NCBI GenBank assembly: GCA_029263395.1
Contig: JAJCXO010000177.1
Span: 1 to 64,000 of the forward strand
DNA length: 64,000 nt
Direction: 5' to 3'
DNA from: Acidobacteriota bacterium
GTDB lineage: Bacteria > Acidobacteriota > Thermoanaerobaculia > Multivoradales > J023
Below, piece by piece: positions 1 through 64,000 of this stretch. A model generated the notes under the pieces. That model ran no database searches. It had not been told where the DNA came from and worked only from the letters and a program-made list of their open reading frames with translations. A program made the translations under genes and the position numbers. Every line of letters starts with the position of its first letter. Position 1 is the stretch's first letter.

Positions 1-1
1 G

Positions 2-727
2 CTGCTTGTGGGTGCTAGACCACGTGGCCCAGGTATGGAACGCAAAGACCTGCTTTCAGCCAACGCTGCAATTTTCTCGGTCCAAGGCCAGGCCTTGAAT
101 GATCACGCTAGTTCGGATGTCCGGGTGCTGGTCGTCGGCAACCCGGCCAACACCAACGCCTTGATCGCTAGTGCCAACGCACCGAAACTCGACCCCAGAC
201 AGTTCACCGCGATGACTCGGCTAGATCACAATCGCGCGATTTCCCAATTGGCCGCGAAAACCGGTAGCCACCCGACCGCGATTCGAAGCATGGCGATCTG
301 GGGCAATCATTCTGCAACCCAATATCCAGATTTGAACCATGCCACGATTGATGGTCAAGCCGCCACGGAGCTAGTCGATCAGACTTGGGTGAGGGATAGC
401 TTTATCCCGACAGTTCAGAAACGGGGCGCAGCGATCATCAAAGCCCGAGGGGCGTCCTCGGCTGCCTCGGCCGCCTCGGCTGCTATCGATCATGTTCGCA
501 CCTGGATCCAGGACACACCCGAAGGAGATTGGGTCAGTATGGCGATACCATCCGACGGCAGTTATGGCGTCCGCGAAGGGGTCTACTACTCCTATCCCGT
601 GACCTGCAGCGGTGGACAGTACGAGATCGTCCAGGGGCTCGATGTCGACGCATTCAGCCAAGAAAAAATGAATGCAACCGAAGCTGAACTCTTCGAAGAA
701 CGCGAGGGCGTCGCTGACCTGTTGTGA
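2..727 (+). CDS. mdh: Malate dehydrogenase, 3' part (5' end outside the window)
   Basis: NAD(P)-dependent malate dehydrogenase of the TCA cycle, cytoplasmic. The reading frame is open to the left edge, so the first ~88 residues (the nucleotide-binding fold) lie outside; about 241 residues are seen of a usual ~328. Visible motifs are the substrate-loop arginines in [27 protein letters not shown], and the catalytic histidine in [12 protein letters not shown]. The TGA stop is 28 bp from the stop of the convergent small gene that follows. sucC and sucD, also TCA-cycle genes, lie 11 kb away on the other strand. The family call is secure; the symbol follows from it. Confidence 0.95.
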
Positions 728-754
728 TCAAGGTCTCCTGCGAAGCTTAGAGGC

Positions 755-1231
755 TCACTCGAAGCTTGGGATGCGAAAAACTCTGGCCGGGCCCGACTTC
801 GATGCGAAACGATCATAAATTCGTGCGAAAGCTCCGAGTTCGGTCAACGCTTCACTATAGTCCTGGTGATTGGACGGCCTAGCGGTGCCAAACGCTCGGA
901 CAACAGCCACCAGCGCAAGCACCATCCCAAGCTCTGAAGAGCCCTCCAGCAGGCAAAGGTCACAGATCGGCAAATCCTCGGCAAAACCTGTCGGGCCAGC
1001 CGCGGAGAAGCGGGTTCGACAACGGCCGCATCGAGTCTGTCCTGCCGGCTCTGGAATACGGATCGAAAATTCTCCCGAAGCCAGTTCGTCAGGCCACGGC
1101 CAACGGACAGTTGGCTCGTTCTCGACTTCGTAAACAGCAGCAGGCTCACGGATGACCATGTCGTCGCAGGCGCGAACATAGGAGGCCGAGGCCCTGGACG
1201 GTGACAGGAACTTGATCCGGCTCTGCTTCAT
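755..1231 (-). CDS. Hypothetical protein with two CxxC motifs (zinc-knuckle-like)
   Basis: A 158-residue protein I do not recognise. It has CGRC at residues 68-71 and CDLC at 90-93, spaced as in a zinc ribbon, followed by a hydrophobic stretch (LGMVLALVAVV) and a polar C-terminus. I chose the ATG at 1231 because GGAGG sits 6 bases upstream; the same GGAGGAAAGT context precedes the TonB receptor start at 29884. The frame runs about 50 codons further upstream, but through tandem repeats and without a ribosome site. It faces away from an XRE regulator, which may control it (inference from position). Metal binding is inferred from the cysteines alone. Confidence 0.7.
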   Translation of the reverse strand: MKQSRIKFLSPSRASASYVRACDDMVIREPAAVYEVENEPTVRWPWPDELASGEFSIRIPEPAGQTRCGRCRTRFSAAGPTGFAEDLPICDLCLLEGSSELGMVLALVAVVRAFGTARPSNHQDYSEALTELGAFARIYDRFASKSGPARVFRIPSFE

Positions 1232-1248
1232 TACTTTCCTCCGTTGTA

Positions 1249-1307
1249 GTCTTGCGTACTGTGGTCTTACGACCTGTGATCTTTGGTCTTGCGAGCTGTG
1301 ATCTTGG
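1249..1307. repeat. Three tandem 15-22 bp repeats in a divergent leader region
   Basis: Copies at 1249-1263 (partial), 1264-1285 and 1286-1307 share the pattern GTCTTrCG..CTGTG(ATCTT). The two full copies are 22 bp, about two helical turns. They lie just upstream of the minus-strand CxxC gene and about 100 bp from the plus-strand XRE gene. They could be operators for the XRE regulator or simply duplicated leader DNA. Confidence 0.7.
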
Positions 1308-1394
1308 TTGTCGGCTGCCCAGGCCATAGCGGTAACAAGACGTAACCAGCACAGTATGCCAAACCAAATCCTTCCTTTCAATACTCTTAGACTA

Positions 1395-1400
1395 TATAAT
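1395..1400 (+). promoter_or_regulatory. -10 element TATAAT of the XRE gene; transcript probably leaderless
   Basis: A perfect TATAAT ends 10 bases before the ATG at 1411. Transcription normally starts 6-8 bases after the -10 box, so the mRNA would begin at or within a few bases of the start codon. This fits the lack of any Shine-Dalgarno site. No good -35 is seen (TTCCTT at the expected place). Confidence 0.55.
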
Positions 1401-1410
1401 CTTCAAATAC

Positions 1411-1821
1411 ATGAAAAATCGTCCCAGAGCCGACGGCCAAGAGTTTCAGCAGCGCCGAGACGCGGCCGTCGACCGACTCCGCCAATTACTGCGAAGGGAG
1501 ATCCGCGAGAGCGATCTGACCCAAAGGTCCGTCGAGGAAGTGAACGGATTCACCCGCGGCTACCTGAGCCAAGTACTGCAGGGGCACGTTACACTGACCA
1601 CGCGCCACCTCATCGGCATCCTGTATGCCCTCGGGATTTCCCCGGAGTCGTTCTTTCAGCGGGCCTTCGGCTCCCCTTTGCAGACCCGAGAGGAGCCGCT
1701 CAGCGAGATTCGCGAACGGATGGCCCGCTACGACGACGCGCTCAAACAGCTCGAAGAAAAGGGTGTCCTGGCCCCCTACAACAACTTCGACCAACTATCC
1801 GACGGGGACAGCGAGAGCTAA
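1411..1821 (+). CDS. XRE-family helix-turn-helix regulator
   Basis: A 136-residue DNA-binding protein. The helix-turn-helix spans about residues 35-75: the segment SVEEVNGFTRGYLSQVLQG reads as helices 2 and 3 of a Cro/C1 domain, and LTTRHLIGILYALGISPESFF is the usual closing helix. An N-terminal basic helix precedes it, and a C-terminal coiled-coil-like stretch (EIRERMARYDDALKQLEEKG) could dimerise it. The start is the ATG just after TATAAT. It is divergent from the CxxC gene with three repeats between them, the usual layout of an autoregulator with its target. Its targets are not known. Confidence 0.8.
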   Translation: MKNRPRADGQEFQQRRDAAVDRLRQLLRREIRESDLTQRSVEEVNGFTRGYLSQVLQGHVTLTTRHLIGILYALGISPESFFQRAFGSPLQTREEPLSEIRERMARYDDALKQLEEKGVLAPYNNFDQLSDGDSES

Positions 1822-2025
1822 TCAACTAGCCAAACCGGCGCCGCAGTCTCCAATTTGGCACTCAGATCGTCCTCCCCGAACAGGTCTCGAAGCTCCGCAC
1901 CCGCGACTGAATCGCCCAAAACGCAGCCCCAATGCCTCTTCAGGCCAGAAATACGGCAAACTTCAGACAGGTGGCATGACGTTTGCTAAAGATAGTTTTC
2001 GTTCTCACATTCCTCCTCCTCAGAC

Positions 2026-2051
2026 AACGCCGGGCTTCGGGGCCCGGCGTT
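2026..2051 (+). terminator. Strong hairpin after the XRE gene, terminator-like
   Basis: Perfect 10-bp arms AACGCCGGGC (2026-2035) and GCCCGGCGTT (2042-2051) enclose a 6-base loop beginning TTCG. A weak T-rich run (cctttc, then ctattttt) follows. It lies in the 350-bp gap 1822-2171 between the XRE gene and rsgA. I see no other gene in that gap. Confidence 0.6.
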
Positions 2052-2171
2052 GGCCTTTCAGGGCTATTTTTCCCGCCAAGAAGCCAACCTTACATTGCTG
2101 TAGGCAGGAATCGTCATTCCTGGTCGGCTATACTCGATCTTGGGCACCATTCTGACCGTTGATAGTCACCG

Positions 2172-3407
2172 ATGAGGAAACGCTCTCGCATACGACGCCC
2201 CAAGAGATCGGGCCAACGGCACGATGGTCAACGGGGCCAAAAGCTGAGCAGACAAGTTCAGGAACTCTACCCGCCTCGCCCCGCGGCACATGAGGCACCT
2301 GGGCTACCGAGCGATCCAGCCACCGATTCGCCCTCCACGGACGCCTCCAAAGGTGAGCCTTCCGAGGACTCAGAATGGTATAGCGGTCTAGAAGAGGAGC
2401 TCGAAGAACAGGCTATCGCTCACAACCGTCGACGATCCAGGCCCAAAACCAAGAACACCGAAGCTCTGCAGTCCCGTTTGATCGGCCCAGAGCTTCGCGG
2501 CCGAGTGGTAGCCATCTCTTCTGGAGCCTGCAAAGTCGAACTCGACGGCGAAGTTTTCGCTTGTGTACTACCTTCCGAGCTCGCTCGTGATCAAAGAGCC
2601 GCGGTAGCAATCGGCGACCGGGTAACGTTTGGGCGCCATGGCCCCCGAGCGTATCGACTAAGCCAGGTGTTGCCTCGGAACTCGACCCTGTCTCGCCCTG
2701 ATCCGCTCAATCCACATCGACAGCGGGTGATCGCCGCCAACATCGATGTCGCGATTCATGTTGCGTCAGTGGTTGAACCTCCGTTGCGCCCAGCTCTCAT
2801 CGACCGCTACCTGATCGCAATTGAGCGAGGAGGCGCAGCTGCTGCGGTCTGCGTCAACAAGGTGGACCTGTTCGAGACGAAGGAGCAACGTCGGGCAGAA
2901 CTCGCGCCAGTCCTAGCTTATCGCGACTTAGGTGTCGACGTTGTCCTATGCTCGGCTCAGACCGGCGAGGGGCTCGAAGACTTGAGGTCGCTGCTGATCG
3001 GACGCACGGCTGTTTTTGTAGGTCATAGCGGAGTCGGCAAATCTTCACTGCTGAATGCACTCAGTCCCGATCTCGACGCCACCATCGGTCGGGTTAGCGA
3101 GTCTCATGGGCGAGGCCAACACACCACCACCCAATCGAACCTCTATCACCTCGAAGACAACATCGAGATCATCGACACACCAGGCATCCGAGAGTTCGGA
3201 CTATGGAAACTGAACGCAGCAACGGTTCGAGCCTACTTCGTAGACTTCGAGCCGCTAGCTGCAACATGTCGATTCACCGACTGTGGCCACACCCACGAAC
3301 CGGACTGTGCTGTCCGCTCTGCGGCTGCCACCGGGGTGCTCCCTAAGGCACGGTATGAAACCTATCTCCGGATTCTCGATTCCCTCGATCCCCCCCGACG
3401 CGCCTGA
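2172..3407 (+). CDS. rsgA: Ribosome small-subunit-dependent GTPase A
   Basis: A circularly permuted GTPase that helps mature the 30S subunit. Motifs appear in the permuted order: G4 VNKVDL near residue 228, G1 GHSGVGKSS near 283, G3 DTPG near 335. An OB-fold precedes them (about 95-165) and the C-terminal zinc site is C-x5-C-x-H-x5-C (CRFTDCGHTHEPDC). At 411 residues it is longer than the usual ~300-350 because of a basic, disordered N-terminal extension (about residues 1-90, rich in R, K, P and E). No clear ribosome site is present; a later start is possible. Confidence 0.93.
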   Translation: MRKRSRIRRPKRSGQRHDGQRGQKLSRQVQELYPPRPAAHEAPGLPSDPATDSPSTDASKGEPSEDSEWYSGLEEELEEQAIAHNRRRSRPKTKNTEALQSRLIGPELRGRVVAISSGACKVELDGEVFACVLPSELARDQRAAVAIGDRVTFGRHGPRAYRLSQVLPRNSTLSRPDPLNPHRQRVIAANIDVAIHVASVVEPPLRPALIDRYLIAIERGGAAAAVCVNKVDLFETKEQRRAELAPVLAYRDLGVDVVLCSAQTGEGLEDLRSLLIGRTAVFVGHSGVGKSSLLNALSPDLDATIGRVSESHGRGQHTTTQSNLYHLEDNIEIIDTPGIREFGLWKLNAATVRAYFVDFEPLAATCRFTDCGHTHEPDCAVRSAAATGVLPKARYETYLRILDSLDPPRRA

Positions 3408-3462
3408 AGACGACAGAATACCCGGCTGGCTTTGGCAATACTGGATACGGTAGATTCTTCGC

Positions 3463-4176
3463 ATGCACGAGACAGAAAAAGGTTCGATTGCCCTTGTTGA
3501 CGATGAAGAGAACATCCGCGAAACCGTCGGATTTGCGCTGCGTCGAGAAGGTTATCGAGTCGACGTCTTCACCGATGGTCTGGAGGCCTGGGAGAGACTC
3601 GAAGAGGAACTAGCAGACGTTGTCGTCCTAGACATCTCGATGCCCCGAATGGATGGTCTCGAGCTCTGTCGGCGGCTGCGCAAGCTCTCCGAGAGTCTGC
3701 CGATCATATTCCTCACCTCCCGCGACGAAGAATTCGACCGCGTGTTGGGCCTCGAACTGGGAGCGGACGACTATCTCTGTAAGCCGTTCTCGATGCGTGA
3801 GCTCCTTGCGCGGGTGAAAGTCTTGTTCCGACGATTGGCTCTCAATCGCCAACCAACAGACGCTTCCGAGGAGAAAGTGCTCGAGGTTGACGAGCTGCGA
3901 CTCGATCTGCGTCGCTACACCGCTCACTGGCGGAGCCGCGTGGTGCCGCTCACCGTCACCGAGTTCATGATCCTTCACGCGCTCGTCCGCCACCCAGGTC
4001 ACGTCAAGACTCGGCAACAACTGATGCAGGAAGGTTATCCCCACGACGCATACATCTCGGACCGCACCATCGATAGCCACATCAAACGGCTGCGCCGAAA
4101 GTTGGTCGGAATCGACCCTGAGTTCACAGGTATCGAAACGGTGTACGGCCTTGGTTATCGATACCAACTAGGCTGA
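3463..4176 (+). CDS. OmpR/PhoB-type response regulator
   Basis: A two-component response regulator of 237 residues. The receiver domain (about 8-122) has the acidic pair D13/D14, the phosphoacceptor D57 in VVLDISMPRMDG, T85 and K107 in LCKPF. The C-terminal winged helix (about 140-235) ends with the typical DRTIDSHIKRLRRK and TVYGLGYRY. Its stop overlaps the kinase start by one base (TGATG), so the pair is translated together. Receiver and kinase features resemble the ChvI/ChvG acid-sensing pair, but the signal here is not known. Confidence 0.95.
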   Translation: MHETEKGSIALVDDEENIRETVGFALRREGYRVDVFTDGLEAWERLEEELADVVVLDISMPRMDGLELCRRLRKLSESLPIIFLTSRDEEFDRVLGLELGADDYLCKPFSMRELLARVKVLFRRLALNRQPTDASEEKVLEVDELRLDLRRYTAHWRSRVVPLTVTEFMILHALVRHPGHVKTRQQLMQEGYPHDAYISDRTIDSHIKRLRRKLVGIDPEFTGIETVYGLGYRYQLG

Positions 4177-5735
4177 TGCGAGCCTTCCTTCGGTTCTTAT
4201 CTCGCATCTCGATTAGGCTCCTAGCCTTCAACCTTTTGCTCGTCTTCCTGCCAGTTGTCGGGATCCTCTCGCTCCAAACTTATGAACTCGAGCTGCGCGA
4301 GCAGCAAGAGCGTTCGATGGTCCAGCAGGGCCGACTGCTGGCTGCTGCTCTGGCGGATCACGGTTCTGTCGAAGCGCAGGACCCTCAGCGTATTCTGGAA
4401 AACATGGAACGCCGGTTCGACGCTCGACTGCGAGTGATCGACAACGAGCTCAACCTGCTGGCCGACTCCAGTCGACTGGGTCCCCGGAGAAACGAGGCAC
4501 CAGGAGCTACCAAGCAAGAAGCCGCAGGCCGCCAGAGTCCCACCTACCGTTTGGGCTCGTTTCTCTATCGAGTGTTTGCCCGACTGTTCCTGCCGCCGGA
4601 ACCACCACTGCAAGATATCGACCTTTACGCGACCACCGCCAAGCTCGATGGATCCGAGATTCAGGCTGCTCTGGCTGGACGTTACGGTGCCGCCACGCGC
4701 CTTTCCCCGACCAGCCGCTCCGTAACGCTGTTTAGCGCTATCCCGATCCGTAACGGCAATGAGGTTGTTGGGGTGGTCTTGGCCTCCAAGTCAACTTTTC
4801 AGATCCTGAAGGCTCTCTACGATCTCAGGTTAAGTACCTTCAAGGCTGTCCTGGCCTCGGTGGCCGCAGCCATCGTGCTCAGCCTGCTGGTCTCGACGAC
4901 CATTGCGCGCCCCCTGCAGCACCTGCGACGCGAGTCCCAGGCACTTCTCGATCGGCGCGGACGACTACGAAAGGGATTCGAGGGCTCTCAGCGACTCGAC
5001 GAAATCGGTGACTTGAGCCGAGCTCTTGCCGAGCTGACGCGGCGGCTCGAGAGCCACATCCGATTCATCGAGTCGTTTGCCTCCGATGTCTCCCATGAGT
5101 TCAAGAACCCGCTGGCTTCGATTCGCAACGCGACCGAACTACTGGAAGATATCGAGGAGCCTGCCGAAAGGCAGCGATTCATCGCCATGGCTCTGCGTGA
5201 CATCGCTCGACTCGAACACCTACTCTCTGGAGTGCGCGATATCACCCGCATCGACGCTGAAATCGACGACCAGCCATCGGAAGCGGTAGACCTGAAACAG
5301 TTGATTGAGGGTCTGATCGAACGCTACGAAATGATGCCACGCAATCGCATCTGCTACCAACTGACGGTGATGGACGAAGAGTTTTTAGTAGCTGGCGACC
5401 CCGAACGCCTGTCACAAGTGTTCGAGAATTTGCTCGACAACGCGATCAGCTTCTCACCCGCCGATGGCGAAGTACACATCACTCTGAGTTTCGAGGACAC
5501 CCACATCGCAGTCGAAATTCGCGATCAGGGACCGGGTATCCCCGCCGAGCACCTCGATCGGATCTTCTCTCGCTTCTTCTCTTATCGCCAAAACGGGACT
5601 GGCCAAGACGGACATACCGGCCTCGGCCTGGCCATCGTCAAAGCCATCGTCGAGAGTCATGGAGGTCGCGTCTCCGCCGACAACCTACCTTCCGGTGGCG
5701 CCCGTTTCGAAGCGCTCTTGCCGCCCCATTCCTGA
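4176..5735 (+). CDS. Membrane sensor histidine kinase, partner of the preceding regulator
   Basis: A 519-residue kinase. Transmembrane helix 1 is at about 10-30; a ~190-residue extracytoplasmic sensor follows, then helix 2 at about 220-243, HAMP, HisKA with the phosphorylated H307 in DVSHEFKNPLASIRNA, and an HATPase with N-box NLLDNAI, G1 DQGPGIP and G2 TGLGLAI. The SHEFKNPLASIRNA segment resembles ChvG. It overlaps the regulator by one base. No downstream gene on this strand shares the unit; a 315-bp gap with repeats follows. Confidence 0.94.
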   Translation: MRAFLRFLSRISIRLLAFNLLLVFLPVVGILSLQTYELELREQQERSMVQQGRLLAAALADHGSVEAQDPQRILENMERRFDARLRVIDNELNLLADSSRLGPRRNEAPGATKQEAAGRQSPTYRLGSFLYRVFARLFLPPEPPLQDIDLYATTAKLDGSEIQAALAGRYGAATRLSPTSRSVTLFSAIPIRNGNEVVGVVLASKSTFQILKALYDLRLSTFKAVLASVAAAIVLSLLVSTTIARPLQHLRRESQALLDRRGRLRKGFEGSQRLDEIGDLSRALAELTRRLESHIRFIESFASDVSHEFKNPLASIRNATELLEDIEEPAERQRFIAMALRDIARLEHLLSGVRDITRIDAEIDDQPSEAVDLKQLIEGLIERYEMMPRNRICYQLTVMDEEFLVAGDPERLSQVFENLLDNAISFSPADGEVHITLSFEDTHIAVEIRDQGPGIPAEHLDRIFSRFFSYRQNGTGQDGHTGLGLAIVKAIVESHGGRVSADNLPSGGARFEALLPPHS

Positions 5736-5845
5736 GCAAGAACGGGTCGAGAGCTCGACTTAGGCATACTGCAAGAGATCCGGCGAGTTCTGGAGCTGTG
5801 GCGCAGCCCACAAGGCCGACCGAGCTCTCGGCGTGTTATTTGGAT

Positions 5846-5958
5846 CTCCTAAGAAACAAATCTCGTTTCTCGGATCAAAGCTCCCGGCGAAGCCCGGACA
5901 CGCCTGCTCCTAAGAAACAAATCTTGTTTCTATGATCAAAGCTCCCGGCGAAGCCTGG
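5846..5958. repeat. Two direct copies of a 52-bp repeat with an internal palindrome
   Basis: Copies at 5846-5897 and 5907-5958 differ at only a few positions. Each begins CTCCTAAGAAACAAATCT, contains a small palindrome AGAAAC...GTTTCT, and ends near CCCGGCGAAGCC. A third start, TCCTAAGAAC, appears at 5979-5988 and then diverges. The gap 5736-6050 holds no gene. The repeat may be a small dispersed element of this genome or a doubled regulatory hairpin. Confidence 0.8.
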
Positions 5959-5990
5959 TAGGTCCGCTAGCTAGTTGTCCTAAGAACACA

Positions 5991-6021
5991 CAAGCCTGGC
6001 CGCTTGACGCGACCAGGCTTG
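5991..6021 (-). terminator. Hairpin downstream of the beta-barrel protein gene
   Basis: Perfect 9-bp arms CAAGCCTGG (5991-5999) and CCAGGCTTG (6013-6021) with a 13-base loop, 29 bp beyond the stop of the minus-strand gene. No T-tract follows on either strand, so it may be an mRNA-protecting hairpin or a Rho-dependent end instead. Confidence 0.45.
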
Positions 6022-6050
6022 GTGACTCTAACCGGAGGCTTTGGCCAAGA

Positions 6051-7706
6051 TCAGAACTTGTAGGCCAAGCCAACGCCGACGGTCAGCGGATCGATATCAA
6101 TCTCGACCCCGTTCACGTCCGCCGAAAGATCCATGTAGCGGGCACCGAAGTGGACCCCCCAATCGCCAGCACCAAACGGTACATCGAGGCCCAATTGGGC
6201 TCCGATTACGGTATCGGTGTCGAATTCACGGCGTTGGTTCTCGCCCAAGACCCGGAAACCGACGTTCCCAAGATCGGCGAACCCGATAAACGGACCGACG
6301 TAGAAGTCGACCTTCTTACCCGGGGTGAGGTGGAAGTTCGGACCGATCACGAAAGCCAAGAGGCTGGCATCGTCATCATCCTCAGCCCAGTCGGAACCGA
6401 TGTCGAAGAATAACGACGACTCGAGGATCGCGTAGAGAATGCTCGCTTCGAGACCCACTCGATCATTGAAGTGGTACTCGAGTCCAGCGCCAACACCTTG
6501 ACCCTTTTCGAGTTTCAAGACCGAGCGTTCCGACAAGCCGTCTGGCCGTGTCCGATCTTGACGCAATGAAAAGTCGTCAGGATCCGCAGCTAGCCCGAAG
6601 AATCTCGCCGTCCAAGCTGGCTTGACGGTAACGGTCGTCTCGCTGGTGGTGCTTTTGGCACACACCGCCGGCAAGCCTTCGCAGCGCACCGCATTGCCTT
6701 TGATTTGGTAGGTCCCTGTCTTGCGGAAAGCGATCGTACCCGACTCGGTCAACTCGCTGATCGCTTGCCCACCGGACTTAGCCTCCACTGCCTCGCCGTC
6801 TTTCTCGAACGTCACCTTGGCTGAATCGTAGGTACCGGAGACGTCCACCTGGATGTCCTCACCACGTTTGACCTCGGTGGGCTCAGCGCTGACGGTCAAC
6901 GATACCTGGCAATCGGCAACCTCGACCTTGGCGGTCTCAGAGCAAGTATCAACATCACCAGGCTTCTCCTCGGTCTTGGTTCCGATATGGGCCAAGTTGA
7001 GGCAAGCCTTCGGGATGATGAAAGTGTGAGTCGTGACGGTCTTGGTGCCTTGAGCTTCAGCTTTGGCAGTCATGGTGTAGCTACCCGGAGCTCCAACCGT
7101 GCCGCTCCAGGTAGTCGACCCACTGGAGACGATCGATTTTGAGCCACCTGGGCCGCTCATCTCGACGGTGACGCCTTTCGAGCTGCCGCCAGCATCCACC
7201 TTGACCGGATCTTCAACACAAGCACCACCCGACACGTTGAGGGCACATTGCGCCTTCACCGGGTTGTTTTTGACCTCAACGAGCTCGATCTCGTAGGCGC
7301 TATAGGTCTTGCGAGCAGAGACACACATCGGCCCAAGGGTCGTCGCGCCGCCACGCTTGCGGAAGGTCATCCATTGGAAGACCTCACCGCGGACGAGATC
7401 TCTCTCGGAAAGGCCTTTACCGCTCGAGATGGCTTCATAAAGGTCATCGACCAAGTGGCCAAAGCCCTTCTCCTGCATGATCGCGGTGATCTCGGTCTTG
7501 TGTTCAGTGAGCTGCTTATGAAGGTCAGCTGGCGAAGCGACCGCTTCTCTGGAGAAGGCGGTACGCCCTCCCAGCCGACCGATCTTCTGCTTCTTGTCGA
7601 AGCCTTCACACACTGCGTCCTGCGCCGCGGCTTCGGGTACTACCGAAAGGTAGCCCAGAGCGAGCAGAGACACCGCCAATAGCCTTATGGAGGCTTTATA
7701 GAACAT
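6051..7706 (-). CDS. Exported Ig-like / outer-membrane beta-barrel protein
   Basis: A 551-residue envelope protein. A signal peptide (about 1-29, ending AAAQD) is followed by a cysteine-containing N-terminal domain (30-125), two or three Ig/PKD-like beta domains (about 130-365, with paired cysteines) and a C-terminal 8-strand-like barrel (about 370-551). The barrel ends in the classic aromatic terminus VGVGLAYKF. Alternating hydrophobic strands such as VGAGLEYHF and VGLEASILYAI support the barrel. An OmpA/OprF-like barrel after Ig domains suggests a surface or adhesion role; the ligand is not known. It is a single-gene unit, with degenerate repeats in its leader. Confidence 0.85.
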   Translation of the reverse strand: MFYKASIRLLAVSLLALGYLSVVPEAAAQDAVCEGFDKKQKIGRLGGRTAFSREAVASPADLHKQLTEHKTEITAIMQEKGFGHLVDDLYEAISSGKGLSERDLVRGEVFQWMTFRKRGGATTLGPMCVSARKTYSAYEIELVEVKNNPVKAQCALNVSGGACVEDPVKVDAGGSSKGVTVEMSGPGGSKSIVSSGSTTWSGTVGAPGSYTMTAKAEAQGTKTVTTHTFIIPKACLNLAHIGTKTEEKPGDVDTCSETAKVEVADCQVSLTVSAEPTEVKRGEDIQVDVSGTYDSAKVTFEKDGEAVEAKSGGQAISELTESGTIAFRKTGTYQIKGNAVRCEGLPAVCAKSTTSETTVTVKPAWTARFFGLAADPDDFSLRQDRTRPDGLSERSVLKLEKGQGVGAGLEYHFNDRVGLEASILYAILESSLFFDIGSDWAEDDDDASLLAFVIGPNFHLTPGKKVDFYVGPFIGFADLGNVGFRVLGENQRREFDTDTVIGAQLGLDVPFGAGDWGVHFGARYMDLSADVNGVEIDIDPLTVGVGLAYKF

Positions 7707-7742
7707 CGTAGAACTCCTCTACCTGGTGTAATTCCTGATTGT

Positions 7743-7804
7743 GCACCGTCTGATTAGCGCACCGTCTGCTTTGAGGCACGGTCTGTTCAAAGAGAGACGG
7801 TCTG
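7743..7804. repeat. Four degenerate 10-bp repeats in the leader of the beta-barrel gene
   Basis: GCACCGTCTG at 7743-7752 and 7759-7768, GCACGGTCTG at 7776-7785 and AGACGGTCTG at 7795-7804, with periods of 16, 17 and 19 bp. They lie 37-98 bp upstream of the minus-strand start. They may be regulator sites or products of local duplication like the other leader repeats in this window. Confidence 0.6.
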
Positions 7805-7912
7805 ATCAAAGTACTGTGCAGACACACTTCACCAAACCCATGTCAAACTTCTCGTCATCGTAGCATCAATCTGAGATCCGAAACACCACCCCTAAGGGCG
7901 GAAAACAGCTGT

Positions 7913-9391
7913 TTAGGCAGCGTTCGTTCCCAACTCAGCGAGCAACTCGCGAAGCAACGCATAGAACTTGCGGACCGAGGAAATTTTGGCTTTCTCGTCA
8001 GGAGAATGCGCGTTGCGAATCTCAGGCCCGATCGAGACTGCATCCAGGCCCGGAATCTTCTGCGTCAGAATGCCACATTCGAGCCCAGCATGTACCGCCT
8101 TGATATGCGGGGCCTCCTCGAACAACCGCTCGTAAACCGCCACGGTCTGACGCACCACTGGTGATTCCGGATTCGGCTTCCAGCCCGGATAGCCGGCATC
8201 TTCTTCAACCTCGCCACCGGCCAGGACAAACAGGGACCGCAACGCCTGTAGCGTGCCCGTCAACGCGGGGGTGACTGACGATCGTAACGAGCACAACACG
8301 GTGGCGCTTGTTGCTTCGGTGGTCACCACCGCCAGGTTGTTGGAGGTCTCGACCAAGCCAACAACTTCTCGCGACATCGTCAACACCCCATGTGGTGTCG
8401 CTGCAATAACCCGCAGGAGTCGATCCCGATCCGACACCGAGATGGGCTCGTCCAGGGCTTCGCCAGCCTCTAACGGACGGATCTCGATCGCCAAGCCTGG
8501 ATCAATCGCGGCCAACTCGGCCTCGAGTTCTTGGCGCAAGGTCTCGGCAAGCTCCGCCAGGCGACGATGGGCGGCCGGCTCGAGGTGGAGCCGGACAAAA
8601 CACTCGCGGGCAATCGCATTACGTTTCGAGCCACCTTGGAACGAGACCAGGTCAAACTCGACCCCGTCTTCGAGGGCGGCGACGAGCAGCCGAGTGGCAA
8701 CCTTGATCGCGTTACCACGGTTCTCGATGATGTCGACCCCGGAGTGACCACCTCGCAGCCCTCGGATCGCCAGCTCGAAAGGCTCGCCGGTGGCTGCCTT
8801 AGACGTCCGCTCAAGGTTGAAACTGGCCTCGATACCGGCAGCTCCGGCACAGCCGATATACACCGAGTCATCCTCTTCCGTGTCGAGGTTCACCAGGATC
8901 CGACCGGTGACGATCGAAGGGTCGAGCGCACTCGCTCCGTTGAGACCAGTTTCCTCGTCAAGCGTGAATAGCAGCTCCAAGGGACCATGCTCAACGTTTG
9001 GATCCACCGCCATCCCCATCGCCGCCGCAGCCCCCAGGCCATTGTCAGCACCCAAGGTAGTACCGACAGCAGAGACCCAATCGCCTTCGATCTCAATGCC
9101 GATCGGGTCGGTCATGAAGTTGTGCTCCACCCCAGCGTTCTTCTCGCACACCATATCGAGGTGGGCTTGCATAACCACAATCGGGGCGCCCTCCCGCCCT
9201 GGACTGGCCGGCACCACCACTACCATATTGCCGGCATCATCCGCCCGAACAGCGAAGCCGTGCTCCGTTGCCCAGTCACGGACGTAACGCGCAATACGCT
9301 CTTCATGCTTCGATGGTCGTGGTATCTGACGAATGGCGTCGAAGTGACTCCAAATCGAGACTGGATCGAGACTCTCCAAAGGGCTGGACAT
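7913..9391 (-). CDS. pepD: Cytosol non-specific dipeptidase (Xaa-His dipeptidase, M20C)
   Basis: A 492-residue zinc aminopeptidase that cleaves dipeptides. The M20 metal ligands are visible: H and D in MQAHLDMVCEK, the bridging D in GADNGLGAA, and the paired acid residues in TLDEETGLNGA. The central lid domain carries GLRGGHSGVDI. Length matches the family (~485). The start ATG at 9391 is chosen because AGGAG lies nine bases upstream; the frame extends 19 codons further without a site. It follows the YheT-like gene by 57 bp on the same strand. Confidence 0.95.
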   Translation of the reverse strand: MSSPLESLDPVSIWSHFDAIRQIPRPSKHEERIARYVRDWATEHGFAVRADDAGNMVVVVPASPGREGAPIVVMQAHLDMVCEKNAGVEHNFMTDPIGIEIEGDWVSAVGTTLGADNGLGAAAAMGMAVDPNVEHGPLELLFTLDEETGLNGASALDPSIVTGRILVNLDTEEDDSVYIGCAGAAGIEASFNLERTSKAATGEPFELAIRGLRGGHSGVDIIENRGNAIKVATRLLVAALEDGVEFDLVSFQGGSKRNAIARECFVRLHLEPAAHRRLAELAETLRQELEAELAAIDPGLAIEIRPLEAGEALDEPISVSDRDRLLRVIAATPHGVLTMSREVVGLVETSNNLAVVTTEATSATVLCSLRSSVTPALTGTLQALRSLFVLAGGEVEEDAGYPGWKPNPESPVVRQTVAVYERLFEEAPHIKAVHAGLECGILTQKIPGLDAVSIGPEIRNAHSPDEKAKISSVRKFYALLRELLAELGTNAA

Positions 9392-9448
9392 AGCGATCTG
9401 CTCCTGGGTTTTTGTAAACGAGTGAGACTGACCACTCGACGCTATCAT

Positions 9449-10525
9449 TCACGCTGGCACTTGGCGCAATAGCCATCCAAGGACTTGGCCACCTAGACCC
9501 TTTGGCGCCGAACCCAACCCTAAATCGAGATCGTCCGAGAACGCCAGATGTCCACCTCGCGGCACCCAACGGAGGAGCCAATGATCTGGGGCTCCATCCA
9601 ACCCACGAAGGATCGCTTCGGCGGGTAACATCGGGTCATCTTCCGCCGCCACCAACAAAGCAGGGATTCGAAGTTGTCCGAGACGCCCACCGACACTGGC
9701 TCGACGATAATAGTCCTCCGCACTGTCAAAACCGAACCGCGGCACAACAGTCAGACGATCCCAGTCGCGGATTGTCCGGACTTTGCGAGCGTCTGCAACC
9801 GATAGCGGCAATGGGTGACGCGCCGCCACCTGTGCATACATCTCACAGAGCCCAGCCAATACGTAGCGCCGGTAAATCCACTTGGACGACTGATCGATCG
9901 CCGCAACGCTGCGATCCAAATCGAGCGGCGAGCAGGCCGCTGCCACGGCCCGCAACCGTGGGTCATGTGCTTCGGTGGCATATCGCAGGCCGATGTGCCC
10001 CCCAAGAGAGAACCCAAACAGTAAAACCGAGTCGAATTCGGCCAAGGCTGGGCTGGCGAGCACGCTCGCCAAGTCGCGACTCAGCCCAGCGTGATAAAGA
10101 TCACTCCCTTGACAGTCGGCACCACGCAAATTGAGCCTGAGCGTCGAGACGCCGAGTTGGCTCGCAACCGCGGCGGTCCGCAGCATGTAGGTACTGTTCG
10201 ACGAGCCCCCCAGACCATGTACCAGGATTAGTAGCGCGTTACATCCAGCATCCCTGCCGCTAGCATCCCTGTCGCGAGCAACCCTGCCGCCAACAATCCT
10301 GCCGCCAACAATCCTGCTCAAACTGCCGGTCAGTCGAATTCTGCCACGGGTAGGGTCAGAAACCTCGACCGACCATGGCTCCGACGCAGGTGCCGGTGGC
10401 GTGACCGCAAAACGTCGGACAACCGGCCAAATTGTTCGAACGTGGCCAGAGATACTCACGACAGCCGCTGCTCCCCAGGCAAGTTCGTAAGCGCGCTTCA
10501 ACCAAACAGCGAAGAGACGCCGCAA
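9449..10525 (-). CDS. YheT-family alpha/beta hydrolase
   Basis: A 358-residue hydrolase of the YheT/ABHD1-3 group. It shows the oxyanion-side LVHGLGGSSNSTYM, LRLNLRGADCQGSD, the nucleophile elbow GFSLGGH, a late aspartate in AAEDDPMLP and a final histidine in PRGGHLAF, so the triad is complete. A low-complexity insertion at about residues 60-80 is built of five-residue repeats (RIVGG, RIVGG, RVARD, RDASG), encoded by 15-bp tandem duplications at 10240-10330. The TTG start overlaps a strong hairpin after ndk; the real start may be a little downstream. The substrate is not known. Confidence 0.88.
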   Translation of the reverse strand: MRRLFAVWLKRAYELAWGAAAVVSISGHVRTIWPVVRRFAVTPPAPASEPWSVEVSDPTRGRIRLTGSLSRIVGGRIVGGRVARDRDASGRDAGCNALLILVHGLGGSSNSTYMLRTAAVASQLGVSTLRLNLRGADCQGSDLYHAGLSRDLASVLASPALAEFDSVLLFGFSLGGHIGLRYATEAHDPRLRAVAAACSPLDLDRSVAAIDQSSKWIYRRYVLAGLCEMYAQVAARHPLPLSVADARKVRTIRDWDRLTVVPRFGFDSAEDYYRRASVGGRLGQLRIPALLVAAEDDPMLPAEAILRGLDGAPDHWLLRWVPRGGHLAFSDDLDLGLGSAPKGLGGQVLGWLLRQVPA

Positions 10526-10536
10526 CGTCTCTTCGC
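10509..10536 (-). terminator. 11-bp perfect hairpin between ndk and the YheT-like gene
   Basis: Arms GCGAAGAGACG (10509-10519) and CGTCTCTTCGC (10526-10536) with a 6-base loop, starting 12 bp past the ndk stop. On the minus strand it is followed by TGTTTGG, a weak U-run. It covers the TTG start codon of the next gene, so it can act as an ndk terminator/attenuator or hide that start. Confidence 0.6.
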
Positions 10537-10548
10537 CGGCATATCAAC

Positions 10549-10971
10549 CTAGCGTGCTGCGATCAAATCAGATCGCGAAAAGAAGAAAGAAAGCTCGAGA
10601 GCCGCATTCTCTTCCGAGTCGCTACCATGGATGGCATTACACTCGATATCCGTTCCATACAGAGCCCGCACCGTACCTTCGGCAGCCTCCGCGCTGTTGG
10701 TAGCACCCATCACTTCCCGCAAATAAGGGACCGCGTTGTCATGCTCCAAGGCGGCGGCGACTGCCGGGCCGCTGGTCATGAACCTCACGAGGTCGCCATA
10801 AAACGGCCGTTCTTTGTGAACTTCGTAAAATGCCCCGGCTTGATCCTCAGTAAGGCGGATCATCTTGAGTCCTCTGATCTGAAAACCTTTCGCTTCCAAG
10901 AAAGCAAGGACATTGCCGGCGTTGCCAGCTTTGACAGCATCGGGCTTTACGATGGTCAGTGTAGTAGCCAT
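10549..10971 (-). CDS. ndk: Nucleoside diphosphate kinase
   Basis: A 140-residue enzyme that balances NTP and dNTP pools with ATP as donor. The phosphohistidine is H115 in NAIHGSDS; the ATP-binding KPDAVKAG and RPFYGDLVRFMTSGP are intact. The start has AAGGAG seven bases upstream. It lies downstream of sucC, sucD and the S51-like gene on the same strand, and SucCD produces GTP/ATP, so the grouping makes metabolic sense. A hairpin follows. Confidence 0.97.
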   Translation of the reverse strand: MATTLTIVKPDAVKAGNAGNVLAFLEAKGFQIRGLKMIRLTEDQAGAFYEVHKERPFYGDLVRFMTSGPAVAAALEHDNAVPYLREVMGATNSAEAAEGTVRALYGTDIECNAIHGSDSEENAALELSFFFSRSDLIAAR

Positions 10972-11050
10972 GGTTCGCTCCTTTTATCTCGATGACTCTT
11001 GTGTTTATTCAGATGGCGGCGCGAGGCCCCGCAGCCTCACTCTTACGTCG

Positions 11051-11068
11051 TGAGACCCCAAGGTCTCA
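11051..11068 (-). terminator. Small hairpin between the S51-like gene and ndk
   Basis: TGAGACC (11051-11057) and GGTCTCA (11062-11068) with loop CCAA, in the 139-bp gap upstream of ndk. No T-tract. The flanking string ACGTCGTGAGACC recurs at 45134-45146 between clpX and lon, also between two minus-strand genes. Confidence 0.35.
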
Positions 11069-11110
11069 ACCCAGGGAAACATAAAATTCCCCGAACCTTC
11101 GATTCAGCAA

Positions 11111-11842
11111 CTATCCGTCGCTTGGTTCGTCCAGCTCAACCGGTTCGTCCAGCTCAACCAGAGCACCAGTCGGATCGTCGAGGTAATAAACCTTTCCGAC
11201 CTGCTCCACCTCGTTGTTCGGCCCTAGCAGGATCGCCGAGCCTGCCGGCAGCCCTAGTCCCCACTTCGCCTTGGGGTGTTCGAGCAATTGCCGTAGCCGT
11301 CGATCGTGAGAGGGGTCAAAATTGGTTTCGACGACTCCATTGGGAAGCCAGCCAAAACCCGCAACCAACCCGCCTCCGAAAAGGTCGCGAGCTGCCACAC
11401 CGAGCGTTTGAGCGGCGGCGGCAATTGCCACAACAACCGCCCCCGAACGGAACCGTTCCTCCAGGGCTTCGAGGGCAGGCGAACCAACCAACGCGTCCAA
11501 CAGATGATTGGTCACACCACCACCGATATACAGTGCGTCGGCGCTGGCGATCCGCTTGCAGTTCTTTTGTCTTCGACCATCGCGAGCCCGATAAATAGGC
11601 ACCGTCTCGACCGGCCGGTCGAAGTGACCTTGCAGATACTCTGCAAAATGGCCACCATACTCGGTGGAACCGCTGGCAGCAGGAATAAATCCTACACTAC
11701 TGGCCGGTGCGCCGCTGGCATCACCGCTGTCAGCAACCTTCTCGAGCCAGGCAGCATCCACAGCCTCGGTTTCACCAAAGCTGAACTCGCCACCGCCGAT
11801 CAGGACGATCCACCCCGCCCCTGGAACTCTACTGAGCTGCAC
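11111..11842 (-). CDS. S51/cyanophycinase-like protein lacking the catalytic serine
   Basis: A 243-residue protein with the class-I glutamine-amidotransferase-like fold of peptidase S51 and cyanophycinase: IVLIGGGEF at 12-20, a GFIPAAS strand and YIGGGVTN at 105-112. The nucleophile elbow, normally GxSAGA, reads IAAAAQT (140-146), so serine is replaced by alanine and the protein is probably not a protease. The C-terminus carries a duplicated VELDEP from an 18-bp tandem repeat. The GTG start has GAGGGG upstream and lies 12 bp after sucD, so it is likely co-expressed. A non-enzymatic or binding role is an inference. Confidence 0.8.
   Translation of the reverse strand: MQLSRVPGAGWIVLIGGGEFSFGETEAVDAAWLEKVADSGDASGAPASSVGFIPAASGSTEYGGHFAEYLQGHFDRPVETVPIYRARDGRRQKNCKRIASADALYIGGGVTNHLLDALVGSPALEALEERFRSGAVVVAIAAAAQTLGVAARDLFGGGLVAGFGWLPNGVVETNFDPSHDRRLRQLLEHPKAKWGLGLPAGSAILLGPNNEVEQVGKVYYLDDPTGALVELDEPVELDEPSDG
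11124..11159. repeat. Two perfect 18-bp tandem copies at the 3' end of the S51-like gene
   Basis: GGTTCGTCCAGCTCAACC occurs at 11124-11141 and again at 11142-11159. It encodes VELDEP twice near the C-terminus. Recent duplication is implied by perfect identity. Confidence 0.9.
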
Positions 11843-11854
11843 CGTCCCCTCGAT

Positions 11855-12742
11855 CTAGGCTCCGAGCGCCTTGCCCATGGTGACGCCGAGCTCTGCTGGC
11901 GACTCGACAACATGTAGACCACACTCCCGCATGGTCTCCATCTTCTCTTTCGCCGTCCCCTTGCCGCCTGAGACGATGGCTCCAGCATGACCCATTCTGC
12001 GTCCCGGCGGCGCGGTACGGCCGGCGATGAAACCAACCACTGGACGATCAAAGTGATCGCGGATCCACTCGGCAGCCTCTTCTTCGGCACTACCACCGAT
12101 TTCGCCGATCAGGATGACACCCTCGGTATCCCCATCCTCGGCAAACGCTTCCAAGACATTGATGAAGCTGGTGCCGTTGACTGGATCGCCACCAATCCCA
12201 ATGCAGGTCGACTGCCCCAGCTCGAGATTCGTCAGCTGCCAGACCGCTTCGTAGGTCAGGGTACCTGAGCGACTGATCACACCAACCTTGCCGGGGCGAT
12301 GAATATGCCCGGGCATGATGCCGATCTTGGCCTCGCCAGGTGTGATGACGCCCGGACAATTGGGACCAATCAGTCGACTCGTTTTGCCTTCTTCAGCACA
12401 CTGCCGCATGAAGGTCTTGACCTTCAACATATCGTTGACCGGCAAACCTTCCGTAATACAAACGATCAGCTCGATACCGGCAGCGGCCGCTTCCATGATT
12501 GCGTCCGCGGCAAACGGCGGCGGCACAAAAATCATCGTGGCATTACATCCCGTTTTGGCACGGGCTTCGTCCACCGCATCAAAAACCGGGATCCCTTCGA
12601 CCGCTTGACCACCCTTGCCGGGGGTCACACCGGCCACCACCTGGGTGCCGTAATCCCGGCATCCCAGGGCATGAAAGGTACCCTCTTTGCCGGTGATGCC
12701 CTGCACCAACAGACGCGTGTTGTTACCAACCCAGATCGCCAC
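11855..12742 (-). CDS. sucD: Succinyl-CoA ligase, alpha subunit
   Basis: A 295-residue subunit of the TCA-cycle enzyme that makes succinate plus NTP from succinyl-CoA. It has the Rossmann CoA-binding domain (about 5-130; TGKEGTFH and GVTPGKGG), [20 protein letters not shown], the [10 protein letters not shown] power-helix segment, and the phosphohistidine in [12 protein letters not shown]. Length is that of the family (~290). The GTG start overlaps the sucC stop by one base (TAGTG), so the two subunits are coupled. Confidence 0.97.
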
Positions 12743-13917
12743 TACGCACCCCCTTTTCCGGCCGCAGCGGCCACCACTTTGTCCGCTGCGTCGGCCATGT
12801 GATGGGCGACCAGAAAATCGAAATCAGCTTCTTCTAGAATCTCTCGACCGCGCTCGACGTTGGTGCCTTCGAGGCGGACAACCACCGGTAACTCGACGCC
12901 ACCAAGCTCCTCGATCGCACCAACAACACCAGCCGCGATCCGGTCGGTCCGTGCGATACCGCCGAAGATGTTGATCAACACCGCCTCCACCGAGGGGTCT
13001 GAGACCAAGATCTGAAACGCCGCTTTGACCGCCTCTTGGCTGGCCGAGCCGCCGACATCCAAGAAGTTCGCCGGCTCACCACCATAAAGCTTGATGATGT
13101 CCATCGTTGCCATTGCGAGACCGGCACCGTTGACCATACACGCGATGTTGCCATCGAGCTTGATGTAGTTGAGGCCGTGCTCGCCAGCCTGGACTTCGAG
13201 CGGATTCTCCTCCGCCAGATCCCGCATCTCGACAATGTCTTTCTGGCGAAACAATGCGTTGGAGTCGAAGTTCATTTTGGCATCGAGGGCCAACACATCG
13301 CCGTCACCGGTGATCAGCAACGGGTTGATCTCGGCCAAAGACGCATCGGTCTCGATGAACGTGCGCGCCAGTCCAGCCAAGAGCTTCTGCGCTTGGCGAG
13401 CGGTTTTGCCGGTCAGTCCAAGGCCAGCGGTGACCGCACGCCCTTGGAACGGTAGCAAACCCAAATGCGGATCAAAATGCTGACGGATGATCGCCTCAGG
13501 GGTTTCCGCCGCCACTTCTTCGATATCCATACCACCCGCCAGGGACGCCATGATCACGGGTTTCTCGTGTTCGCGATCGAGGGTCACCGCCAGGTAGAGC
13601 TCGCGGTCAATATCCACCGCCTCTTCGACCAAAACCTTGCGGACCTCTTGCCCCTCGGGGCCGGTTTGCGGCGTGACCAGCTGCATGCCGAGGATCTCAC
13701 CGGCCAGCTTCTCCGCTTCCTCACCTGAACCTGCCAGCTTGACGCCGCCACCTTTGCCGCGACCGCCAGCGTGGATTTGCGCCTTGACGACGCTCCGACC
13801 ACCCAATTCTTCGGTGATCGCTCGGGCTTCGGCCGCGTCATTCGTCACCTTCCCGCGCGGGGTCGGCACGCCATAACGACGCAGGATCTCCTTCGCCTGA
13901 TATTCGTGTATCTTCAA
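12742..13917 (-). CDS. sucC: Succinyl-CoA ligase, beta subunit
   Basis: A 391-residue ATP-grasp subunit. It begins [22 protein letters not shown], has the nucleotide-binding [19 protein letters not shown], the metal-site [10 protein letters not shown] and [10 protein letters not shown], and the power-helix GGIARTD. Length is as usual (~390). AGGAGG lies a few bases upstream of the ATG. It heads the sucC-sucD-S51-like-ndk run; the 170-bp gap to divergent aat holds its promoter. Confidence 0.97.
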
Positions 13918-14089
13918 CTGCTGCCTCCTTGGATTCGTAAGAAGCCGTGAAGTCGCACCAAAAATCGGCAGAGAGCCGATGGATTGAGCCTCCGGATCGG
14001 GCGCAAGAGCTTACCATCTTCTCCACACACTGCCCAGCCAGCGCTGACTCGCCTGGCGGGCTGATAAGCTGGCTTCAGGTGCCAGCATC

Positions 14090-14782
14090 GTGCTCGAGAA
14101 TATTGGATTCCCCAACCCGCGCAACGCTGACGATCACGGGCTACTCGCCATCGGTGGCGACTATCGCCCCGAGATGCTTCTGGCGGCTTATTCCCAGGGG
14201 ATTTTCCCTTGGCCGAGCGACGAGCTGCCATATGCCTGGTTTTCACCCAATCCGCGGATGGTGCTCCTTCCGCAAGAGCTCCACATCTCTCGGAGTTTGC
14301 GCCGGACTTTCCGTCGAGGTCATTTCCATACCACCTTGGACACCGCGTTCGACCAAGTCATCCGCCAATGCGCCACGGTGTATAGGGCGGACCAAGGCGG
14401 CACCTGGATCACCGAAGAGCTGATCGCCGGATTCTGCCACTTGCATGACCTCGGGCTGGCCCATTCCGTCGAAACCTGGCATGGCGAGCGCTTGGTCGGC
14501 GGGATTTACGGGTTGGGCCTAGGCAAGGTGTTCTGCGGTGAGTCGATGTTCCATCACGAAACCGACGCCTCGAAAGTCGCCTTCGTCACCTTGGTTCAGC
14601 ATCTGCACCGTCACGACTTCAGCCTGGTCGACTGCCAGTTACACACCGACCATCTAGAGCAGTTCGGAGCCCGCGAATGGGACCGCGACGATTTCCTCGA
14701 CGCCCTCGAAGAGGCCATCCACTTCCCCACCCAACCCGGCAAGTGGACGGATCTAGCCCAGGACATATCAGTCTCACGATAA
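14090..14782 (+). CDS. aat: Leucyl/phenylalanyl-tRNA-protein transferase
   Basis: Transfers Leu or Phe from tRNA to N-terminal Arg or Lys of proteins, marking them for ClpAP through the N-degron pathway. The 230-residue protein carries GLLAIGGDYRPEMLLAAY, QGIFPWPSDELPYAWFSPNPRMVL, GTWITEELIAGFCHLHDLGLAHSVE, and the VGGIYGLGLGKVFCGESMF and DCQLHTDHLEQFGA motifs of the family. The start is GTG; the ribosome site is weak. It is divergent from sucC. Confidence 0.95.
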   Translation: MLENIGFPNPRNADDHGLLAIGGDYRPEMLLAAYSQGIFPWPSDELPYAWFSPNPRMVLLPQELHISRSLRRTFRRGHFHTTLDTAFDQVIRQCATVYRADQGGTWITEELIAGFCHLHDLGLAHSVETWHGERLVGGIYGLGLGKVFCGESMFHHETDASKVAFVTLVQHLHRHDFSLVDCQLHTDHLEQFGAREWDRDDFLDALEEAIHFPTQPGKWTDLAQDISVSR

Positions 14783-14925
14783 AAAAGTTGGACCAGGTTG
14801 AGGGGATTCCTGAACTCGCCCGTTTATAGAGAGTGAGACCCACGAGGCAAACCGGTGTTGGGAGGCTTTCAAGGCTGGATTGTCATCAAGACCCTTGACC
14901 ATGGGGTCGGCGCATCGTGGATCTC

Positions 14926-15029
14926 GGGTGCCGGGCTACGGGCTCGGGAGGCTCCAAGATATTCTTTTGTATTCTCTTATTTTGCTTTGCTGTGATGTCA
15001 TCTGTTGTGCTGTTTTGAGCCCGGCACCC
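14926..15029. repeat. Long-range 12-bp inverted repeat with an AT-rich centre
   Basis: GGGTGCCGGGCT (14926-14937) and AGCCCGGCACCC (15018-15029) are perfect reverse complements 80 bp apart. The interior is much more T-rich than the surroundings (ATTCTTTTGTATTCTCTTATTTTG). It lies between the convergent aat and kinase genes. It could be a structured RNA end or a remnant of a small element. Confidence 0.5.
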
Positions 15030-15062
15030 TCTTCAACTTCGATCTGCTTTCGCTCAGAGCCT

Positions 15063-17525
15063 TCAGCCGTTCGCCTGACCACGCCGAGTGAGTGCCTCGG
15101 CCTCTTTCGGATGCTCTTGCCGCGACCGCAGCTCTGCGGTCGCCTCCTCTAGTTCCACCGCTAGGCGGTGCTGCGGATCGAAGTTGGCCGAGACAATCCG
15201 GTGTGCATTGTCGAGCGCTTTGGCTGCGGAGTCCAGCCGACCCAAGTCGACATATAGACTCCCGAGTCCCACCCATATATGGCCGACGGTAGGATGCTCC
15301 TTGCCTAATTTCGCCTGACTGGTTTGGAGAGTCTGCAGATAAAGGGTCTCCGACTCCTCGACACGCCCTCGAGCCCGGTAGATCTCCGCCAGATTGAAGA
15401 TCCCGATCGCCGAATTCGCATTACCGGGACCGTGTAGTTCGTCCCGCGCCGCGATGGACTCGAGTAGGAGCGTCTCAGCTTCCTCGAACCTGTCCTGACC
15501 GTCGAGCGCGAGCGCCAAGTTGTGCTGGGTCGAGATCACATCGGAATGTAAATCTCCGTATTGGGCTCGGCGGATGCGATAAGCCTCTCGAATGTGGCGC
15601 TCGGCATCAACGAATCGTTCCTGATTGAGATCTACGTTCCCTTGCAGGTGCAGGCAACTGGCAATCCCGATCGGATCTGGCTCGGGGGCCGAACGGACGA
15701 TCGCCAGCGCCTTCTTCAAAATTTCTCCGGCGGCGTCATAGTCACCGGTGGTCGTCTTCAGCCTGGCCTGGTTGAGGAGTGCAATCGTGAACTCTCGTGA
15801 ATAGGGACCATGGACTTGGGACCGAGTCTGAAGGGCTTCGTCCAAGGTCTCCGAAGCCACGTCATAGAGACCCATGTGATGGTAGGCAACGCCAATCGCC
15901 TCGAGCACCCGGGCCTGCGACTCGGGTCGCTGTTTAAAGTAGATGCGCGCGTTCTCCCGACCGACGCCGAGTATTTCCTCGGCGGTGACAAATCCCGGCT
16001 TGAAGCCGATAATCCGAGTGAGGAAATCGGCAACCTCTTCAGCTGAATTGGCTTGGCGTTGGGCCTGTTGGGCTTGCATGTTGGCCCGAGCAGCAGCGGT
16101 GTTGGCGCGCCGGGTTTGCCTGACCAACGCCAGGACGGACGCCAGGATCAGCAGACCTGCCAGGCTAGCCAGCAAAATCATCGACCGGTGTCGCGAGACC
16201 GCCTTGCGCAGGCGATACTCGAGGCTCGGTGGACGGGCCAGGATCGGCAGCTGGCGCTGGTGACGGTCGATGTCAGCGGCTAGCTGCTCCGCGGAGGGGT
16301 AACGATCTTCGGCTCGTTTCGCCAAGGCCTTGAGAATGATCGCGTCGAGGTCACCCTGGAGGCGGCTGACTGGTAGGGTTTCGACCACCGTCTCAATCGC
16401 CGTCTCAATCGCCGTTTCGACCGCGGCGGAGCCCGCTATTTTGACGTCGGCGGTAGTGGCGTCGGTCGATACGGTAGCAATCGCGTCAGCGCTAGCGGAA
16501 CTAGCGGCGGCGGTGGTGGCACGACTAGGAGGGACCGGGTCGTCGCCACAGACCATCTTGGCCACTTCATGTACCGGCCGCCCCTCGGTCACAAACGGGT
16601 GCCGACCGGTGAGGGTCCGATACAACATGATCCCCAAACCGTGGACGTCGGTCGCCGTTGTGATCGGTTCGCAGCGAATCTGCTCCGGGCTAGCGTAGGC
16701 TAGTGTCATCGGTGAATTGCCGGTGGCCGTTTCGGCACCCAAGAGCTCGTGGCCACCCGAGAGGGCTTTGGCAATGCTGAAGTCTAGGAGTTTGAGCGTG
16801 CCATCGTGGGTCACCAGGATGTTGCCGGGCTTCAGGTCGCGATGGACCACAAAGTTTTGGTGGGCAAACTGCACCGCCGAACACAGCGCCGCAAAAAACT
16901 CCAGCCGTTTTTCTAGAGAGAGTGCGTTGCGGACACAATAGGTGTCCATCGGCAGACCATCGATGTACTCCATCACCAAATACGGTCGACCGTCTTCGGT
17001 GGTGCCGCCGTCATACAGGCGGGCGATGTTCGGATGTTCGAGTCGAGCAAGAATCTGACGTTCGGCGAGGATTCTGAGTTTGGCCTCATCACCCCCCAGC
17101 CGGTGTTTGAGCACCTTCACCGCCACCTGTTGCTCGTATTGGTGGTCCGCTCGAGCCGCCAGGAACACTTCGCCGATGCCACCGGAACCCAACGGACGGA
17201 CGATCCGATAGGGACCGATCCGCTGGCCCGAATAGGCCTCCGTGTTCGGAGGATCGAACAACCCCTGCGCCCAATCGGCGACGGCCGGCCGCGCCAGAAA
17301 CCGGCCGGCGTTGCGATCGGCTTCCAACAGCTTTTCGACCCGCTGCCTGAGGTTGACGTCGGCACCGCAGGTTCGGGCGAGGTAAAAGGCGAGTTGGTCC
17401 GGATTGAGTTCCAAAGCCCCTTCGACAATCTCTACCAACCCTGCGCGCTGTGCGATGGTCGGCTGCCTGTTTCCGAGTGGAGCCCCTACGTTCAACGGAT
17501 CGGTGATCGTTGCTTCGTATGCCAT
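15063..17525 (-). CDS. Serine/threonine protein kinase with a membrane anchor and TPR repeats
   Basis: An ~820-residue PknB-type kinase. An N-terminal helical segment (1-100) is followed by a kinase domain at about 105-400: GSGGIGEV loop, VAVKVLKH lysine, HRDLKPGN catalytic loop, and a DFS in place of DFG that keeps the metal-binding aspartate. A low-complexity A/T/E insertion (ETAIETAIET repeats from 12-bp duplications) sits in the kinase C-lobe. A transmembrane helix (about 450-472, ILLASLAGLLILASVLALV) precedes a C-terminal TPR array. This architecture is common in Acidobacteriota and Planctomycetes. GTG ATG is present; I take the ATG. Its leader is full of repeats. Confidence 0.93.
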   Translation of the reverse strand: MAYEATITDPLNVGAPLGNRQPTIAQRAGLVEIVEGALELNPDQLAFYLARTCGADVNLRQRVEKLLEADRNAGRFLARPAVADWAQGLFDPPNTEAYSGQRIGPYRIVRPLGSGGIGEVFLAARADHQYEQQVAVKVLKHRLGGDEAKLRILAERQILARLEHPNIARLYDGGTTEDGRPYLVMEYIDGLPMDTYCVRNALSLEKRLEFFAALCSAVQFAHQNFVVHRDLKPGNILVTHDGTLKLLDFSIAKALSGGHELLGAETATGNSPMTLAYASPEQIRCEPITTATDVHGLGIMLYRTLTGRHPFVTEGRPVHEVAKMVCGDDPVPPSRATTAAASSASADAIATVSTDATTADVKIAGSAAVETAIETAIETVVETLPVSRLQGDLDAIILKALAKRAEDRYPSAEQLAADIDRHQRQLPILARPPSLEYRLRKAVSRHRSMILLASLAGLLILASVLALVRQTRRANTAAARANMQAQQAQRQANSAEEVADFLTRIIGFKPGFVTAEEILGVGRENARIYFKQRPESQARVLEAIGVAYHHMGLYDVASETLDEALQTRSQVHGPYSREFTIALLNQARLKTTTGDYDAAGEILKKALAIVRSAPEPDPIGIASCLHLQGNVDLNQERFVDAERHIREAYRIRRAQYGDLHSDVISTQHNLALALDGQDRFEEAETLLLESIAARDELHGPGNANSAIGIFNLAEIYRARGRVEESETLYLQTLQTSQAKLGKEHPTVGHIWVGLGSLYVDLGRLDSAAKALDNAHRIVSANFDPQHRLAVELEEATAELRSRQEHPKEAEALTRRGQANG

Positions 17526-17634
17526 CACCTTGGAGTGTAGCTGGGCCGTCTGGTCACGACTGGGGCGTCGGGATCAGTCGCATGCTCTCGAGGGTAGGGT
17601 GCTCCAGACCAGGTTCGCCAACCCGCCCTTGGTC

Positions 17635-17724
17635 GGCGACCAAGGCGGCGACCAAGGTGCGGCGGCGACCAAGGTGCCACCCGACTCGGCAGACCTACGT
17701 CGATCAAGGTGCCACCCGACTCGG
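17635..17724. repeat. Nested tandem repeats in the kinase leader
   Basis: GGCGACCAAGG occurs three times at 17635-17673, and AAGGTGCCACCCGACTCGG occurs perfectly at 17671-17689 and 17706-17724 (period 35 bp). No gene is visible between the kinase start (17525) and higA (18121); the whole 595 bp consists of these repeats and the 43-bp array. Confidence 0.75.
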
Positions 17725-17767
17725 AACCCGATCGCTCACTACCGGATTCGACCCTTGAATCGAACAC

Positions 17768-18056
17768 CATCTAACGGGTTTTGATCGCAACACGTTCCTC
17801 ACAAGCACATCTAACGGGTTTTGGTCGTGTGAATCCGTTATTTACAAGTGCATCTAACGGGTTTTCGCCGTATGAATCCGTTATTTACAAATGCATCTAA
17901 CGGGTTTTCGCCGTATGAATCCGTTATTTACAAGCACATCTAACGGATTTTGGTCGTGTGAACCCGTTATTTACAAACACATCTAACGAGTTACGGGCCC
18001 CGTAATCCGTTATTTGCACCTGTATCCAACGGTTTACAAGCAAATATACTCGTTAG
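17768..18056. repeat. Tandem array of seven ~43-bp units, each with a TAACGG/CCGTTA palindrome
   Basis: Units begin at 17768, 17808, 17851, 17894, 17937, 17980 and 18023; the first period is 40 bp, all others exactly 43 bp. Each unit starts CATCTAACGG, has a variable ~12-base middle (TTGGTCGTGT, TTCGCCGTAT and so on), then CCGTTATTTACAA. The left and right arms form a hairpin of 6-9 bp. Unit six has a much longer palindrome through TTACGGGCCCCGTAA; unit seven is eroded. There are no unique spacers, so it is not a CRISPR. It lies between higA and the kinase leader. Confidence 0.9.
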
Positions 18057-18120
18057 ATCTTGGGCCCCGATCTCCATTACGGAGACAACGAGGCAGCTCC
18101 TTCGGCGAACTTGCAGCTGA

Positions 18121-18414
18121 TCAGGCCGCCCGGAACTCGACCTTCTGAACCTTCGAAAGATCCATGGACTTCCTAGCGTGCCAAAGATCATAACTGTCTT
18201 GCAAGGCGAGCCAGCTTTCCGGTGACCGCCCCAGTGCTGCAGACAGCCTCAAAGCCATCTCCGGGCTAATCCCACTCCGGGCGTTGAGTAGTCGGTTCAA
18301 TGTAGACGCGGAGACCCCAAGGCTCTCAGCCAGGCTACGGGCACTGAGTTCAAACGGCTCCAGATATATCTCACGGATAAACTCACCAGGGTGTGGGGGA
18401 TTATGCATCGCCAT
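18121..18414 (-). CDS. higA: HigA-family antitoxin
   Basis: A 97-residue XRE-type antitoxin. It begins with the family signature HNPPHPGEFIREIYLEP, then the helix-turn-helix (about 24-65, SARSLAESLGVSASTLNRLLNARSG) and LSAALGRSPESWLALQDSYDLW. HigA binds HigB and represses the operon. Its ATG overlaps the higB stop by one base (TAATG), with toxin first, as is typical for higBA. The 43-bp array begins 65 bp beyond its stop. Confidence 0.93.
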   Translation of the reverse strand: MAMHNPPHPGEFIREIYLEPFELSARSLAESLGVSASTLNRLLNARSGISPEMALRLSAALGRSPESWLALQDSYDLWHARKSMDLSKVQKVEFRAA

Positions 18415-18692
18415 TAGTGGTAGTCCTCGTAGTCGAGTAGATATGCGTTTCCCTCGCGGAACTCAAACGTCAGTCGCCAGTTCCCATTGACTCGGATTGC
18501 CCAGCGTCCTTCCATCTTTCCTTTCAGAGGATGAAGATTGAATCCGGGAATGTCCATATCGTCAATTGAGAAGGCACTATCCAACGCAGCGAGCTGCATT
18601 TGAAGCCGTCTGGAGTGATTGGCCTGAATTCCAGCCTTGCTGCCTGTCGCGAAGAAACGGCGCAGTCCTTTGTGCCGTATCGTCTTGATCAT
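18414..18692 (-). CDS. higB: HigB-family toxin (RelE-like mRNA interferase)
   Basis: A 92-residue ribosome-dependent RNase toxin. Family features are IKTIRHKGLRRFFATGS at the N-terminus, LDSAFSIDDMDIPGFNLHPLKG in the middle, and the C-terminal RWAIRVNGNWRLTFEFREGNAYLLDYEDYH with the basic and acidic residues used in catalysis. Full length and intact. It heads the pair; the promoter must lie in the 53 bp between 18693 and the truC stop. Confidence 0.93.
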   Translation of the reverse strand: MIKTIRHKGLRRFFATGSKAGIQANHSRRLQMQLAALDSAFSIDDMDIPGFNLHPLKGKMEGRWAIRVNGNWRLTFEFREGNAYLLDYEDYH

Positions 18693-18745
18693 CGATAAAC
18701 TGTAGCACGTTGCGCACCACGCAACAATCTACAGGCCTCGCCCTG

Positions 18746-19462
18746 TTAACCCTCGGACTGGCCGTCTACCGTGCCTTCGCCATCGAGCGCCTCGACGTCG
18801 AAACCCATCGCCACGAACGGACTGGCAAGGTCGTCGGACAACTTGGCCCGACAGATCAGTGGCTGCCCGGTCACCGGATGTTCCAAGCTGATCTCCGCGG
18901 CATGTAACACCAGACGATGTAATCCGAAGCGCTGGCGGAAGTAGCGATTGTGCTCGCCTTTGCCGTACTTGACGTCACCGATCATGGGATGACTCAGGTG
19001 TTTGAGGTGACGGCGGATCTGGTGGAGTCTGCCGGTTTGGGGTAACGCTTCCACCAGGGCGTAGCGTTCGAAGGTATCAAGCCGATGAATCAACGTGACG
19101 GCGGGCACCCTCGGACCACCGGGCGACTTGGGAATCGGGTGGTCGACTAGGATCTCTTCTGGCGGAATACCACGCACCAGACCCAGATACCGTTTGCGCA
19201 CCTTGCCGTCTGCAAACAGCTGCTGAGTTTGGCCACAGATCTCGCGGTCGAGCGCAAACACGAGCGCACCGCTGGTGCCACGGTCGAGCCGATGGACGGG
19301 GTGGACGTGGCAACCCACCAAATCTCGCGCCAGCGTCATCGCTACCACACGGTCTTGAGCCCAGCCGCGATGGACAATCATTCCCGACGGTTTGGACACC
19401 ACCAACAGATGATCGTCGCGGAAAAGGATCGGGAGTTCGCTGGACTTCTGGGCTTCGGTCAT
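18746..19462 (-). CDS. truC: RluA-family pseudouridine synthase, TruC-like
   Basis: A 238-residue enzyme that likely makes pseudouridine in tRNA (U65 in E. coli). It has HPVHRLDRGTSGALVFALD with the catalytic aspartate, KRYLGLVRG, ALPQTGRLHQIRRHLKHLSHPMIGDVKYG and RLVLHAAEISLEHPVTG. There is no S4 domain, as in TruC. I chose the ATG at 19462 because it overlaps the stop of a small leader ORF (ATGA); an in-frame TTG lies four codons upstream without a site. The exact RNA target is not proven by sequence. Confidence 0.88.
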   Translation of the reverse strand: MTEAQKSSELPILFRDDHLLVVSKPSGMIVHRGWAQDRVVAMTLARDLVGCHVHPVHRLDRGTSGALVFALDREICGQTQQLFADGKVRKRYLGLVRGIPPEEILVDHPIPKSPGGPRVPAVTLIHRLDTFERYALVEALPQTGRLHQIRRHLKHLSHPMIGDVKYGKGEHNRYFRQRFGLHRLVLHAAEISLEHPVTGQPLICRAKLSDDLASPFVAMGFDVEALDGEGTVDGQSEG

Positions 19463-19485
19463 AGAATACGCCAACGTCCGTCCAT
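19459..19485 (-). CDS. Eight-codon leader ORF overlapping the truC start
   Basis: ATG at 19485-19483 reads MDGRWRIL and stops with TGA at 19461-19459, overlapping the truC ATG as ATGA. It has AAAGGAG eight bases upstream, the best ribosome site in the region; truC has none of its own. Ribosomes could load here and re-initiate at truC. It may be a coupling device only or a regulatory leader peptide. Confidence 0.5.
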   Translation of the reverse strand: MDGRWRIL

Positions 19486-21409
19486 GAAGAGTGCTCCTTT
19501 CGGAGGTTGCTGCGAAGTGTATCCCGCAAAGCTCATCATCTCCCTCGTCACTGTGGCCATCGTCACGATGCTGCTGCCCGGCTCACCGTGCGCCGCCCAG
19601 ACGTCTGCCACCCCAACGCCTGGCCAGAAGACAGCGCTGTGGTTCGATCAACTCGTCGACGTGCCAGCACTCGATCCTGCCGATGAAGAACAGCTCGTGC
19701 AATGGCTCGGGGCCGCTCTGGTGTCGCAAGCAGCCGGTCAGTCACCGACGACCAAAAAACTACCGAAGCCGTTGCGGAAGGACACCGTTCCTCGCATGAT
19801 TTTCGCCTCGGTGAGCGACGGTCAGCACCCTGCCACGGTGATTCGAGGCTCCGGCCTCGGTGTGGCGGCGGCCTGCGACCAGGTGCTCGCCCGGGCCAGT
19901 CAACTCGAGAGCAAGATCCACTGGCTCAAGATCGACCTGGTGCGCGACGTGGTCCATGAGCCAGGTATCAACCCAGCCGTTGCACTCAACTTACCCCGCA
20001 GCCTCTTCGGTCTGGCGTTCGAGCAGCCTCGTGAGATCGCCTTCCTCGCCGAAGAGCTGGTGGCCTACACCCTGGTCAACAGCGACCAACTGCTCAGTCT
20101 CGGGAACATTCGTCAGCGTCCAGGGACAGAATCGCTGCTGGTGAATATCGATCCCAAGTCGCGAGACACACGATGGAATCTCTATCGGTTCTCCGCCGCC
20201 AGTTACTTTGTCGACGGCGAGACCGTGTTGCCCTTGATTCGCGGTCATCGCAGTTTCGACCGCCTGACCCCGGAGCTACTGCTGGATGCCGCCCGCCAAG
20301 GCGGCGACTACCTGAGGCAAGCCGTCGACTCGGAGGGGCGTTTCGTTTATTCCTATCGGCCGAAAACCGACCACATCCGCAATAGCTACAACATCCTGCG
20401 CCATTCCGGCACCATCTACTCGATGATGGAGCTCTACGAGGTCACCCGCGACAAGGATCTGTTGGCGGCTGCCGAACGCGCCATCGGCTACCTTCGTTCG
20501 GCGATCCGGCCTTGTACCCTGGGCAACGTCAGCGCGTCGTGTGCGGTGGAGGACAACGAGGTCAAATTGGGCGGTAATGGGCTGGCGATGGTTGCCCTGG
20601 CCAAATACTCAGAAGCCACCGGCACCTCCCCTTATGCCGACTTGATCACCGACCTCGGCCGGTGGATCGTCGCCACCCAAAACGACCGCGGCGAGTTCGA
20701 GGTGCACAAGCAGCCCTTTCCCGAAGGCCCGCCGGATCGTTTCCGCTCGGAGTATTATCCAGGCGAGGCGTTGCTGGCGCTTCTGCGGGGGTCGCAGACG
20801 CTGGGATCCCAGACGCACGGATCGCAGACGCAGGGGTCGCAGCCGCAAGACGGCGGAGCCAACCCCGGCTGGTTGGATGTCGCCGCCATCGGGGCACGAT
20901 GGCTGATCGAAGTGCGGGACCATGGCGTCAGAACCGAACGCCTGAACCATGACCACTGGCTACTGTACGCCCTCAACGATCTGCACCGACGCCAGCCGGA
21001 TCCGCTGTACCTCGAACATGCTGACCGCATCACCCAGGCGATCCTCGAACGCCAGAACCGCAAGCCCGCCTATCGCGATTGGCTCGGCAGCTACTATCGC
21101 CCACCACGCTCGACGCCTACCGCAACACGATCCGAAGGGCTGACTGCTGCCTACCAGCTCGAACGAGACTTCGGCGACCCCAAAAGAGCCGACGCGATCC
21201 TCGAAGCGATCGAGCTCGGGATACGGTTTCAGCTGCAGACCCAATTTCAGCCGGAGTCGGTGCTCTATCTGCCCGACCCGCAACGCGCCCTGGGGGGATT
21301 TCACCGCAGCCTCGAGAACTTCGAGATTCGCATCGACTACGTGCAGCACAACATCTCGAGCCTGTTGGCCCTGCGCCAGATCCTGCTCGATCGCGTCCAA
21401 GACCGTTAG
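19484..21409 (+). CDS. Exported alpha/alpha-toroid-like protein (six-hairpin glycosidase-like)
   Basis: A ~641-residue protein with a signal peptide (KLIISLVTVAIVTMLLPGSPCAAQ). Residues ~60-225 form an unrecognised domain. From ~240 onward, paired helices with motifs such as GDYLRQAVDSEGRFVYSY, NILRHSGTIYSMMELYE, GNGLAMVALAKYSEATG and YYPGEALLALLRG look like an alpha/alpha barrel of the glucosamine-epimerase/six-hairpin type. A GSQTx repeat (four copies, 15-bp duplications at 20790-20850) sits in a loop. ATG at 19484 lacks a ribosome site; GTG at 19517 has GGAGG ten bases before it and may be the true start. First gene of the CRTAC1 operon. Enzymatic activity is unproven. Confidence 0.75.
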   Translation: MKSAPFGGCCEVYPAKLIISLVTVAIVTMLLPGSPCAAQTSATPTPGQKTALWFDQLVDVPALDPADEEQLVQWLGAALVSQAAGQSPTTKKLPKPLRKDTVPRMIFASVSDGQHPATVIRGSGLGVAAACDQVLARASQLESKIHWLKIDLVRDVVHEPGINPAVALNLPRSLFGLAFEQPREIAFLAEELVAYTLVNSDQLLSLGNIRQRPGTESLLVNIDPKSRDTRWNLYRFSAASYFVDGETVLPLIRGHRSFDRLTPELLLDAARQGGDYLRQAVDSEGRFVYSYRPKTDHIRNSYNILRHSGTIYSMMELYEVTRDKDLLAAAERAIGYLRSAIRPCTLGNVSASCAVEDNEVKLGGNGLAMVALAKYSEATGTSPYADLITDLGRWIVATQNDRGEFEVHKQPFPEGPPDRFRSEYYPGEALLALLRGSQTLGSQTHGSQTQGSQPQDGGANPGWLDVAAIGARWLIEVRDHGVRTERLNHDHWLLYALNDLHRRQPDPLYLEHADRITQAILERQNRKPAYRDWLGSYYRPPRSTPTATRSEGLTAAYQLERDFGDPKRADAILEAIELGIRFQLQTQFQPESVLYLPDPQRALGGFHRSLENFEIRIDYVQHNISSLLALRQILLDRVQDR

Positions 21410-21421
21410 CGTTCCTCGCCT

Positions 21422-23239
21422 ATGAGCTCGAGGTCCGCGCACCTTGGGGTGCGACGTTGGTCACGATCTGGATGGTCACGATCCGGATGGTCACGATCCG
21501 GAGCTGTCGGCCTGACAGCTTGCCTTGGCATCGTCGGGGCGTGTCACGAGCAGGCAACACTTCCGTCGTCGACGGAACCTCAGCCCGCTGGCGCCGCCAG
21601 TTCCACCACGGATGGTGGCGCTGAATGGATCGATGTCACCGAACAGGCCAAACTGGACTTCATCCATCACCACGGCGGCACCGGCGAGCGCACCATGGTC
21701 GAAACCATGGGATCGGGCGGCGGCGTCTTCGACTTCGACGGTGACGGCTGGCTTGATCTCTACCTGGTACAAAGCGGGCCGCTCCCGGATGCTCCCAAAA
21801 GCACCTCGCAAACCAACCAGCTCTACCGCAACCGCGGCCGGGACGCGGCAGGATTTGTCAGCTTCGAGAACACTACGGACAGCACCGGCGGCGGCGACCC
21901 AGGGTACGGCATGGGGGCCTGTTTCGCGGATGTCGACAACGACGGCTTCACCGATATCTATGTCACCAACTTTGGTGCTGATCGACTCTTACGCAACGAC
22001 GGCGGTCGACGCCTGGTCGACGTGACCACAACAGCGGGCATCAACAATGCCGCCTGGGGCACGAGTTGCGCCTTCGCCGACGTTGACCGTGACGGCTGCC
22101 TCGATCTGTATGTCGTCAACTATGTTGACTTCCGCCTCGCCAACCACCAGCGTTGTTTCGAAGACGGGCTCCACGTCTACTGTCATCCGGACGTCTACCG
22201 CGGAGTCGCCGACGTGCTCTATCGCAACCGCTGCGACGGCACCTTCGACGACGTCACCGCCTCCTATGGCGTCCGCAACGACGACCCGCGGGAGTCGAAA
22301 GGCCTCGGCGTAGTGTGGACCGATGTCGACGACGACGGCGACGTCGACCTCTACGTCGCCAACGACTCCACCCGCAACTTCCTCTACCGCAACGAAGGCT
22401 CGGGCCGGCCGTTTCGAGAAATCGGTGTGAGCTCGGGTACCGCCTTCAACGACCAGGGTGTGACCGAAGCCGGCATGGGCACCGACGCCGGCGACGTGGA
22501 TGGTGACGGCCGATTTGATCTTTTTGTCGCCCATCTCGACTTCGAAACCAACACCCTGTATCGCAACCAGGGCCGTGACATGTTCTTCGACACCACCGCC
22601 TCGGCCGGCCTCGCTGCCCCATCGATGCGCCGCGTCGGCTTCGGCTCCAACCTCTTCGACGCTGACAACGACGGTGATCTCGACCTTTTTGTCGCCAACG
22701 GCCACATCCTCGACAACATTCACCAGCAGAAGCCTAGCCTGTCGTATGGCCAGCCGGATCAGCTGTTCTTCAACGACGGCGGAGGCCGGTTCACCCCTGC
22801 TACCACCACCATCGGCTCCCACTTCGAGCAAGCGCTCGTCGGACGGGGGTCGGCGGTCGCCGATCTCGACAACGATGGCGATCTCGACTTAATGATCACG
22901 CACAACAACCAAGCTACGGTGTTGTTGGAGAATCGCAGGCCAAGCCATCACGGTCTGACCGTGCGACTCGTCAGTCGGTTCGGCGGGCGTGACGCGATCG
23001 GCGCCAGGGTCAAGCTGGTACCCGCCGACCCCTCCCAACCTTCCCAAGTCGAGGAAGTCCGAAGCGGCTCGAGTTATCTATCCCAAGGCGACTTGCGGGT
23101 CCATTTTGGCTTGGGTATCGAGACGGAGATCAACCACCTCGAGATCCGTTGGCCGGAAGGCGACACCCAAACGATCCCAGGCAACATTCTGACGATCGAC
23201 GCCGTCAACACCATCGTCCAGGCGGCACCACAACCATGA
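21422..23239 (+). CDS. CRTAC1-type lipoprotein: FG-GAP/VCBS propeller plus ASPIC/UnbV domain
   Basis: A 605-residue surface-type protein. The N-terminus has a 15-bp tandem repeat giving WSRSG three times, then a lipobox-like LGIVGAC. Seven blades follow, each with a calcium-type DxDxDG loop (for example FDFDGDGWLDLYL, ADVDNDGFTDIYVTNFG, NLFDADNDGDLDLFVANGH). The C-terminal ~75 residues are ASPIC/UnbV (RDAIGARV...VRSGSSYLSQGDLRVHFGLG). A cysteine pair (RCFEDGLHVYC) in the central blade matches one in the homologue at 35160. It starts 12 bp after the toroid gene and overlaps the next gene as ATGA. Molecular function is unknown for the family in bacteria. Confidence 0.92.
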   Translation: MSSRSAHLGVRRWSRSGWSRSGWSRSGAVGLTACLGIVGACHEQATLPSSTEPQPAGAASSTTDGGAEWIDVTEQAKLDFIHHHGGTGERTMVETMGSGGGVFDFDGDGWLDLYLVQSGPLPDAPKSTSQTNQLYRNRGRDAAGFVSFENTTDSTGGGDPGYGMGACFADVDNDGFTDIYVTNFGADRLLRNDGGRRLVDVTTTAGINNAAWGTSCAFADVDRDGCLDLYVVNYVDFRLANHQRCFEDGLHVYCHPDVYRGVADVLYRNRCDGTFDDVTASYGVRNDDPRESKGLGVVWTDVDDDGDVDLYVANDSTRNFLYRNEGSGRPFREIGVSSGTAFNDQGVTEAGMGTDAGDVDGDGRFDLFVAHLDFETNTLYRNQGRDMFFDTTASAGLAAPSMRRVGFGSNLFDADNDGDLDLFVANGHILDNIHQQKPSLSYGQPDQLFFNDGGGRFTPATTTIGSHFEQALVGRGSAVADLDNDGDLDLMITHNNQATVLLENRRPSHHGLTVRLVSRFGGRDAIGARVKLVPADPSQPSQVEEVRSGSSYLSQGDLRVHFGLGIETEINHLEIRWPEGDTQTIPGNILTIDAVNTIVQAAPQP

Positions 23240-25029
23240 CACCGCCGTCAACGGTGACCGCTTACCTCGGCTGGCTCCACATCGGCTGGCTTACAGCCGT
23301 GATGGTAGCTTGTGGCGAGGCGCCAGAACAGCAGGCCCTGGCACCCAGCACTAAGCCCACCCTCCACTTTGTCGATGTGGCGTCCGATGTTGGGCTGGAC
23401 GCGTTTCAGCAAGTCAGCGGCGAAGCCGACAAGCTCTACCTACCAGCAGCCACCGGGGCCGGCGTTGCTCTCTTCGACGCCGACGCCGACGGAGACCTTG
23501 ATGTATTTCTGATCAACGGCTCGCGGATCGGCGGCTTCGAGGCTGGGCAAGAACCCACCAACCGCCTATTCCTCAACGACAACCGCGGCCAGACCTTCCG
23601 CGACGTCACCGCCACCAGTGGTCTCGACTCCAGTGGCGCCTGGGGGCAAGGGCTGGCGGTGGCCGACATCGATGGCGACCAAGATCTCGACCTCTACGTC
23701 ACCAACTACGGCGCGAATGCCCTCTACTTCAATCAGGGTGACGGCACCTTCGTCGAAGGTGCCGCCGACGCCGGGATCGACAGCTCAGGGTGGAGCACCG
23801 GCGCCGCCTTCATCGACTACGACCGGGATGGCGATCTCGACCTCTACGTCGCAAACTTCGTACGCTACGATCAGGTGCTGGCAGCCTACGAGGGCCGCGA
23901 CTGGCTCACCCACACCTGGAAAGGGCTCCAGGTAGCCTCGGGACCGATGGGCCTGCCGGCGGCCCAGGACCAGCTCTTCCGCAATGACAGCACCGAACAC
24001 CGGATCCGGTTTACCGATGTCACAACAGAGCTCGGCATCGCGACGGTGGAACCGTCGTACGGATTTCAGCCGACCCTGGCCGATTTCGACGGTGATCGGT
24101 TCGTTGACCTCTTCGTCGCCAACGACTCTCGCCCCAACTTCCTGTGGCGCAACGTTGCCGGCAGCAGCTTTCGAGAATCCGCCCTGGCAACCGGTGCGGC
24201 TTACGATCGAGCCGGCGGCAATCAGGCTTGTATGGGGGTTGCGCTGGAAGATCACGACGGCGACGGCGATTTCGATGTCTTCGTCACCAATTTTGCCGAC
24301 GAGCTCAACACCCTCTACGTTGCGGACAGCTCCGGCTTCTTCCATGACGACACCCTCGCCGCCGGCCTGATCGGCGAAAGCACCAAGCGCAACCTGGCCT
24401 GGGGAACCTTCTTCTTCGACAGCGACAACGATGGTGACCTCGATCTATTTGTGGCCAACGGCCACATCTATCCCCAAGTAGACGGGTTGGCCAGGTCTGG
24501 GTTGACCGACGTGGCTGGCACGCAGTCCTATGCCCAGGCCAACGAGCTCTTCCTCCAAGTTGAGCCCGGGCGGTATCGCGACCACTCGACGGCGGCTGGC
24601 CCTGGACTTGCGGTCCGCAAAGTCAGTCGCGGCGCTGCCATGGGAGATCTCGACGACGATGGGGACCTCGACATAGTGATCAACAACCTAGACGACTCGC
24701 CAACCGTGCTGCGCAACAACTCACAATCGCAGGGGCACTGGCTCAAAGTACTGGTGCGGGGCAGCGGTCGTAATCTCACCGCCATTGGCGCCCAAGTCCG
24801 CGTCGAGGCGGCTGGCCGGCAATACCGCCGCACCGTCCGCTCCAGCGACAGTTTTCTCTCACACCACGATTTACGCCTCCACTTCGGCCTCGGTGCCGCC
24901 GATGCCATCGATCGCATCCTGGTCGACTGGCCCGATGGTTCCACCGAAGCAGTGACCGTAGACAAGATCAACACCCTGGTTGTCATCGAGCAAGGGCCCG
25001 CAACCCATGATGGAATGGGCGGATCATGA
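23236..25029 (+). CDS. Second CRTAC1-type lipoprotein (FG-GAP/VCBS plus ASPIC/UnbV)
   Basis: A 597-residue paralogue of the preceding protein. The start is the ATG at 23236, overlapping the previous stop by four bases; the signal ends in a lipobox, AVMVAC-GE. Seven DxDxDG blades are seen (LFDADADGDLDVFLING, AVADIDGDQDLDLYVTNYG, FFFDSDNDGDLDLFVANGH and others), then ASPIC/UnbV (AIGAQVRVEAAGRQYRRTVRSSDSFLSHHDLRLHFGLG). The central cysteine pair of its paralogues is absent; that blade reads WLTHTWKGLQVASGPMGLP. It overlaps the TPR gene by four bases. Divergence of the two copies suggests distinct partners. Confidence 0.92.
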   Translation: MTPPSTVTAYLGWLHIGWLTAVMVACGEAPEQQALAPSTKPTLHFVDVASDVGLDAFQQVSGEADKLYLPAATGAGVALFDADADGDLDVFLINGSRIGGFEAGQEPTNRLFLNDNRGQTFRDVTATSGLDSSGAWGQGLAVADIDGDQDLDLYVTNYGANALYFNQGDGTFVEGAADAGIDSSGWSTGAAFIDYDRDGDLDLYVANFVRYDQVLAAYEGRDWLTHTWKGLQVASGPMGLPAAQDQLFRNDSTEHRIRFTDVTTELGIATVEPSYGFQPTLADFDGDRFVDLFVANDSRPNFLWRNVAGSSFRESALATGAAYDRAGGNQACMGVALEDHDGDGDFDVFVTNFADELNTLYVADSSGFFHDDTLAAGLIGESTKRNLAWGTFFFDSDNDGDLDLFVANGHIYPQVDGLARSGLTDVAGTQSYAQANELFLQVEPGRYRDHSTAAGPGLAVRKVSRGAAMGDLDDDGDLDIVINNLDDSPTVLRNNSQSQGHWLKVLVRGSGRNLTAIGAQVRVEAAGRQYRRTVRSSDSFLSHHDLRLHFGLGAADAIDRILVDWPDGSTEAVTVDKINTLVVIEQGPATHDGMGGS

Positions 25030-26573
25030 AACGCCTTTCCCCTTGGGTCGTTCTGATCGCGGCTGTCCCCTGGGCATGTTCCGAACCGGTAACCAAATCC
25101 CCTGGCAAATCACCCACCGCAACCGCTGCCACAAACACTGTCGCACCAGCCGCCGCAACCACAAACTCACGGCCCGAAGCCGACTCTGCAACCGCCGCCT
25201 TGTTGACCGAGGTGACGGCACTGCACAAAGTGGGGCGCTACGACGAAGGTCTGATCCTGCTGCAAGCCGAGATCACCGAGGACCCGGACCGTCCCCGCCT
25301 GCACTACAACCTCGGTGTTTTCCAAGCGTCCATGGGCAACTATGAAGCGGCGGTGGCAGCCTTCGAAGAGGAGCTTGCGCGATATCCAGGGCATGTGGAC
25401 AGCCATCGGGCCTTGGCGATCGCCTTGACTCGGGTCGGGCGACTCGACGACACCGTGGTGCATTTCGGGCACTGCCTCGAGACTCGACCCGACGACCCTT
25501 TGTGTAGGTTCGAACTCGGGCGCAACCTGTCGACTCTGGGCTTGTTCAAAGACGCCCGCCCCCATCTCGAGCAAGCTGCCGAGCTACGCCGTGACGCGAC
25601 GGGTTACGCCGAGCTCGCCGTACTGTATCGACGACTCGACAAGCCCAAGCAAGCTTCCCTGGCCTTCAGCCGAGCCTTAGCCGACAACCCCAATCACCTG
25701 CCGACGCTGCTCGGTTACGGCCAGATCCTGACCGCGGTCGGGCGGCAAGACGACGGCGAGATGCTACTGGAGCGGCACCGCCACCTCTCTAGCCTGCAGG
25801 ACCAACTCGAGATCTTCGAGCGCTCGCGAGAGCAATCCGAACCCCAGGCTGAGGACTGGGCTGATCTCGGGCGGCTACATCGTCAGCGCGACGACCGCCC
25901 GGCAGCCAAAGCCGCCTACGAGCAAGCCCTTCAGCACGATGATACCCATGCCGTCGCGGCCGTCGAACTGTCGGCACTCTACTTGGAGGACGGTCAACTC
26001 GCCGAGGCAGAACGCAGCCTCGAGCTAGCGCTGACCGCCGACCCGAACAATCCAGCTCCGTCCTTCTTCCTGGGTTTGCTGCGCTTGAAACAAGGTCAAT
26101 CCGACGACGCCGCCGCGGAGGCTCTCAAACGCTCCTTGGAGCTCGGCAGCTGGCCAGCCCAAGCCTATTTGGACCTCGGCGATGTCTACTTGGAGACCGG
26201 CGAGCTCAACGGTGCCGCGACCACCTACCTCGAAGCGCTCCGCTTGGAACCCCAAAATCCCAAGGTCCACCTGCAGTTGGCCAAAGCAAGTTACCAGGCC
26301 GGGCAGTCGGATTCCGCGGCCAAGGCAGCGCAGCGGGCTGTCGAGCTCGACCCTGGCCTGGACGAGGCCTGGACCCTCCTCGGTGTCCTCCAGTTCGAGG
26401 CTGGCGAAATGCAACAGGCCGAGCAAGCGTTCAGACGAGCCCTCGACGTCGAGCGCCAAGCCTTGCTCAGAGCCGATGCCGAAGATCAACTGCTCGATCG
26501 CTTCCCCGACTCCGTCGAGTCGCAAGAGCTCTTCCGGCGGCTGGTGCGCGAGCTCACTTCCGGCGATTCCTGA
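25026..26573 (+). CDS. TPR-repeat lipoprotein
   Basis: A 515-residue protein with a lipobox (LIAAVPWAC-SE), a T/A/P-rich linker (about 22-60) and around a dozen tetratricopeptide repeats to the end. Examples are PRLHYNLGVFQASMGNYEAAVAAFEEELARYPG and DEAWTLLGVLQFEAGEMQQAEQAFRRALD. TPRs are protein-binding scaffolds. The ATGA overlap with the preceding propeller gene makes it the last cistron of the toroid-CRTAC1-CRTAC1-TPR operon. It is likely a periplasmic or outer-membrane scaffold for those proteins (inference). Confidence 0.9.
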   Translation: MKRLSPWVVLIAAVPWACSEPVTKSPGKSPTATAATNTVAPAAATTNSRPEADSATAALLTEVTALHKVGRYDEGLILLQAEITEDPDRPRLHYNLGVFQASMGNYEAAVAAFEEELARYPGHVDSHRALAIALTRVGRLDDTVVHFGHCLETRPDDPLCRFELGRNLSTLGLFKDARPHLEQAAELRRDATGYAELAVLYRRLDKPKQASLAFSRALADNPNHLPTLLGYGQILTAVGRQDDGEMLLERHRHLSSLQDQLEIFERSREQSEPQAEDWADLGRLHRQRDDRPAAKAAYEQALQHDDTHAVAAVELSALYLEDGQLAEAERSLELALTADPNNPAPSFFLGLLRLKQGQSDDAAAEALKRSLELGSWPAQAYLDLGDVYLETGELNGAATTYLEALRLEPQNPKVHLQLAKASYQAGQSDSAAKAAQRAVELDPGLDEAWTLLGVLQFEAGEMQQAEQAFRRALDVERQALLRADAEDQLLDRFPDSVESQELFRRLVRELTSGDS

Positions 26574-26681
26574 GCGTTCCAGCACCGAACACGCCCCCGA
26601 ACCACACAGGCGGTACGTTGTCAACGTCGAGCCGGGTGTTCAATCGACAACGGGACTCTGCAACGCCGGCCCCAGACGTCA

Positions 26682-26711
26682 AAAAGGGACCACGCTGTCG
26701 TGGTCCCTTTT
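26682..26711. terminator. Bidirectional intrinsic terminator
   Basis: AAAAGGGACCACG (26682-26694) and CGTGGTCCCTTTT (26699-26711) form a 13-bp stem with a 4-base loop, with an A-run on one side and a T-run on the other. It serves the plus-strand TPR operon and the minus-strand TonB receptor, which converge here. A second hairpin, AACCGGC-aga-GCCGGTT at 26718-26734, lies next to the receptor stop. Confidence 0.9.
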
Positions 26712-26743
26712 CTAGTTAACCGGCAGAGCCGGTTGTCACTGAA

Positions 26744-29700
26744 CTAGAACGTCCAGCGAACACCAAGCTTAGCGCGCCATCGCGAGTTGGTGTTGTGGGT
26801 CTCGAACAAATCTTCCGTTCCGCGAGCCACATTCTGCAGGGTGATGATCGGTGTCCCTGCATCCGTGAAACCCTCGAGCTCCCAAGCCTCTTTGGCGGCA
26901 AAGTTCACATACTTCAGACTGCCAGAATCGTCGTCGAAGAGGTTCGCCAAGTTGAGGATGTCAAAGGTAATCTGCACCCGTCCATAACCCACCGGGATCT
27001 CTTGATCGATGTGAAAATCCAGGCTGTGGTTCCACGGTGACAAGGCATCGTTGCGACTGGTGTTGCCGCCACGCGCTGCATTCAGTTGCGGGTTGGCGCT
27101 GATGAAGGCATCGAGGTCGGCCCAAGTGCCGTTGGTGATCACAACGTCACCTTCCGACGCCGGCACCCAAGCCAAATCGTTACCGTCGGTGCCGTCACCG
27201 TTGTAGCTCTGGCCGAAGCCGAAGCCCACAAAGTCCGAACCCATCACCCAGCTGAAGGGCCGGCCGGATTGCAGGTTGTAGAACAACGACGCGGTGGTGG
27301 GGTAAGGCTTGTCACGGTTGAAGCGGTACGACATCGAGGCGTTGAATCGATGCTCAACCTGGAAGTCCGAGGTGGTGGTCCCTGCGTTGTTCGGGTCGAA
27401 CGCTTCGTTGAAGTTGAAGTTCGAGACCGCACGACTCGAGGTGCCTTCGTTGACCACCGTCGAATCATTGTAGGCGTAAGAGACGAAGCCCCACACACCG
27501 TCACTGAACGGCCGCTCCAGCTTGACCGCAACATTGGTCGACTCGCCCGAGCTAGTGTTGGTGATCAGGAACGCACCGTCGACGCCACTGTCAACTTCGG
27601 CGTAGACCGGACGGCCATCAAACGTCACGCCACCCGTCTGCGCGATGTTGACGTTCTTGTAGTCGATCTCTTCGACGCTGTCCGAGTAGACGGCCTCAGC
27701 CGACACCACTAGGTTCCACCACGGTAGTTGCCGATCGTACGCCAGGTTGAAACGAGCAACCTGTGGGTACTTGAAGTTCGGATCGATGAAGTTGAACTCA
27801 CCGATCGCACCACTCGAGGCACACGAAGCGTCCTGGTTGAGCGGATCAGGATTGAAACCCGGCGCACTGCCACCGGTGCACTCAATGAAAATCTGCTCGA
27901 TGCCGGAACGGGCGTAGTTGTTGGAGATCCAGACGTACGGGGTTCGACCGGCAAAAATCCCGGCACCACCACGAAGTTGCGACTTGCCGTTGCCTTCGAT
28001 GTCCCAGTTGAAGCCGAAGCGCGGCTGCCAGAGCTGCTCACCATCAGGAATCTCGTCCGTCCGGAAACCGAAGGTCTGCTCGGTGAACGGGTTGCGGGTC
28101 GGGCTATCCGGGAACATCGGGATGTCAACACGCACACCGTAGGTGAGCGAGAAGTTGTCCTTCACGGCCCACTGGTCACCGACGTAAAAACCCAGTTGGG
28201 TGACATCGAACTTCTGCGATTCCGCCTGACCTGGCGGGATTTGGGTGAACCGGAAGCGTCGCACGTTGTCGGCCTCGAAGTCGGCGAGGCTCGCAAACTC
28301 GTAAGCGCCAAACGCGTTCTGTACAAAAAGATTGTCGAACGTGAACAACTCGTTGTGGGTGCCGAAGGTCACCGTGTGGTTGCCTTTGAGCCAGGTGAAG
28401 TCGTTGTGGATCTCGAGGATGTCTTGATCCAAAGCGTTCCGAGTCGAGAACGGCTCGGTGCCGGCTTCGAACTCGTTACGACCCGAGGCGGAACCGTTGA
28501 CGTCTTCGATCTCGATCCAGGGGAACATCAAGCCATCAATCCCGGCACGACGATCTTTGATCGACTGGAAGGCGATCCGCGCCTCGTTGAAGGCGTTGGC
28601 ACCAAAGACGGTGTTGAGCTGAGCCACCGTCGAGTTGGTCTCGTTCTGGAAGTCGTAGGTCTCACTCGGGAACTCGTAGGTGAACGAACCCGGCCGATTG
28701 ACGTCACGGGCGGCGTCAACATAGTTGTGGCGCACCGTGAGATTGTTGCTGTCGTTCAGGTTGAAGTCGAGCCGAGCGAAGAACTTGTCCGACGGGTTGT
28801 CGCGACCGTTCTCAGCGAGGCCACCCGGATCGAACCCATAACGATCCATCAACAGGCTACGAAACTGAGTCGCTTCGGCAACCAGGCTGCCACCAGCAAA
28901 GGCCTGGCCGGTCGAACCGTCGAGCGACCAACCCGAAGGTGTGGTGCGCTCTTCAAGATCACCATTGATGAAGAAGAAGACCTTGTCTTTGGACAACGGG
29001 CCACCGAGGCGGAAACCGTACTGATCTTCCTCGAAGTCACCGAACTCACCGAGTTGCTCGGGGCCGTCACCGAAGAAGTCTTTGTCGCGGGTGTAGGCGA
29101 AGACCGAACCCTTGTAGCTGTTGGAGCCACTGCGGGTCACGGCATTGACGCCACCACCCGAGAAGCCACCGTTGCGTACGTCGAAGTCCGCGATGATCAG
29201 CTCGAGCTCTTGGATGGCGTCGAGGGAGATCGGCGTTGTGCCACTCTGGCCACCCGGCGTACCGGAATCGGCGAGACCGAAGAGATCGTTGTTGACCGAA
29301 CCGTCGATCGAGATGCTGTTGTACCGGCTGTTGCGGCCGGCAACGCTGAGCGCCTCGGGATCTTCGCCGTCACCACTGACGGTGAAGAAGGGGTTGGTAC
29401 GGGCAAAGTCATTGAAGCCACGGTCGACGGTCGGTAACGACTCGATCGACTCGGTGCCGACGTTGGACGCAGCACCGGTTCGACCGGAGTTGATCAGCGG
29501 CGTCGACTCTCCGACAACGATGACAGTCTCGGCAACCGACGCGAGTTGCAATTGAAACGTGAGGTCCGAGGTCTCACCGAGCTGTACATTGATGTCGCCT
29601 GCTTCCTGAGTGTGGAAGCCGTCCATCGAAGCACTGGCGTTGTAGGGTCCGCCGACGCGGACGTTGAGCATCCGGAAACGCCCGGACTCGTCGGTGATTG

Positions 29701-29884
29701 AGGTGTAACGGGTGCCAGTGGGCTCGTGGACCGCAGTGACCTGCGCGCCCGGCAGGGCGCTACCGTCGGCCTGCGCGGTCACGACACCACGGATGGCGCC
29801 GGTCGTGGATTGGCCGAAAGCCGCTGGCGTCAGCACGAGCGCTGCGCAAAGGGCCACGGCGAAATATCGCAGTGATCTATTCAT
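26744..29884 (-). CDS. Oar-type TonB-dependent receptor with carboxypeptidase-like N-terminal domain
   Basis: A 1046-residue outer-membrane receptor. A signal peptide ([20 protein letters not shown]) is followed by a carboxypeptidase regulatory-like beta sandwich (about 30-115, [21 protein letters not shown]), the plug ([39 protein letters not shown]-like region near 200-280) and a 22-strand barrel ending [11 protein letters not shown]. Oar-like receptors are expanded in Acidobacteriota and take up large, often glycan or peptide, substrates. The ATG at 29884 has GGAGG six bases upstream. It converges on the CRTAC1-TPR operon. The substrate is not known. Confidence 0.93.
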   Translation of the reverse strand: [1046 protein letters not shown]

Positions 29885-30401
29885 CACTTTCCTCCATGTG
29901 GTTGGATGACGAAGCTGGAAGTCGAACCGCTCAGCGCTGATCTTCGATCGGCGTGAGCCAAGGTGCACACAACTCGCTTTCGGGACGAGTTGCCGCCCGA
30001 GGAGACCGGGATGCTATGGGTACCGTGTAAACACTTCATGAGGAACAATGAAGACGTCATGAGAATTCGACGAAGGGTAGCCACAGCGCGAAGAAAATAT
30101 TTGACTGCACAACCCAAATACTTTAGGCCCACCATATAGCAACCAGCACTTCTGAGTGGCAGAACACTTAGAGGACTAGAGCCACGGAAGATTGTGCTGC
30201 GGAGAGTCAACACCGACGTGGACCTGTAGGGTACTGATGCCTAGATTACCACTATCCGTAGTGGTTTGGGAGAGACAATTTACAATCCTTACAATCCAAT
30301 TTTCGCGATCGATTCAAATTCTCGGACCGTCTGAGGTAAGTGCGATAAGCAAAGGGCCTCCGCGACCCTCCTCTTGATCTATCAGGCCGATTTCGGCTGG
30401 C
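29885..30401. other. 517-bp gene-free region upstream of the TonB receptor
   Basis: I see no gene. It must hold the receptor promoter (minus strand). Small features are a 7-bp hairpin ACCACTA-tccg-TAGTGGT at 30248-30265, downstream of srkA and possibly its terminator, and two adjacent copies of TTACAATCC at 30280-30297. The sequence is more AT-rich than its surroundings. Confidence 0.5.
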
Positions 30402-31529
30402 TCAATCGCCCTCCCAATCCCAGAAATAGTCTTTGTTGCTGAGCAACTCCTCCTCTTCGGCGGCGGAAGTCCAGCTCTCGCTCACCGAGGGACTGGGGCT
30501 CGTACCGGCAGCAGCAGCCTTTCGAGCGAACCCTAGCTGCTCCTCGAGATCGTTCGTTTCACGCTCCCAGTATTCTTCGCTACCGAAGTGCGGCCAGCCG
30601 GCTTGGAACGCCGGATCATGGTATCGACGTGCCAGCCAACCGGCGTAGCGCACCAGCCTCAGGCCACGCAACACCTCGATCAACCTCAGAGTGGACCGGT
30701 CGAACCGACGGAAGCGTTCATAACCGGCTAAGAACACCTCACGCTGACGTTCGGCCTCGGCGTCGCGGCCCGGCAGCGCCAGCCAGACATCTTGCACCGC
30801 CGGCCCGGAGGCAAAATCGTCAAAGTCCATCACCCGCAGCTCACCATCCCTGAACAAAATGTTGCCGCAGTGCAGATCAGCGTGAATACGATGGGTTGTG
30901 ACACCTTCCATGAGCTCGTCGGCTAGATCAGCCAGCGCCTCGGCCGCCGATACATACCGCCGTTTGACCGCCCCCGATAGCTTGATCGATCCCGCCAGAG
31001 TGGTCGATCCTGACATGGCGCCTTCGAGCTCGAGCCAGGCGATCACTCGGCGCACATAACGGTCAGCATCGAGCCGCGGGCGCAACGGCGCCGGTCGCCG
31101 GGCTGCCACATTGTGCATGCGGCCAACAAACATCCCCAGGCGCTCGACACTCAGATCGTTGAACTCATCTGGAGCTCGCCCAGCGCGGCGATCCGACAGG
31201 CAATAGTAGATGTGGTCGATACGATCGAGGGTACTGCCGTCTGGAAACGGTCGCATAGTGCAGACCGGAATGTCCTCGGCAGCAAGCTCGGCCAGGAAGG
31301 CGTGTTCTTCGAGAATCTGCTCGGCGTCCCACCGTTGAGGGCGGTAGAACTTGGCGATGACCCGACTACGGTCTTCGAGTTCCACTTCGTAAACCCGATT
31401 CTCGAACGAGTTCAGTGGATAACACACCGGCCGACAACGCAAGCCACTGGCTTCCACCGCTTCGAGAACACGGTCCGGCGTCAACGCCAAGAACAGGTCG
31501 GTGGCCTCACCCTCGATATCGGAACTCAT
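30402..31529 (-). CDS. srkA: Stress response kinase A (YihE-like aminoglycoside-phosphotransferase fold)
   Basis: A 375-residue Ser/Thr kinase of the SrkA/YihE family, which counters stress-induced toxin action in E. coli. It shows LNSFENRVYEVELEDRSRVIAKFYRP with the ATP-binding lysine, the HRIHADLHCGNILFRDGELRVMDFDDFASGP catalytic and metal-binding motifs, and the family segment GRMHNVAARR. The ATG at 31529 is preferred; the frame runs 28 codons further upstream with no support. The C-terminus is extended by a short acidic tail. It is a single-gene unit, with a hairpin element upstream. Confidence 0.9.
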   Translation of the reverse strand: MSSDIEGEATDLFLALTPDRVLEAVEASGLRCRPVCYPLNSFENRVYEVELEDRSRVIAKFYRPQRWDAEQILEEHAFLAELAAEDIPVCTMRPFPDGSTLDRIDHIYYCLSDRRAGRAPDEFNDLSVERLGMFVGRMHNVAARRPAPLRPRLDADRYVRRVIAWLELEGAMSGSTTLAGSIKLSGAVKRRYVSAAEALADLADELMEGVTTHRIHADLHCGNILFRDGELRVMDFDDFASGPAVQDVWLALPGRDAEAERQREVFLAGYERFRRFDRSTLRLIEVLRGLRLVRYAGWLARRYHDPAFQAGWPHFGSEEYWERETNDLEEQLGFARKAAAAGTSPSPSVSESWTSAAEEEELLSNKDYFWDWEGD

Positions 31530-31613
31530 AGCCGCGACTGTAGCAGACGCATCGCCTGCGTCTGCGGCTCTGTCACGGAAAAGGGAATTCTCACCATCTC
31601 GGTGGGGCCGCAA

Positions 31614-31738
31614 GAAAATCCCCCCAGTCCCCCTTTTCCAAAAGGAGAGGCCTGAGATTCCGACTCAGATTCCTAGAATTCCGGCTCAGGTTCCCCCCTT
31701 TGAAAAAGGGGGATTTAGGGAGGATTTCGGCTTCCGCG
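31614..31738. repeat. MITE-like inverted repeat, ~125 bp
   Basis: The ends are imperfect reverse complements: GAAAATCCCCCCAGTCCCCC (31614-31633) against AGGGGGATTTAGGGAGGATTTC at the right end (about 31708-31738). Each arm contains its own CCCCCTTTT...AAAAGG-type hairpin. The middle has a CCTGAG/CTCAGG pair. This G/C-tract pattern resembles small non-coding repeats scattered in many bacterial genomes. No target-site duplication was established. Confidence 0.6.
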
Positions 31739-31778
31739 AAGGAACAAGCAGTCCTCGCTAGGACATCAAAGGCTCACT

Positions 31779-33362
31779 TTAGAACGCTGCCGTATCGCCG
31801 ACGCTGGCGAAGTTACCCTCAGGATTGCTGTACACCCTGACGAGTCCCGACTCAGTGTCGGTGACGGTCATCTCAAACGCGACGTTGGTCAAGGAGCCAT
31901 AGAAGATCCACAATCGGCCGTTGTTCTGACGTCCGTCGAGCGCTTTCACAACCATCTCGATGTTGGCCGGGTTGAAGAACCAGAACGAACCCGTGTCTAC
32001 AGTTCCCAGGGTCGCCACCGTGCCAACACCGGTGTTGTCGTCGAAGTCCGTCCAAGTGATCTCGACCTTGAAACGATCGTTCTCGCCTAAGCAGAGGGTG
32101 TTGCCATCCGGCACACAGATACTCCGCAACCGCACCCGGCCGTCGAGATCCGGCACCACAAAGCTGGGATCGTAGCGACACGGTCCCTCAGCCAAGCCAC
32201 CTCCGACCAGTCCGTTGCAGGTCTCCTGGAGACTTTGCACGGTCGGCTTCGGCAGTCCGGCTACCCAACCCCGCAGGCTTTCCCAGGCCGACGCGGTCTC
32301 GCCAGAAGTGAAGCCACAGTGGGTCGGAGTGTCCTCGACCAAAATGCCGGTAACCAAGTTGGCCGCCGGCACAATCGAGGCGTATTCGTTCTGGTTCTCG
32401 ACCAACACCAGACCATCTTTGTCGGTGTGGATGGAGACGATCTTGACGTCACCCACCTTACCTGTCGGGGTGTAGTTGTCGACCATCCGCTGGCGGTAGA
32501 TCGGATCCGACTGGATACGCGAGATAGCAGCGTTGATCGCGGCACTGCCGTAGTCCACGTCGCTATTGTCGAACGCCTGGCCGCCCCCTAGCTTGCGGGG
32601 ATCGTAGACCAGGTCAGCCAAGCCAAAGGTCGAAAAACCCATGTCCGTTCCGACAAACTCGACCGGCAGCCCAGTGGTCGCCAACAGCTGGCCCAACCGC
32701 GCGGCCTGTTCTGCGTTGGGTACCGCTGGCAGCCCGAAACAAGCATTGATCGCCAATCCCAGATCGTTCTCACTGAAGTTGGGAGGAAACGGCAGCCCGT
32801 TGGCACCACCGGCAATTGCGGCTCCGGGAACGTCGCCACAAATGGCATCCCAAAGCAGACGAAGATCAACCCCGCCGTCCCACAACCGGCTGCCGGCCAT
32901 CGCGCCACAGATGGGCATCGCACCGACAACGTTCGGAATCAGATCGGCTTCGACATCCCGCGCCGTGACCAGCCCGCCCAAGGAGGCACCATAAATCAAC
33001 ACCTGATCGGGCACGCCGTAGGTATTCTCGAAAGCTTGGTACATCTGGTAGTTGTCGGTGTGGGTTTCGAAAACCGCCCACCCCGTCAAGCTGTAGCTCG
33101 AGGCAGCAACGGCATATCCCTCGGACAATTGGAGCGCTGCCAGCGGTCCAAGATCCGGATCCGGAGCAATCGGGCTGAGACTGAAGCCGTGGTTCCAAAT
33201 CACCAAGCCGTCGGCCGGAGTCCATCCGTCCGGCACCGTGATCTTGTAATAAGCGCCACCGGTCGTTTGACCCGTAAGCTCGGTCTGCGCACCCGCTGAA
33301 GCGGCGCCAAAGATCAGTAGAACCAGTGTGAGGGCTGTACGGAGGGATAAAGATAACGGCAT
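31779..33362 (-). CDS. Secreted alpha/beta hydrolase with an unnamed C-terminal beta domain
   Basis: A 527-residue exported protein. A signal peptide (to ~27, SAGAQ) is followed by an alpha/beta hydrolase fold: WNHGFSL, nucleophile elbow YGASLGG, D in HTDKDGLV and H in PTHCGFTSG as the probable triad. The last ~130 residues form a separate domain running from CVPDGNTLCLGENDRFKVEI through FWFFNPANIEMVVKALDG to GRLWIFYGSL and TVTDTESG. That domain looks like one common at the C-termini of acidobacterial secreted proteins, without a named function. The start has AAGGAG five bases upstream. The substrate is not known. Confidence 0.8.
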   Translation of the reverse strand: MPLSLSLRTALTLVLLIFGAASAGAQTELTGQTTGGAYYKITVPDGWTPADGLVIWNHGFSLSPIAPDPDLGPLAALQLSEGYAVAASSYSLTGWAVFETHTDNYQMYQAFENTYGVPDQVLIYGASLGGLVTARDVEADLIPNVVGAMPICGAMAGSRLWDGGVDLRLLWDAICGDVPGAAIAGGANGLPFPPNFSENDLGLAINACFGLPAVPNAEQAARLGQLLATTGLPVEFVGTDMGFSTFGLADLVYDPRKLGGGQAFDNSDVDYGSAAINAAISRIQSDPIYRQRMVDNYTPTGKVGDVKIVSIHTDKDGLVLVENQNEYASIVPAANLVTGILVEDTPTHCGFTSGETASAWESLRGWVAGLPKPTVQSLQETCNGLVGGGLAEGPCRYDPSFVVPDLDGRVRLRSICVPDGNTLCLGENDRFKVEITWTDFDDNTGVGTVATLGTVDTGSFWFFNPANIEMVVKALDGRQNNGRLWIFYGSLTNVAFEMTVTDTESGLVRVYSNPEGNFASVGDTAAF

Positions 33363-33552
33363 GGAGTCTCCTTGGGACGTTTCGAGAGAGCGGCTAGCGA
33401 CTTGCCCTGAACGCCTCGACACGACGGAGATGGGTCACGTCGTGGTGGTGATCGCTGTGTTCCCGAACGCAGGACATCGCTTGACAATTCAAGCGGCTAG
33501 GGTATCAGTGGCCCTTGGACGAGACAAGTTGAGTCAGGTGCCAGCAGCTGAG

Positions 33553-35163
33553 CTATCGCGGCCCTTCGTCGCCAGGGAGACGACACGGTCGCTGTTCGAA
33601 TAGAGCCAAGGTTTCGCCAAGAGATTGTGCCTGGGCTGCGTCTCCCGCCTTCTCGGCAGCCTCGAACGCTTGCCGTTGCCATTGAACTGCGTCCTCACAT
33701 CGCCCAACTTCAGCATAGGCCATCGCCACGGTCTCGGCGTGATGCGGGCTCTTGACGGCCTCGAACACACGCAATGCCAGGTCGAGTGCCCGCGGACCAT
33801 CGCGCAGATCGACTAGCGGGCTGGATGCCAACAGACGGGACAGGGCTGCAGCCAGGTTGCCGGCTTCGGGCATCACCGCGCGGCCTTGTTCTAGACGCTG
33901 AAGGGCTTCGGCAAAGCGGTTCATCCTAATCAAAGCCTGCGCTGCGATCAGCCGTGCACTTTCGCTGGCGGGATCGAGCTCGGTGACGCGCGCCGCAGCA
34001 GCCAGAGCTGTACTCCACCGACTCAGTTGTGCTTCCATACGAGCCAATTCGAGATAGGCCACCGAGTCGCCAGGGCGTAATTCGACCGCGGTTCGATACG
34101 CCTTGGCCGCCCGCTGGTAGTCGCCGCTACCGGCCAACAGAATACCCAGGTTAAAACTGGCCGCGGCATTGTCGGGCTCGAGCTGCAGAACCTGCTCGAA
34201 GATCCGTATCGCGTCCTCTTTCCGCCCCGCCTGGGCAAGAGCCGAGGCGAGATTGACTCGCGCACGAATGCTGTCGGGGGCGGCTTCGAGGGCGGCCTGA
34301 AAGGCGTCGATTGCTTCGAGGTATTGCCCGGCTCGAAAAGCGACCCGACCGCGGAGCAGAAACACCCGCTCACCCACTTTGAGCTCGACCAACTCTTCGA
34401 TCAGTGGATCCGGCGCACGCACGCCCACCGCGCCGCGCAACCCGAGATGGTGCCGTGCCTTGTCCATGTCACCCAAACCGCGGTAGGCGAGTCCCAGTGG
34501 ATGATGGAGTCGGGTGGCAGCCGGAACTTGCTCGAGCACCGCCTCCAGATGGTCCGCGGCCTGCTGATATTGCTTCTCGGACAGGGCGATCTGCCCCAGG
34601 CTGGCCCTGGCCGCGGCGGTCGTAGGATCAAGCTTCAGGGCACGCTCCAACCAATGCCGTGCTTGCTCCAGTTCGAGTAGGGAGAGATACACATCCCCCA
34701 GGCGAACCATTGCCGGTAGGCTGCGGGCTTCGAGCTCGATCGTCCGCAAGTAGCCGGTGACCGCCTCATCCAACCGTCCTGCTGCCTGATCGAGCACGGC
34801 GCCGAGATAGGCCCACTTGAAATTGTTGGGAGCCAACCGCTCGGCATTGGTGTAGCAGATTGCCGCTGGGTCTGTGAGGTCGTAGGCGTGGTAGAGACGG
34901 CCGGCGGCACCAAACGCGTCCGCTAGCGGTTGGTGGCCGACGTTCGGTTGTTCGACCATCGATTGCAGCAGTTCCTGCGTCTCCCTGAGCTGAACCGCCA
35001 CCGCCTCTTCGAGATGTTCGAGATCAGGAGGTTCCAAGGGCACCAGTTCAACGTCGACCGCCAGGGCTGGCCCACCGAGGCCGGCCAGACAGACCAGGAC
35101 GGCCAGACAGACCAACCGACCGCTCCAAACCGAGGTCGGTACCGCTGGCCGTCTCGAGCTCAC
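33553..35163 (-). CDS. Exported TPR-repeat protein, partner of a CRTAC1-type protein
   Basis: A 536-residue protein with a signal sequence whose core is itself a duplicated LVCLAVLVCLAGL (18-bp tandem repeat at about 35087-35122), then about a dozen TPRs (for example DSIRARVNLASALAQAGRKEDAIRIFEQVLQ). The start is the GTG at 35163, overlapping the stop of the upstream propeller gene as GTGA; no other supported start exists. This repeats the arrangement of the TPR gene at 25026. It probably forms a periplasmic scaffold for the propeller (inference). Confidence 0.88.
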   Translation of the reverse strand: MSSRRPAVPTSVWSGRLVCLAVLVCLAGLGGPALAVDVELVPLEPPDLEHLEEAVAVQLRETQELLQSMVEQPNVGHQPLADAFGAAGRLYHAYDLTDPAAICYTNAERLAPNNFKWAYLGAVLDQAAGRLDEAVTGYLRTIELEARSLPAMVRLGDVYLSLLELEQARHWLERALKLDPTTAAARASLGQIALSEKQYQQAADHLEAVLEQVPAATRLHHPLGLAYRGLGDMDKARHHLGLRGAVGVRAPDPLIEELVELKVGERVFLLRGRVAFRAGQYLEAIDAFQAALEAAPDSIRARVNLASALAQAGRKEDAIRIFEQVLQLEPDNAAASFNLGILLAGSGDYQRAAKAYRTAVELRPGDSVAYLELARMEAQLSRWSTALAAAARVTELDPASESARLIAAQALIRMNRFAEALQRLEQGRAVMPEAGNLAAALSRLLASSPLVDLRDGPRALDLALRVFEAVKSPHHAETVAMAYAEVGRCEDAVQWQRQAFEAAEKAGDAAQAQSLGETLALFEQRPCRLPGDEGPR

Positions 35164-36917
35164 TTGGAGCCATCCATCTTGACCGCCGTCCCTTGCCGCA
35201 AGGTCAGGTATTGGCCCACCTTGGGAGTATCCCAAGTCTCCTTGGACCCATCAGGCCAGTAGACGCGAACCGAGGAGACCTTGGTGGCTTTGCCCAAGCC
35301 GATCAGCACCCGTGGATCGTTTGCCGAGCAATAGGACCCATCGGTCACAACCCGCCCCCAGTGAGGCGGCTGACCGGTTCGCAACACCTCGACGCGAGCC
35401 CCCAACATGTCCCGTCCGCCGCCCGTACCGGTCAAGCGCAAACCGAGCCAAGGTGTCTCCTGGCCGACCTCGTTACGCAACAGGCGGAGCGGCCCATTGT
35501 TGTTGAACACCACCAAGTCGGCGTCACCATCGTTGTCGAGATCACCGACCGCGGTACCGCGGCTGACTTCGGCAATCTGAAAGGGTTTGCCGGCTCGGGC
35601 GGTGGCGTCTTCGAAACGTCCCCCACGGTTCAAGAACAACTGGTTGCTCTGGGCGAGCGGGAAACGCTCGCCGCCACCCGCCAAGGCTTCCAAGATCCTC
35701 ACCGCGCCGTTGGCGATCATCAGATCCAACCGACCATCGTTTTCGACGTCGAGCCATGCCGTGCCAAACGAGGTGAACGGCAAGCTGTCTGCCGACAAGC
35801 CGGTTTCTAGGGTTCGATCTTCGAACAGCCCGCCGCCATCATTGACGTAGAGCGTGTTGGTCTCCCCCATCAGGTGCGTCATGAAGAGGTCGGCGTCACC
35901 GTCGGTATCAAAATCGGTTGCCAACACCCCCATCGAAGCCTCTGGCGCTCCCTCCCGGTTGACCGCAACACCCCCGAGAAGCGCCTCGTCCCGGAACGTG
36001 CCATCACGCTGGTTGAGCCAGAGGTGATTGGGCTCGCCATCATTGGCGACATACAGATCAATCCAACCGTCCTCGTCGAAGTCCGCGGCGACTACACCGA
36101 GTCCTGCCGCCTTCACCCCGTCGATGCGTGACCGTGTCGAGACATCTTCGAACGTCCCATCACCGCGGTTGCGCCACAGACGATCCGCGATGCCGTCGAA
36201 CGAGGACGGACCACAATAGTCCCGCCGGCTACTGGTGGCAAAACACTTGGGATTACGCTTCAGATCAAAGACGACGTAATTGGCAACGAACAAGTCGAGC
36301 CAGCCGTCCCGATCGAAGTCGAAGAAGGATGCACTCGTGGACCACGCCGTATCGTCCACTTTGGCCGACGCCGTGACATCGATGAAGGTGCCGTCGCCGC
36401 GGTTGCGCAACAGCTGATTGGAGCCATAGTTGGTGACATAGAGGTCGACAAAACCGTCGTTGTCGAAGTCGCCGCTCGCTACCCCCATACCGTAGCCAGT
36501 CGCGATTTTGGCCAGTCCACTCTCGACTGTCACGTCAGTAAAGCGCAGCCCCTTGGAGGCACCACCGATCAGCTCGTTGCGGAACAACCGATCCGACGGC
36601 GGATGTGGACCCGGCGGCGGAAAGAACACATCCTCCATGGTCTTCCCTGGGCCGAGCACCGAACCTTGCACGACGTAGAGGTCGAGGTCACCATCGTTGT
36701 CGTAGTCCAGCAGCGCCCCCCCTTGGCCGGTCATTTCCGGGAAATAGTGCTCGCCGGACATGCCGTTGAAATGGACAAACGCGAGTCCAGTCTCGGTTGC
36801 GACATCTTTGAACAGTGGCCCATCGGTCGCCGCCGCCGCCGGCAGGGCGATGAGGGCTACGGATGCAAGCGAGAGGAGGGTCCGGTGAAGATGGGAGCGT
36901 AGATCAAGCCGTTTCAT
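35160..36917 (-). CDS. CRTAC1-type exported protein: FG-GAP/VCBS propeller plus ASPIC/UnbV
   Basis: A 585-residue protein with a standard signal peptide (RTLLSLASVALIALPAAAA) and no lipobox. Seven calcium-type blades are seen (LLDYDNDGDLDLYVVQG, ASGDFDNDGFVDLYVTNYG, SFFDFDRDGWLDLFVANY, VAADFDEDGWIDLYVANDG and others), then ASPIC/UnbV (MLGARVEVLRTGQPPHWGRVVTDGSYCSANDPRVLIGLG). The cysteine pair KCFATSSRRDYCGP matches the first propeller at 21422. It begins 9 bp after the methyltransferase stop and overlaps the TPR gene by four bases, so it is probably transcribed with the DprE1/DprE2-like genes. Confidence 0.92.
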   Translation of the reverse strand: MKRLDLRSHLHRTLLSLASVALIALPAAAATDGPLFKDVATETGLAFVHFNGMSGEHYFPEMTGQGGALLDYDNDGDLDLYVVQGSVLGPGKTMEDVFFPPPGPHPPSDRLFRNELIGGASKGLRFTDVTVESGLAKIATGYGMGVASGDFDNDGFVDLYVTNYGSNQLLRNRGDGTFIDVTASAKVDDTAWSTSASFFDFDRDGWLDLFVANYVVFDLKRNPKCFATSSRRDYCGPSSFDGIADRLWRNRGDGTFEDVSTRSRIDGVKAAGLGVVAADFDEDGWIDLYVANDGEPNHLWLNQRDGTFRDEALLGGVAVNREGAPEASMGVLATDFDTDGDADLFMTHLMGETNTLYVNDGGGLFEDRTLETGLSADSLPFTSFGTAWLDVENDGRLDLMIANGAVRILEALAGGGERFPLAQSNQLFLNRGGRFEDATARAGKPFQIAEVSRGTAVGDLDNDGDADLVVFNNNGPLRLLRNEVGQETPWLGLRLTGTGGGRDMLGARVEVLRTGQPPHWGRVVTDGSYCSANDPRVLIGLGKATKVSSVRVYWPDGSKETWDTPKVGQYLTLRQGTAVKMDGSK

Positions 36918-36926
36918 ACCCTCATT

Positions 36927-37985
36927 CTATGCCGAGTCAGTCCGCGGCCTGGCCACCAGGAACGCGAAGTCACTCGGCAAGACCTCATGTTCGATGAGCG
37001 TCCGTTCGTACAAGAACATCAATCGCAGGATGCTCAAGTCCTTCTCGTCTTCCAAGTCGAACCCTGGCATCACATGCGACAGCAAAATGTGGAGCAAAGT
37101 GCCGCCGTAGGGTTTGAAATCGATGATCTCGAAATACTGTTCGAGCACCGGGATAACCTCGGCCGAACGCACCGACTCCGACGGATCCAGGGTGATCATA
37201 TCCTCGAGTTCGGGCCGCAAGACGCGTAGGAACGGTGCAGCCTTGCGCGCCTTCTCAGGCAGAACTTGCAGCACCTCGTTCATGAGCTGGAGCTGAAGGT
37301 CCGTCCACTGGAATCTGGACGGGCCGACGAATTCGTTGATCATGAGCACACCACCCGGTTTGAGGCAGGCCTGGACCTGCTGGTAAATATGCTCCAAGTT
37401 CTCGAGATGATGTAGTGCCATCTTGGCGATTACAACGTCGTAAGCGCCGGTGGGCAGCTCGATCTGATCGATGTCCACCACCTCATAGTGCAGGCGATCA
37501 CCGAGACCAGCCTCACTCGCCAGCTGGTTGGCTAGTCGAATCGACTCCGGGCTGACATCAAAACCGTCAACCCGCTGCGCCACACCAATTTCGACCAGAG
37601 CTCGCTCGAGGTTGCCGCCGCCGCATCCGAGGCTCAAGATGCGACCCACTGGCCGTTCCTCGACGTGCTGGTCAAAAAAATATTGTAGGTAGTAAACCTG
37701 CGGATCGCCCGAAATCTGAAGCCGAATGTGCTCTTCTTCGACCAAAGGCCAATCCAACCAACCGCGTTGACGCCCGGCCTCGACATCGCCTACCCGGTCA
37801 TCCCAATGCTGGCTGGCGAGAGCACCCCACCGCGACGGCATCACCCTGCGTCGGACTTCGCTGGCCAGCGCACGCAGGCGCGGGTGCTTGCTTAGGCGCA
37901 GCCGGCACCATCTCTCGAGACGGTTCAAAACCCAATGCGCCTCATGACAAACCGGGGCAAGAGCCGGATCACGCACATGATCCAA
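36927..37985 (-). CDS. Class I SAM-dependent methyltransferase
   Basis: A protein of up to 352 residues with the Rossmann SAM site ILSLGCGGGNLERALVEIG (about 115-135), GFDVSPESIRLA, and the motif KMALHHLENLEHIYQQ that follows the catalytic pocket. N- and C-terminal regions are not characteristic. The start shown overlaps the preceding gene by 61 bp; a TTG at 37928, forming TTGA with its stop, is an alternative. It is the third gene of the DprE1-DprE2-like unit, which suggests a lipid-linked sugar or polyprenyl substrate, but that is inference. Confidence 0.85.
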   Translation of the reverse strand: MDHVRDPALAPVCHEAHWVLNRLERWCRLRLSKHPRLRALASEVRRRVMPSRWGALASQHWDDRVGDVEAGRQRGWLDWPLVEEEHIRLQISGDPQVYYLQYFFDQHVEERPVGRILSLGCGGGNLERALVEIGVAQRVDGFDVSPESIRLANQLASEAGLGDRLHYEVVDIDQIELPTGAYDVVIAKMALHHLENLEHIYQQVQACLKPGGVLMINEFVGPSRFQWTDLQLQLMNEVLQVLPEKARKAAPFLRVLRPELEDMITLDPSESVRSAEVIPVLEQYFEIIDFKPYGGTLLHILLSHVMPGFDLEDEKDLSILRLMFLYERTLIEHEVLPSDFAFLVARPRTDSA

Positions 37986-38662
37986 CGCCAGATACCAGGC
38001 ACATAAACCTCAGGCGTCCCACGATCGATCGCACGCAGCACCTGCCGTGCCACCGCCACCGGCTCACCGGCAAACGGCGGCGGATCGAGCCCAGCGGTCA
38101 TACTGGTTTTGACGAAGCCGGGTTTGACACAGACCGTTACCAGTCCAGCTGCCCTGTACTTGTGATCGAGAGCTTCCAAATAGCGCGACAACCCGGCCTT
38201 GGCAGCGCCGTAAATCGCCACCGGCTTCCGTCCACGTTCGCCCGCCACCGAACTGAAGACACAGAGTGTTCCGCCGCCGCCCTCGAGCAGGGTTTTGCGC
38301 GCCAATTCACAGAATGCGACGGTCTGGCTGAAATTGACCTGCAGCAGCTGCAACGCCAGCTCAGTGTCCGCTTCGAGTTCGTCCTGAGACCTGAAGATAC
38401 CGGCCGTCACGACCACACAGTCCAAACCTTCGAGGGCCGACCGAGCGGTCGCTAGGGCTGGCGCAAAGGTCTCGAACTGTTCGAGATCACAGAGCGCGGT
38501 TGCGACCACCCCTTCACTCCCCCGCACCTCGAGGTCACGGGCACTGCGCTCCAGATCTTCGAGGTCACGACCCAGCAGGCACAACCGATCTCCGCGATTG
38601 GCCATCAACCGGGCCAGGGCTCGCCCCATCCCTCGCGTGGCGCCGATCAAGGCGACTTTCAT
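37925..38662 (-). CDS. Short-chain dehydrogenase, DprE2-like
   Basis: A 245-residue NAD(P)H reductase. It has the nucleotide motif GATRGMGRALA at 7-17, VVVTAGIF, and the catalytic serine and YxxxK in VFSSVAGERGRKPVAIYGAAK. In mycobacteria DprE2 reduces the 2-keto intermediate left by DprE1 to complete ribose-to-arabinose epimerisation on decaprenyl phosphate. Here it overlaps the DprE1-like gene by four bases (ATGA), which is strong support for the pair. A C-terminal hydrophobic segment (WRWIMCVIRLLPRFVMRRIGF) may attach it to the membrane. Confidence 0.85.
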   Translation of the reverse strand: MKVALIGATRGMGRALARLMANRGDRLCLLGRDLEDLERSARDLEVRGSEGVVATALCDLEQFETFAPALATARSALEGLDCVVVTAGIFRSQDELEADTELALQLLQVNFSQTVAFCELARKTLLEGGGGTLCVFSSVAGERGRKPVAIYGAAKAGLSRYLEALDHKYRAAGLVTVCVKPGFVKTSMTAGLDPPPFAGEPVAVARQVLRAIDRGTPEVYVPGIWRWIMCVIRLLPRFVMRRIGF

Positions 38663-39990
38663 TGACCGTCTCCAAAAAGCCGAACCGATTGTGCACTGGC
38701 GAGACGCTGGTGTGGATCCCACTTCTGCCGCACATCCAGCCAATCTGCAAGGCGTGGCTCCATCACCCGAAATCGCTCCGCCGTCGTAAAGGCATCCTTG
38801 GCGAGATAAATCCGGCCGCCGCAGGAGATCAGGAAATCGTCCAGGGTGGCGACCACTTCGGCGGTATTACGACGCACCGGAATATCGAGGCAGATCGACA
38901 TCCCCGGCTTGGGAAACGATAACAGCCCATCACCTTCAGCCCCGAAGTCTTTGAGGACACTCAAGAAAGAGGGGACTCGCAATCGCGTCAACAAATCCAG
39001 AAAGTCGCGAACCAGCCTTGGGTCGTCACCATAAGGAATCACACAGGCGTATTGGGTGAAGCCTCGCGCGCCATAAACCTTGTTCCAGTCAATGACGAAG
39101 TCGAGGGGATGAAAAAAAGTCTCTGGATGAGCGATACCCCGAGTCTGACGTCGCACGTGTTTGCCATAATAGACAACGTTGAAAGCCCGTGCTGACAGGC
39201 GGTTGAGCACCCACGAGGGCAATTCGAACGGTACCGTCAAACGCCGCTTCTCCGGCGGCGGATCATCCGGCGCCTCGTCTGGCGTCGCCCAGCGTCCACG
39301 CATCAGGATCCCTCGCCCCATGTGGCGGCCACGTTTCAGGCAGTCGATCCAACCCACCGTAAAGGGCCAAACCTCGGCTGCTTGTTTGAGCGCTTTGAGA
39401 AACTGATCCAGATCTGGAATGCGCTCCGACTCCGCCCAAATCCACGGCGATGGGATCGACTCGAGCTTCACCTCGACTTCGAGGATGTGCCCGGTCAGCC
39501 CCATGCCACCGATGGTGGCCAAGAAGAGATCGCTTTTCTGCTGGCGTGAACACCACACCACAACACCGTCAGCCAACATCAACTTGAGTCGACGGACATG
39601 TGCGCCGAAGGTCCCCACCTGATGATGGTTCTTGCCGTGGACGTCGGCAGCCACCATACCGCCGAGGGTAACGTATTGCGTGCCGGTCGACACCGGCGAA
39701 GCAAAACCGCGCGGCCAGAAAACTTGGTTCAAAGCACCAAGGGACAAGCCTGATTCTGCCAACAGAACACCCGTTTGTGGATCAAACGCGAGGATGCGGT
39801 CCGCCAGTACCGATCCGGCGACATCGAAGGTGCCCGGAGGCGGCAGCGACGAGTCGCCGTAAGACCGTCCGAGGCCTCGAGTCAACGCCGCCCCTCGGGC
39901 TGATGCTTCCAGGTCTTCAGACAGTACCTGGCGCCCGGGAACCGGCAGTCGTCCCCAGCCCGAAAGCGTGCTTTGATATCGAGCGGACAC
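38659..39990 (-). CDS. FAD-linked oxidase, DprE1-like
   Basis: A 443-residue FAD oxidase. The PCMH-type FAD domain shows GLGRSYGDSSLPP near the N-terminus and GGMVAADVHGKNHHQVGTFG, the signature of decaprenylphosphoryl-ribose oxidase. The C-terminal substrate domain has SICLDIPVR, which carries a cysteine at the place corresponding to the drug-target cysteine of mycobacterial DprE1, and RIYLAKDAFT with the active-site lysine. It heads a run with the DprE2-like, methyltransferase, CRTAC1 and TPR genes. Whether the product is an arabinose donor or another sugar cannot be told. Confidence 0.87.
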   Translation of the reverse strand: MSARYQSTLSGWGRLPVPGRQVLSEDLEASARGAALTRGLGRSYGDSSLPPPGTFDVAGSVLADRILAFDPQTGVLLAESGLSLGALNQVFWPRGFASPVSTGTQYVTLGGMVAADVHGKNHHQVGTFGAHVRRLKLMLADGVVVWCSRQQKSDLFLATIGGMGLTGHILEVEVKLESIPSPWIWAESERIPDLDQFLKALKQAAEVWPFTVGWIDCLKRGRHMGRGILMRGRWATPDEAPDDPPPEKRRLTVPFELPSWVLNRLSARAFNVVYYGKHVRRQTRGIAHPETFFHPLDFVIDWNKVYGARGFTQYACVIPYGDDPRLVRDFLDLLTRLRVPSFLSVLKDFGAEGDGLLSFPKPGMSICLDIPVRRNTAEVVATLDDFLISCGGRIYLAKDAFTTAERFRVMEPRLADWLDVRQKWDPHQRLASAQSVRLFGDGQ

Positions 39991-40081
39991 GTGCCTAGCT
40001 GAATACAGGTCTAGCAGGATAGAGGGCTGGCGGAGCCTGAAACGAAACGAGCGAACAAGCTATCGACCTCGAAAAGTTACT

Positions 40082-41467
40082 CTACTTCGACATGGCGCCG
40101 AGAAAGTCGTCGTTGGTACGCGTCTTGTTGAGCTTGTCGCGCAACAACTCCATCGACTCGACCGTGGACAGAGGATTGAGTACCTTGCGCAGGACCCAGA
40201 CCCGATGCAACTCATCCGCAGGGCGCAGCAGCTCTTCTTTGCGTGTCCCGGAACGATTGATGTCGATCGACGGGAACACACGTTTGTCGGTCAGCTTGCG
40301 ATCGAGGTGGATCTCGCAGTTGCCAGTCCCCTTAAACTCTTCGAAGATCACGTCGTCCATGCGGCTACCGGTGTCGACCAGCGCTGTCGCGATAATGGTC
40401 AAGGAGCCCCCTTCTTCGACGTTGCGAGCCGCGCCGAAGAAACGTTTAGGGCGATGCAGAGCGTTGGCATCGATACCACCGGACAGCACCTTACCCGACG
40501 GCGGCTGCACCGTGTTGTAGGCCCTGGCCAAGCGAGTGATCGAGTCCAGCAGGATCACTACATCTTTCTTATGCTCCACCAGGCGCTTCGCCTTCTCGAT
40601 TACCATGTCGGCCACTTGGACGTGACGGGTGGCAGGTTCGTCAAATGTCGACGACACAACTTCACCCTTTACCGAACGCTGCATATCGGTGACTTCTTCG
40701 GGGCGCTCGTCAATCAACAGGACGATCAATACCACCTCGGGATGATTGTGAGCCAACGATGAAGCCAAGGACTGCAACAACATCGTTTTTCCGGTTCTTG
40801 GCGGGGCGACAATCAAGGCGCGTTGGCCTTTACCCATCGGGGTCGTCAGATCCATGATCCGTGAAGACATGTCCCCAGGCACTTCGAGCTGCAAACGCTC
40901 CAGGGGATACAGCGGTGTCAGATTGTCGAAGAAAATCTTGTTCCGGACCACATCAGGGTGTTCGAAGTTGACCGCCTCGACCTTGATGAGGGCAAAATAG
41001 CGCTCGCCTTCCTTCGGCTTGCGGACCTGGCCAGACACCGTATCACCAGTGCGCAGATCGAATCGCCGGATTTGGCTCGGGCTGACGTAGATGTCGTCAG
41101 GGCCAGGCAGGTAGTTGTATTCCGGCGCTCTGAGGAATCCGAAGCCATCAGGCAAACACTCGAGTACTCCTTCAGCAAAAATCAATCCACTTTTTTCGGT
41201 CTGCGCCTGCAGCACCTTGAAGATGAGCTCTTGCTTACGGGTACCTGAAGCTCCTTCTATACTGAGGTCTTTGCCGATCTGGACCAGCTGCGAGATCGAC
41301 ATTTCCTTGAGTTCACGGATGTTGAGACCCGGGCCTTCTTGCAGAGCGAGACCGCCATGACCTTCCGCACGTCCCAATGCTTCGGGGCGCCCCTGGCCAC
41401 CAGCTCCTCTTGAACCTCTTCTGTTCCTCGGGCCACGGCCCGGCGGCTTCTGGCTGTTTCTAGTCAT
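40082..41467 (-). CDS. rho: Transcription termination factor Rho
   Basis: A 461-residue hexameric RNA helicase. A basic, G/R-rich N-terminal extension (1-45) precedes the Rho N-domain ([25 protein letters not shown]), the RNA-binding cold-shock-like domain ([38 protein letters not shown]), and the ATPase with [12 protein letters not shown] (Walker A), [15 protein letters not shown] and [11 protein letters not shown]; the Q- and R-loops follow ([21 protein letters not shown]). Its start overlaps the engB stop as ATGA. Many genes in the window lack U-tract terminators, which fits a Rho-dependent lifestyle. Confidence 0.97.
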
Positions 41468-42105
41468 GTCATTTCCACTGGTTGAGGTTTCCCGTGGCTG
41501 CTACCGAGGAAAACCGAGATTCCTTGCCAAACTTGCTTGACACCTTCCCCCGAAACCGCCGAACAAGGCACGAGGTCAAGATCATCCGCCAGCCCCAAGG
41601 TGCTGCGGATGCTTTTGAGGCCACGAATCCGCTTCGAACGAGGTAATTTGTCGATCTTGGTCGCCACCAACAGCAGATCCACATCGAGACTGAGGAAATA
41701 CTCGAAAGCCTGCTGATCCAGGGTTGTGGCACCAACTTTGCCATCGATCAGTTGGATCAAGAGGCGATTCGGACCGGCGAATTCAACACCGTGATCCGAA
41801 CCTTCGAAGTACTCGTTCATGAGTTCTGCCCAACGCTGACGCTCGTCTCGCGAGGCCTTGGCGAAGCCATAACCGGGCAAGTCGACGAAATAAAACCGTC
41901 GATTTATCGCGAAGTAGTTGACCAGCCGCGTACGCCCGGGAGACCGGCTGGTCCGCGCCAAACCTTTGCGCCCCAGGAGACGATTCATCAAACTCGACTT
42001 GCCGACGTTCGAACGGCCGACAAACGCAATCTCGGGCAGACCGTCACGCACGAACTGCCCGCGCTGGGCAGCCGATAGGACAAATTCAGCCGAGTCGATT
42101 CTCAC
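41464..42105 (-). CDS. engB: Ribosome biogenesis GTP-binding protein YihA/YsxC
   Basis: A 213-residue essential GTPase for 50S assembly. G1 is [12 protein letters not shown], the switch-I region [14 protein letters not shown]3 DLPGYGFA, G4 ATKIDKLP and G5 CSAVSGEGV. Length is typical (~200). It shares four bases with rho downstream. Its 381-bp leader carries a pair of direct repeats. Confidence 0.96.
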
Positions 42106-42486
42106 TGGTTTTTACCTGGTCTCAGGTGCACCCACAGGAGTGGAATATCCCTATATTCCGTCAGTGGATTACACGATTGGGGAACCCTGAACGCGGTCAA
42201 ATTTTGGGAGTGGAAGATCCCGAAATGGGATCCACAGTACTGTAGATCACTGAGAGCCAGGATCTACGAAGACGGACCAAACTGCAGAGAAGAAAGGAGA
42301 AATTCGGATTAGGTTTTCTCCGAAACCCGAGTGAAGGGCTGCCGAGCCCAACACTCTTTGTCGAACCGTTTAGATAAAACGGTCTGGGAATCCAACGTGG
42401 AGGCGGCTGAGATTGATTCCGAGCCCAAGACCGGTAGTCTTGAAGCCAGGTCTCTAGTACTGACCTCGAGAAATCAACCCGGCGGA
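42106..42486. promoter_or_regulatory. engB-rho leader region with paired repeats and palindromes
   Basis: No gene is seen in these 381 bp. GGAGTGGAATATCCC (42137-42151) and GGAGTGGAAGATCCC (42207-42221) differ by one base and are 70 bp apart; each is followed by a partial inverse (TATATTCC, GGGATC). A 10-bp palindrome ACAGTACTGT is at 42234-42243 and a 7-bp hairpin ACCGTTT/AAACGGT at 42365-42383, which could end lon transcripts running... in the opposite sense only if unpaired with a U-tract, so I leave it unassigned. The repeats may be operators for engB-rho. Confidence 0.4.
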
Positions 42487-44907
42487 CTAGTGGGCCAGTG
42501 AACCCGACCCGACATCCGCCCCTGGAGAGACCTGACCAAACTTTTCCTTCGAGTCCGGCAGCGAGGAAATCTCGCCGTCGAGCGTGAAGGTCAGTACTTC
42601 GTCCATCGAATCGACGAGATGCACGGTCAGAACCTCTCGGACTTCCGCAGGGATGTCCTCGAGGTCCTTCTCGTTCTCGCTTGGAATCACAAGTTCGATG
42701 ATGTCAGCACGGAAGGCAGCGAGGATCTTATCCTTGATACCCCCGACTGGCAAGACTGTGCCACGGAGGGTGATCTCGCCAGTCATCGCGACATCTTTGC
42801 GCACCGGAATGTCGGTCAAGGCCGAGACCAACGCCGTTGCCATCGTGATACCAGCCGAAGGACCATCCTTGGGAATTGCGCCCTCGGGCACATGGATGTG
42901 GATATCGAGCTCGCTCGAGAAATCTGGGTCGATCCCCAACAAGGCAGTGCGGCTTCGGACGTAAGACATAGCGGCTCGTGCCGACTCTTGCATCACGTCT
43001 CCCAATTTGCCGGTCAGGTCGAGTTTGCCCTTGCCTTTCATGAGACCCACTTCGGTCTCCAAGATCTCGCCACCCACTTCAGTCCAGGCGAGTCCGGTCG
43101 AGACACCAACAATCGACTTCTCTTGTTTGCGGCGACGCCGGAATCTTGGCTTGCCGAGAAGCTCACGGACGAACTCCGAGCTATCGACAGTGATCTCGAG
43201 GCTCTTGCCCTCGTTCACGATCCGTCGTGCGAGTTTTCGGCAAACCGACGCGATTTCACGTTCCAGATTACGCACCCCTGCTTCGCGAGTGTAGCTGTCG
43301 ATCAGCGCTTTGACCGCGTCATCCTCGAAGGTCACCAACTCTGGTTTGAGGCCGTGGGTATCGAGCTGCCGCGGAACCAAGAACTGCTGCCCAATCGCCA
43401 GCTTTTCACTCGGCGTATAACCGGTGAGCTCGATCACCTCCATGCGATCCCGCAATGCCGGCGGCACGGTGTGGATGACGTTGGCGGTGGCGATGAACAT
43501 CACCTTCGAGAGGTTGTACTCGACATCGAGGTAGTGATCACCAAAGGTGTCATTCTGCTCTGGATCGAGAACCTCCAGCAGCGCCGCTGCTGGATCACCC
43601 CGGAAGTCCATTGCCATCTTGTCGATCTCGTCCAGCAAGAACACCGGATTGACGGTGCCGGCCTTCTTCATCATCTGGATGATCTGCCCCGGGAAGGCTC
43701 CGATGTAGGTCCGGCGGTGCCCACGAATCTCGGCCTCATCTCGCACGCCGCCCAACGATAGCCGCACGAACTTACGGCCGGTGGCTTTGGCAATCGATTT
43801 GGCCAGAGAAGATTTTCCTACACCGGGAGGTCCGACAAAACAAATGATCGAGCTTTGCGTTTTGCGAGTGAGCTGCCGAACGGCTAGGAATTCCAGGATC
43901 CGTTCCTTGATCTTCTCCAGGCCGTAGTGATCGGCGTTGAGAATCTCGTTGGCCTTATTCAGATCGCGGAGCTCGCGACTCTTCTTCTTCCAGGGAACAC
44001 TCACCAGCCAGTCGATGTAGTTGCGGGACACGGTGGCTTCTGCCGAGACCGGCGGCATCGCTTCCAAGCGTTTCAGTTCTTGATCCGCTTTCTCTCGTGC
44101 CTCTTTCGGCATGCCAGCCTTGTCGATCCGTTCCTTGAGCTCTTTGACCTCTTCCGCACGGTCATCTTTGCGCCCCAACTCGTCGTGGATCGCTTTGACC
44201 TTCTCGTTGAGGTAGTACTCTTTCTGAGCCTTCTCCATCTGCTTCTTGACTTGGATATTGACCCGCTTGTCGATATTGACCTTCTCGATCTCGACATCGA
44301 TCAGATCATGCAGGCGCTGCAAGCGCTCGTAGGGATTGAGCATCTCGAGCAGGCTCTGCTTCTCGCTGGTCGTCACCATGAGGTGCGCCGCAAGAGTGTC
44401 GGCGAAACGGTCCGGATCGTCGAGCTTGAGGGTCGGCATCAGGCCTTCGAAGGCTAGATGGTGTGACATTTTGGCGTACTGCTCAAAGGTGGAGAGCACA
44501 CGTGACATGTAGGTCTGGAGCTTGTCGCTGCTCGGATACTCGATATCGAACGAGTCAACTTCGGCTTGCAGGGATCCTTCATGCTCTACCAACTCGAGCA
44601 GACGACCACGCTTCTCGCCTTCGACCATCACTTTGACGTTGCCGTTGGGGAGCTTCAAGTTCTGGATGACCCGCGCCACCACTCCGATATCTTGAATGTC
44701 CTCACGCAATGGCTCGTCGATTTTGGGATCGCGCTGGGTGATGAGAAACAGTTGTTTCTCAGGCAGCGACAAGGCGAGCTCGAGCGCCCTTACCGAACTT
44801 TCGCGGCCCACAATGAACGGCGCCATCATATGAGGGAAAATAACCATATCGCGCAGCGGAACCGCTGGCAGTACTTTGCGCTCTTCTTTAATGAAGCTGG
44901 AGTTCAT
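42487..44907 (-). CDS. lon: ATP-dependent protease Lon
   Basis: An 806-residue AAA+ serine protease that removes misfolded and regulatory proteins. The N-terminal substrate domain (about 12-205) is followed by the coiled-coil, the ATPase with [15 protein letters not shown] and FLLDEIDKM, and the protease domain with the catalytic serine near 684 in [10 protein letters not shown] and a lysine in [10 protein letters not shown]. Length is standard. It follows clpX at a 276-bp interval that contains tandem repeats but no clear heat-shock promoter. Confidence 0.97.
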
Positions 44908-44966
44908 CTCGCCTCTTTCACTCGATTGTCAACTGCGTCTCGCCGTCTACGTGTCTCACACTTCTA

Positions 44967-44998
44967 CAGTGCCTTGCCGTCTCAGTGCCTTGCCGTCT
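44967..44998. repeat. Perfect 16-bp tandem duplication in the lon leader
   Basis: CAGTGCCTTGCCGTCT at 44967-44982 is repeated at 44983-44998. Degenerate copies with a 16-18 bp period extend on both sides (about 44930-45050: GCGTCTCGCCGTCTAC, AATCTCATTGCCTAC, ATGTCTTACGTATCTG). All lie in the 276-bp lon leader. Confidence 0.85.
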
Positions 44999-45183
44999 AC
45001 AGAATCTCATTGCCTACAATGTCTTACGTATCTGTTGCCTATCTGCGTCACTCTGTCGGTTGTGCAGCCCTGTCGGGTATGCAGCCCTTGGCTTTCGGCC
45101 AACAGCCCAGACCCATTCGATCTCGACGCTACTACGTCGTGAGACCTGGAATCATTCTACTCTACGGGCTTGAGATCCTCTGG

Positions 45184-46425
45184 TTAGCCAGCCTGCTTCT
45201 GATAAACCACAATCGGCTGCACATGATTCTCGACGACCTCTTCAGTAATCACGCATTCCTGAATCTCAGGCTCTGACGGAATGCTGTACATCATGTCGAG
45301 CATCAGCTCTTCCATGATAATCCGCAGGCCACGAGCACCAACTTTGCGCTTGACGGCTTCTTTGGCGATGGCCTTGAGAGCTTCATCCGTAATCTTGAGT
45401 TTGACGTCTTCGAAATCGAACATCGTCTCGTACTGACGCACGAGGCTGTTCTTGGGTTCTTGCAAAATTCTTACCAGCGCATGCTCATCGAGCTCTTCGA
45501 GCACCGCCACCACCGGCAGACGGCCAACAAACTCCGGGATCAATCCGTACTTGATGAGATCTTCGGGCTGCGTTTTGTTGAGATCCATAAAGCGGGAGTC
45601 CACCTTCTTCGCTTTGACCTCGGCGCCGAAGCCCATCGTCTTCTCATTGAGCCGGTCGGCGATGCGGTCTTCCAAGCCTACAAAGGCACCACCACAAATG
45701 AACAAGATGTTGGTGGTATCGATTTGCAGGAACTCCTGGTGGGGATGCTTACGCCCGCCCTGCGGCGGCACATTACACTGGCTCCCTTCCAGAATCTTGA
45801 GCAACGCTTGCTGCACACCTTCGCCAGAGACATCGCGGGTGATCGAAGGGTTGTCGGACTTGCGAGAGATCTTGTCGACTTCGTCAATGTAGACGATGCC
45901 ACGCTGGGTCTTCTCTTTGTCGTTACCCGCCGCCTGATACAACTTCAGAATGATGTTCTCAACATCCTCACCGACATAACCGGCTTCGGTCAGCGTTGTT
46001 GCATCCGCGATGGTGAACGGCACCGACAGGATCCGAGCCAACGTTTGGGCAAGCAATGTCTTACCCGTGCCAGTGGGACCAATCAACATGATGTTGGACT
46101 TCTGGAGCTCGATATCAGACCGCGTCCGCTCCGCATGGTCGATCCGCTTGTAGTGGTTGTAGACCGCTACAGCCAGCTTCCGCTTGGCCTGCTCCTGACC
46201 GATAACGTACTCGTCGAGGAGATCTTTGATCTCCTTCGGCTTGGGCAAATCAGTGTCTTGTTGCTGCTCATGGAGACGATCTTCGGCGATTATGTCGAGA
46301 CAAATATCGACACATTCGTCACAGATAAAAACCGTCGGACCAGCGATGAGCTTTTTCACCTCTCGCTGGCTTTTGTTGCAGAACGAGCATCTCAGAGCGT
46401 CGTCACTGGAGTCTTTCTTCGGCAT
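45184..46425 (-). CDS. clpX: ATP-dependent Clp protease ATP-binding subunit ClpX
   Basis: A 413-residue AAA+ unfoldase that feeds ClpP. The N-terminal zinc domain has [18 protein letters not shown] and CDECVDIC; the ATPase has [23 protein letters not shown], the pore loop YVGEDVE, the RKH loop region and [11 protein letters not shown] sensor 2. An IGF-type ClpP loop is expected but reads [11 protein letters not shown] here, so the ClpP contact must use the neighbouring FICGGAF segment or a variant. The ATG at 46425 has AGGAGG four bases upstream. It follows clpP at 274 bp. Confidence 0.96.
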
Positions 46426-46590
46426 GAATCCTCCTCGCGTCACAAGCGGCGAATCTTCAACGATGGTAGGGACGAACGCAGCCGCATGTCAACCGGTGAC
46501 ACATGCCCGCTCGCCGCTCGTTTCGACCGCCATCTCGTGCTCTCGCGTCGCATCCCCAGCAGGTCGTCATTCTCGGTATTTCCCAGGCGG

Positions 46591-46666
46591 ATCAAGGTCC
46601 CAAGGCGAAACAAGGTCCCAAAGCGGTATTCAGTTTCGGGGCTTCGCATTACACCCCGCATTACAC
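46591..46666. repeat. Two sets of tandem duplications in the clpX leader
   Basis: Two 19-bp copies sharing CAAGGTCCCAA.GCG are at 46591-46609 and 46610-46628. CGCATTACAC occurs at 46645-46654 and 46657-46666 (period 12). They lie in the 274-bp interval between the clpP stop and the clpX start, upstream of clpX. Confidence 0.8.
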
Positions 46667-46699
46667 TCAAGATCTTTCTGTCTGAACACTCGTATGAAT

Positions 46700-47299
46700 T
46701 TACGCCTCAACCGGCTTCTGGCGACGTTCCATGATCTGATCGACGATGCCGTATTCGATCGCTTCTTGCGCGGTCAAGATGTTGTCGCGATCGGTGTCAT
46801 GATGCACCTGTTCCTTGCTCTTGCCAGTATGTTTTGCCATAACCTCATCAAGGCGGTCTCTGAGCAGCAAAAGATCCTGGGCCTGGATCTGAATATCACT
46901 CTGCTGCCCCCCCATCCCTTTGACCCAAGGCTGATGGATCAGCACTCGGCTATTGGGCAGGATGATGCGTTTACCCTTGGTTCCGGCCGCCAACAAGACC
47001 GCAGCCATTGAAGCCGCTTGACCAACACAGAAGGTCGAGATGTTCGGCTTGACGTACTGCATCGTGTCGTAAATCGCCAAACCGGCCGTTGTCGAGCCAC
47101 CTGGCGAGTTGATGTAGATCGCAACGTCTTTCTCCGGATTCTCAGCCTCCAGAAACAACAGTTGTGCAATCACCAGATTGGCGACGTCATCATCGATTGC
47201 ACCACCGAGGAAGATGATGTTGTCCTTCAACAGACGCGAGTAGATGTCGTAAGAGCGCTCACCGCGATTGGTTTGCTCTACGACCATGGGCACCAACAT
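46700..47299 (-). CDS. clpP: ATP-dependent Clp protease proteolytic subunit ClpP
   Basis: A 199-residue serine protease forming a tetradecamer. The triad is S97 in [16 protein letters not shown]122 in RVLIHQPW and an aspartate near 168 in [27 protein letters not shown] and the [10 protein letters not shown] handle are intact. It starts 21 bp after tig, so tig-clpP is probably one unit, as in many bacteria. AGGAGG lies upstream of the ATG. Confidence 0.97.
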
Positions 47300-47320
47300 A
47301 GTCAGTCCTCCTAAAGGGTT

Positions 47321-48691
47321 CTACGCGTCGTCTTCGGAATCGGTTGCGACTTCGGACGCTTCAGACTCGTCTTCACCTAGCAAATGGCGTACTGCCTTCT
47401 CACGTAACATCTGCGCTTTCAGAGGCTCCAAGCGCCCCGACTCGGTAAGCTGCTGACGCAGTTGGTGGGTCGGTTGATTTTGCTGAGCCGCAATCATCGA
47501 CAGGAACCGCTCGAGCTCGTCAGCTTGCAGCTCGACAGCTTCGGCCGCAACCACAGCGTCGAGCAGCAGCCGATCGTGAACCCGCCGTTCGGCTTCTGGA
47601 GTGAGCTGACCAGCGAGAGCCTTCCAATCGATCCCGGCCTGCTCGATATCCACACCCTGAGCATGAATTCGTTCGGCATAATCCTGCAACATGCGTTCGT
47701 TCTCTTTTTCGATCACCCCAGCCGGCAACTCGATAGGGTGGCGTTCGCGCAGTTGCTCTAGGAGAGATTTCTCGCGCTCGGCCCGCAGCTTCTGAGCCTT
47801 CGAGCGTTTCAAGTCTTGGGCCACGCCGTCACGAAGGTCAGCGATTGAATCGAGGCTGAACTTGGCGGCAAATTCATCGTCCAACTCCGGCAAGTCCTGC
47901 TCTTGGACCTCTCGGATCTCGGCCCGGAATTGACGTTCGGCGTCACCGACCGTACGCGTGACTTCCGCAGTCTGTCCCGCAGACCGCCCAGTCAACGCCA
48001 GGGTCAACTCTTCGTCGACCCCACTAGCACCCAGCTCGGCGTACAACGGCTCGGTACGCGACTTGGGTCCTGCCTTATCGTCGGAAGACTCGCCGTCTGC
48101 AGTCTCGTCGTCCGCCGCCGCTTCGTCCGCCGCCGTGTCGCCACCGTCAGCGGCAACGGCGTCATCTTCAGTGATATCGATCAGTTCGCCGATCACCAAG
48201 TCACCATGGGCCGCCGGACGATCGACGGTTGTCCACGTTGCGTGATGGCGCTGCAAATCACCTAAAGCTTCGTCCAATTCATCGTCGCTGAGATCCGCGT
48301 CACCCTTGGGGAGGTCGAAATCCCCGAGCTCACCGAGATTGATCTCGGGGCGAGTCTCGACCAGGGCCACCAGCGTCATCGGCTGACCGGGTTCGAGCTC
48401 CAGGCCTTCGAATCGCGGTGGCAACAGAGGATCGAGCTCTTTCTCAGCTTGCGCTTTCTGCCAGTAGTCTGGCAGGAGGCGGTCGACAACCTCTTGTTTG
48501 ATTTCCTCTCCGAAGCGCTTCTGAACAACGCTCGCGGGAACTTTCCCTTGCCGGAAGCCGGGCATCTTCACATTCTTGCTGAAGGATCTGACCACCCGCT
48601 TCATCTCAGCTTCTACAGCTTCGACCGGCACCTCGATCGTCAATTTCTTGAGACAGGGTCCAGTTTCTTCATAGGACGTCACGACACTCAT
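47321..48691 (-). CDS. tig: Trigger factor
   Basis: A 456-residue ribosome-bound chaperone. The N-terminal ribosome-binding domain has the signature MPGFRQGKVPASVVQKRFGEEI-like loop (about 44-66); the middle PPIase-like domain (about 155-270) is interrupted by an acidic A/D/E-rich insertion (AADGGDTAADEAAADDETADGES) that makes it slightly longer than usual; the C-terminal chaperone arms follow. The PPIase core is poorly conserved and may be inactive. First gene of tig-clpP; leader repeats and two tRNA genes lie upstream. Confidence 0.95.
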   Translation of the reverse strand: MSVVTSYEETGPCLKKLTIEVPVEAVEAEMKRVVRSFSKNVKMPGFRQGKVPASVVQKRFGEEIKQEVVDRLLPDYWQKAQAEKELDPLLPPRFEGLELEPGQPMTLVALVETRPEINLGELGDFDLPKGDADLSDDELDEALGDLQRHHATWTTVDRPAAHGDLVIGELIDITEDDAVAADGGDTAADEAAADDETADGESSDDKAGPKSRTEPLYAELGASGVDEELTLALTGRSAGQTAEVTRTVGDAERQFRAEIREVQEQDLPELDDEFAAKFSLDSIADLRDGVAQDLKRSKAQKLRAEREKSLLEQLRERHPIELPAGVIEKENERMLQDYAERIHAQGVDIEQAGIDWKALAGQLTPEAERRVHDRLLLDAVVAAEAVELQADELERFLSMIAAQQNQPTHQLRQQLTESGRLEPLKAQMLREKAVRHLLGEDESEASEVATDSEDDA

Positions 48692-48718
48692 GGGTGAAAG
48701 AATCCTCTAGGGTTTTGC

Positions 48719-48764
48719 GGTCTCAGCAGGAACGTGGTCTCAGCAGGAGCGTGAGCAGGGTCGT
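48719..48764. repeat. 17-bp tandem repeat, ~2.6 copies, in the tig leader
   Basis: GGTCTCAGCAGGAACGT (48719-48735) and GGTCTCAGCAGGAGCGT (48736-48752) differ at one base; a partial third copy, GAGCAGGgtCGT, ends at 48764. They lie between tRNA-Leu and tig. Confidence 0.9.
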
Positions 48765-48781
48765 CAACGGGTGCGAATGAT

Positions 48782-48868
48782 TGGTGCGAAAGGGGGGACT
48801 CGAACCCCCATCCCCTTTCGGAGACTAGATCCTAAGTCTAGCGCGTATACCGATTCCGCCACTTTCGC
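48782..48868 (-). tRNA. tRNA-Leu (anticodon TAG)
   Basis: On the minus strand the acceptor arm GCGAAAG pairs with CTTTCGC, the anticodon loop is CTTAGGA within CTAGA/TCTAG, a long class-II variable arm follows (TCTCCGAAAGGGGATG), and the T-arm is GGGGG-TTCGAGT-CCCCC. CCA is encoded. It reads leucine CTA codons. 87 bases with CCA. Confidence 0.97.
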
Positions 48869-48967
48869 ATTAGGTAACGATTGCTGAGGGGAGAATATTT
48901 CCGTCAGCAGGACAGCCAACGGTGGAGAGCCTTTGCTGGATCGTCAAAGGCTTGGGAAACAGGGTAT

Positions 48968-49043
48968 TGGTGAGCCGCCTAGGACTTGAACCTAGAACCC
49001 GCAGATTAAGAGTCTGCTGCTCTGCCAGTTGAGCTAGCGGCCC
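48968..49043 (-). tRNA. tRNA-Lys (anticodon CTT)
   Basis: On the minus strand the acceptor GGGCCGC pairs with GCGGCTC (one G-U), D-arm GCTC/GAGC, anticodon loop CTCTTAA within GCAGA/TCTGC, and T-arm CTAGG-TTCAAGT-CCTAG. CCA is encoded; 76 bases. It reads AAG codons. It lies 99 bp upstream of tRNA-Leu, probably in one transcript. Confidence 0.97.
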
Positions 49044-49139
49044 CGAACGCGGTCAATATACTCGCCGCAAGCCGAAAGTTCAAGACTGACGAACGGACTG
49101 AGGACAGTCTTCTGCCAACCGTCTCGACCGCCGAGTCCG

Positions 49140-49403
49140 TCAGCCGCCTTGCACAAACCCAACAATTTCGAGGCGATCGCCTCCCTGCAACACAACCGTC
49201 GGGTAAAGATCGCGGGACAAGATCTCGCCATTGTGTTCGACCGCCACGGTGCGTGCATCGCGCCGCAAGTTATCGAGCAAGCTGCTGACCGTCTCGCCCG
49301 CGGCGAGTTCGGAAGGCTCACCGTTCAGCACGATGGTCATCGACTGCGCGGTGTTACTGACGGACATCGTACTACTGGCGGACATCGTGTTGCTGGCGGA
49401 CAT
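49140..49403 (-). CDS. thiS: ThiS/MoaD-like sulfur carrier protein
   Basis: A beta-grasp carrier ending in the required GG (VGFVQGG), which is adenylated and thiolated to deliver sulfur to thiazole or similar. The core from residue 22 (MTIVLNGEPSELAAGETVSSLL, VAVEHNGEILSRD) is of normal length at 66 residues. The preceding 21 residues are three copies of MSxSNT from an 18-bp tandem repeat, so there are four in-frame start codons and none with a ribosome site. It follows the gene at 49423 by 19 bp. No thiG lies next to it, so a role outside thiamine synthesis is possible. Confidence 0.85.
   Translation of the reverse strand: MSASNTMSASSTMSVSNTAQSMTIVLNGEPSELAAGETVSSLLDNLRRDARTVAVEHNGEILSRDLYPTVVLQGGDRLEIVGFVQGG
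49347..49402. repeat. 18-bp triplication at the thiS N-terminus
   Basis: Three near-identical 18-bp units encode MSASNT, MSASST and MSVSNT, each beginning with ATG on the minus strand (plus-strand pattern GCGGACATCGTGTTGCTG and variants). Because 18 is a multiple of three, each copy adds an in-frame start codon. Confidence 0.85.
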
Positions 49404-49422
49404 CGTGTTTCACAGCCGCAGC

Positions 49423-50106
49423 TCACAGCAAGTGTTTGAGTTCGGCTTGACCAATTTTGCTCGAGGCAGTGATGATCAAAGCAGCCGTGCCACGGTCTAC
49501 GGTCGGGATTTCGATCGGTAACCTGAGAAATCCACTGGTATCGGTATCCCCCAGTCCCAAGGTACGGGGTCCACCGAAGGTAGAGATCATCTTGACCGTT
49601 ACCGACGCACCGCCAACCGGCAGGCCGTGTTTGCTCGAGCGAGCTCTCAGCGCAAGCTCAGCCGCGCTCCCAACTTTGAGCTCCACCTCTTCTTCGAGAA
49701 CCAGCAGCAATTGCTCCTGCTCTGCTTCCGTGGTCAGATATTCGAGGATGACTTGATCGAGCGTCCGTCCACTATCTGCCGCGATGTCGAAATTTGGTGC
49801 GGGCTCGGTCTCGATCGTCTGAGTTTTGGGCTTCTCTGGCAGGAAGGCGCTGATCTTGTCGTCGAATTTACCGCTCTGGATCGACTTGATCATCGTCCGA
49901 TGCTGATGATCCATGAACGCCATGATCTCGTCATCACCCTTGCCACTCTGCAACAGATCGGCATAGTTGGCGCGGTTGGCGACCACCACCTGACCGCCAA
50001 AGTAGATGAGGCTCTCGATAAAAGGGTTGGAATACCCTTTATCTTCGGTCTGAACGTGCAGTACAACATCGCCATACCGCACGTCCGTATTGTGCCCGGT
50101 GATCAT
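49423..50106 (-). CDS. Hypothetical protein with a C-terminal beta-sandwich-like region
   Basis: A 227-residue protein that I cannot assign. The N-terminal half (MITGHNTDVRYGDVVLHVQTEDKGYSNPFIESLIYFGGQVV) and the HQHRTMIKSIQSGKFDDKI segment read like a small cytoplasmic domain. The C-terminal ~80 residues (VELKVGSAAELALRARSSKHGLPVGGASVTVKMISTFG, then FLRLPIEIP and TAALIITASS) look like a transthyretin/carboxypeptidase-regulatory-type sandwich. No signal peptide. It precedes thiS by 19 bp on the same strand. I read similar N-terminal halves as typical of acidobacterial hypotheticals, which is recollection, not a search result. Confidence 0.7.
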   Translation of the reverse strand: MITGHNTDVRYGDVVLHVQTEDKGYSNPFIESLIYFGGQVVVANRANYADLLQSGKGDDEIMAFMDHQHRTMIKSIQSGKFDDKISAFLPEKPKTQTIETEPAPNFDIAADSGRTLDQVILEYLTTEAEQEQLLLVLEEEVELKVGSAAELALRARSSKHGLPVGGASVTVKMISTFGGPRTLGLGDTDTSGFLRLPIEIPTVDRGTAALIITASSKIGQAELKHLL

Positions 50107-50276
50107 GTCTGGGGTCCGGTATTCAGTAATCCGGGTCGTCCGTCAAGTCGCCAACGCCCCGTCGACAGGCCGCTCCCTGGGAGCGCCTCAACCACTGCCT
50201 GGAAGCTTGATGCTGATTGCGACAATCTCGGTCATTCTAGGGATTGCGATTCCACGGGGTCAAGCCAAAAAGGGGA

Positions 50277-51194
50277 TCAGTCGCCGAGTCCACTGTGCGG
50301 CTCATGGTTTAGCTCATGGCGCAGGGCCTTTTCCAGAGCGTCGAAGTGAAACGAAAACGTTGCTGAGCGCAGCCGGGTCGGTACGACGTGGGTACTTGCC
50401 AGCAGAAGCTCTTCACCCATTTCACCAAAAAGGAGCCGCACAAGGAACGTCGGCATCGGCACCAATGTCGGACGACCGAGCACTCGTCCCAAGGTTTTGG
50501 CGAAGTCGCGCTGGGTGACCGGCTCGGGGGCAACCGCGTTGACCGGCCCCGACAGATCGCCATGGGTCACTGCATATTCGATGACCGAAACAAGGTCGTC
50601 GAGATGAATCCAGCTCATCACCTGGCGACCGGTGCCGACAACACCGCCCAAACCCAGTTTGAACGGCGTCAACATCTTTTGCAAAGCTCCGCCCTCTGCA
50701 CTCAACACCACCCCGATGCGCAGCTGCACCACCCGCGCCCCTGCCTTTATGGCCGGCCCGGTAGCTGCCTCCCATTGGCGACAGACGTCCGCCAGAAAGC
50801 CGGTGCCGGCGGCATCGTCTTCGTCGACGGTTCGCTCCCCCGTATCGCCATAAAAACCGATCGCCGACGCAGAAATCAGCGCCGGTGCAGGGTCTTTGGC
50901 GGCTATCGCCTCGGCGATGGTTCGCGTGCCCGAGATCCGGCTGTTCAACACCCGCCGTTTGAAGGCGGGGCTCCACCGGCCGCCAGCGATGTTCTCACCC
51001 GCCAAATGCACCACCGCGTCGATACCATCGAGCGCGTTGTCGTCCAATGAACCCGCCGCGGGGTCCCACCGGACCTCTTGCGGAGATTTCGGCCGACGAC
51101 GCACCAGACGCCTAACCTGGTGGCCGCCGGAGGTGAGCGATCGCGTCAAGGCACTGCCGACCAGACCGCTCGCTCCGCTGATGAGAATTTTCAC
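50277..51194 (-). CDS. TIGR01777-family NAD-dependent epimerase
   Basis: A 305-residue atypical short-chain dehydrogenase of the SulA/YfcH group. It has the nucleotide motif ISGASGLVGSAL, AVVHLAGENIAGGRWSPAFKRR with the conserved region of the family, SASAIGFYGDTGERTVDEDD with the catalytic tyrosine, and WIHLDDLVSVIEYAV. Length is typical (~300). It stands alone between the hypothetical gene and divergent ansA. The substrate of the family is not known. Confidence 0.93.
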   Translation of the reverse strand: MKILISGASGLVGSALTRSLTSGGHQVRRLVRRRPKSPQEVRWDPAAGSLDDNALDGIDAVVHLAGENIAGGRWSPAFKRRVLNSRISGTRTIAEAIAAKDPAPALISASAIGFYGDTGERTVDEDDAAGTGFLADVCRQWEAATGPAIKAGARVVQLRIGVVLSAEGGALQKMLTPFKLGLGGVVGTGRQVMSWIHLDDLVSVIEYAVTHGDLSGPVNAVAPEPVTQRDFAKTLGRVLGRPTLVPMPTFLVRLLFGEMGEELLLASTHVVPTRLRSATFSFHFDALEKALRHELNHEPHSGLGD

Positions 51195-51312
51195 GTCGCT
51201 TCATCATACCTCGACCGCCACCGCCCGCGACCAGATCGAGTCGACCGGGGAAGCATTGTCGACGGGGATCCAGCTAGAATGCTGGCCTATCAGCCCTGCG
51301 TGAGGAACTCGA

Positions 51313-52338
51313 ATGAGAGCCAGGAAATCGGTCTACATCGCTTACACCGGCGGCACCATAGGCATGCGCCAGGGTGCCCACGGCTATGAACCAGCCCCAG
51401 GCTTCCTCGAAGAGCAGATGTCTCGCCTGCCAGTACTGGCGAGCCCAGACATGCCGCGTTATCGCATTCATGAGTATGACCCTTTGCTGGACTCCGCCAA
51501 TATGAGTCCCGCCGATTGGGTCAAACTCGGCCGAGACATCATGAGCCGCTACGATCGTTACGATGGGTTCATCGTGTTACACGGCACCGATACCATGGCT
51601 TTCTCGGCCTCATCGCTGTCGTTCATGTTTCGCAACCTCGGCAAGCCGATCGTGTTCACTGGTTCGCAGATACCGCTCTGCGAGGTGCGTACCGATGCCC
51701 GCGAGAACCTGATCACCAGCCTGCTGCTGGCTGCACGGCACCCGATCCCAGAAGTCAGCCTTTTTGTCGGCCATCAGCTGCTGCGCGGTAATCGTGCAAC
51801 CAAGGTCAGCGCCAAACGGTTTTTAGCCTTCAGCTCACCCAACTATCCTCCACTTGGAGAAGCCGGCGTCGATTTGGTGATCAACCGCGACCGGGTTTTG
51901 CCGTCTCCCTCGGAACCGATCGCATTCGACGCAGTGGGGCATGCTCAGGTCGCCGACCTGCGCATCTTCCCCGGTATCACCCCAGAGACTCTGGAAGCCT
52001 TCTTAGGTCCCCTCCATGGGGCGGTGCTCCACACGTATGGTGCGGGCAACGCTCCGGATCGTCCAGAATTGCTCGAAGTGCTACAACAGGCCAGTGAACG
52101 CGGTGTTGTGCTCGTCAACTGCACCCAATGCCTCGAAGGCTCGGTCAACATGGCGGGTTACGCCACCGGCAACGCCCTGCGTGAAGCCGGCGTCATCAGC
52201 GGCTACGACATGACCCCTGAGGCTGCTCTGACCAAGCTTTACTATCTGCTGTCCCAGGATCTCGACCCCGAAGAGATCCGAGAGCAAATGCAACAGAACC
52301 TGCGGGGTGAGCTCTCCCGCCCCGCGGCTGAGCCCTGA
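51313..52338 (+). CDS. ansA: Type I (cytoplasmic) L-asparaginase
   Basis: A 341-residue amidohydrolase that converts asparagine to aspartate. The first catalytic threonine is in YIAYTGGTIGM, the second in VLHGTDTMAFSAS; GSQIPLCEVRTDARENL carries the conserved aspartate and arginine of type I enzymes. There is no signal peptide. GAGGA lies six bases upstream of the ATG. It is divergent from the epimerase gene and convergent with the DUF3482 gene. Confidence 0.95.
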   Translation: MRARKSVYIAYTGGTIGMRQGAHGYEPAPGFLEEQMSRLPVLASPDMPRYRIHEYDPLLDSANMSPADWVKLGRDIMSRYDRYDGFIVLHGTDTMAFSASSLSFMFRNLGKPIVFTGSQIPLCEVRTDARENLITSLLLAARHPIPEVSLFVGHQLLRGNRATKVSAKRFLAFSSPNYPPLGEAGVDLVINRDRVLPSPSEPIAFDAVGHAQVADLRIFPGITPETLEAFLGPLHGAVLHTYGAGNAPDRPELLEVLQQASERGVVLVNCTQCLEGSVNMAGYATGNALREAGVISGYDMTPEAALTKLYYLLSQDLDPEEIREQMQQNLRGELSRPAAEP

Positions 52339-52382
52339 GTCATCCGTCATTGTCAGGCCCCGTGTGATCATTCCGCGCCGTT

Positions 52383-52439
52383 GGTTCCAAGCTCAACAAT
52401 CGGCTCCAAGCCCAACAGCCGGCTCCAAGCCCAACAGCC
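52383..52439. repeat. 19-bp triplication across the stop codon of the DUF3482 gene
   Basis: GGCTCCAAGCCCAACAGCC is perfect at 52402-52420 and 52421-52439; a third, degenerate copy is at 52383-52401. The gene's stop codon is inside the degenerate copy. As 19 is not a multiple of three, the duplicates are read in different frames and rebuild the C-terminus (LGLEPAVGLGADC). Confidence 0.9.
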
Positions 52440-53877
52440 GGCTCGCCTCCGGATACGCCTCAACCAGGACTTCACGGATCGTCTCATCTAGCAGCAACCG
52501 GAGATCGCCGACGTCGGGTGCCGAAGCCCCCCGCCCTTTCGCTTGCCCGAGGACTTTCAACCCCACCTCGCGACGCAGCTTCAAGGCCACCCGCACCCGA
52601 TCGCGCCATTGTTGCGAAGCGGCTCGCTCTTGAAATTCGCCGCGGCCGCGGCCGAAGTGGGCTACCGCCAGGTAACGCAACAGAACCTGGTGGACAAGAC
52701 GTTCGAGAAACGGCGGCGTCCAGGTGACCGCCGGTAACCGTTCGCCTTTGATGAGCTGGAATCCCCGCGCCAGGCCAGCGCCGCCGAGAGCCCCGAGAAT
52801 GGCTCCAGCCAACATGCCACCACCGAAGCTCAGGCCACCGGACAACAGGTCGGCGGAGAGTCCTCCCAAAGCACCGCTGATCACACTGCCCCACACCGCC
52901 CCCTTCTCCGGGTCGACGAGATCCTTACCATCAATGGCGAAGGCATCGAGCTGGCGATCAATCTCTGTGATTGCGGTACCTTCGAGCCCATGGAGTCCGA
53001 GCAGCGTCGCCATCAGCTCGCTCGAAGCACGCTCCAAGCGCTCAGCCAAGGCTTCCATGCCTCGTTGTTTGTCGTCGCGGCTCGGCCGGCGCTCCGTCAA
53101 CTCCTCGTTGTCGATCGTGGCGGCATGGAGAAAACGGGCCATGGCGTCGAGAGCCTGCTCAAACACTGCCAGGTTGCGACGATTCCAGGCCTCTTCGAGG
53201 CCCTGCATCATGCTCTGCCGATCCTCCGGCAGGAGGCCGACGATCCGTTCGAGCAAGACGCTCTCTTGCACCCAGCACCGGCTGAACGCATCGAGCGCGA
53301 GCACCTCTCTCACCACCGGCCACCGTTCGACGTGACGCCGCCAGACATCGAGACGCTGAGTCTTCATTTCCGGAGCGGCTTCGCCACCGCCGGTCTGGTT
53401 GAGCAGCAGCACAATCGGCCGACCGATCCAACTCAACAGGTCGAGTTCGGGCACCAGGTATCCAGCATCCTCAGGCTCTTCAGTCGCATTGACCAGATAC
53501 AGCACCACATCCGCTTCGTTGCGAATGTTGAGCGCCGCTTGCTGGCTACACCACAACGGTCGATCGGCGATGCGGTCCCAGGTCTGCTGAATGAACCAGA
53601 CAATCGGTTGGGTCTGCCGTTCGAGCCGCCGGAGCAATCGTACTGAGTCGCCAAAGCCCGGTGTATCCCACAACCACAGCTCGTTAGTCTGGTTGTTGAT
53701 CCCGGTGCCGTTGCCGGTCTCGATCGCAGCTTCAATCAACGTATAGCCGACCGCTACTTCCGTTACATGGGCTTGATCGAGCACCTCTCCTACATCGCGA
53801 CGCAACAGGGTCCGCGCCAGGGTAGTTTTGCCAACATTGGTATGGGACACCAGGCTGAGGTTGATGCGTTCCGTCAT
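52393..53877 (-). CDS. GTPase with DUF3482 C-terminal region
   Basis: A 494-residue GTPase related to the Era/YfjP group. G1 is SHTNVGKTTLAR at the very N-terminus, G3 LWDTPGFGD and G4 LLNQTGG (an atypical NQTG in place of NKxD). The C-terminal half has a strong glycine zipper (SGALGGLSADLLSGGLSFGGGMLAGAILGALGGAG), which suggests insertion into or contact with a membrane, then a basic helix-rich end. The ATG at 53877 overlaps the DUF2868 gene's stop as ATGA. DUF3482 and DUF2868 genes are a known neighbouring pair; their role is not established. Confidence 0.9.
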   Translation of the reverse strand: MTERINLSLVSHTNVGKTTLARTLLRRDVGEVLDQAHVTEVAVGYTLIEAAIETGNGTGINNQTNELWLWDTPGFGDSVRLLRRLERQTQPIVWFIQQTWDRIADRPLWCSQQAALNIRNEADVVLYLVNATEEPEDAGYLVPELDLLSWIGRPIVLLLNQTGGGEAAPEMKTQRLDVWRRHVERWPVVREVLALDAFSRCWVQESVLLERIVGLLPEDRQSMMQGLEEAWNRRNLAVFEQALDAMARFLHAATIDNEELTERRPSRDDKQRGMEALAERLERASSELMATLLGLHGLEGTAITEIDRQLDAFAIDGKDLVDPEKGAVWGSVISGALGGLSADLLSGGLSFGGGMLAGAILGALGGAGLARGFQLIKGERLPAVTWTPPFLERLVHQVLLRYLAVAHFGRGRGEFQERAASQQWRDRVRVALKLRREVGLKVLGQAKGRGASAPDVGDLRLLLDETIREVLVEAYPEASRLLGLEPAVGLGADC

Positions 53878-55388
53878 GAGTCCGCCCCAAACGCACTGTC
53901 GAGCCGACCCTCGGGCCAAACGGCGGCGACGGCACCGGTGAGCACCTCATCGGGCAACGGCTGCATCAGATCGACCTGTAGCGCAGTCAGCCCGGCATCG
54001 CGACCGACTCGATCCCAAGCTCTTCGACGCTCCCGCAGTCTCTCGTCGACCCGGCCGTTGTCTTCCAGCTTCTGGCGATAAGCCGAACTGTCGACCACCA
54101 GCAACAACGCTTGGCCATCCGGTAGCTCGCGTTTGAGGTGCCGCACGAACTCCCCGTGAACCTCCACTTCCGGCGTCTGCGCCAGACCAAACAGCATCAC
54201 CTGTAAACGACCACGACTCGATTCGAGGCTATCGGGTTCTTCGCCGTAGGCGACCGTCGGCAACACTCGAATGTCCGATCGCGGTCCAAGCAGGTCGAAG
54301 AGCAGGTTTCTCAGGGTATCCACCGCTCGTGCCGAAGGGCGGTAGCTATAGGGAATAACTTCGACTCGGCGCTCCGACGTATCCACCGAAGCCAACAGGC
54401 GCCGCACGTATCCATCGGTCACCGTGATCGACAGTCGGCGCCCCAGCCGAGCGCATCGGGTCCCTTCGAAAAGCGCCAGCAGCAGCCGCGGTAGGCCAAC
54501 AAATAGGGCGGCAGTCAACGCGTAAAGGTGGATCCAAGGCGCCGCGTCCCCGGTTTTCGGGCTTTCGATCTCCGCGGCCTTCGGCACCTCAGTGGCGAGC
54601 AGCGCCGCGGCCGGTGACAAGACAGTGCCGAGTAAACGATCGACGGTGGTGCCAGACAAGAAGGTACTCTCCCAAGTGGCCCGGTATTGGAACGCGATAC
54701 CGCGAGCGTACATGCCGACGACCACGCCGAGAATAAGCACCAGAGAGGCGGTGTGCATCAGGCGGCGACCGCGGGCTGATGCCAACGGCGTCACCGCCGG
54801 CAACCAAGCCGACAGGTACTGACCGAGAGCGTGTTGTAATCGTTGTTGCGCCTCAGGGGCTCGCTGGCCCGGTGGCAAGCGGTCGATCAACCGTCGCGCC
54901 ATCTTTCCTAGACGTCCGACAAAACGTGGCACGCCAGAGCCCAACGCCGTGCGACCGAACGGCAACACCGACTTTGCCGCCATCAAGGCCAACACCATCA
55001 GGTTCCAAGCAATTAGACCGAGCAGCGGCAGCGCCAGCACGTTGACCTGCTTCGCGGGCCCCAAAGCGTTGGTACCGAGCCCGAGCACAAAGGCCACGAT
55101 CAGAGCTGGCGTCATCAAGCCTCGAACCGGGCTTGTCCATCGTCGAAAGCGGACCAAGAACGGCAGCTCTTGCTCGAGCACGTCGCAGAGCCCTCTGGCC
55201 CGCTCGCCGAGCCAGGTCAAGTCTCCGGCCTCGCCAGTTTGACCGGCTTGCGCCGTCGCCGCACGCCGGTGCTCGAGCGCCAGCAGTTCGCCGCCGCGAT
55301 CCGCTTCCTCCAAGGCTTGAACCAAGAGAACAGCTTGGGCGTCGCCTTCCGGCAGAGCCAACTCGTGCGTCGACTGGATCACTGTCAT
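53874..55388 (-). CDS. DUF2868 membrane protein, partner of the GTPase
   Basis: A 504-residue protein with about four transmembrane helices: near 95-115 (TPALIVAFVLGLGTNALG), 125-145 (LGLIAWNLMVLALMAAKSVL), 210-232 (ASLVLILGVVVGMYARGIAFQ) and 285-305 (LYALTAALFVGLPRLLLALF). The C-terminal ~190 residues are soluble (VEVIPYSYRPSARAVDTL, ADVNLLLVVDSSAY-like strand GQALLLVVDSSAY). It starts the two-gene unit and overlaps the GTPase gene by four bases, so a membrane complex with that GTPase is likely. Function unknown. Confidence 0.88.
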   Translation of the reverse strand: MTVIQSTHELALPEGDAQAVLLVQALEEADRGGELLALEHRRAATAQAGQTGEAGDLTWLGERARGLCDVLEQELPFLVRFRRWTSPVRGLMTPALIVAFVLGLGTNALGPAKQVNVLALPLLGLIAWNLMVLALMAAKSVLPFGRTALGSGVPRFVGRLGKMARRLIDRLPPGQRAPEAQQRLQHALGQYLSAWLPAVTPLASARGRRLMHTASLVLILGVVVGMYARGIAFQYRATWESTFLSGTTVDRLLGTVLSPAAALLATEVPKAAEIESPKTGDAAPWIHLYALTAALFVGLPRLLLALFEGTRCARLGRRLSITVTDGYVRRLLASVDTSERRVEVIPYSYRPSARAVDTLRNLLFDLLGPRSDIRVLPTVAYGEEPDSLESSRGRLQVMLFGLAQTPEVEVHGEFVRHLKRELPDGQALLLVVDSSAYRQKLEDNGRVDERLRERRRAWDRVGRDAGLTALQVDLMQPLPDEVLTGAVAAVWPEGRLDSAFGADS

Positions 55389-55481
55389 TTGCTGACGACC
55401 CCAGGCTGTCGGATCGCGGATCGCGACCGGCGATGATGGATCAGCCCATCATCGCCCCAACCGCCCCCTTGGGATCCTGGC

Positions 55482-57119
55482 TTACTCCCCGCCCTCATCA
55501 GCCGCAGCTTCATCGCCCAGACCCTCATCCGCCAACGGGCGTGACACAACACAGGCGTTGATACCGCCCACTCCCATAGACAGCTTGCCGACCGGGCCGC
55601 GTGGCGCGGGGCAGCCAGCATCAAAAGCAAAGTTCTGGTGGACCCCGGCGATCTGTTGATTGAGCTCGTCACGTTTGAGGCCGGTGGGATAAATCTCACC
55701 ACGCTGGTAGCCCAGATATTGCGCGGTCAATTCCCAACCGCCACCGGCAGACATACCATGACCGAAGATACCTTTACGGGCGGTCACCAACACATCTTCG
55801 GACATCAGGTCGCGCACCATCTCGACCTCGTTGAAATCACCGGGAGTGGCAGTGGCGTGTAGATCCCAGGAGGTGATCTCTGACCCCTCACTGCCAGCCC
55901 GTTCGAGGGCCATCCGCATGGCCTCAGTCGGCCCCTCTTTCGATGGCGTGATGATGTGATCAGCGTCGGACGTGACCCCGACCGCCAACGGCTCCATCCC
56001 TAGAGGCTTGAATCCCTTGGCGGTCATATGGTCGTAGTCGCCGACGATCCACACCACCGAGCCCCCCGCAATGTGGGTTCCACGCAACTCGGTCAGTGGT
56101 TTCGACACCTGAGCATCGGCCGAGATCACCCGGGCGTTGTAAAACGCACTCACCAAGAGTGGGCTGGGAGGCGGGTCGGTGGCGCCGATCACCACCGCTT
56201 TGGCATCGCCGGAACGGATCGCGTCGATCGCCAACTTGAGCGTCACGCCAAACGTCGAACAGGCAGCCCCGACGGCCATCGACATGCCGGTGATCTGTCC
56301 GAGCATCGAAATCTGGGCGGCGGCAATATTGTCGATGTTCCAGATAAAGTTTGAAGAGACCGCCTGCCACGGTGGCTGCGGCGTTCCCCACTTCTCCTGC
56401 AATCGTTTCAAGGCGCGACGTTTGTCCTTCATCGCCTTGAGCTTGCCGGACTCGACATCACCTTCCACCGCCACCGCTTCGATGGCACGCATCTCTTCGA
56501 GGTAAGTCTTGAGCTGTGGCGAGCGCGAGCTCCAGAAATTCCACCAGGCTTCCTCCGCCAAGTCGCGATCGTCCTCCGGCGCGGACTCGGGACGCGGTGG
56601 AATCGGTGCCCCCGAGTCGGTTTGGGTCGGGCAAGCTCCATCTCCGGTCGCACACCGTTCTTCGTAGATCCGGCGCTCACTATTACGTTCCGGCGACGCC
56701 CAGAAACGCTCCCAACGGCGTTGTGCCCGATGGAACGCCAGCGACTGCTCGTATTGCGTCACAATGTCACCAAGGCCCGTACCCAGGTAGATGTGAGCCT
56801 GGGTACCGAGAGCCTGCAGTTCCTGCTCGAGACCGGGATTCTGACGCAGGGACTGAATGAAGGCCCCAATGGCGTACTTCACTGGCAGTCCCATTTTGCT
56901 CTCGAGCTGTGAGAAACGATTGGGCTTGAAGCGCTCAACGACCCAGCTGTGGTAGTCGTCGAACGAGAATTCCGGCACACCAACCAAGAAGTTGTCGGGG
57001 CCGAAGCCGTTGAAAGGCTCGAGCCAGCTTTCACCCGCTTCTAGATTGCGGCTGAAAGCATCAATATTCGGTGAACGGGGGGCGACAACGCCCCAGCCGA
57101 AGATGCCTACACGTTTCAC
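55482..57119 (-). CDS. Beta-ketoacyl synthase with a ~120-residue insertion
   Basis: A 545-residue condensing enzyme of the FabF type. The N-terminal MKRVGIFGWGVVAPRSPNI, the nucleophile C287 in AVGAACSTFGVTLKLAIDAI, H in DLHATATPGDFNEVE and H in KGIFGHGMSAGGG form the Cys-His-His triad. Usual FabF places the cysteine near 163, so about 120 extra residues lie before it (about 135-260: charged, with WWNFWSSRSPQLKTYLEEMRAIEA). The GTG start overlaps the elp3 stop as GTGA. No ACP or ketoreductase gene is nearby, so a specialised acyl or polyketide step is more likely than bulk fatty-acid synthesis. Confidence 0.88.
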   Translation of the reverse strand: MKRVGIFGWGVVAPRSPNIDAFSRNLEAGESWLEPFNGFGPDNFLVGVPEFSFDDYHSWVVERFKPNRFSQLESKMGLPVKYAIGAFIQSLRQNPGLEQELQALGTQAHIYLGTGLGDIVTQYEQSLAFHRAQRRWERFWASPERNSERRIYEERCATGDGACPTQTDSGAPIPPRPESAPEDDRDLAEEAWWNFWSSRSPQLKTYLEEMRAIEAVAVEGDVESGKLKAMKDKRRALKRLQEKWGTPQPPWQAVSSNFIWNIDNIAAAQISMLGQITGMSMAVGAACSTFGVTLKLAIDAIRSGDAKAVVIGATDPPPSPLLVSAFYNARVISADAQVSKPLTELRGTHIAGGSVVWIVGDYDHMTAKGFKPLGMEPLAVGVTSDADHIITPSKEGPTEAMRMALERAGSEGSEITSWDLHATATPGDFNEVEMVRDLMSEDVLVTARKGIFGHGMSAGGGWELTAQYLGYQRGEIYPTGLKRDELNQQIAGVHQNFAFDAGCPAPRGPVGKLSMGVGGINACVVSRPLADEGLGDEAAADEGGE

Positions 57120-58897
57120 GATGGCGTCAACCTCAAATGTTGGTAAAGCTCACCATCGGCAAAGCCGAGGCGGCGATAATACTCGCGGGTACCGACCGAC
57201 GATATAACGGCAAGACTCTGGAATCCGGCCTCGCCGGCAATCTGCGCGGCTCGTTCGATCAGCCGCCGGCCTAGTCCCAGGTGTTGAGAACGATCGCGAC
57301 GGGTGTCGCCCAGGCTCACCACCACGCCATACACATGGACTTCACGGATCATGGCGCTGGCCGCGATCTCCGGAATATCGGCCGCTTGCCTGGGTAGCGC
57401 TAGCCGACAGAAACCAACAATCTTGCGCGCCGGGGTGATGAATTGGAGGAACTTCTCAGGACCGATCGAGGTTTCGTACTCGAGGCAGTCGAGGGTCAGC
57501 TGTTCGGGGTCCACCGGTTCACCGCGGATCTCACGGGCGCGGATATCGCGGCTGGCTTGTCCGCGGCGCTCTAGATCGCGCTCGACAACTTCACGGAAAT
57601 TGGTCACCTTGTTGCCGACGTGAATATCGTCACCTGGAATGTCTCGAATGATGCGGGTGACTCGGCAGTATTCCGGTACCTTCAGCAAACATTGGCTGAC
57701 CACCCGGAGCAGCTCGTCCTCGGTGTAGGGCCGCCACTGGCCGGACTCGTAATAACGCATGAGCTCGGCACTTTCGATCAGACTGGTGGGGTAAATCTTG
57801 AGCTCGTCGGGACGGAAGTCGACGTCATCGAAAACACGGCCAAAGTCTTCGATATCGCGATCGGGATCGGAGCCGTAAAGATTCGGCATCCAGTGGGCAT
57901 GGAGCTTGAAACCGGCCGCTCGTAACAGGCGCATCGCCCGTCGCGTGGCGGCAACATCGTGGCCGCGATGGTTCTTGGCCAGCACCTCGTCGGACAGGCT
58001 TTGAAAGCCGATCTGCACCTTGGTTGCACCCAAGCGACGGACGCGGACCACTTCGTCCTCAGACAAATGATCCGGCCGGGTTTCAACCACCAAACCGACA
58101 CAACGGGCGATGGCGGTTTCATTCTCGAGCTGCACCGCTGCCAACTGCTCCCAGGTGGCGTTCTCGCTACGATCGAGCAGCTCGCCTTCGAGTTGCTCCG
58201 ACAGATAAGTCGAGACCACCTGATTATAAGTGCGCTTCGGCGCCAGCCCATCAACCTCATGGTCGAGCTCGTGGAAGCTAACTGCGCCCCGCATCGTGTA
58301 GGGTTGGACGGTGTCCGACTGGCGGGCGGCGGCAAAATCGTTCATCGCGTCGAAGCAACGCTTGACGAACCAGATCTGGTAGGGCTCAGGGTAGAACGAC
58401 CACGTCCCACCCAAAATGATGAGCTCCACTTTGTCGACCTCATGGCCGGTGTTGTAAAACGCCAACAACCGGCCGAGGGTTTGACCGTAGGGATCGAAGT
58501 CGTGTTGAGCGGCCCGCTGGGCCCCAGGCTCCCGGGACAGGTAGCTCTTGGGCATCCGCACGTCCGAGGGACAGAAGATGCACTTCCCGGGGCACGGATA
58601 AGGTTTGGTCAACACCGTCACCGGCGCCACCCCGCTCTGGGTTCGCACCGGCTTCATCCGCACCCGCTCGACAAACGCACTCTCGTCTTCTGGCCAGCCG
58701 AGGCGCGGCTTGAAGAAGCGATAACCGCGGATGATCTCGCTCTTCGAGAAAGCCCCACAGCCGGCCTTGGGATATTTGCGGACCAGGCGGTGCAGCATCG
58801 CCGCATCGAGCGTATCCACCGCGCGGATCTCGTCGATGATCGGCAGTAGCTCGCGTTCGTGCAACTGCGGCTCGAATCGGTGAGGGGAAGGGCGCAT
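57116..58897 (-). CDS. Elp3-type radical SAM / GNAT tRNA uridine-34 modification enzyme
   Basis: A 593-residue stand-alone Elp3. The radical SAM cluster motif is TKPYPCPGKCIFCPSDVRMPKSY, followed by FDPYGQTLGRLLAF, IILGGTWSFYP and VETRPDHLSEDEV; the C-terminal GNAT acetyltransferase (about 470-593) has RRDRSQHLGLGRRLIERA and REYYRRLGF. It makes the cm5U34 wobble modification using acetyl-CoA. The ATG at 58897 is chosen over one 13 codons upstream because homologues begin near it. It overlaps the ketoacyl synthase gene by four bases. Confidence 0.93.
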   Translation of the reverse strand: MRPSPHRFEPQLHERELLPIIDEIRAVDTLDAAMLHRLVRKYPKAGCGAFSKSEIIRGYRFFKPRLGWPEDESAFVERVRMKPVRTQSGVAPVTVLTKPYPCPGKCIFCPSDVRMPKSYLSREPGAQRAAQHDFDPYGQTLGRLLAFYNTGHEVDKVELIILGGTWSFYPEPYQIWFVKRCFDAMNDFAAARQSDTVQPYTMRGAVSFHELDHEVDGLAPKRTYNQVVSTYLSEQLEGELLDRSENATWEQLAAVQLENETAIARCVGLVVETRPDHLSEDEVVRVRRLGATKVQIGFQSLSDEVLAKNHRGHDVAATRRAMRLLRAAGFKLHAHWMPNLYGSDPDRDIEDFGRVFDDVDFRPDELKIYPTSLIESAELMRYYESGQWRPYTEDELLRVVSQCLLKVPEYCRVTRIIRDIPGDDIHVGNKVTNFREVVERDLERRGQASRDIRAREIRGEPVDPEQLTLDCLEYETSIGPEKFLQFITPARKIVGFCRLALPRQAADIPEIAASAMIREVHVYGVVVSLGDTRRDRSQHLGLGRRLIERAAQIAGEAGFQSLAVISSVGTREYYRRLGFADGELYQHLRLTPS

Positions 58898-59065
58898 GAT
58901 GAGGAGGTAGGGAGGGGCGGGGTGGAAGACTATCACGGGCGGTAGCTGCCCCCCACCCCATCAGACGGTGACGGCTGCCAACGACAAGTCTAGTCTGATC
59001 ATGCGTCGACAGGACATTCGCCTGTCGATGACCATGCAGGAAGGCCCTGAAAGGACACCCACTCC

Positions 59066-60349
59066 ATGAACACGAACCTATCCAGAGCCGGCCTCGCCGC
59101 GCTTGTTGTCTTTTCGATACCCACGATGCTCCAGGCTCAGAATGACGCCCAGGAGCCAGCACAGTCTCCGCAGCCAGCACAGTCCCTCGGCCAAGCGCTC
59201 AAACAAGGTACCACCACGGTCCAGCTCCGTTACCGCTTCGAAACCGTGGACCAGGATGGCTTCAACAAAGAAGCCCATGCCTCGACCCTACGCACCGCCC
59301 TCGCGTATGCCAGTCAACCCTTCAAAGGGTGGAGCGTCGAGCTCGAAGCCGAGAATGTCGCTACCGTTGGCAACGATCTTTACAACAACCGAGGCGCCGG
59401 CTCCGACTCCAACGGAGTCACGGATCGACCGGTGGTGGCAGATCCAGAGCTCACCCAGCTCAACCAGGCTTTCATCCGCTACGAACGTGGTGAGACCGAG
59501 TTCACCGTCGGTCGCCGCGAGATCCTACTCGGTGACGTGCGATACGTCGGCAATGTCGGTTGGCGACAACACCACCAGTCGTTTGACGCTGTCACCCTGA
59601 CCAACAGCTCCCTCGATCATCTGACGGTTCACTACAGCTACCTCGACAAGGTCCACCGCATTTTTGGCGACAGCCAATTGATGGCGAGCCATCTGCTCAA
59701 TCTCGGCATCGCGGTTGGTGATCTCGGCAAGATCACCGCTTATGGCTACCTGCTGGACTACGATCAGCCCCAGGACGCCATACGCTCAACCTCGACCTTT
59801 GGCGTCGAGCTCGCCGGACAACGGCAGCTATGTGGCGACCAGGCTCGATGTGGTCCCGGTCAACTGCTTTATGAGCTCGAGTGGGCCACCCAGAGTGACG
59901 CCGGAGACAATCCACGACAAATCGACGCTGACTATCTGCACGCGGTGATCGGTGGCAAAGCGCGAGGCATGACCGTCAAGCTCGGCCTCGAGGTGCTCGA
60001 CGGCAATCGATCCGACGGGCAATTCAACACCCCGCTGGCCACCTTACATGCCTGGAATGGATGGGCGGACAAATTCCTCGTCACCCCACCCGATGGGCTC
60101 GAAGACCTTTACCTTTCCCTGGCCGGTAACCTACCCTTCGGCGGGGCGCGCAAGCTGGCCTGGAAGGCGATCTACCATGACTTCGGAGCCGCCACCGGCG
60201 GCGCCAGTTATGGTGACGAGATCGACCTGCAACTGACCTGCAAGGCTACCTGGGGCCAAGTGTTCGGTCTCAAGGCAGCACTCTACAACGCCGACACATT
60301 CTCCTCAGACGTCGACAAGCTGATGTTCTGGTCGGCTTATCGTTTCTAG
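59066..60349 (+). CDS. Alginate-export/porin-like outer-membrane beta-barrel
   Basis: A 427-residue barrel protein. A signal peptide (AALVVFSIPTMLQAQ) is followed by a linker with a duplicated PAQSxxPAQS (18-bp repeat), then paired strands: TTVQLRYRFETVDQDGF, LRTALAYASQPFKGWSVELEAEN, EFTVGRREILLGDVRYVGNVGWRQ and a terminal KLMFWSAYRF. This is the alginate-export domain family of 16-18 strand porins. A likely AAAGGA site lies 10 bases upstream. It is divergent from elp3 with 168 bp between. Its substrate is not known. Confidence 0.88.
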   Translation: MNTNLSRAGLAALVVFSIPTMLQAQNDAQEPAQSPQPAQSLGQALKQGTTTVQLRYRFETVDQDGFNKEAHASTLRTALAYASQPFKGWSVELEAENVATVGNDLYNNRGAGSDSNGVTDRPVVADPELTQLNQAFIRYERGETEFTVGRREILLGDVRYVGNVGWRQHHQSFDAVTLTNSSLDHLTVHYSYLDKVHRIFGDSQLMASHLLNLGIAVGDLGKITAYGYLLDYDQPQDAIRSTSTFGVELAGQRQLCGDQARCGPGQLLYELEWATQSDAGDNPRQIDADYLHAVIGGKARGMTVKLGLEVLDGNRSDGQFNTPLATLHAWNGWADKFLVTPPDGLEDLYLSLAGNLPFGGARKLAWKAIYHDFGAATGGASYGDEIDLQLTCKATWGQVFGLKAALYNADTFSSDVDKLMFWSAYRF

Positions 60350-60544
60350 CCAGACCTGCGAGGGACTGATTGAAGTCCGCCGTCACTCGAAGACCCTTCG
60401 TCGGCACCAACACCTCCGAAGGCGGCGGTAGCCAGCCATTCCCGCGCTCCAACTCGCGTCCTGACGGCGGGACAAGACGTCTCCAGCCTCCAAACTCCCG
60501 TCCCGAGCCCGCCAGGAGACGTGTTGTGACGATGGAAAGCTCTT

Positions 60545-60675
60545 CTCCCGCCGTTGGACCCCCTGACCCAACGGTCAACAGGCGTTCTCCCGCGGTTGGA
60601 CGCGATACCTGACGTTCGAATGGCGTCCTCCCGGCGGGAGAGCCCTTGTTTCGACGACCGAAAGGTCTTCTCCCG
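60545..60675. repeat. Four degenerate units with a 41-42 bp period after the porin gene
   Basis: The core TTCTCCCG or CCTCCCG has its CTCCCG at 60545, 60587, 60628 and 60670 (spacings 42, 41, 42 bp), with further similarity around it (GTTGGA after the first two). An earlier CTCCCG is at 60495. The gap 60350-60818 has no gene and consists of this array, a hairpin and a short repeat. The period is close to the 43-bp array at 17768. Confidence 0.6.
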
Positions 60676-60695
60676 GGTGTAGTTTTCTCGGCTTC

Positions 60696-60733
60696 TCGGG
60701 CGAATCACCCAAAACAGGCCCTGATTCGCCCGA
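60696..60733. terminator. 12-bp perfect hairpin, terminator-like
   Basis: TCGGGCGAATCA (60696-60707) and TGATTCGCCCGA (60722-60733) with a 14-base loop. TTTCGTCATATT follows on the plus strand; on the minus strand GAAGCCGAGAAAAC follows. It can close both the porin gene and the minus-strand nucleotidyltransferase pair, but lacks a clean U-tract. Confidence 0.5.
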
Positions 60734-60776
60734 TTTCGTCATATTACGCCTCGAACATAGGGTGACAGTGAGGCTG

Positions 60777-60825
60777 ACCGTCACCGTCACCGAGCATCAC
60801 CGTCACCGAGCGTCACCGTCACTCG
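60777..60825. repeat. GTCACC-rich short repeats
   Basis: ACCGTCACCGAGC-type units occur three times between 60777 and 60825 (period about 15-16), running into the 3' end of the small minus-strand gene. Confidence 0.6.
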
Positions 60826-61070
60826 AAAGCCGCCAGGCCTTTTCGGCGCGCCTGGTGCCTCTCGAAATTCGCTTGCCTCCACTTCTCTTCCTGTTCCCAA
60901 AGCTCTTCGACGGACCGGTGCTTGTAGACCCCGGGAGGAAAATACGGCTGGAGTGTGCGCTGCGCAAAGTCCCACGTCGAACGGATCGCGGGGAAAAGTT
61001 CGGGGTCATCGGGCTCTCGCCAGGTATTACCCTCCATCTCTTCTATCTTGCGATATTTGCGAACCGGCAT
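60819..61070 (-). CDS. Small partner protein of the nucleotidyltransferase
   Basis: An 83-residue basic and acidic helical protein (MPVRKYRKIEEMEGNTWREP...). The segments FPPGVYKHRSVEELWEQEEKW and ELFPAIRSTWDFAQRTL resemble small proteins that I recall beside AbiEii-like nucleotidyltransferases. Its ATG follows the nucleotidyltransferase stop by one base (TGAGATG) with a GGAG site inside that gene. This is consistent with an antitoxin or adaptor; no function is proven. Confidence 0.7.
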   Translation of the reverse strand: MPVRKYRKIEEMEGNTWREPDDPELFPAIRSTWDFAQRTLQPYFPPGVYKHRSVEELWEQEEKWRQANFERHQARRKGLAAFE

Positions 61071-61071
61071 C

Positions 61072-61539
61072 TCAATCTCCTAGCCCGAAACGATGACGCA
61101 AACGCTCGGCATCTCCCCAATCCTGTGGCCGTACTGTGCCCTTCTTCATCTCGTAGAGCATTTGCGGAGTGACGACGCTCACTTCCACGCCGTCGAAGTC
61201 GAAGCGTTGACAAGCGAGACCGTCGAAGGTGTAAACCTCTCCCAAGCGGGTCAGAATATCGATATGGAAACCTCCGGCGGGCGGATTGTATTGGACCGCT
61301 GGGTACTCGCCCAAAAGCTCCTCGGCGTCGATCTCGTCGATCTCGGGATCTTCGAAGACCGAATGTAATGCACGGCGCAGGCGCTCGACGTTCTCCCGCT
61401 CAGGAGCGATGAAGACGTCGAGATCCTCGGTCGCACGGGCCAACCCGTGAAGGTTCAAGGCCACGCCGCCGAAAATGGCGTAACGCACTCCCTCGCGTTC
61501 GAGGGCGGCCAGCACCTTGTGTGTCGTCTCATAGTCCAT
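61072..61539 (-). CDS. Nucleotidyltransferase (AbiEii/DUF6036-like)
   Basis: A 155-residue minimal nucleotidyltransferase. It has YAIFGGVALNLHGLARATEDLDVFI, containing the GG and the DxD-type acidic pair (EDLDVF), and a third aspartate in HIDILTRLG, so the metal-binding set is complete. It then has VSVVTPQMLYEMKKGTVRPQDWGDAERLR, the usual end of AbiEii-like toxins, where K and DxxD contact nucleotide. It is followed by its small partner one base later. Likely a toxin-antitoxin or defence pair by analogy; activity is not shown. Confidence 0.85.
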   Translation of the reverse strand: MDYETTHKVLAALEREGVRYAIFGGVALNLHGLARATEDLDVFIAPERENVERLRRALHSVFEDPEIDEIDAEELLGEYPAVQYNPPAGGFHIDILTRLGEVYTFDGLACQRFDFDGVEVSVVTPQMLYEMKKGTVRPQDWGDAERLRHRFGLGD

Positions 61540-61716
61540 TAGCGACCCAGGAAGATCCTAGCAGACCCGGCATCCAGGCGAAGCCGCCGACCGCAACGCC
61601 ACCACCTTCCTCGGCACTGCACCAAGTCGAACGACGACGACCGGCCCGGCGCTCGACGGCCGAGTGCATGTACCTTGGGAAGAATGGCCACGACTAAGCT
61701 GCAAACTTGGGACGGT

Positions 61717-62352
61717 TCAATCGCCGGAGTTGAGTTTCTTGATCTTGACGTAGCCCCCGACCGAGATAGCCGCTGGAAAGGTCACTTGTCGAATCTCAAC
61801 TTCGAAATCCGCTTCGTGTTCTTGCCCATCCTCGGGCACGTACAGGCTTCGTTCGATACGACCAGTTGTCCAATCGCTCCAAGACCAGCCCTCGTCGCTG
61901 AAGCGAACACGGACCTCGTCTCCGAGTTCGGGCTCGAAGCGAGCGATGATCTCAGCCTCGGGATCTGGCCCCGACGAAGACGCATCGGCTTCCGGGTCTT
62001 GTGTGATGGAAAGATCCATGTCCAGGATGTTCGACGCTCCTCGAGATCGACACGTCATCAGATCATCATCGGCCACGGCCGCCAGGTACCATTCCAATTG
62101 AGTCGAAGCCGCCCGGAACTGGCATTCCTGAATGAAACTGTGGAGATGATCCGAGTCGACATCCTCCAACATTGTCACTTCAAAAATTTGCGCCGTTTCG
62201 GCTTGCCCGGGATCCAGGTTGATGTCGATGACAAGAGTTTCTGCGGAGGTCAGCTGTGGACTCGATGAATAGGCAAGCAATGCCAGAGTCATTGCGAGCC
62301 AAGTTCGCCGATTCCGCCTGAATTGACTCAAGATTCGTGTTGTTATGAACAT
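61717..62352 (-). CDS. Exported hypothetical protein
   Basis: A 211-residue protein with a signal peptide (RRNRRTWLAMTLALLAYSSSPQLTSAE). The mature part is mainly beta: LVIDINLDPGQAETAQIFEVTMLEDVDSDHLHSF, then an acidic linker and EIIARFEPELGDEVRVRFSDEGWSWSDWTTGRIE. I recognise no family. The C-terminal ~95 residues could be a small jelly-roll or Ig domain. GGAG lies 10 bases upstream of the ATG. An antisense frame of similar length on the plus strand has no signal peptide or ribosome site and was not accepted. Confidence 0.65.
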   Translation of the reverse strand: MFITTRILSQFRRNRRTWLAMTLALLAYSSSPQLTSAETLVIDINLDPGQAETAQIFEVTMLEDVDSDHLHSFIQECQFRAASTQLEWYLAAVADDDLMTCRSRGASNILDMDLSITQDPEADASSSGPDPEAEIIARFEPELGDEVRVRFSDEGWSWSDWTTGRIERSLYVPEDGQEHEADFEVEIRQVTFPAAISVGGYVKIKKLNSGD

Positions 62353-62733
62353 TTGAGGTTCTCCATAAGCTCGTTGGTTGAAGCCGTCTTACCCAAAGAC
62401 ATGGGGATACAGCTTCTCTTGGTGCCTGGTGAAGCATCACCAAGAGGCTGGACAGTAATTGTCTAGTCGCAAATAGCGCCCAAAGGGCGACAAGGCTCAC
62501 TTCGTAGGCGAAAAATACGCCAGCGAAATAGCTTACTTTCTCCCACGGCAAGCCGTTTTCACCGCCAGAAGAACGGCTTACTTTCTAGCCCACCCTGCGG
62601 GGCAGGTCTCCTCGCCTGCAATCAACCTCAACGGGTGGTCTCGCACGATACATATCTACCTAGAGTGGTCTTCTACCTTCAATCGAATGTTCGCTGCCTC
62701 CACTCTTTTTGCAGCCCTATTCAGGAGACGACT
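62353..62733. other. 381-bp gene-free divergent region with hairpins
   Basis: No gene is seen. It holds the promoters of the exported hypothetical protein (minus) and the Rieske operon (plus). Hairpins are CTCTTGGTG (62416-62424) / CACCAAGAG (62438-62446), and AAGCCGTT (62550-62557) / AACGGCTT (62572-62579). The latter is flanked by two copies of CTTACTTTCT at 62532-62541 and 62577-62586. Confidence 0.5.
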
Positions 62734-63342
62734 ATGACGGCCTCCAAGGTTGCCCCCGATGGCGCCGAAAACGAGCCGGATCGTCGACGATTCCTCACCA
62801 CCGCCTCCTCCGTCGCGATGGGCGCCGGGTTGGCTGGTGGTTATGGCGCGTTCGGCGCTATCGCCGGCCGGTTCCTTTACCCGGCACGGCCGGGAGATCG
62901 CCAATGGCAATTTGTCATCGAGACTGGACGACTAAGTCTTGGTGACTCGGTGCTCTACCGTGGCCCATCAGGCGAGACCATCAACGTCACTCGTCAGGCC
63001 GAGGGCGGTGATGAAGCCGACTTCATCGCCCTTTCGAGTACCTGCCCTCACCTCGGTTGCCAGGTGCATTGGGAGGGCCAAAACAACCGCTACTTCTGCC
63101 CTTGCCACAACGGTACCTTCGACCCGGCGGGAGTGGGTACTGGCGGACCTCCCGGTGATGCTGGCATGGCCCTGCCCCGCTATCCGCTCAAAATTGACGG
63201 CGGGTTGCTCTTCATCGAAGTCCCGACGGCGCAACTGGCCGACGCATCAGCTCAGGGTGAGGTGATCGATCGCGCCCCCGGCGTGCATGGCCCGGGTCAC
63301 GACCCCTGCCTCGCTTGTCAACCCAAGGGCCGCAAGGCCTGA
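62734..63342 (+). CDS. Rieske iron-sulfur protein of the cytochrome bc complex
   Basis: A 202-residue Rieske protein. A Tat-type signal/anchor (RRRFLTTASSVAMGAGLAGGYGAFGAIAGRFLYP) is followed by the soluble domain with the [2Fe-2S] ligands CPHLGCQVHW and FCPCHNGTF, and GPPGDAGMALPRYPLKI. The C-terminus adds an unusual CLAC (PGHDPCLACQPKGRKA). The ATG at 62734 has AGGAG six bases upstream. It is followed by cytochrome b, so the two encode a quinol-cytochrome c reductase or Alternative-type complex. Confidence 0.94.
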   Translation: MTASKVAPDGAENEPDRRRFLTTASSVAMGAGLAGGYGAFGAIAGRFLYPARPGDRQWQFVIETGRLSLGDSVLYRGPSGETINVTRQAEGGDEADFIALSSTCPHLGCQVHWEGQNNRYFCPCHNGTFDPAGVGTGGPPGDAGMALPRYPLKIDGGLLFIEVPTAQLADASAQGEVIDRAPGVHGPGHDPCLACQPKGRKA

Positions 63343-63371
63343 GTGGCCATGCCCACCCGAGAGCAAGCCTG

Positions 63372-64000
63372 ATGTCGACGCCTGTGCAATGGATCACGGA
63401 ACGTCTACCGGTTTCCGGTGACCAACTCCGCGAGCTCACCAACGAGCCCGTCCCCTACCATTTGAAACGCTGGTGGTTTGCCCTCGGCGGCACCCCGGCT
63501 TACCTGTTCGTGGTCCAGATCATCACCGGCATCCTGCTGGCTTTCTATTATGAAGCCGCCTCGACCTCGGCCTACGAATCGGTGCACTACATCACCCACG
63601 AAGCCGCCTTCGGCTGGTTCATCCGCAGCGTCCACAAATGGGCTGCGACGCTGATGATTGCGGCGGTCATCTTGCACCAGATGCGGGTCTACTTCACCGG
63701 CGCCTACCGCAAGCCGCGGGAGCTCAATTGGATGGTCGGCATGTTCTTGCTGATCTGCACCTTGATGACCGGCTTCACCGGCTACAGCCTGGTTTACGAA
63801 CAGCTCAGTTATTGGGGAGCCACGGTGGGCGCCAATATCGCCGATACGGTGCCGGTGGTCGGCGGCTTCATCAAGAACATGATGCTCGCCGGTGAAACTT
63901 ACAACGAGCGCACGCTGTCGCGATTTTTCATCCTCCACGCGGCGGTGCTGCCGGTACTGATGGTGATGTTGATCGCTATCCACATCATGATCATCCGCTT
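63372..64000 (+). CDS. Cytochrome b, N-terminal part (runs off the window)
   Basis: The first 209 residues of cytochrome b. It has transmembrane segments LGGTPAYLFVVQIITGILLAFYY and RSVHKWAATLMIAAVILHQMRVYFTGAYR with the first pair of heme histidines, FLLICTLMTGFTGYSLVYEQLSYWG, and FFILHAAVLPVLMVMLIAIHIMIIR with the second. The ATG at 63372 overlaps the TGA of a 7-codon frame at 63349. It sits 29 bp after the Rieske gene. The frame is open to the right edge. Confidence 0.94.
   Translation, partial: MSTPVQWITERLPVSGDQLRELTNEPVPYHLKRWWFALGGTPAYLFVVQIITGILLAFYYEAASTSAYESVHYITHEAAFGWFIRSVHKWAATLMIAAVILHQMRVYFTGAYRKPRELNWMVGMFLLICTLMTGFTGYSLVYEQLSYWGATVGANIADTVPVVGGFIKNMMLAGETYNERTLSRFFILHAAVLPVLMVMLIAIHIMIIR

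Follow-up and report, generated by a model that had tools for sequence, protein, structure and literature searches.

The stretch of DNA analysed here, a 64,000-nucleotide window from an Acidobacteriota genome (G000; 10.7 Mb in 291 contigs, sampled by regions with about one-tenth covered), carries a tandem array of palindromes with a 43-bp period. The array lies, as the original prediction placed it, between a kinase gene and a higBA pair; the kinase is of the Ser/Thr type with TPRs, and the pair encodes an HTH antitoxin and a HigB-like toxin. In the related genomes G001, G002 and G006 the genes that flank this segment adjoin each other, and in all three syntenic comparisons the array family of the window sits at or beside a synteny break. 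Kinase paralogues fetched from the genus include no other locus with an array. The features of the locus, none of which is assigned to a strand, are as follows.

15035 to 18797 (limits approximate), no strand: segment with kinase, array and higBA, absent from G001, G002 and G006 (blastn against syntenic regions)
17769 to 17803, no strand: unit 1, degenerate, with left arm ATCTAACGGGTTT present and no right arm, its start 40 bp ahead of that of unit 2 (sequence)
17809 to 17843, no strand: unit 2, with 13-bp left arm, 9-bp loop and 13-bp right arm (sequence; covariance-model match)
17852 to 17886, no strand: unit 3 (sequence; covariance-model match)
17895 to 17929, no strand: unit 4 (sequence; covariance-model match)
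17938 to 17972, no strand: unit 5, with the G/A change in the arm opposite to that of units 2 to 4 (sequence; covariance-model match)
17981 to 18015, no strand: unit 6, with an extra inner palindrome, TTACGGG-C-CCCGTAA (sequence; covariance-model match)
18024 to 18058, no strand: unit 7, the array end, with a diverged left arm, ATCCAACGG, and a full right arm, CTCGTTAGAT (sequence; covariance-model match)
18700 to 18734, no strand: palindrome of the higBA promoter, CTGTAGCACGTTGCG-CACCA-CGCAACAATCTACAG, just upstream of higBA and outside the array, given for context (read from the sequence)

Inspection of the sequence confirms seven units between 17769 and 18058, six of them at an exact 43-bp spacing (all five intervals among units 2 to 7). 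TRF gives the array a score of 279 at period 43, and its self-identity at a lag of 43 is 162 of 200 positions, against a maximum of 78 of 200 in 60 dinucleotide shuffles. Each unit has 13-bp arms on either side of a 9-bp loop, followed by an 8-bp spacer; the right arm reads AAATCCGTTAGAT in the family consensus and GAATCCGTTATTT in the window. The TAACGG/CCGTTA arms, described at first as conserved, are intact in units 2 to 5 but altered in units 1, 6 and 7, the left arm of unit 6 reading TAACGAG. The longer palindrome that unit 6 was said to have gained is there. Unit 5 likewise shows the G/A change in its other arm, but pairing is not kept by it: on the plus strand the apposition is G.T in units 2 to 4 and A.C in unit 5. 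The wider claim that pairing potential is preserved while bases change is not supported over the 17 units of three related arrays: 85.6% of arm cells pair as against 86.4% in shuffles, and the arms show no covariation above shuffles. A slight covariation signal links the right arm of one unit to the left arm of the next (47 of 500 shuffles). A scan for promoters and terminators gave nothing above chance.

The two other arrays of that comparison lie elsewhere in G000, at C257:12947-13196 (six units) and C282:86466-86672 (five units), and combine the window arms with the same 43-bp period; their full-length arms read ATCTAACGG(G/A)TTT...AAA(T/C)CCGTTAGAT. A search that allowed up to three mismatches turned up no isolated copy of the palindrome anywhere in the genome. 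Comparison of the three loci gives identities of 85% and 75% for the 13-bp arms and 40% for the spacers, whereas the 9-bp loops are effectively random, at 28% against the 26% expected from composition. All 14 intervals between aligned units measure 43 bp; the one departure is at the degenerate first unit of the window array. Fixed spacing of conserved words, with the intervening bases free to vary, is what we read as the probable trace of protein–DNA recognition; an RNA that depended on pairing would be expected to show compensatory changes and, because the arms do not covary, recognition of the sequence is a better fit than pairing in a hairpin. The suggestion of equal protein sites about four DNA turns apart is favoured by the conserved arms, the random loops and spacers and the fixed lengths, and by the prevalence of the 42/43-bp period in the genus that is described below.

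The protein first named for these sites does not share in that support. HigA is encoded in the higBA pair that adjoins the array, but the higBA promoter has a different palindrome of its own (18700 to 18734), which is unlike the array arms, shares no motif with the array and is, from its sequence, a candidate HigA operator; moreover, the sister arrays in C257 and C282 have the same arms and no neighbouring higBA. An unrelated promoter palindrome and sister arrays without higBA leave HigA unsupported as the ligand, and its binding to the window array is extremely unlikely. A better candidate is an ABATE/CGNR zinc-finger protein whose gene lies outside this locus.

The arms themselves seem confined to this genome. 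A two-unit covariance model searched against 99 genomes matched only in G000, as did an exact-pattern search for relatives, and no array with the window arms was found in the sister species G001 (86% complete). Pattern scans returned 26 matches in species genomes and 12 in IMG/VR, by estimate about the number due to chance; a few of them match the model weakly. Two IMG/VR viral contigs carry a repeat of about 45 bp, TAACGGGAT...ATCCCGTTA (L081 9353-9432 and L083 3333-3412). The original prediction was to fall if the array were missing from every related genome, and the outcome is mixed: the window arms are missing from the 98 others, yet arrays of the same 42/43-bp class are present in the sister species.

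This class emerged from a tandem-repeat scan of 1.31 Mb of G000 and G001, partly chosen around known arrays. Of 31 intergenic arrays with periods of 20 to 99, 17 had a period of 42 or 43, and four more lay at roughly double that (83, 84, 86 and 86); among 28 arrays within genes, one had period 42 and one 84. Intergenic arrays in the genus thus have 42/43 bp as their most frequent period, over many different unit sequences, and the window array, with its tandem intergenic units and 42–43-bp period, belongs to the class. Its unit sequences are highly diverse and fall into families, some common to G000 and G001. Many of the arrays are only weakly palindromic, and palindromicity was dropped as a defining feature. 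Hairpin geometry differs between families (loops of 1 to 13) while the period stays at 42–43 bp, which argues for a constraint of DNA geometry on the period. None of about 20 class arrays lies between divergent genes, where 22% would be expected by length (P of about 0.007); this count was corrected by hand for short genes, such as higBA and the C282 CGNR gene described below, that our home-made gene finder misses. Five other genomes of the family, sampled over 756 kb in all, gave no clear non-coding case.

Several further tandem repeats deserve mention. The window holds a second, weaker one at 60430 to 60650 (period 42, 53% identity at that lag), of the same family as an array near position 12730 of G000:C282 (L164). 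A 42-bp family with the core CCAATTGG occurs at L133 5780-6000 and L134 1-340 in G001 and at L186 2420-2660 in G000, and has been assigned to no CGNR gene. Period-41 repeats with GGGTGGCACCTG, possibly of a different repeat class, occur near 7098 and 12394 of L231 (G003:C235), which belongs to another genus of the same family.

The C282 array offers a partner. It begins 90 bp 3′ of the stop codon of a gene (G000:C282:85633-86376) whose 247-aa product has both domains of the ABATE/CGNR family (PF07336 and PF11706; Jann_2411, PDB 3h0n), scoring 64.0 bits for ABATE and 29.1 bits for zf-CGNR and so passing the Pfam cut-offs of 24.4 and 24. Five of the six CGNR genes in the first loci examined had a 42- or 43-bp array directly after the gene. 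The prediction that the remaining CGNR genes carry arrays was recorded before it was tested, several thresholds being set after the data had been seen, and it held at every evaluable gene: a downstream 42/43-bp array followed 18 of 18 (10 of 10 in G000, 8 of 8 in G001). With genes added by an ABATE-family search, and counting those with an intact end in the sequence, an adjacent array was observed at 23 of 25 evaluable genes in the two species, 20 downstream and 3 upstream, against a background of 21 arrays per 843 predicted genes. By species, G000 has 11 downstream, 1 upstream and 2 genes with none (one of these truncated), and G001 has 9 downstream and 2 upstream.

The gene family is expanded in the genus, represented among the relatives searched by G000 and G001, to about 14 CGNR genes per genome. 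Most of the sampled 42/43-bp arrays nevertheless lie away from any CGNR gene. The few that could be matched to a CGNR-linked motif are those of the window, C257 and L192 and, weakly, L160 and L194. The window itself contains no CGNR gene, which makes its array an orphan of the CGNR-linked class. In G001 the orthologue of the C282 gene is truncated and lacks an array. A TAACGG-type array upstream of the CGNR gene of C229, with arms AATAACGGCCAC/GTGGCCGTTATT (L173, G000:C229:47060-47400), may be distantly related to the window motif.

Within the searched data the pairing of gene and array looks specific to this genus. At 28 ABATE loci of other genera, and at those of six plasmids, no adjacent 42/43-bp array was seen, which argues against array binding as a trait of the family at large. 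On several plasmids the ABATE gene is instead transcribed divergently from a gene for a transporter or an enzyme, a layout typical of an ordinary regulator. One locus of another genus (L295, G079:C56) has a 41-bp tandem array, its units 92% identical, about 1.3 kb from an ABATE gene. Our literature searches found no published description of a pairing between CGNR genes and arrays and nothing relevant on tandem palindromic or 42/43-bp intergenic arrays; for CGNR/ABATE they returned a structural paper and passing mentions that name no DNA target.

The motif of an array follows the relatedness of its protein. Protein identity correlates with the k-mers that arrays have in common (Mantel r = 0.73, 0 of 5,000 permutations), and the correlation persists among the G000 paralogues alone (r = 0.40, P = 0.012). 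Orthologous pairs have recognizable motifs in common, namely GGTTAAGCG...CGCTTAACC in C5/C508 and C53/C666, CTTGTTGACTTG in C206/C492 and CCGGAA...TTCCGG in C30/C304, and C80/C622 and C49/C536/C38 share motifs by k-mers. Arrays of orthologues repeat the pattern seen in the window, with 15 to 28 conserved columns at a mean identity of 0.77 to 0.90, the remainder standing at 0.29 to 0.46. The window array has the same arms as the C282 array by the covariance model, with a k-mer overlap of 0.12 against a null maximum of 0.09. Orthologous arrays may owe their motif partly to descent, which is not fully separable from selection; the paralogues and the random loops argue for selection.

These results bear on whether the arrays have a function at all. 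Slippage or template switching could build 42–43-bp arrays in plastic intergenic regions as neutral or selfish minisatellites, and their density agrees with such an origin: in G000 contigs picked without regard to arrays, 400 kb in all, we counted five, a density of roughly one in 80 kb, many with unrelated units, and the window family keeps to the synteny breaks described above. Random loops beside conserved arms, at a spacing that holds from locus to locus and between species, would still need selection, and this origin leaves unexplained both the linkage to CGNR genes at 23 of 25 loci and the correlation between protein and motif. We consider it improbable.

Transcription gives the arrays another possible role. 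A CGNR transcript reading into the downstream array would yield a chain of hairpins with variable loops, which the CGNR protein or some other factor might use as a structural, antitoxin-like or guide RNA. Linked arrays do lie 3′ of the gene, in the sense direction, in 20 of 23 cases; they fold better than column-permuted controls; and on the gene strand G.U appositions slightly exceed A.C (99 to 73). The folding excess is, however, about equal on both strands, the arms lack covariation, and three linked arrays lie 5′ of their gene. There is also no obvious RNA reason for a constant 42–43-bp period with hairpins of varying size, the asymmetry of the window array opposes the strand of both flanking genes, and the arrays have no match in Rfam 15 at gathering score. 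On balance we regard a role as RNA as unlikely.

Mobile elements were weighed for a different likeness. The arrays are extragenic, palindromic, tandem and not found between divergent genes, like BIMEs, and they might accordingly be REP/BIME sites of a RAYT transposase, arrays of transposon-end sites or attC-like sites. Y1 transposases are encoded in the genome, one of them some 3.5 kb away from the C282 array, and the outer arm bases, ATCTAAC/GTTAGAT, fit the attC R-box pattern. Set against this, several Y1 genes are flanked by another palindrome, CCCAGGGT...ACCCTGGG, and the window motif has no isolated copies. As for attC, which we judged by size and lack of cassettes, no cassettes lie between the units, and the 35-bp palindrome is shorter than known attC sites. 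Any such origin is highly unlikely, and REP/BIME with RAYT in particular was rejected on the lack of isolated copies and the different palindrome beside Y1 genes; unlike that system, the arrays have a zinc-finger family as partner. The other palindrome marks a REP-like family of the genus, its Y1 (RAYT-like) genes being those of L221 (G000:C30), L226 (C140), L222 (C132) and L220 (G001:C136). Separately, 42-bp arrays occur within 1.5 kb of Y1 transposase genes at L229 (G001:C113) 2140-2390, L224 (G000:C46) 1960-2180 and L226 960-1330, more often than background density would give.

Proteins paired with an array of their own DNA sites are familiar from iterons with Rep, centromere repeats with ParB or ParR, and phased operators. 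The CGNR loci would work in a similar manner, with a gene that adjoins tandem sites of fixed, helically phased period. They differ in that no replication or partition gene lies beside the three TAACGG arrays, and in having about 14 paralogous pairs per genome together with orphan arrays in trans. The dRS3/NIME elements of Neisseria also form intergenic arrays, of palindromes whose arms are conserved and whose middle varies; they are not known to have a fixed 43-bp period or a linked zinc-finger gene. TIGR-Tas systems place an array beside a protein gene, with stem-loop arrays at some Tas loci, and have conserved repeats alternating with variable stretches of 8–9 nt as here (PMC12045711). Their two distinct alternating repeats of 8–12 nt with 9-nt spacers differ from 13-bp reverse-complement arms with gaps of 9 and 8 bp, and the partner of the present arrays is a zinc-finger family. 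TIGR-Tas was set aside after no match to PF01798 (Nop) appeared in the genome up to E = 10, a model from which Tas Nop domains may be too distant.

We therefore return to protein recognition and propose, with a probability of about two in three, that the arrays are phased palindromic candidate DNA sites for ABATE/CGNR zinc-finger proteins, the window holding a distal array of the C282 protein. Jann_2411 (3h0n), the first ABATE/CGNR structure, probably forms a dimer; DNA binding is predicted for its zinc finger, a treble clef at the C terminus, and the protein was proposed to be a ligand-responsive regulator (PMC2954205). That paper mentions no repeat arrays, and a plain sequence search of the C282 protein returned no PDB match. 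Palindromic sites would suit a dimer, and C282 CGNR dimers are our proposed ligand: each 35-bp palindrome would take one dimer, and the 42–43-bp period, about four helical turns, would line up neighbouring dimers along a single face of the helix, allowing cooperative binding or bridging. The same dimers would occupy the palindromes side by side at the window, C257 and C282, and on sequence grounds the arrays of the window and C257 are most reasonably classed as orphans that belong to the C282 protein. Arrays at 3′ ends and none between divergent genes argue against plain promoter repression; an occupied array would most likely act in titration, in local DNA architecture or the bridging of arrays, or in control at gene 3′ ends.

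A broader picture is possible, and we offer it tentatively: about 14 CGNR paralogues, each with its own phased sites and distant orphan sets, might form nucleoprotein bridges in cis and trans or act on the 3′ ends of neighbouring genes, as a chromosomal system not described before. A stranger variant would have the arrays transcribed and their variable loops serve as guides. ABATE/CGNR is a widespread and structurally solved family for which these arrays are a concrete candidate DNA target. About two dozen gene–array pairs, with motifs that track protein relatedness, provide a data set for finding specificity residues and for a simple binding test, and a 42–43-bp period held over so many sequences poses the question of whether selection in bacteria maintains four-turn phasing at sites outside promoters.
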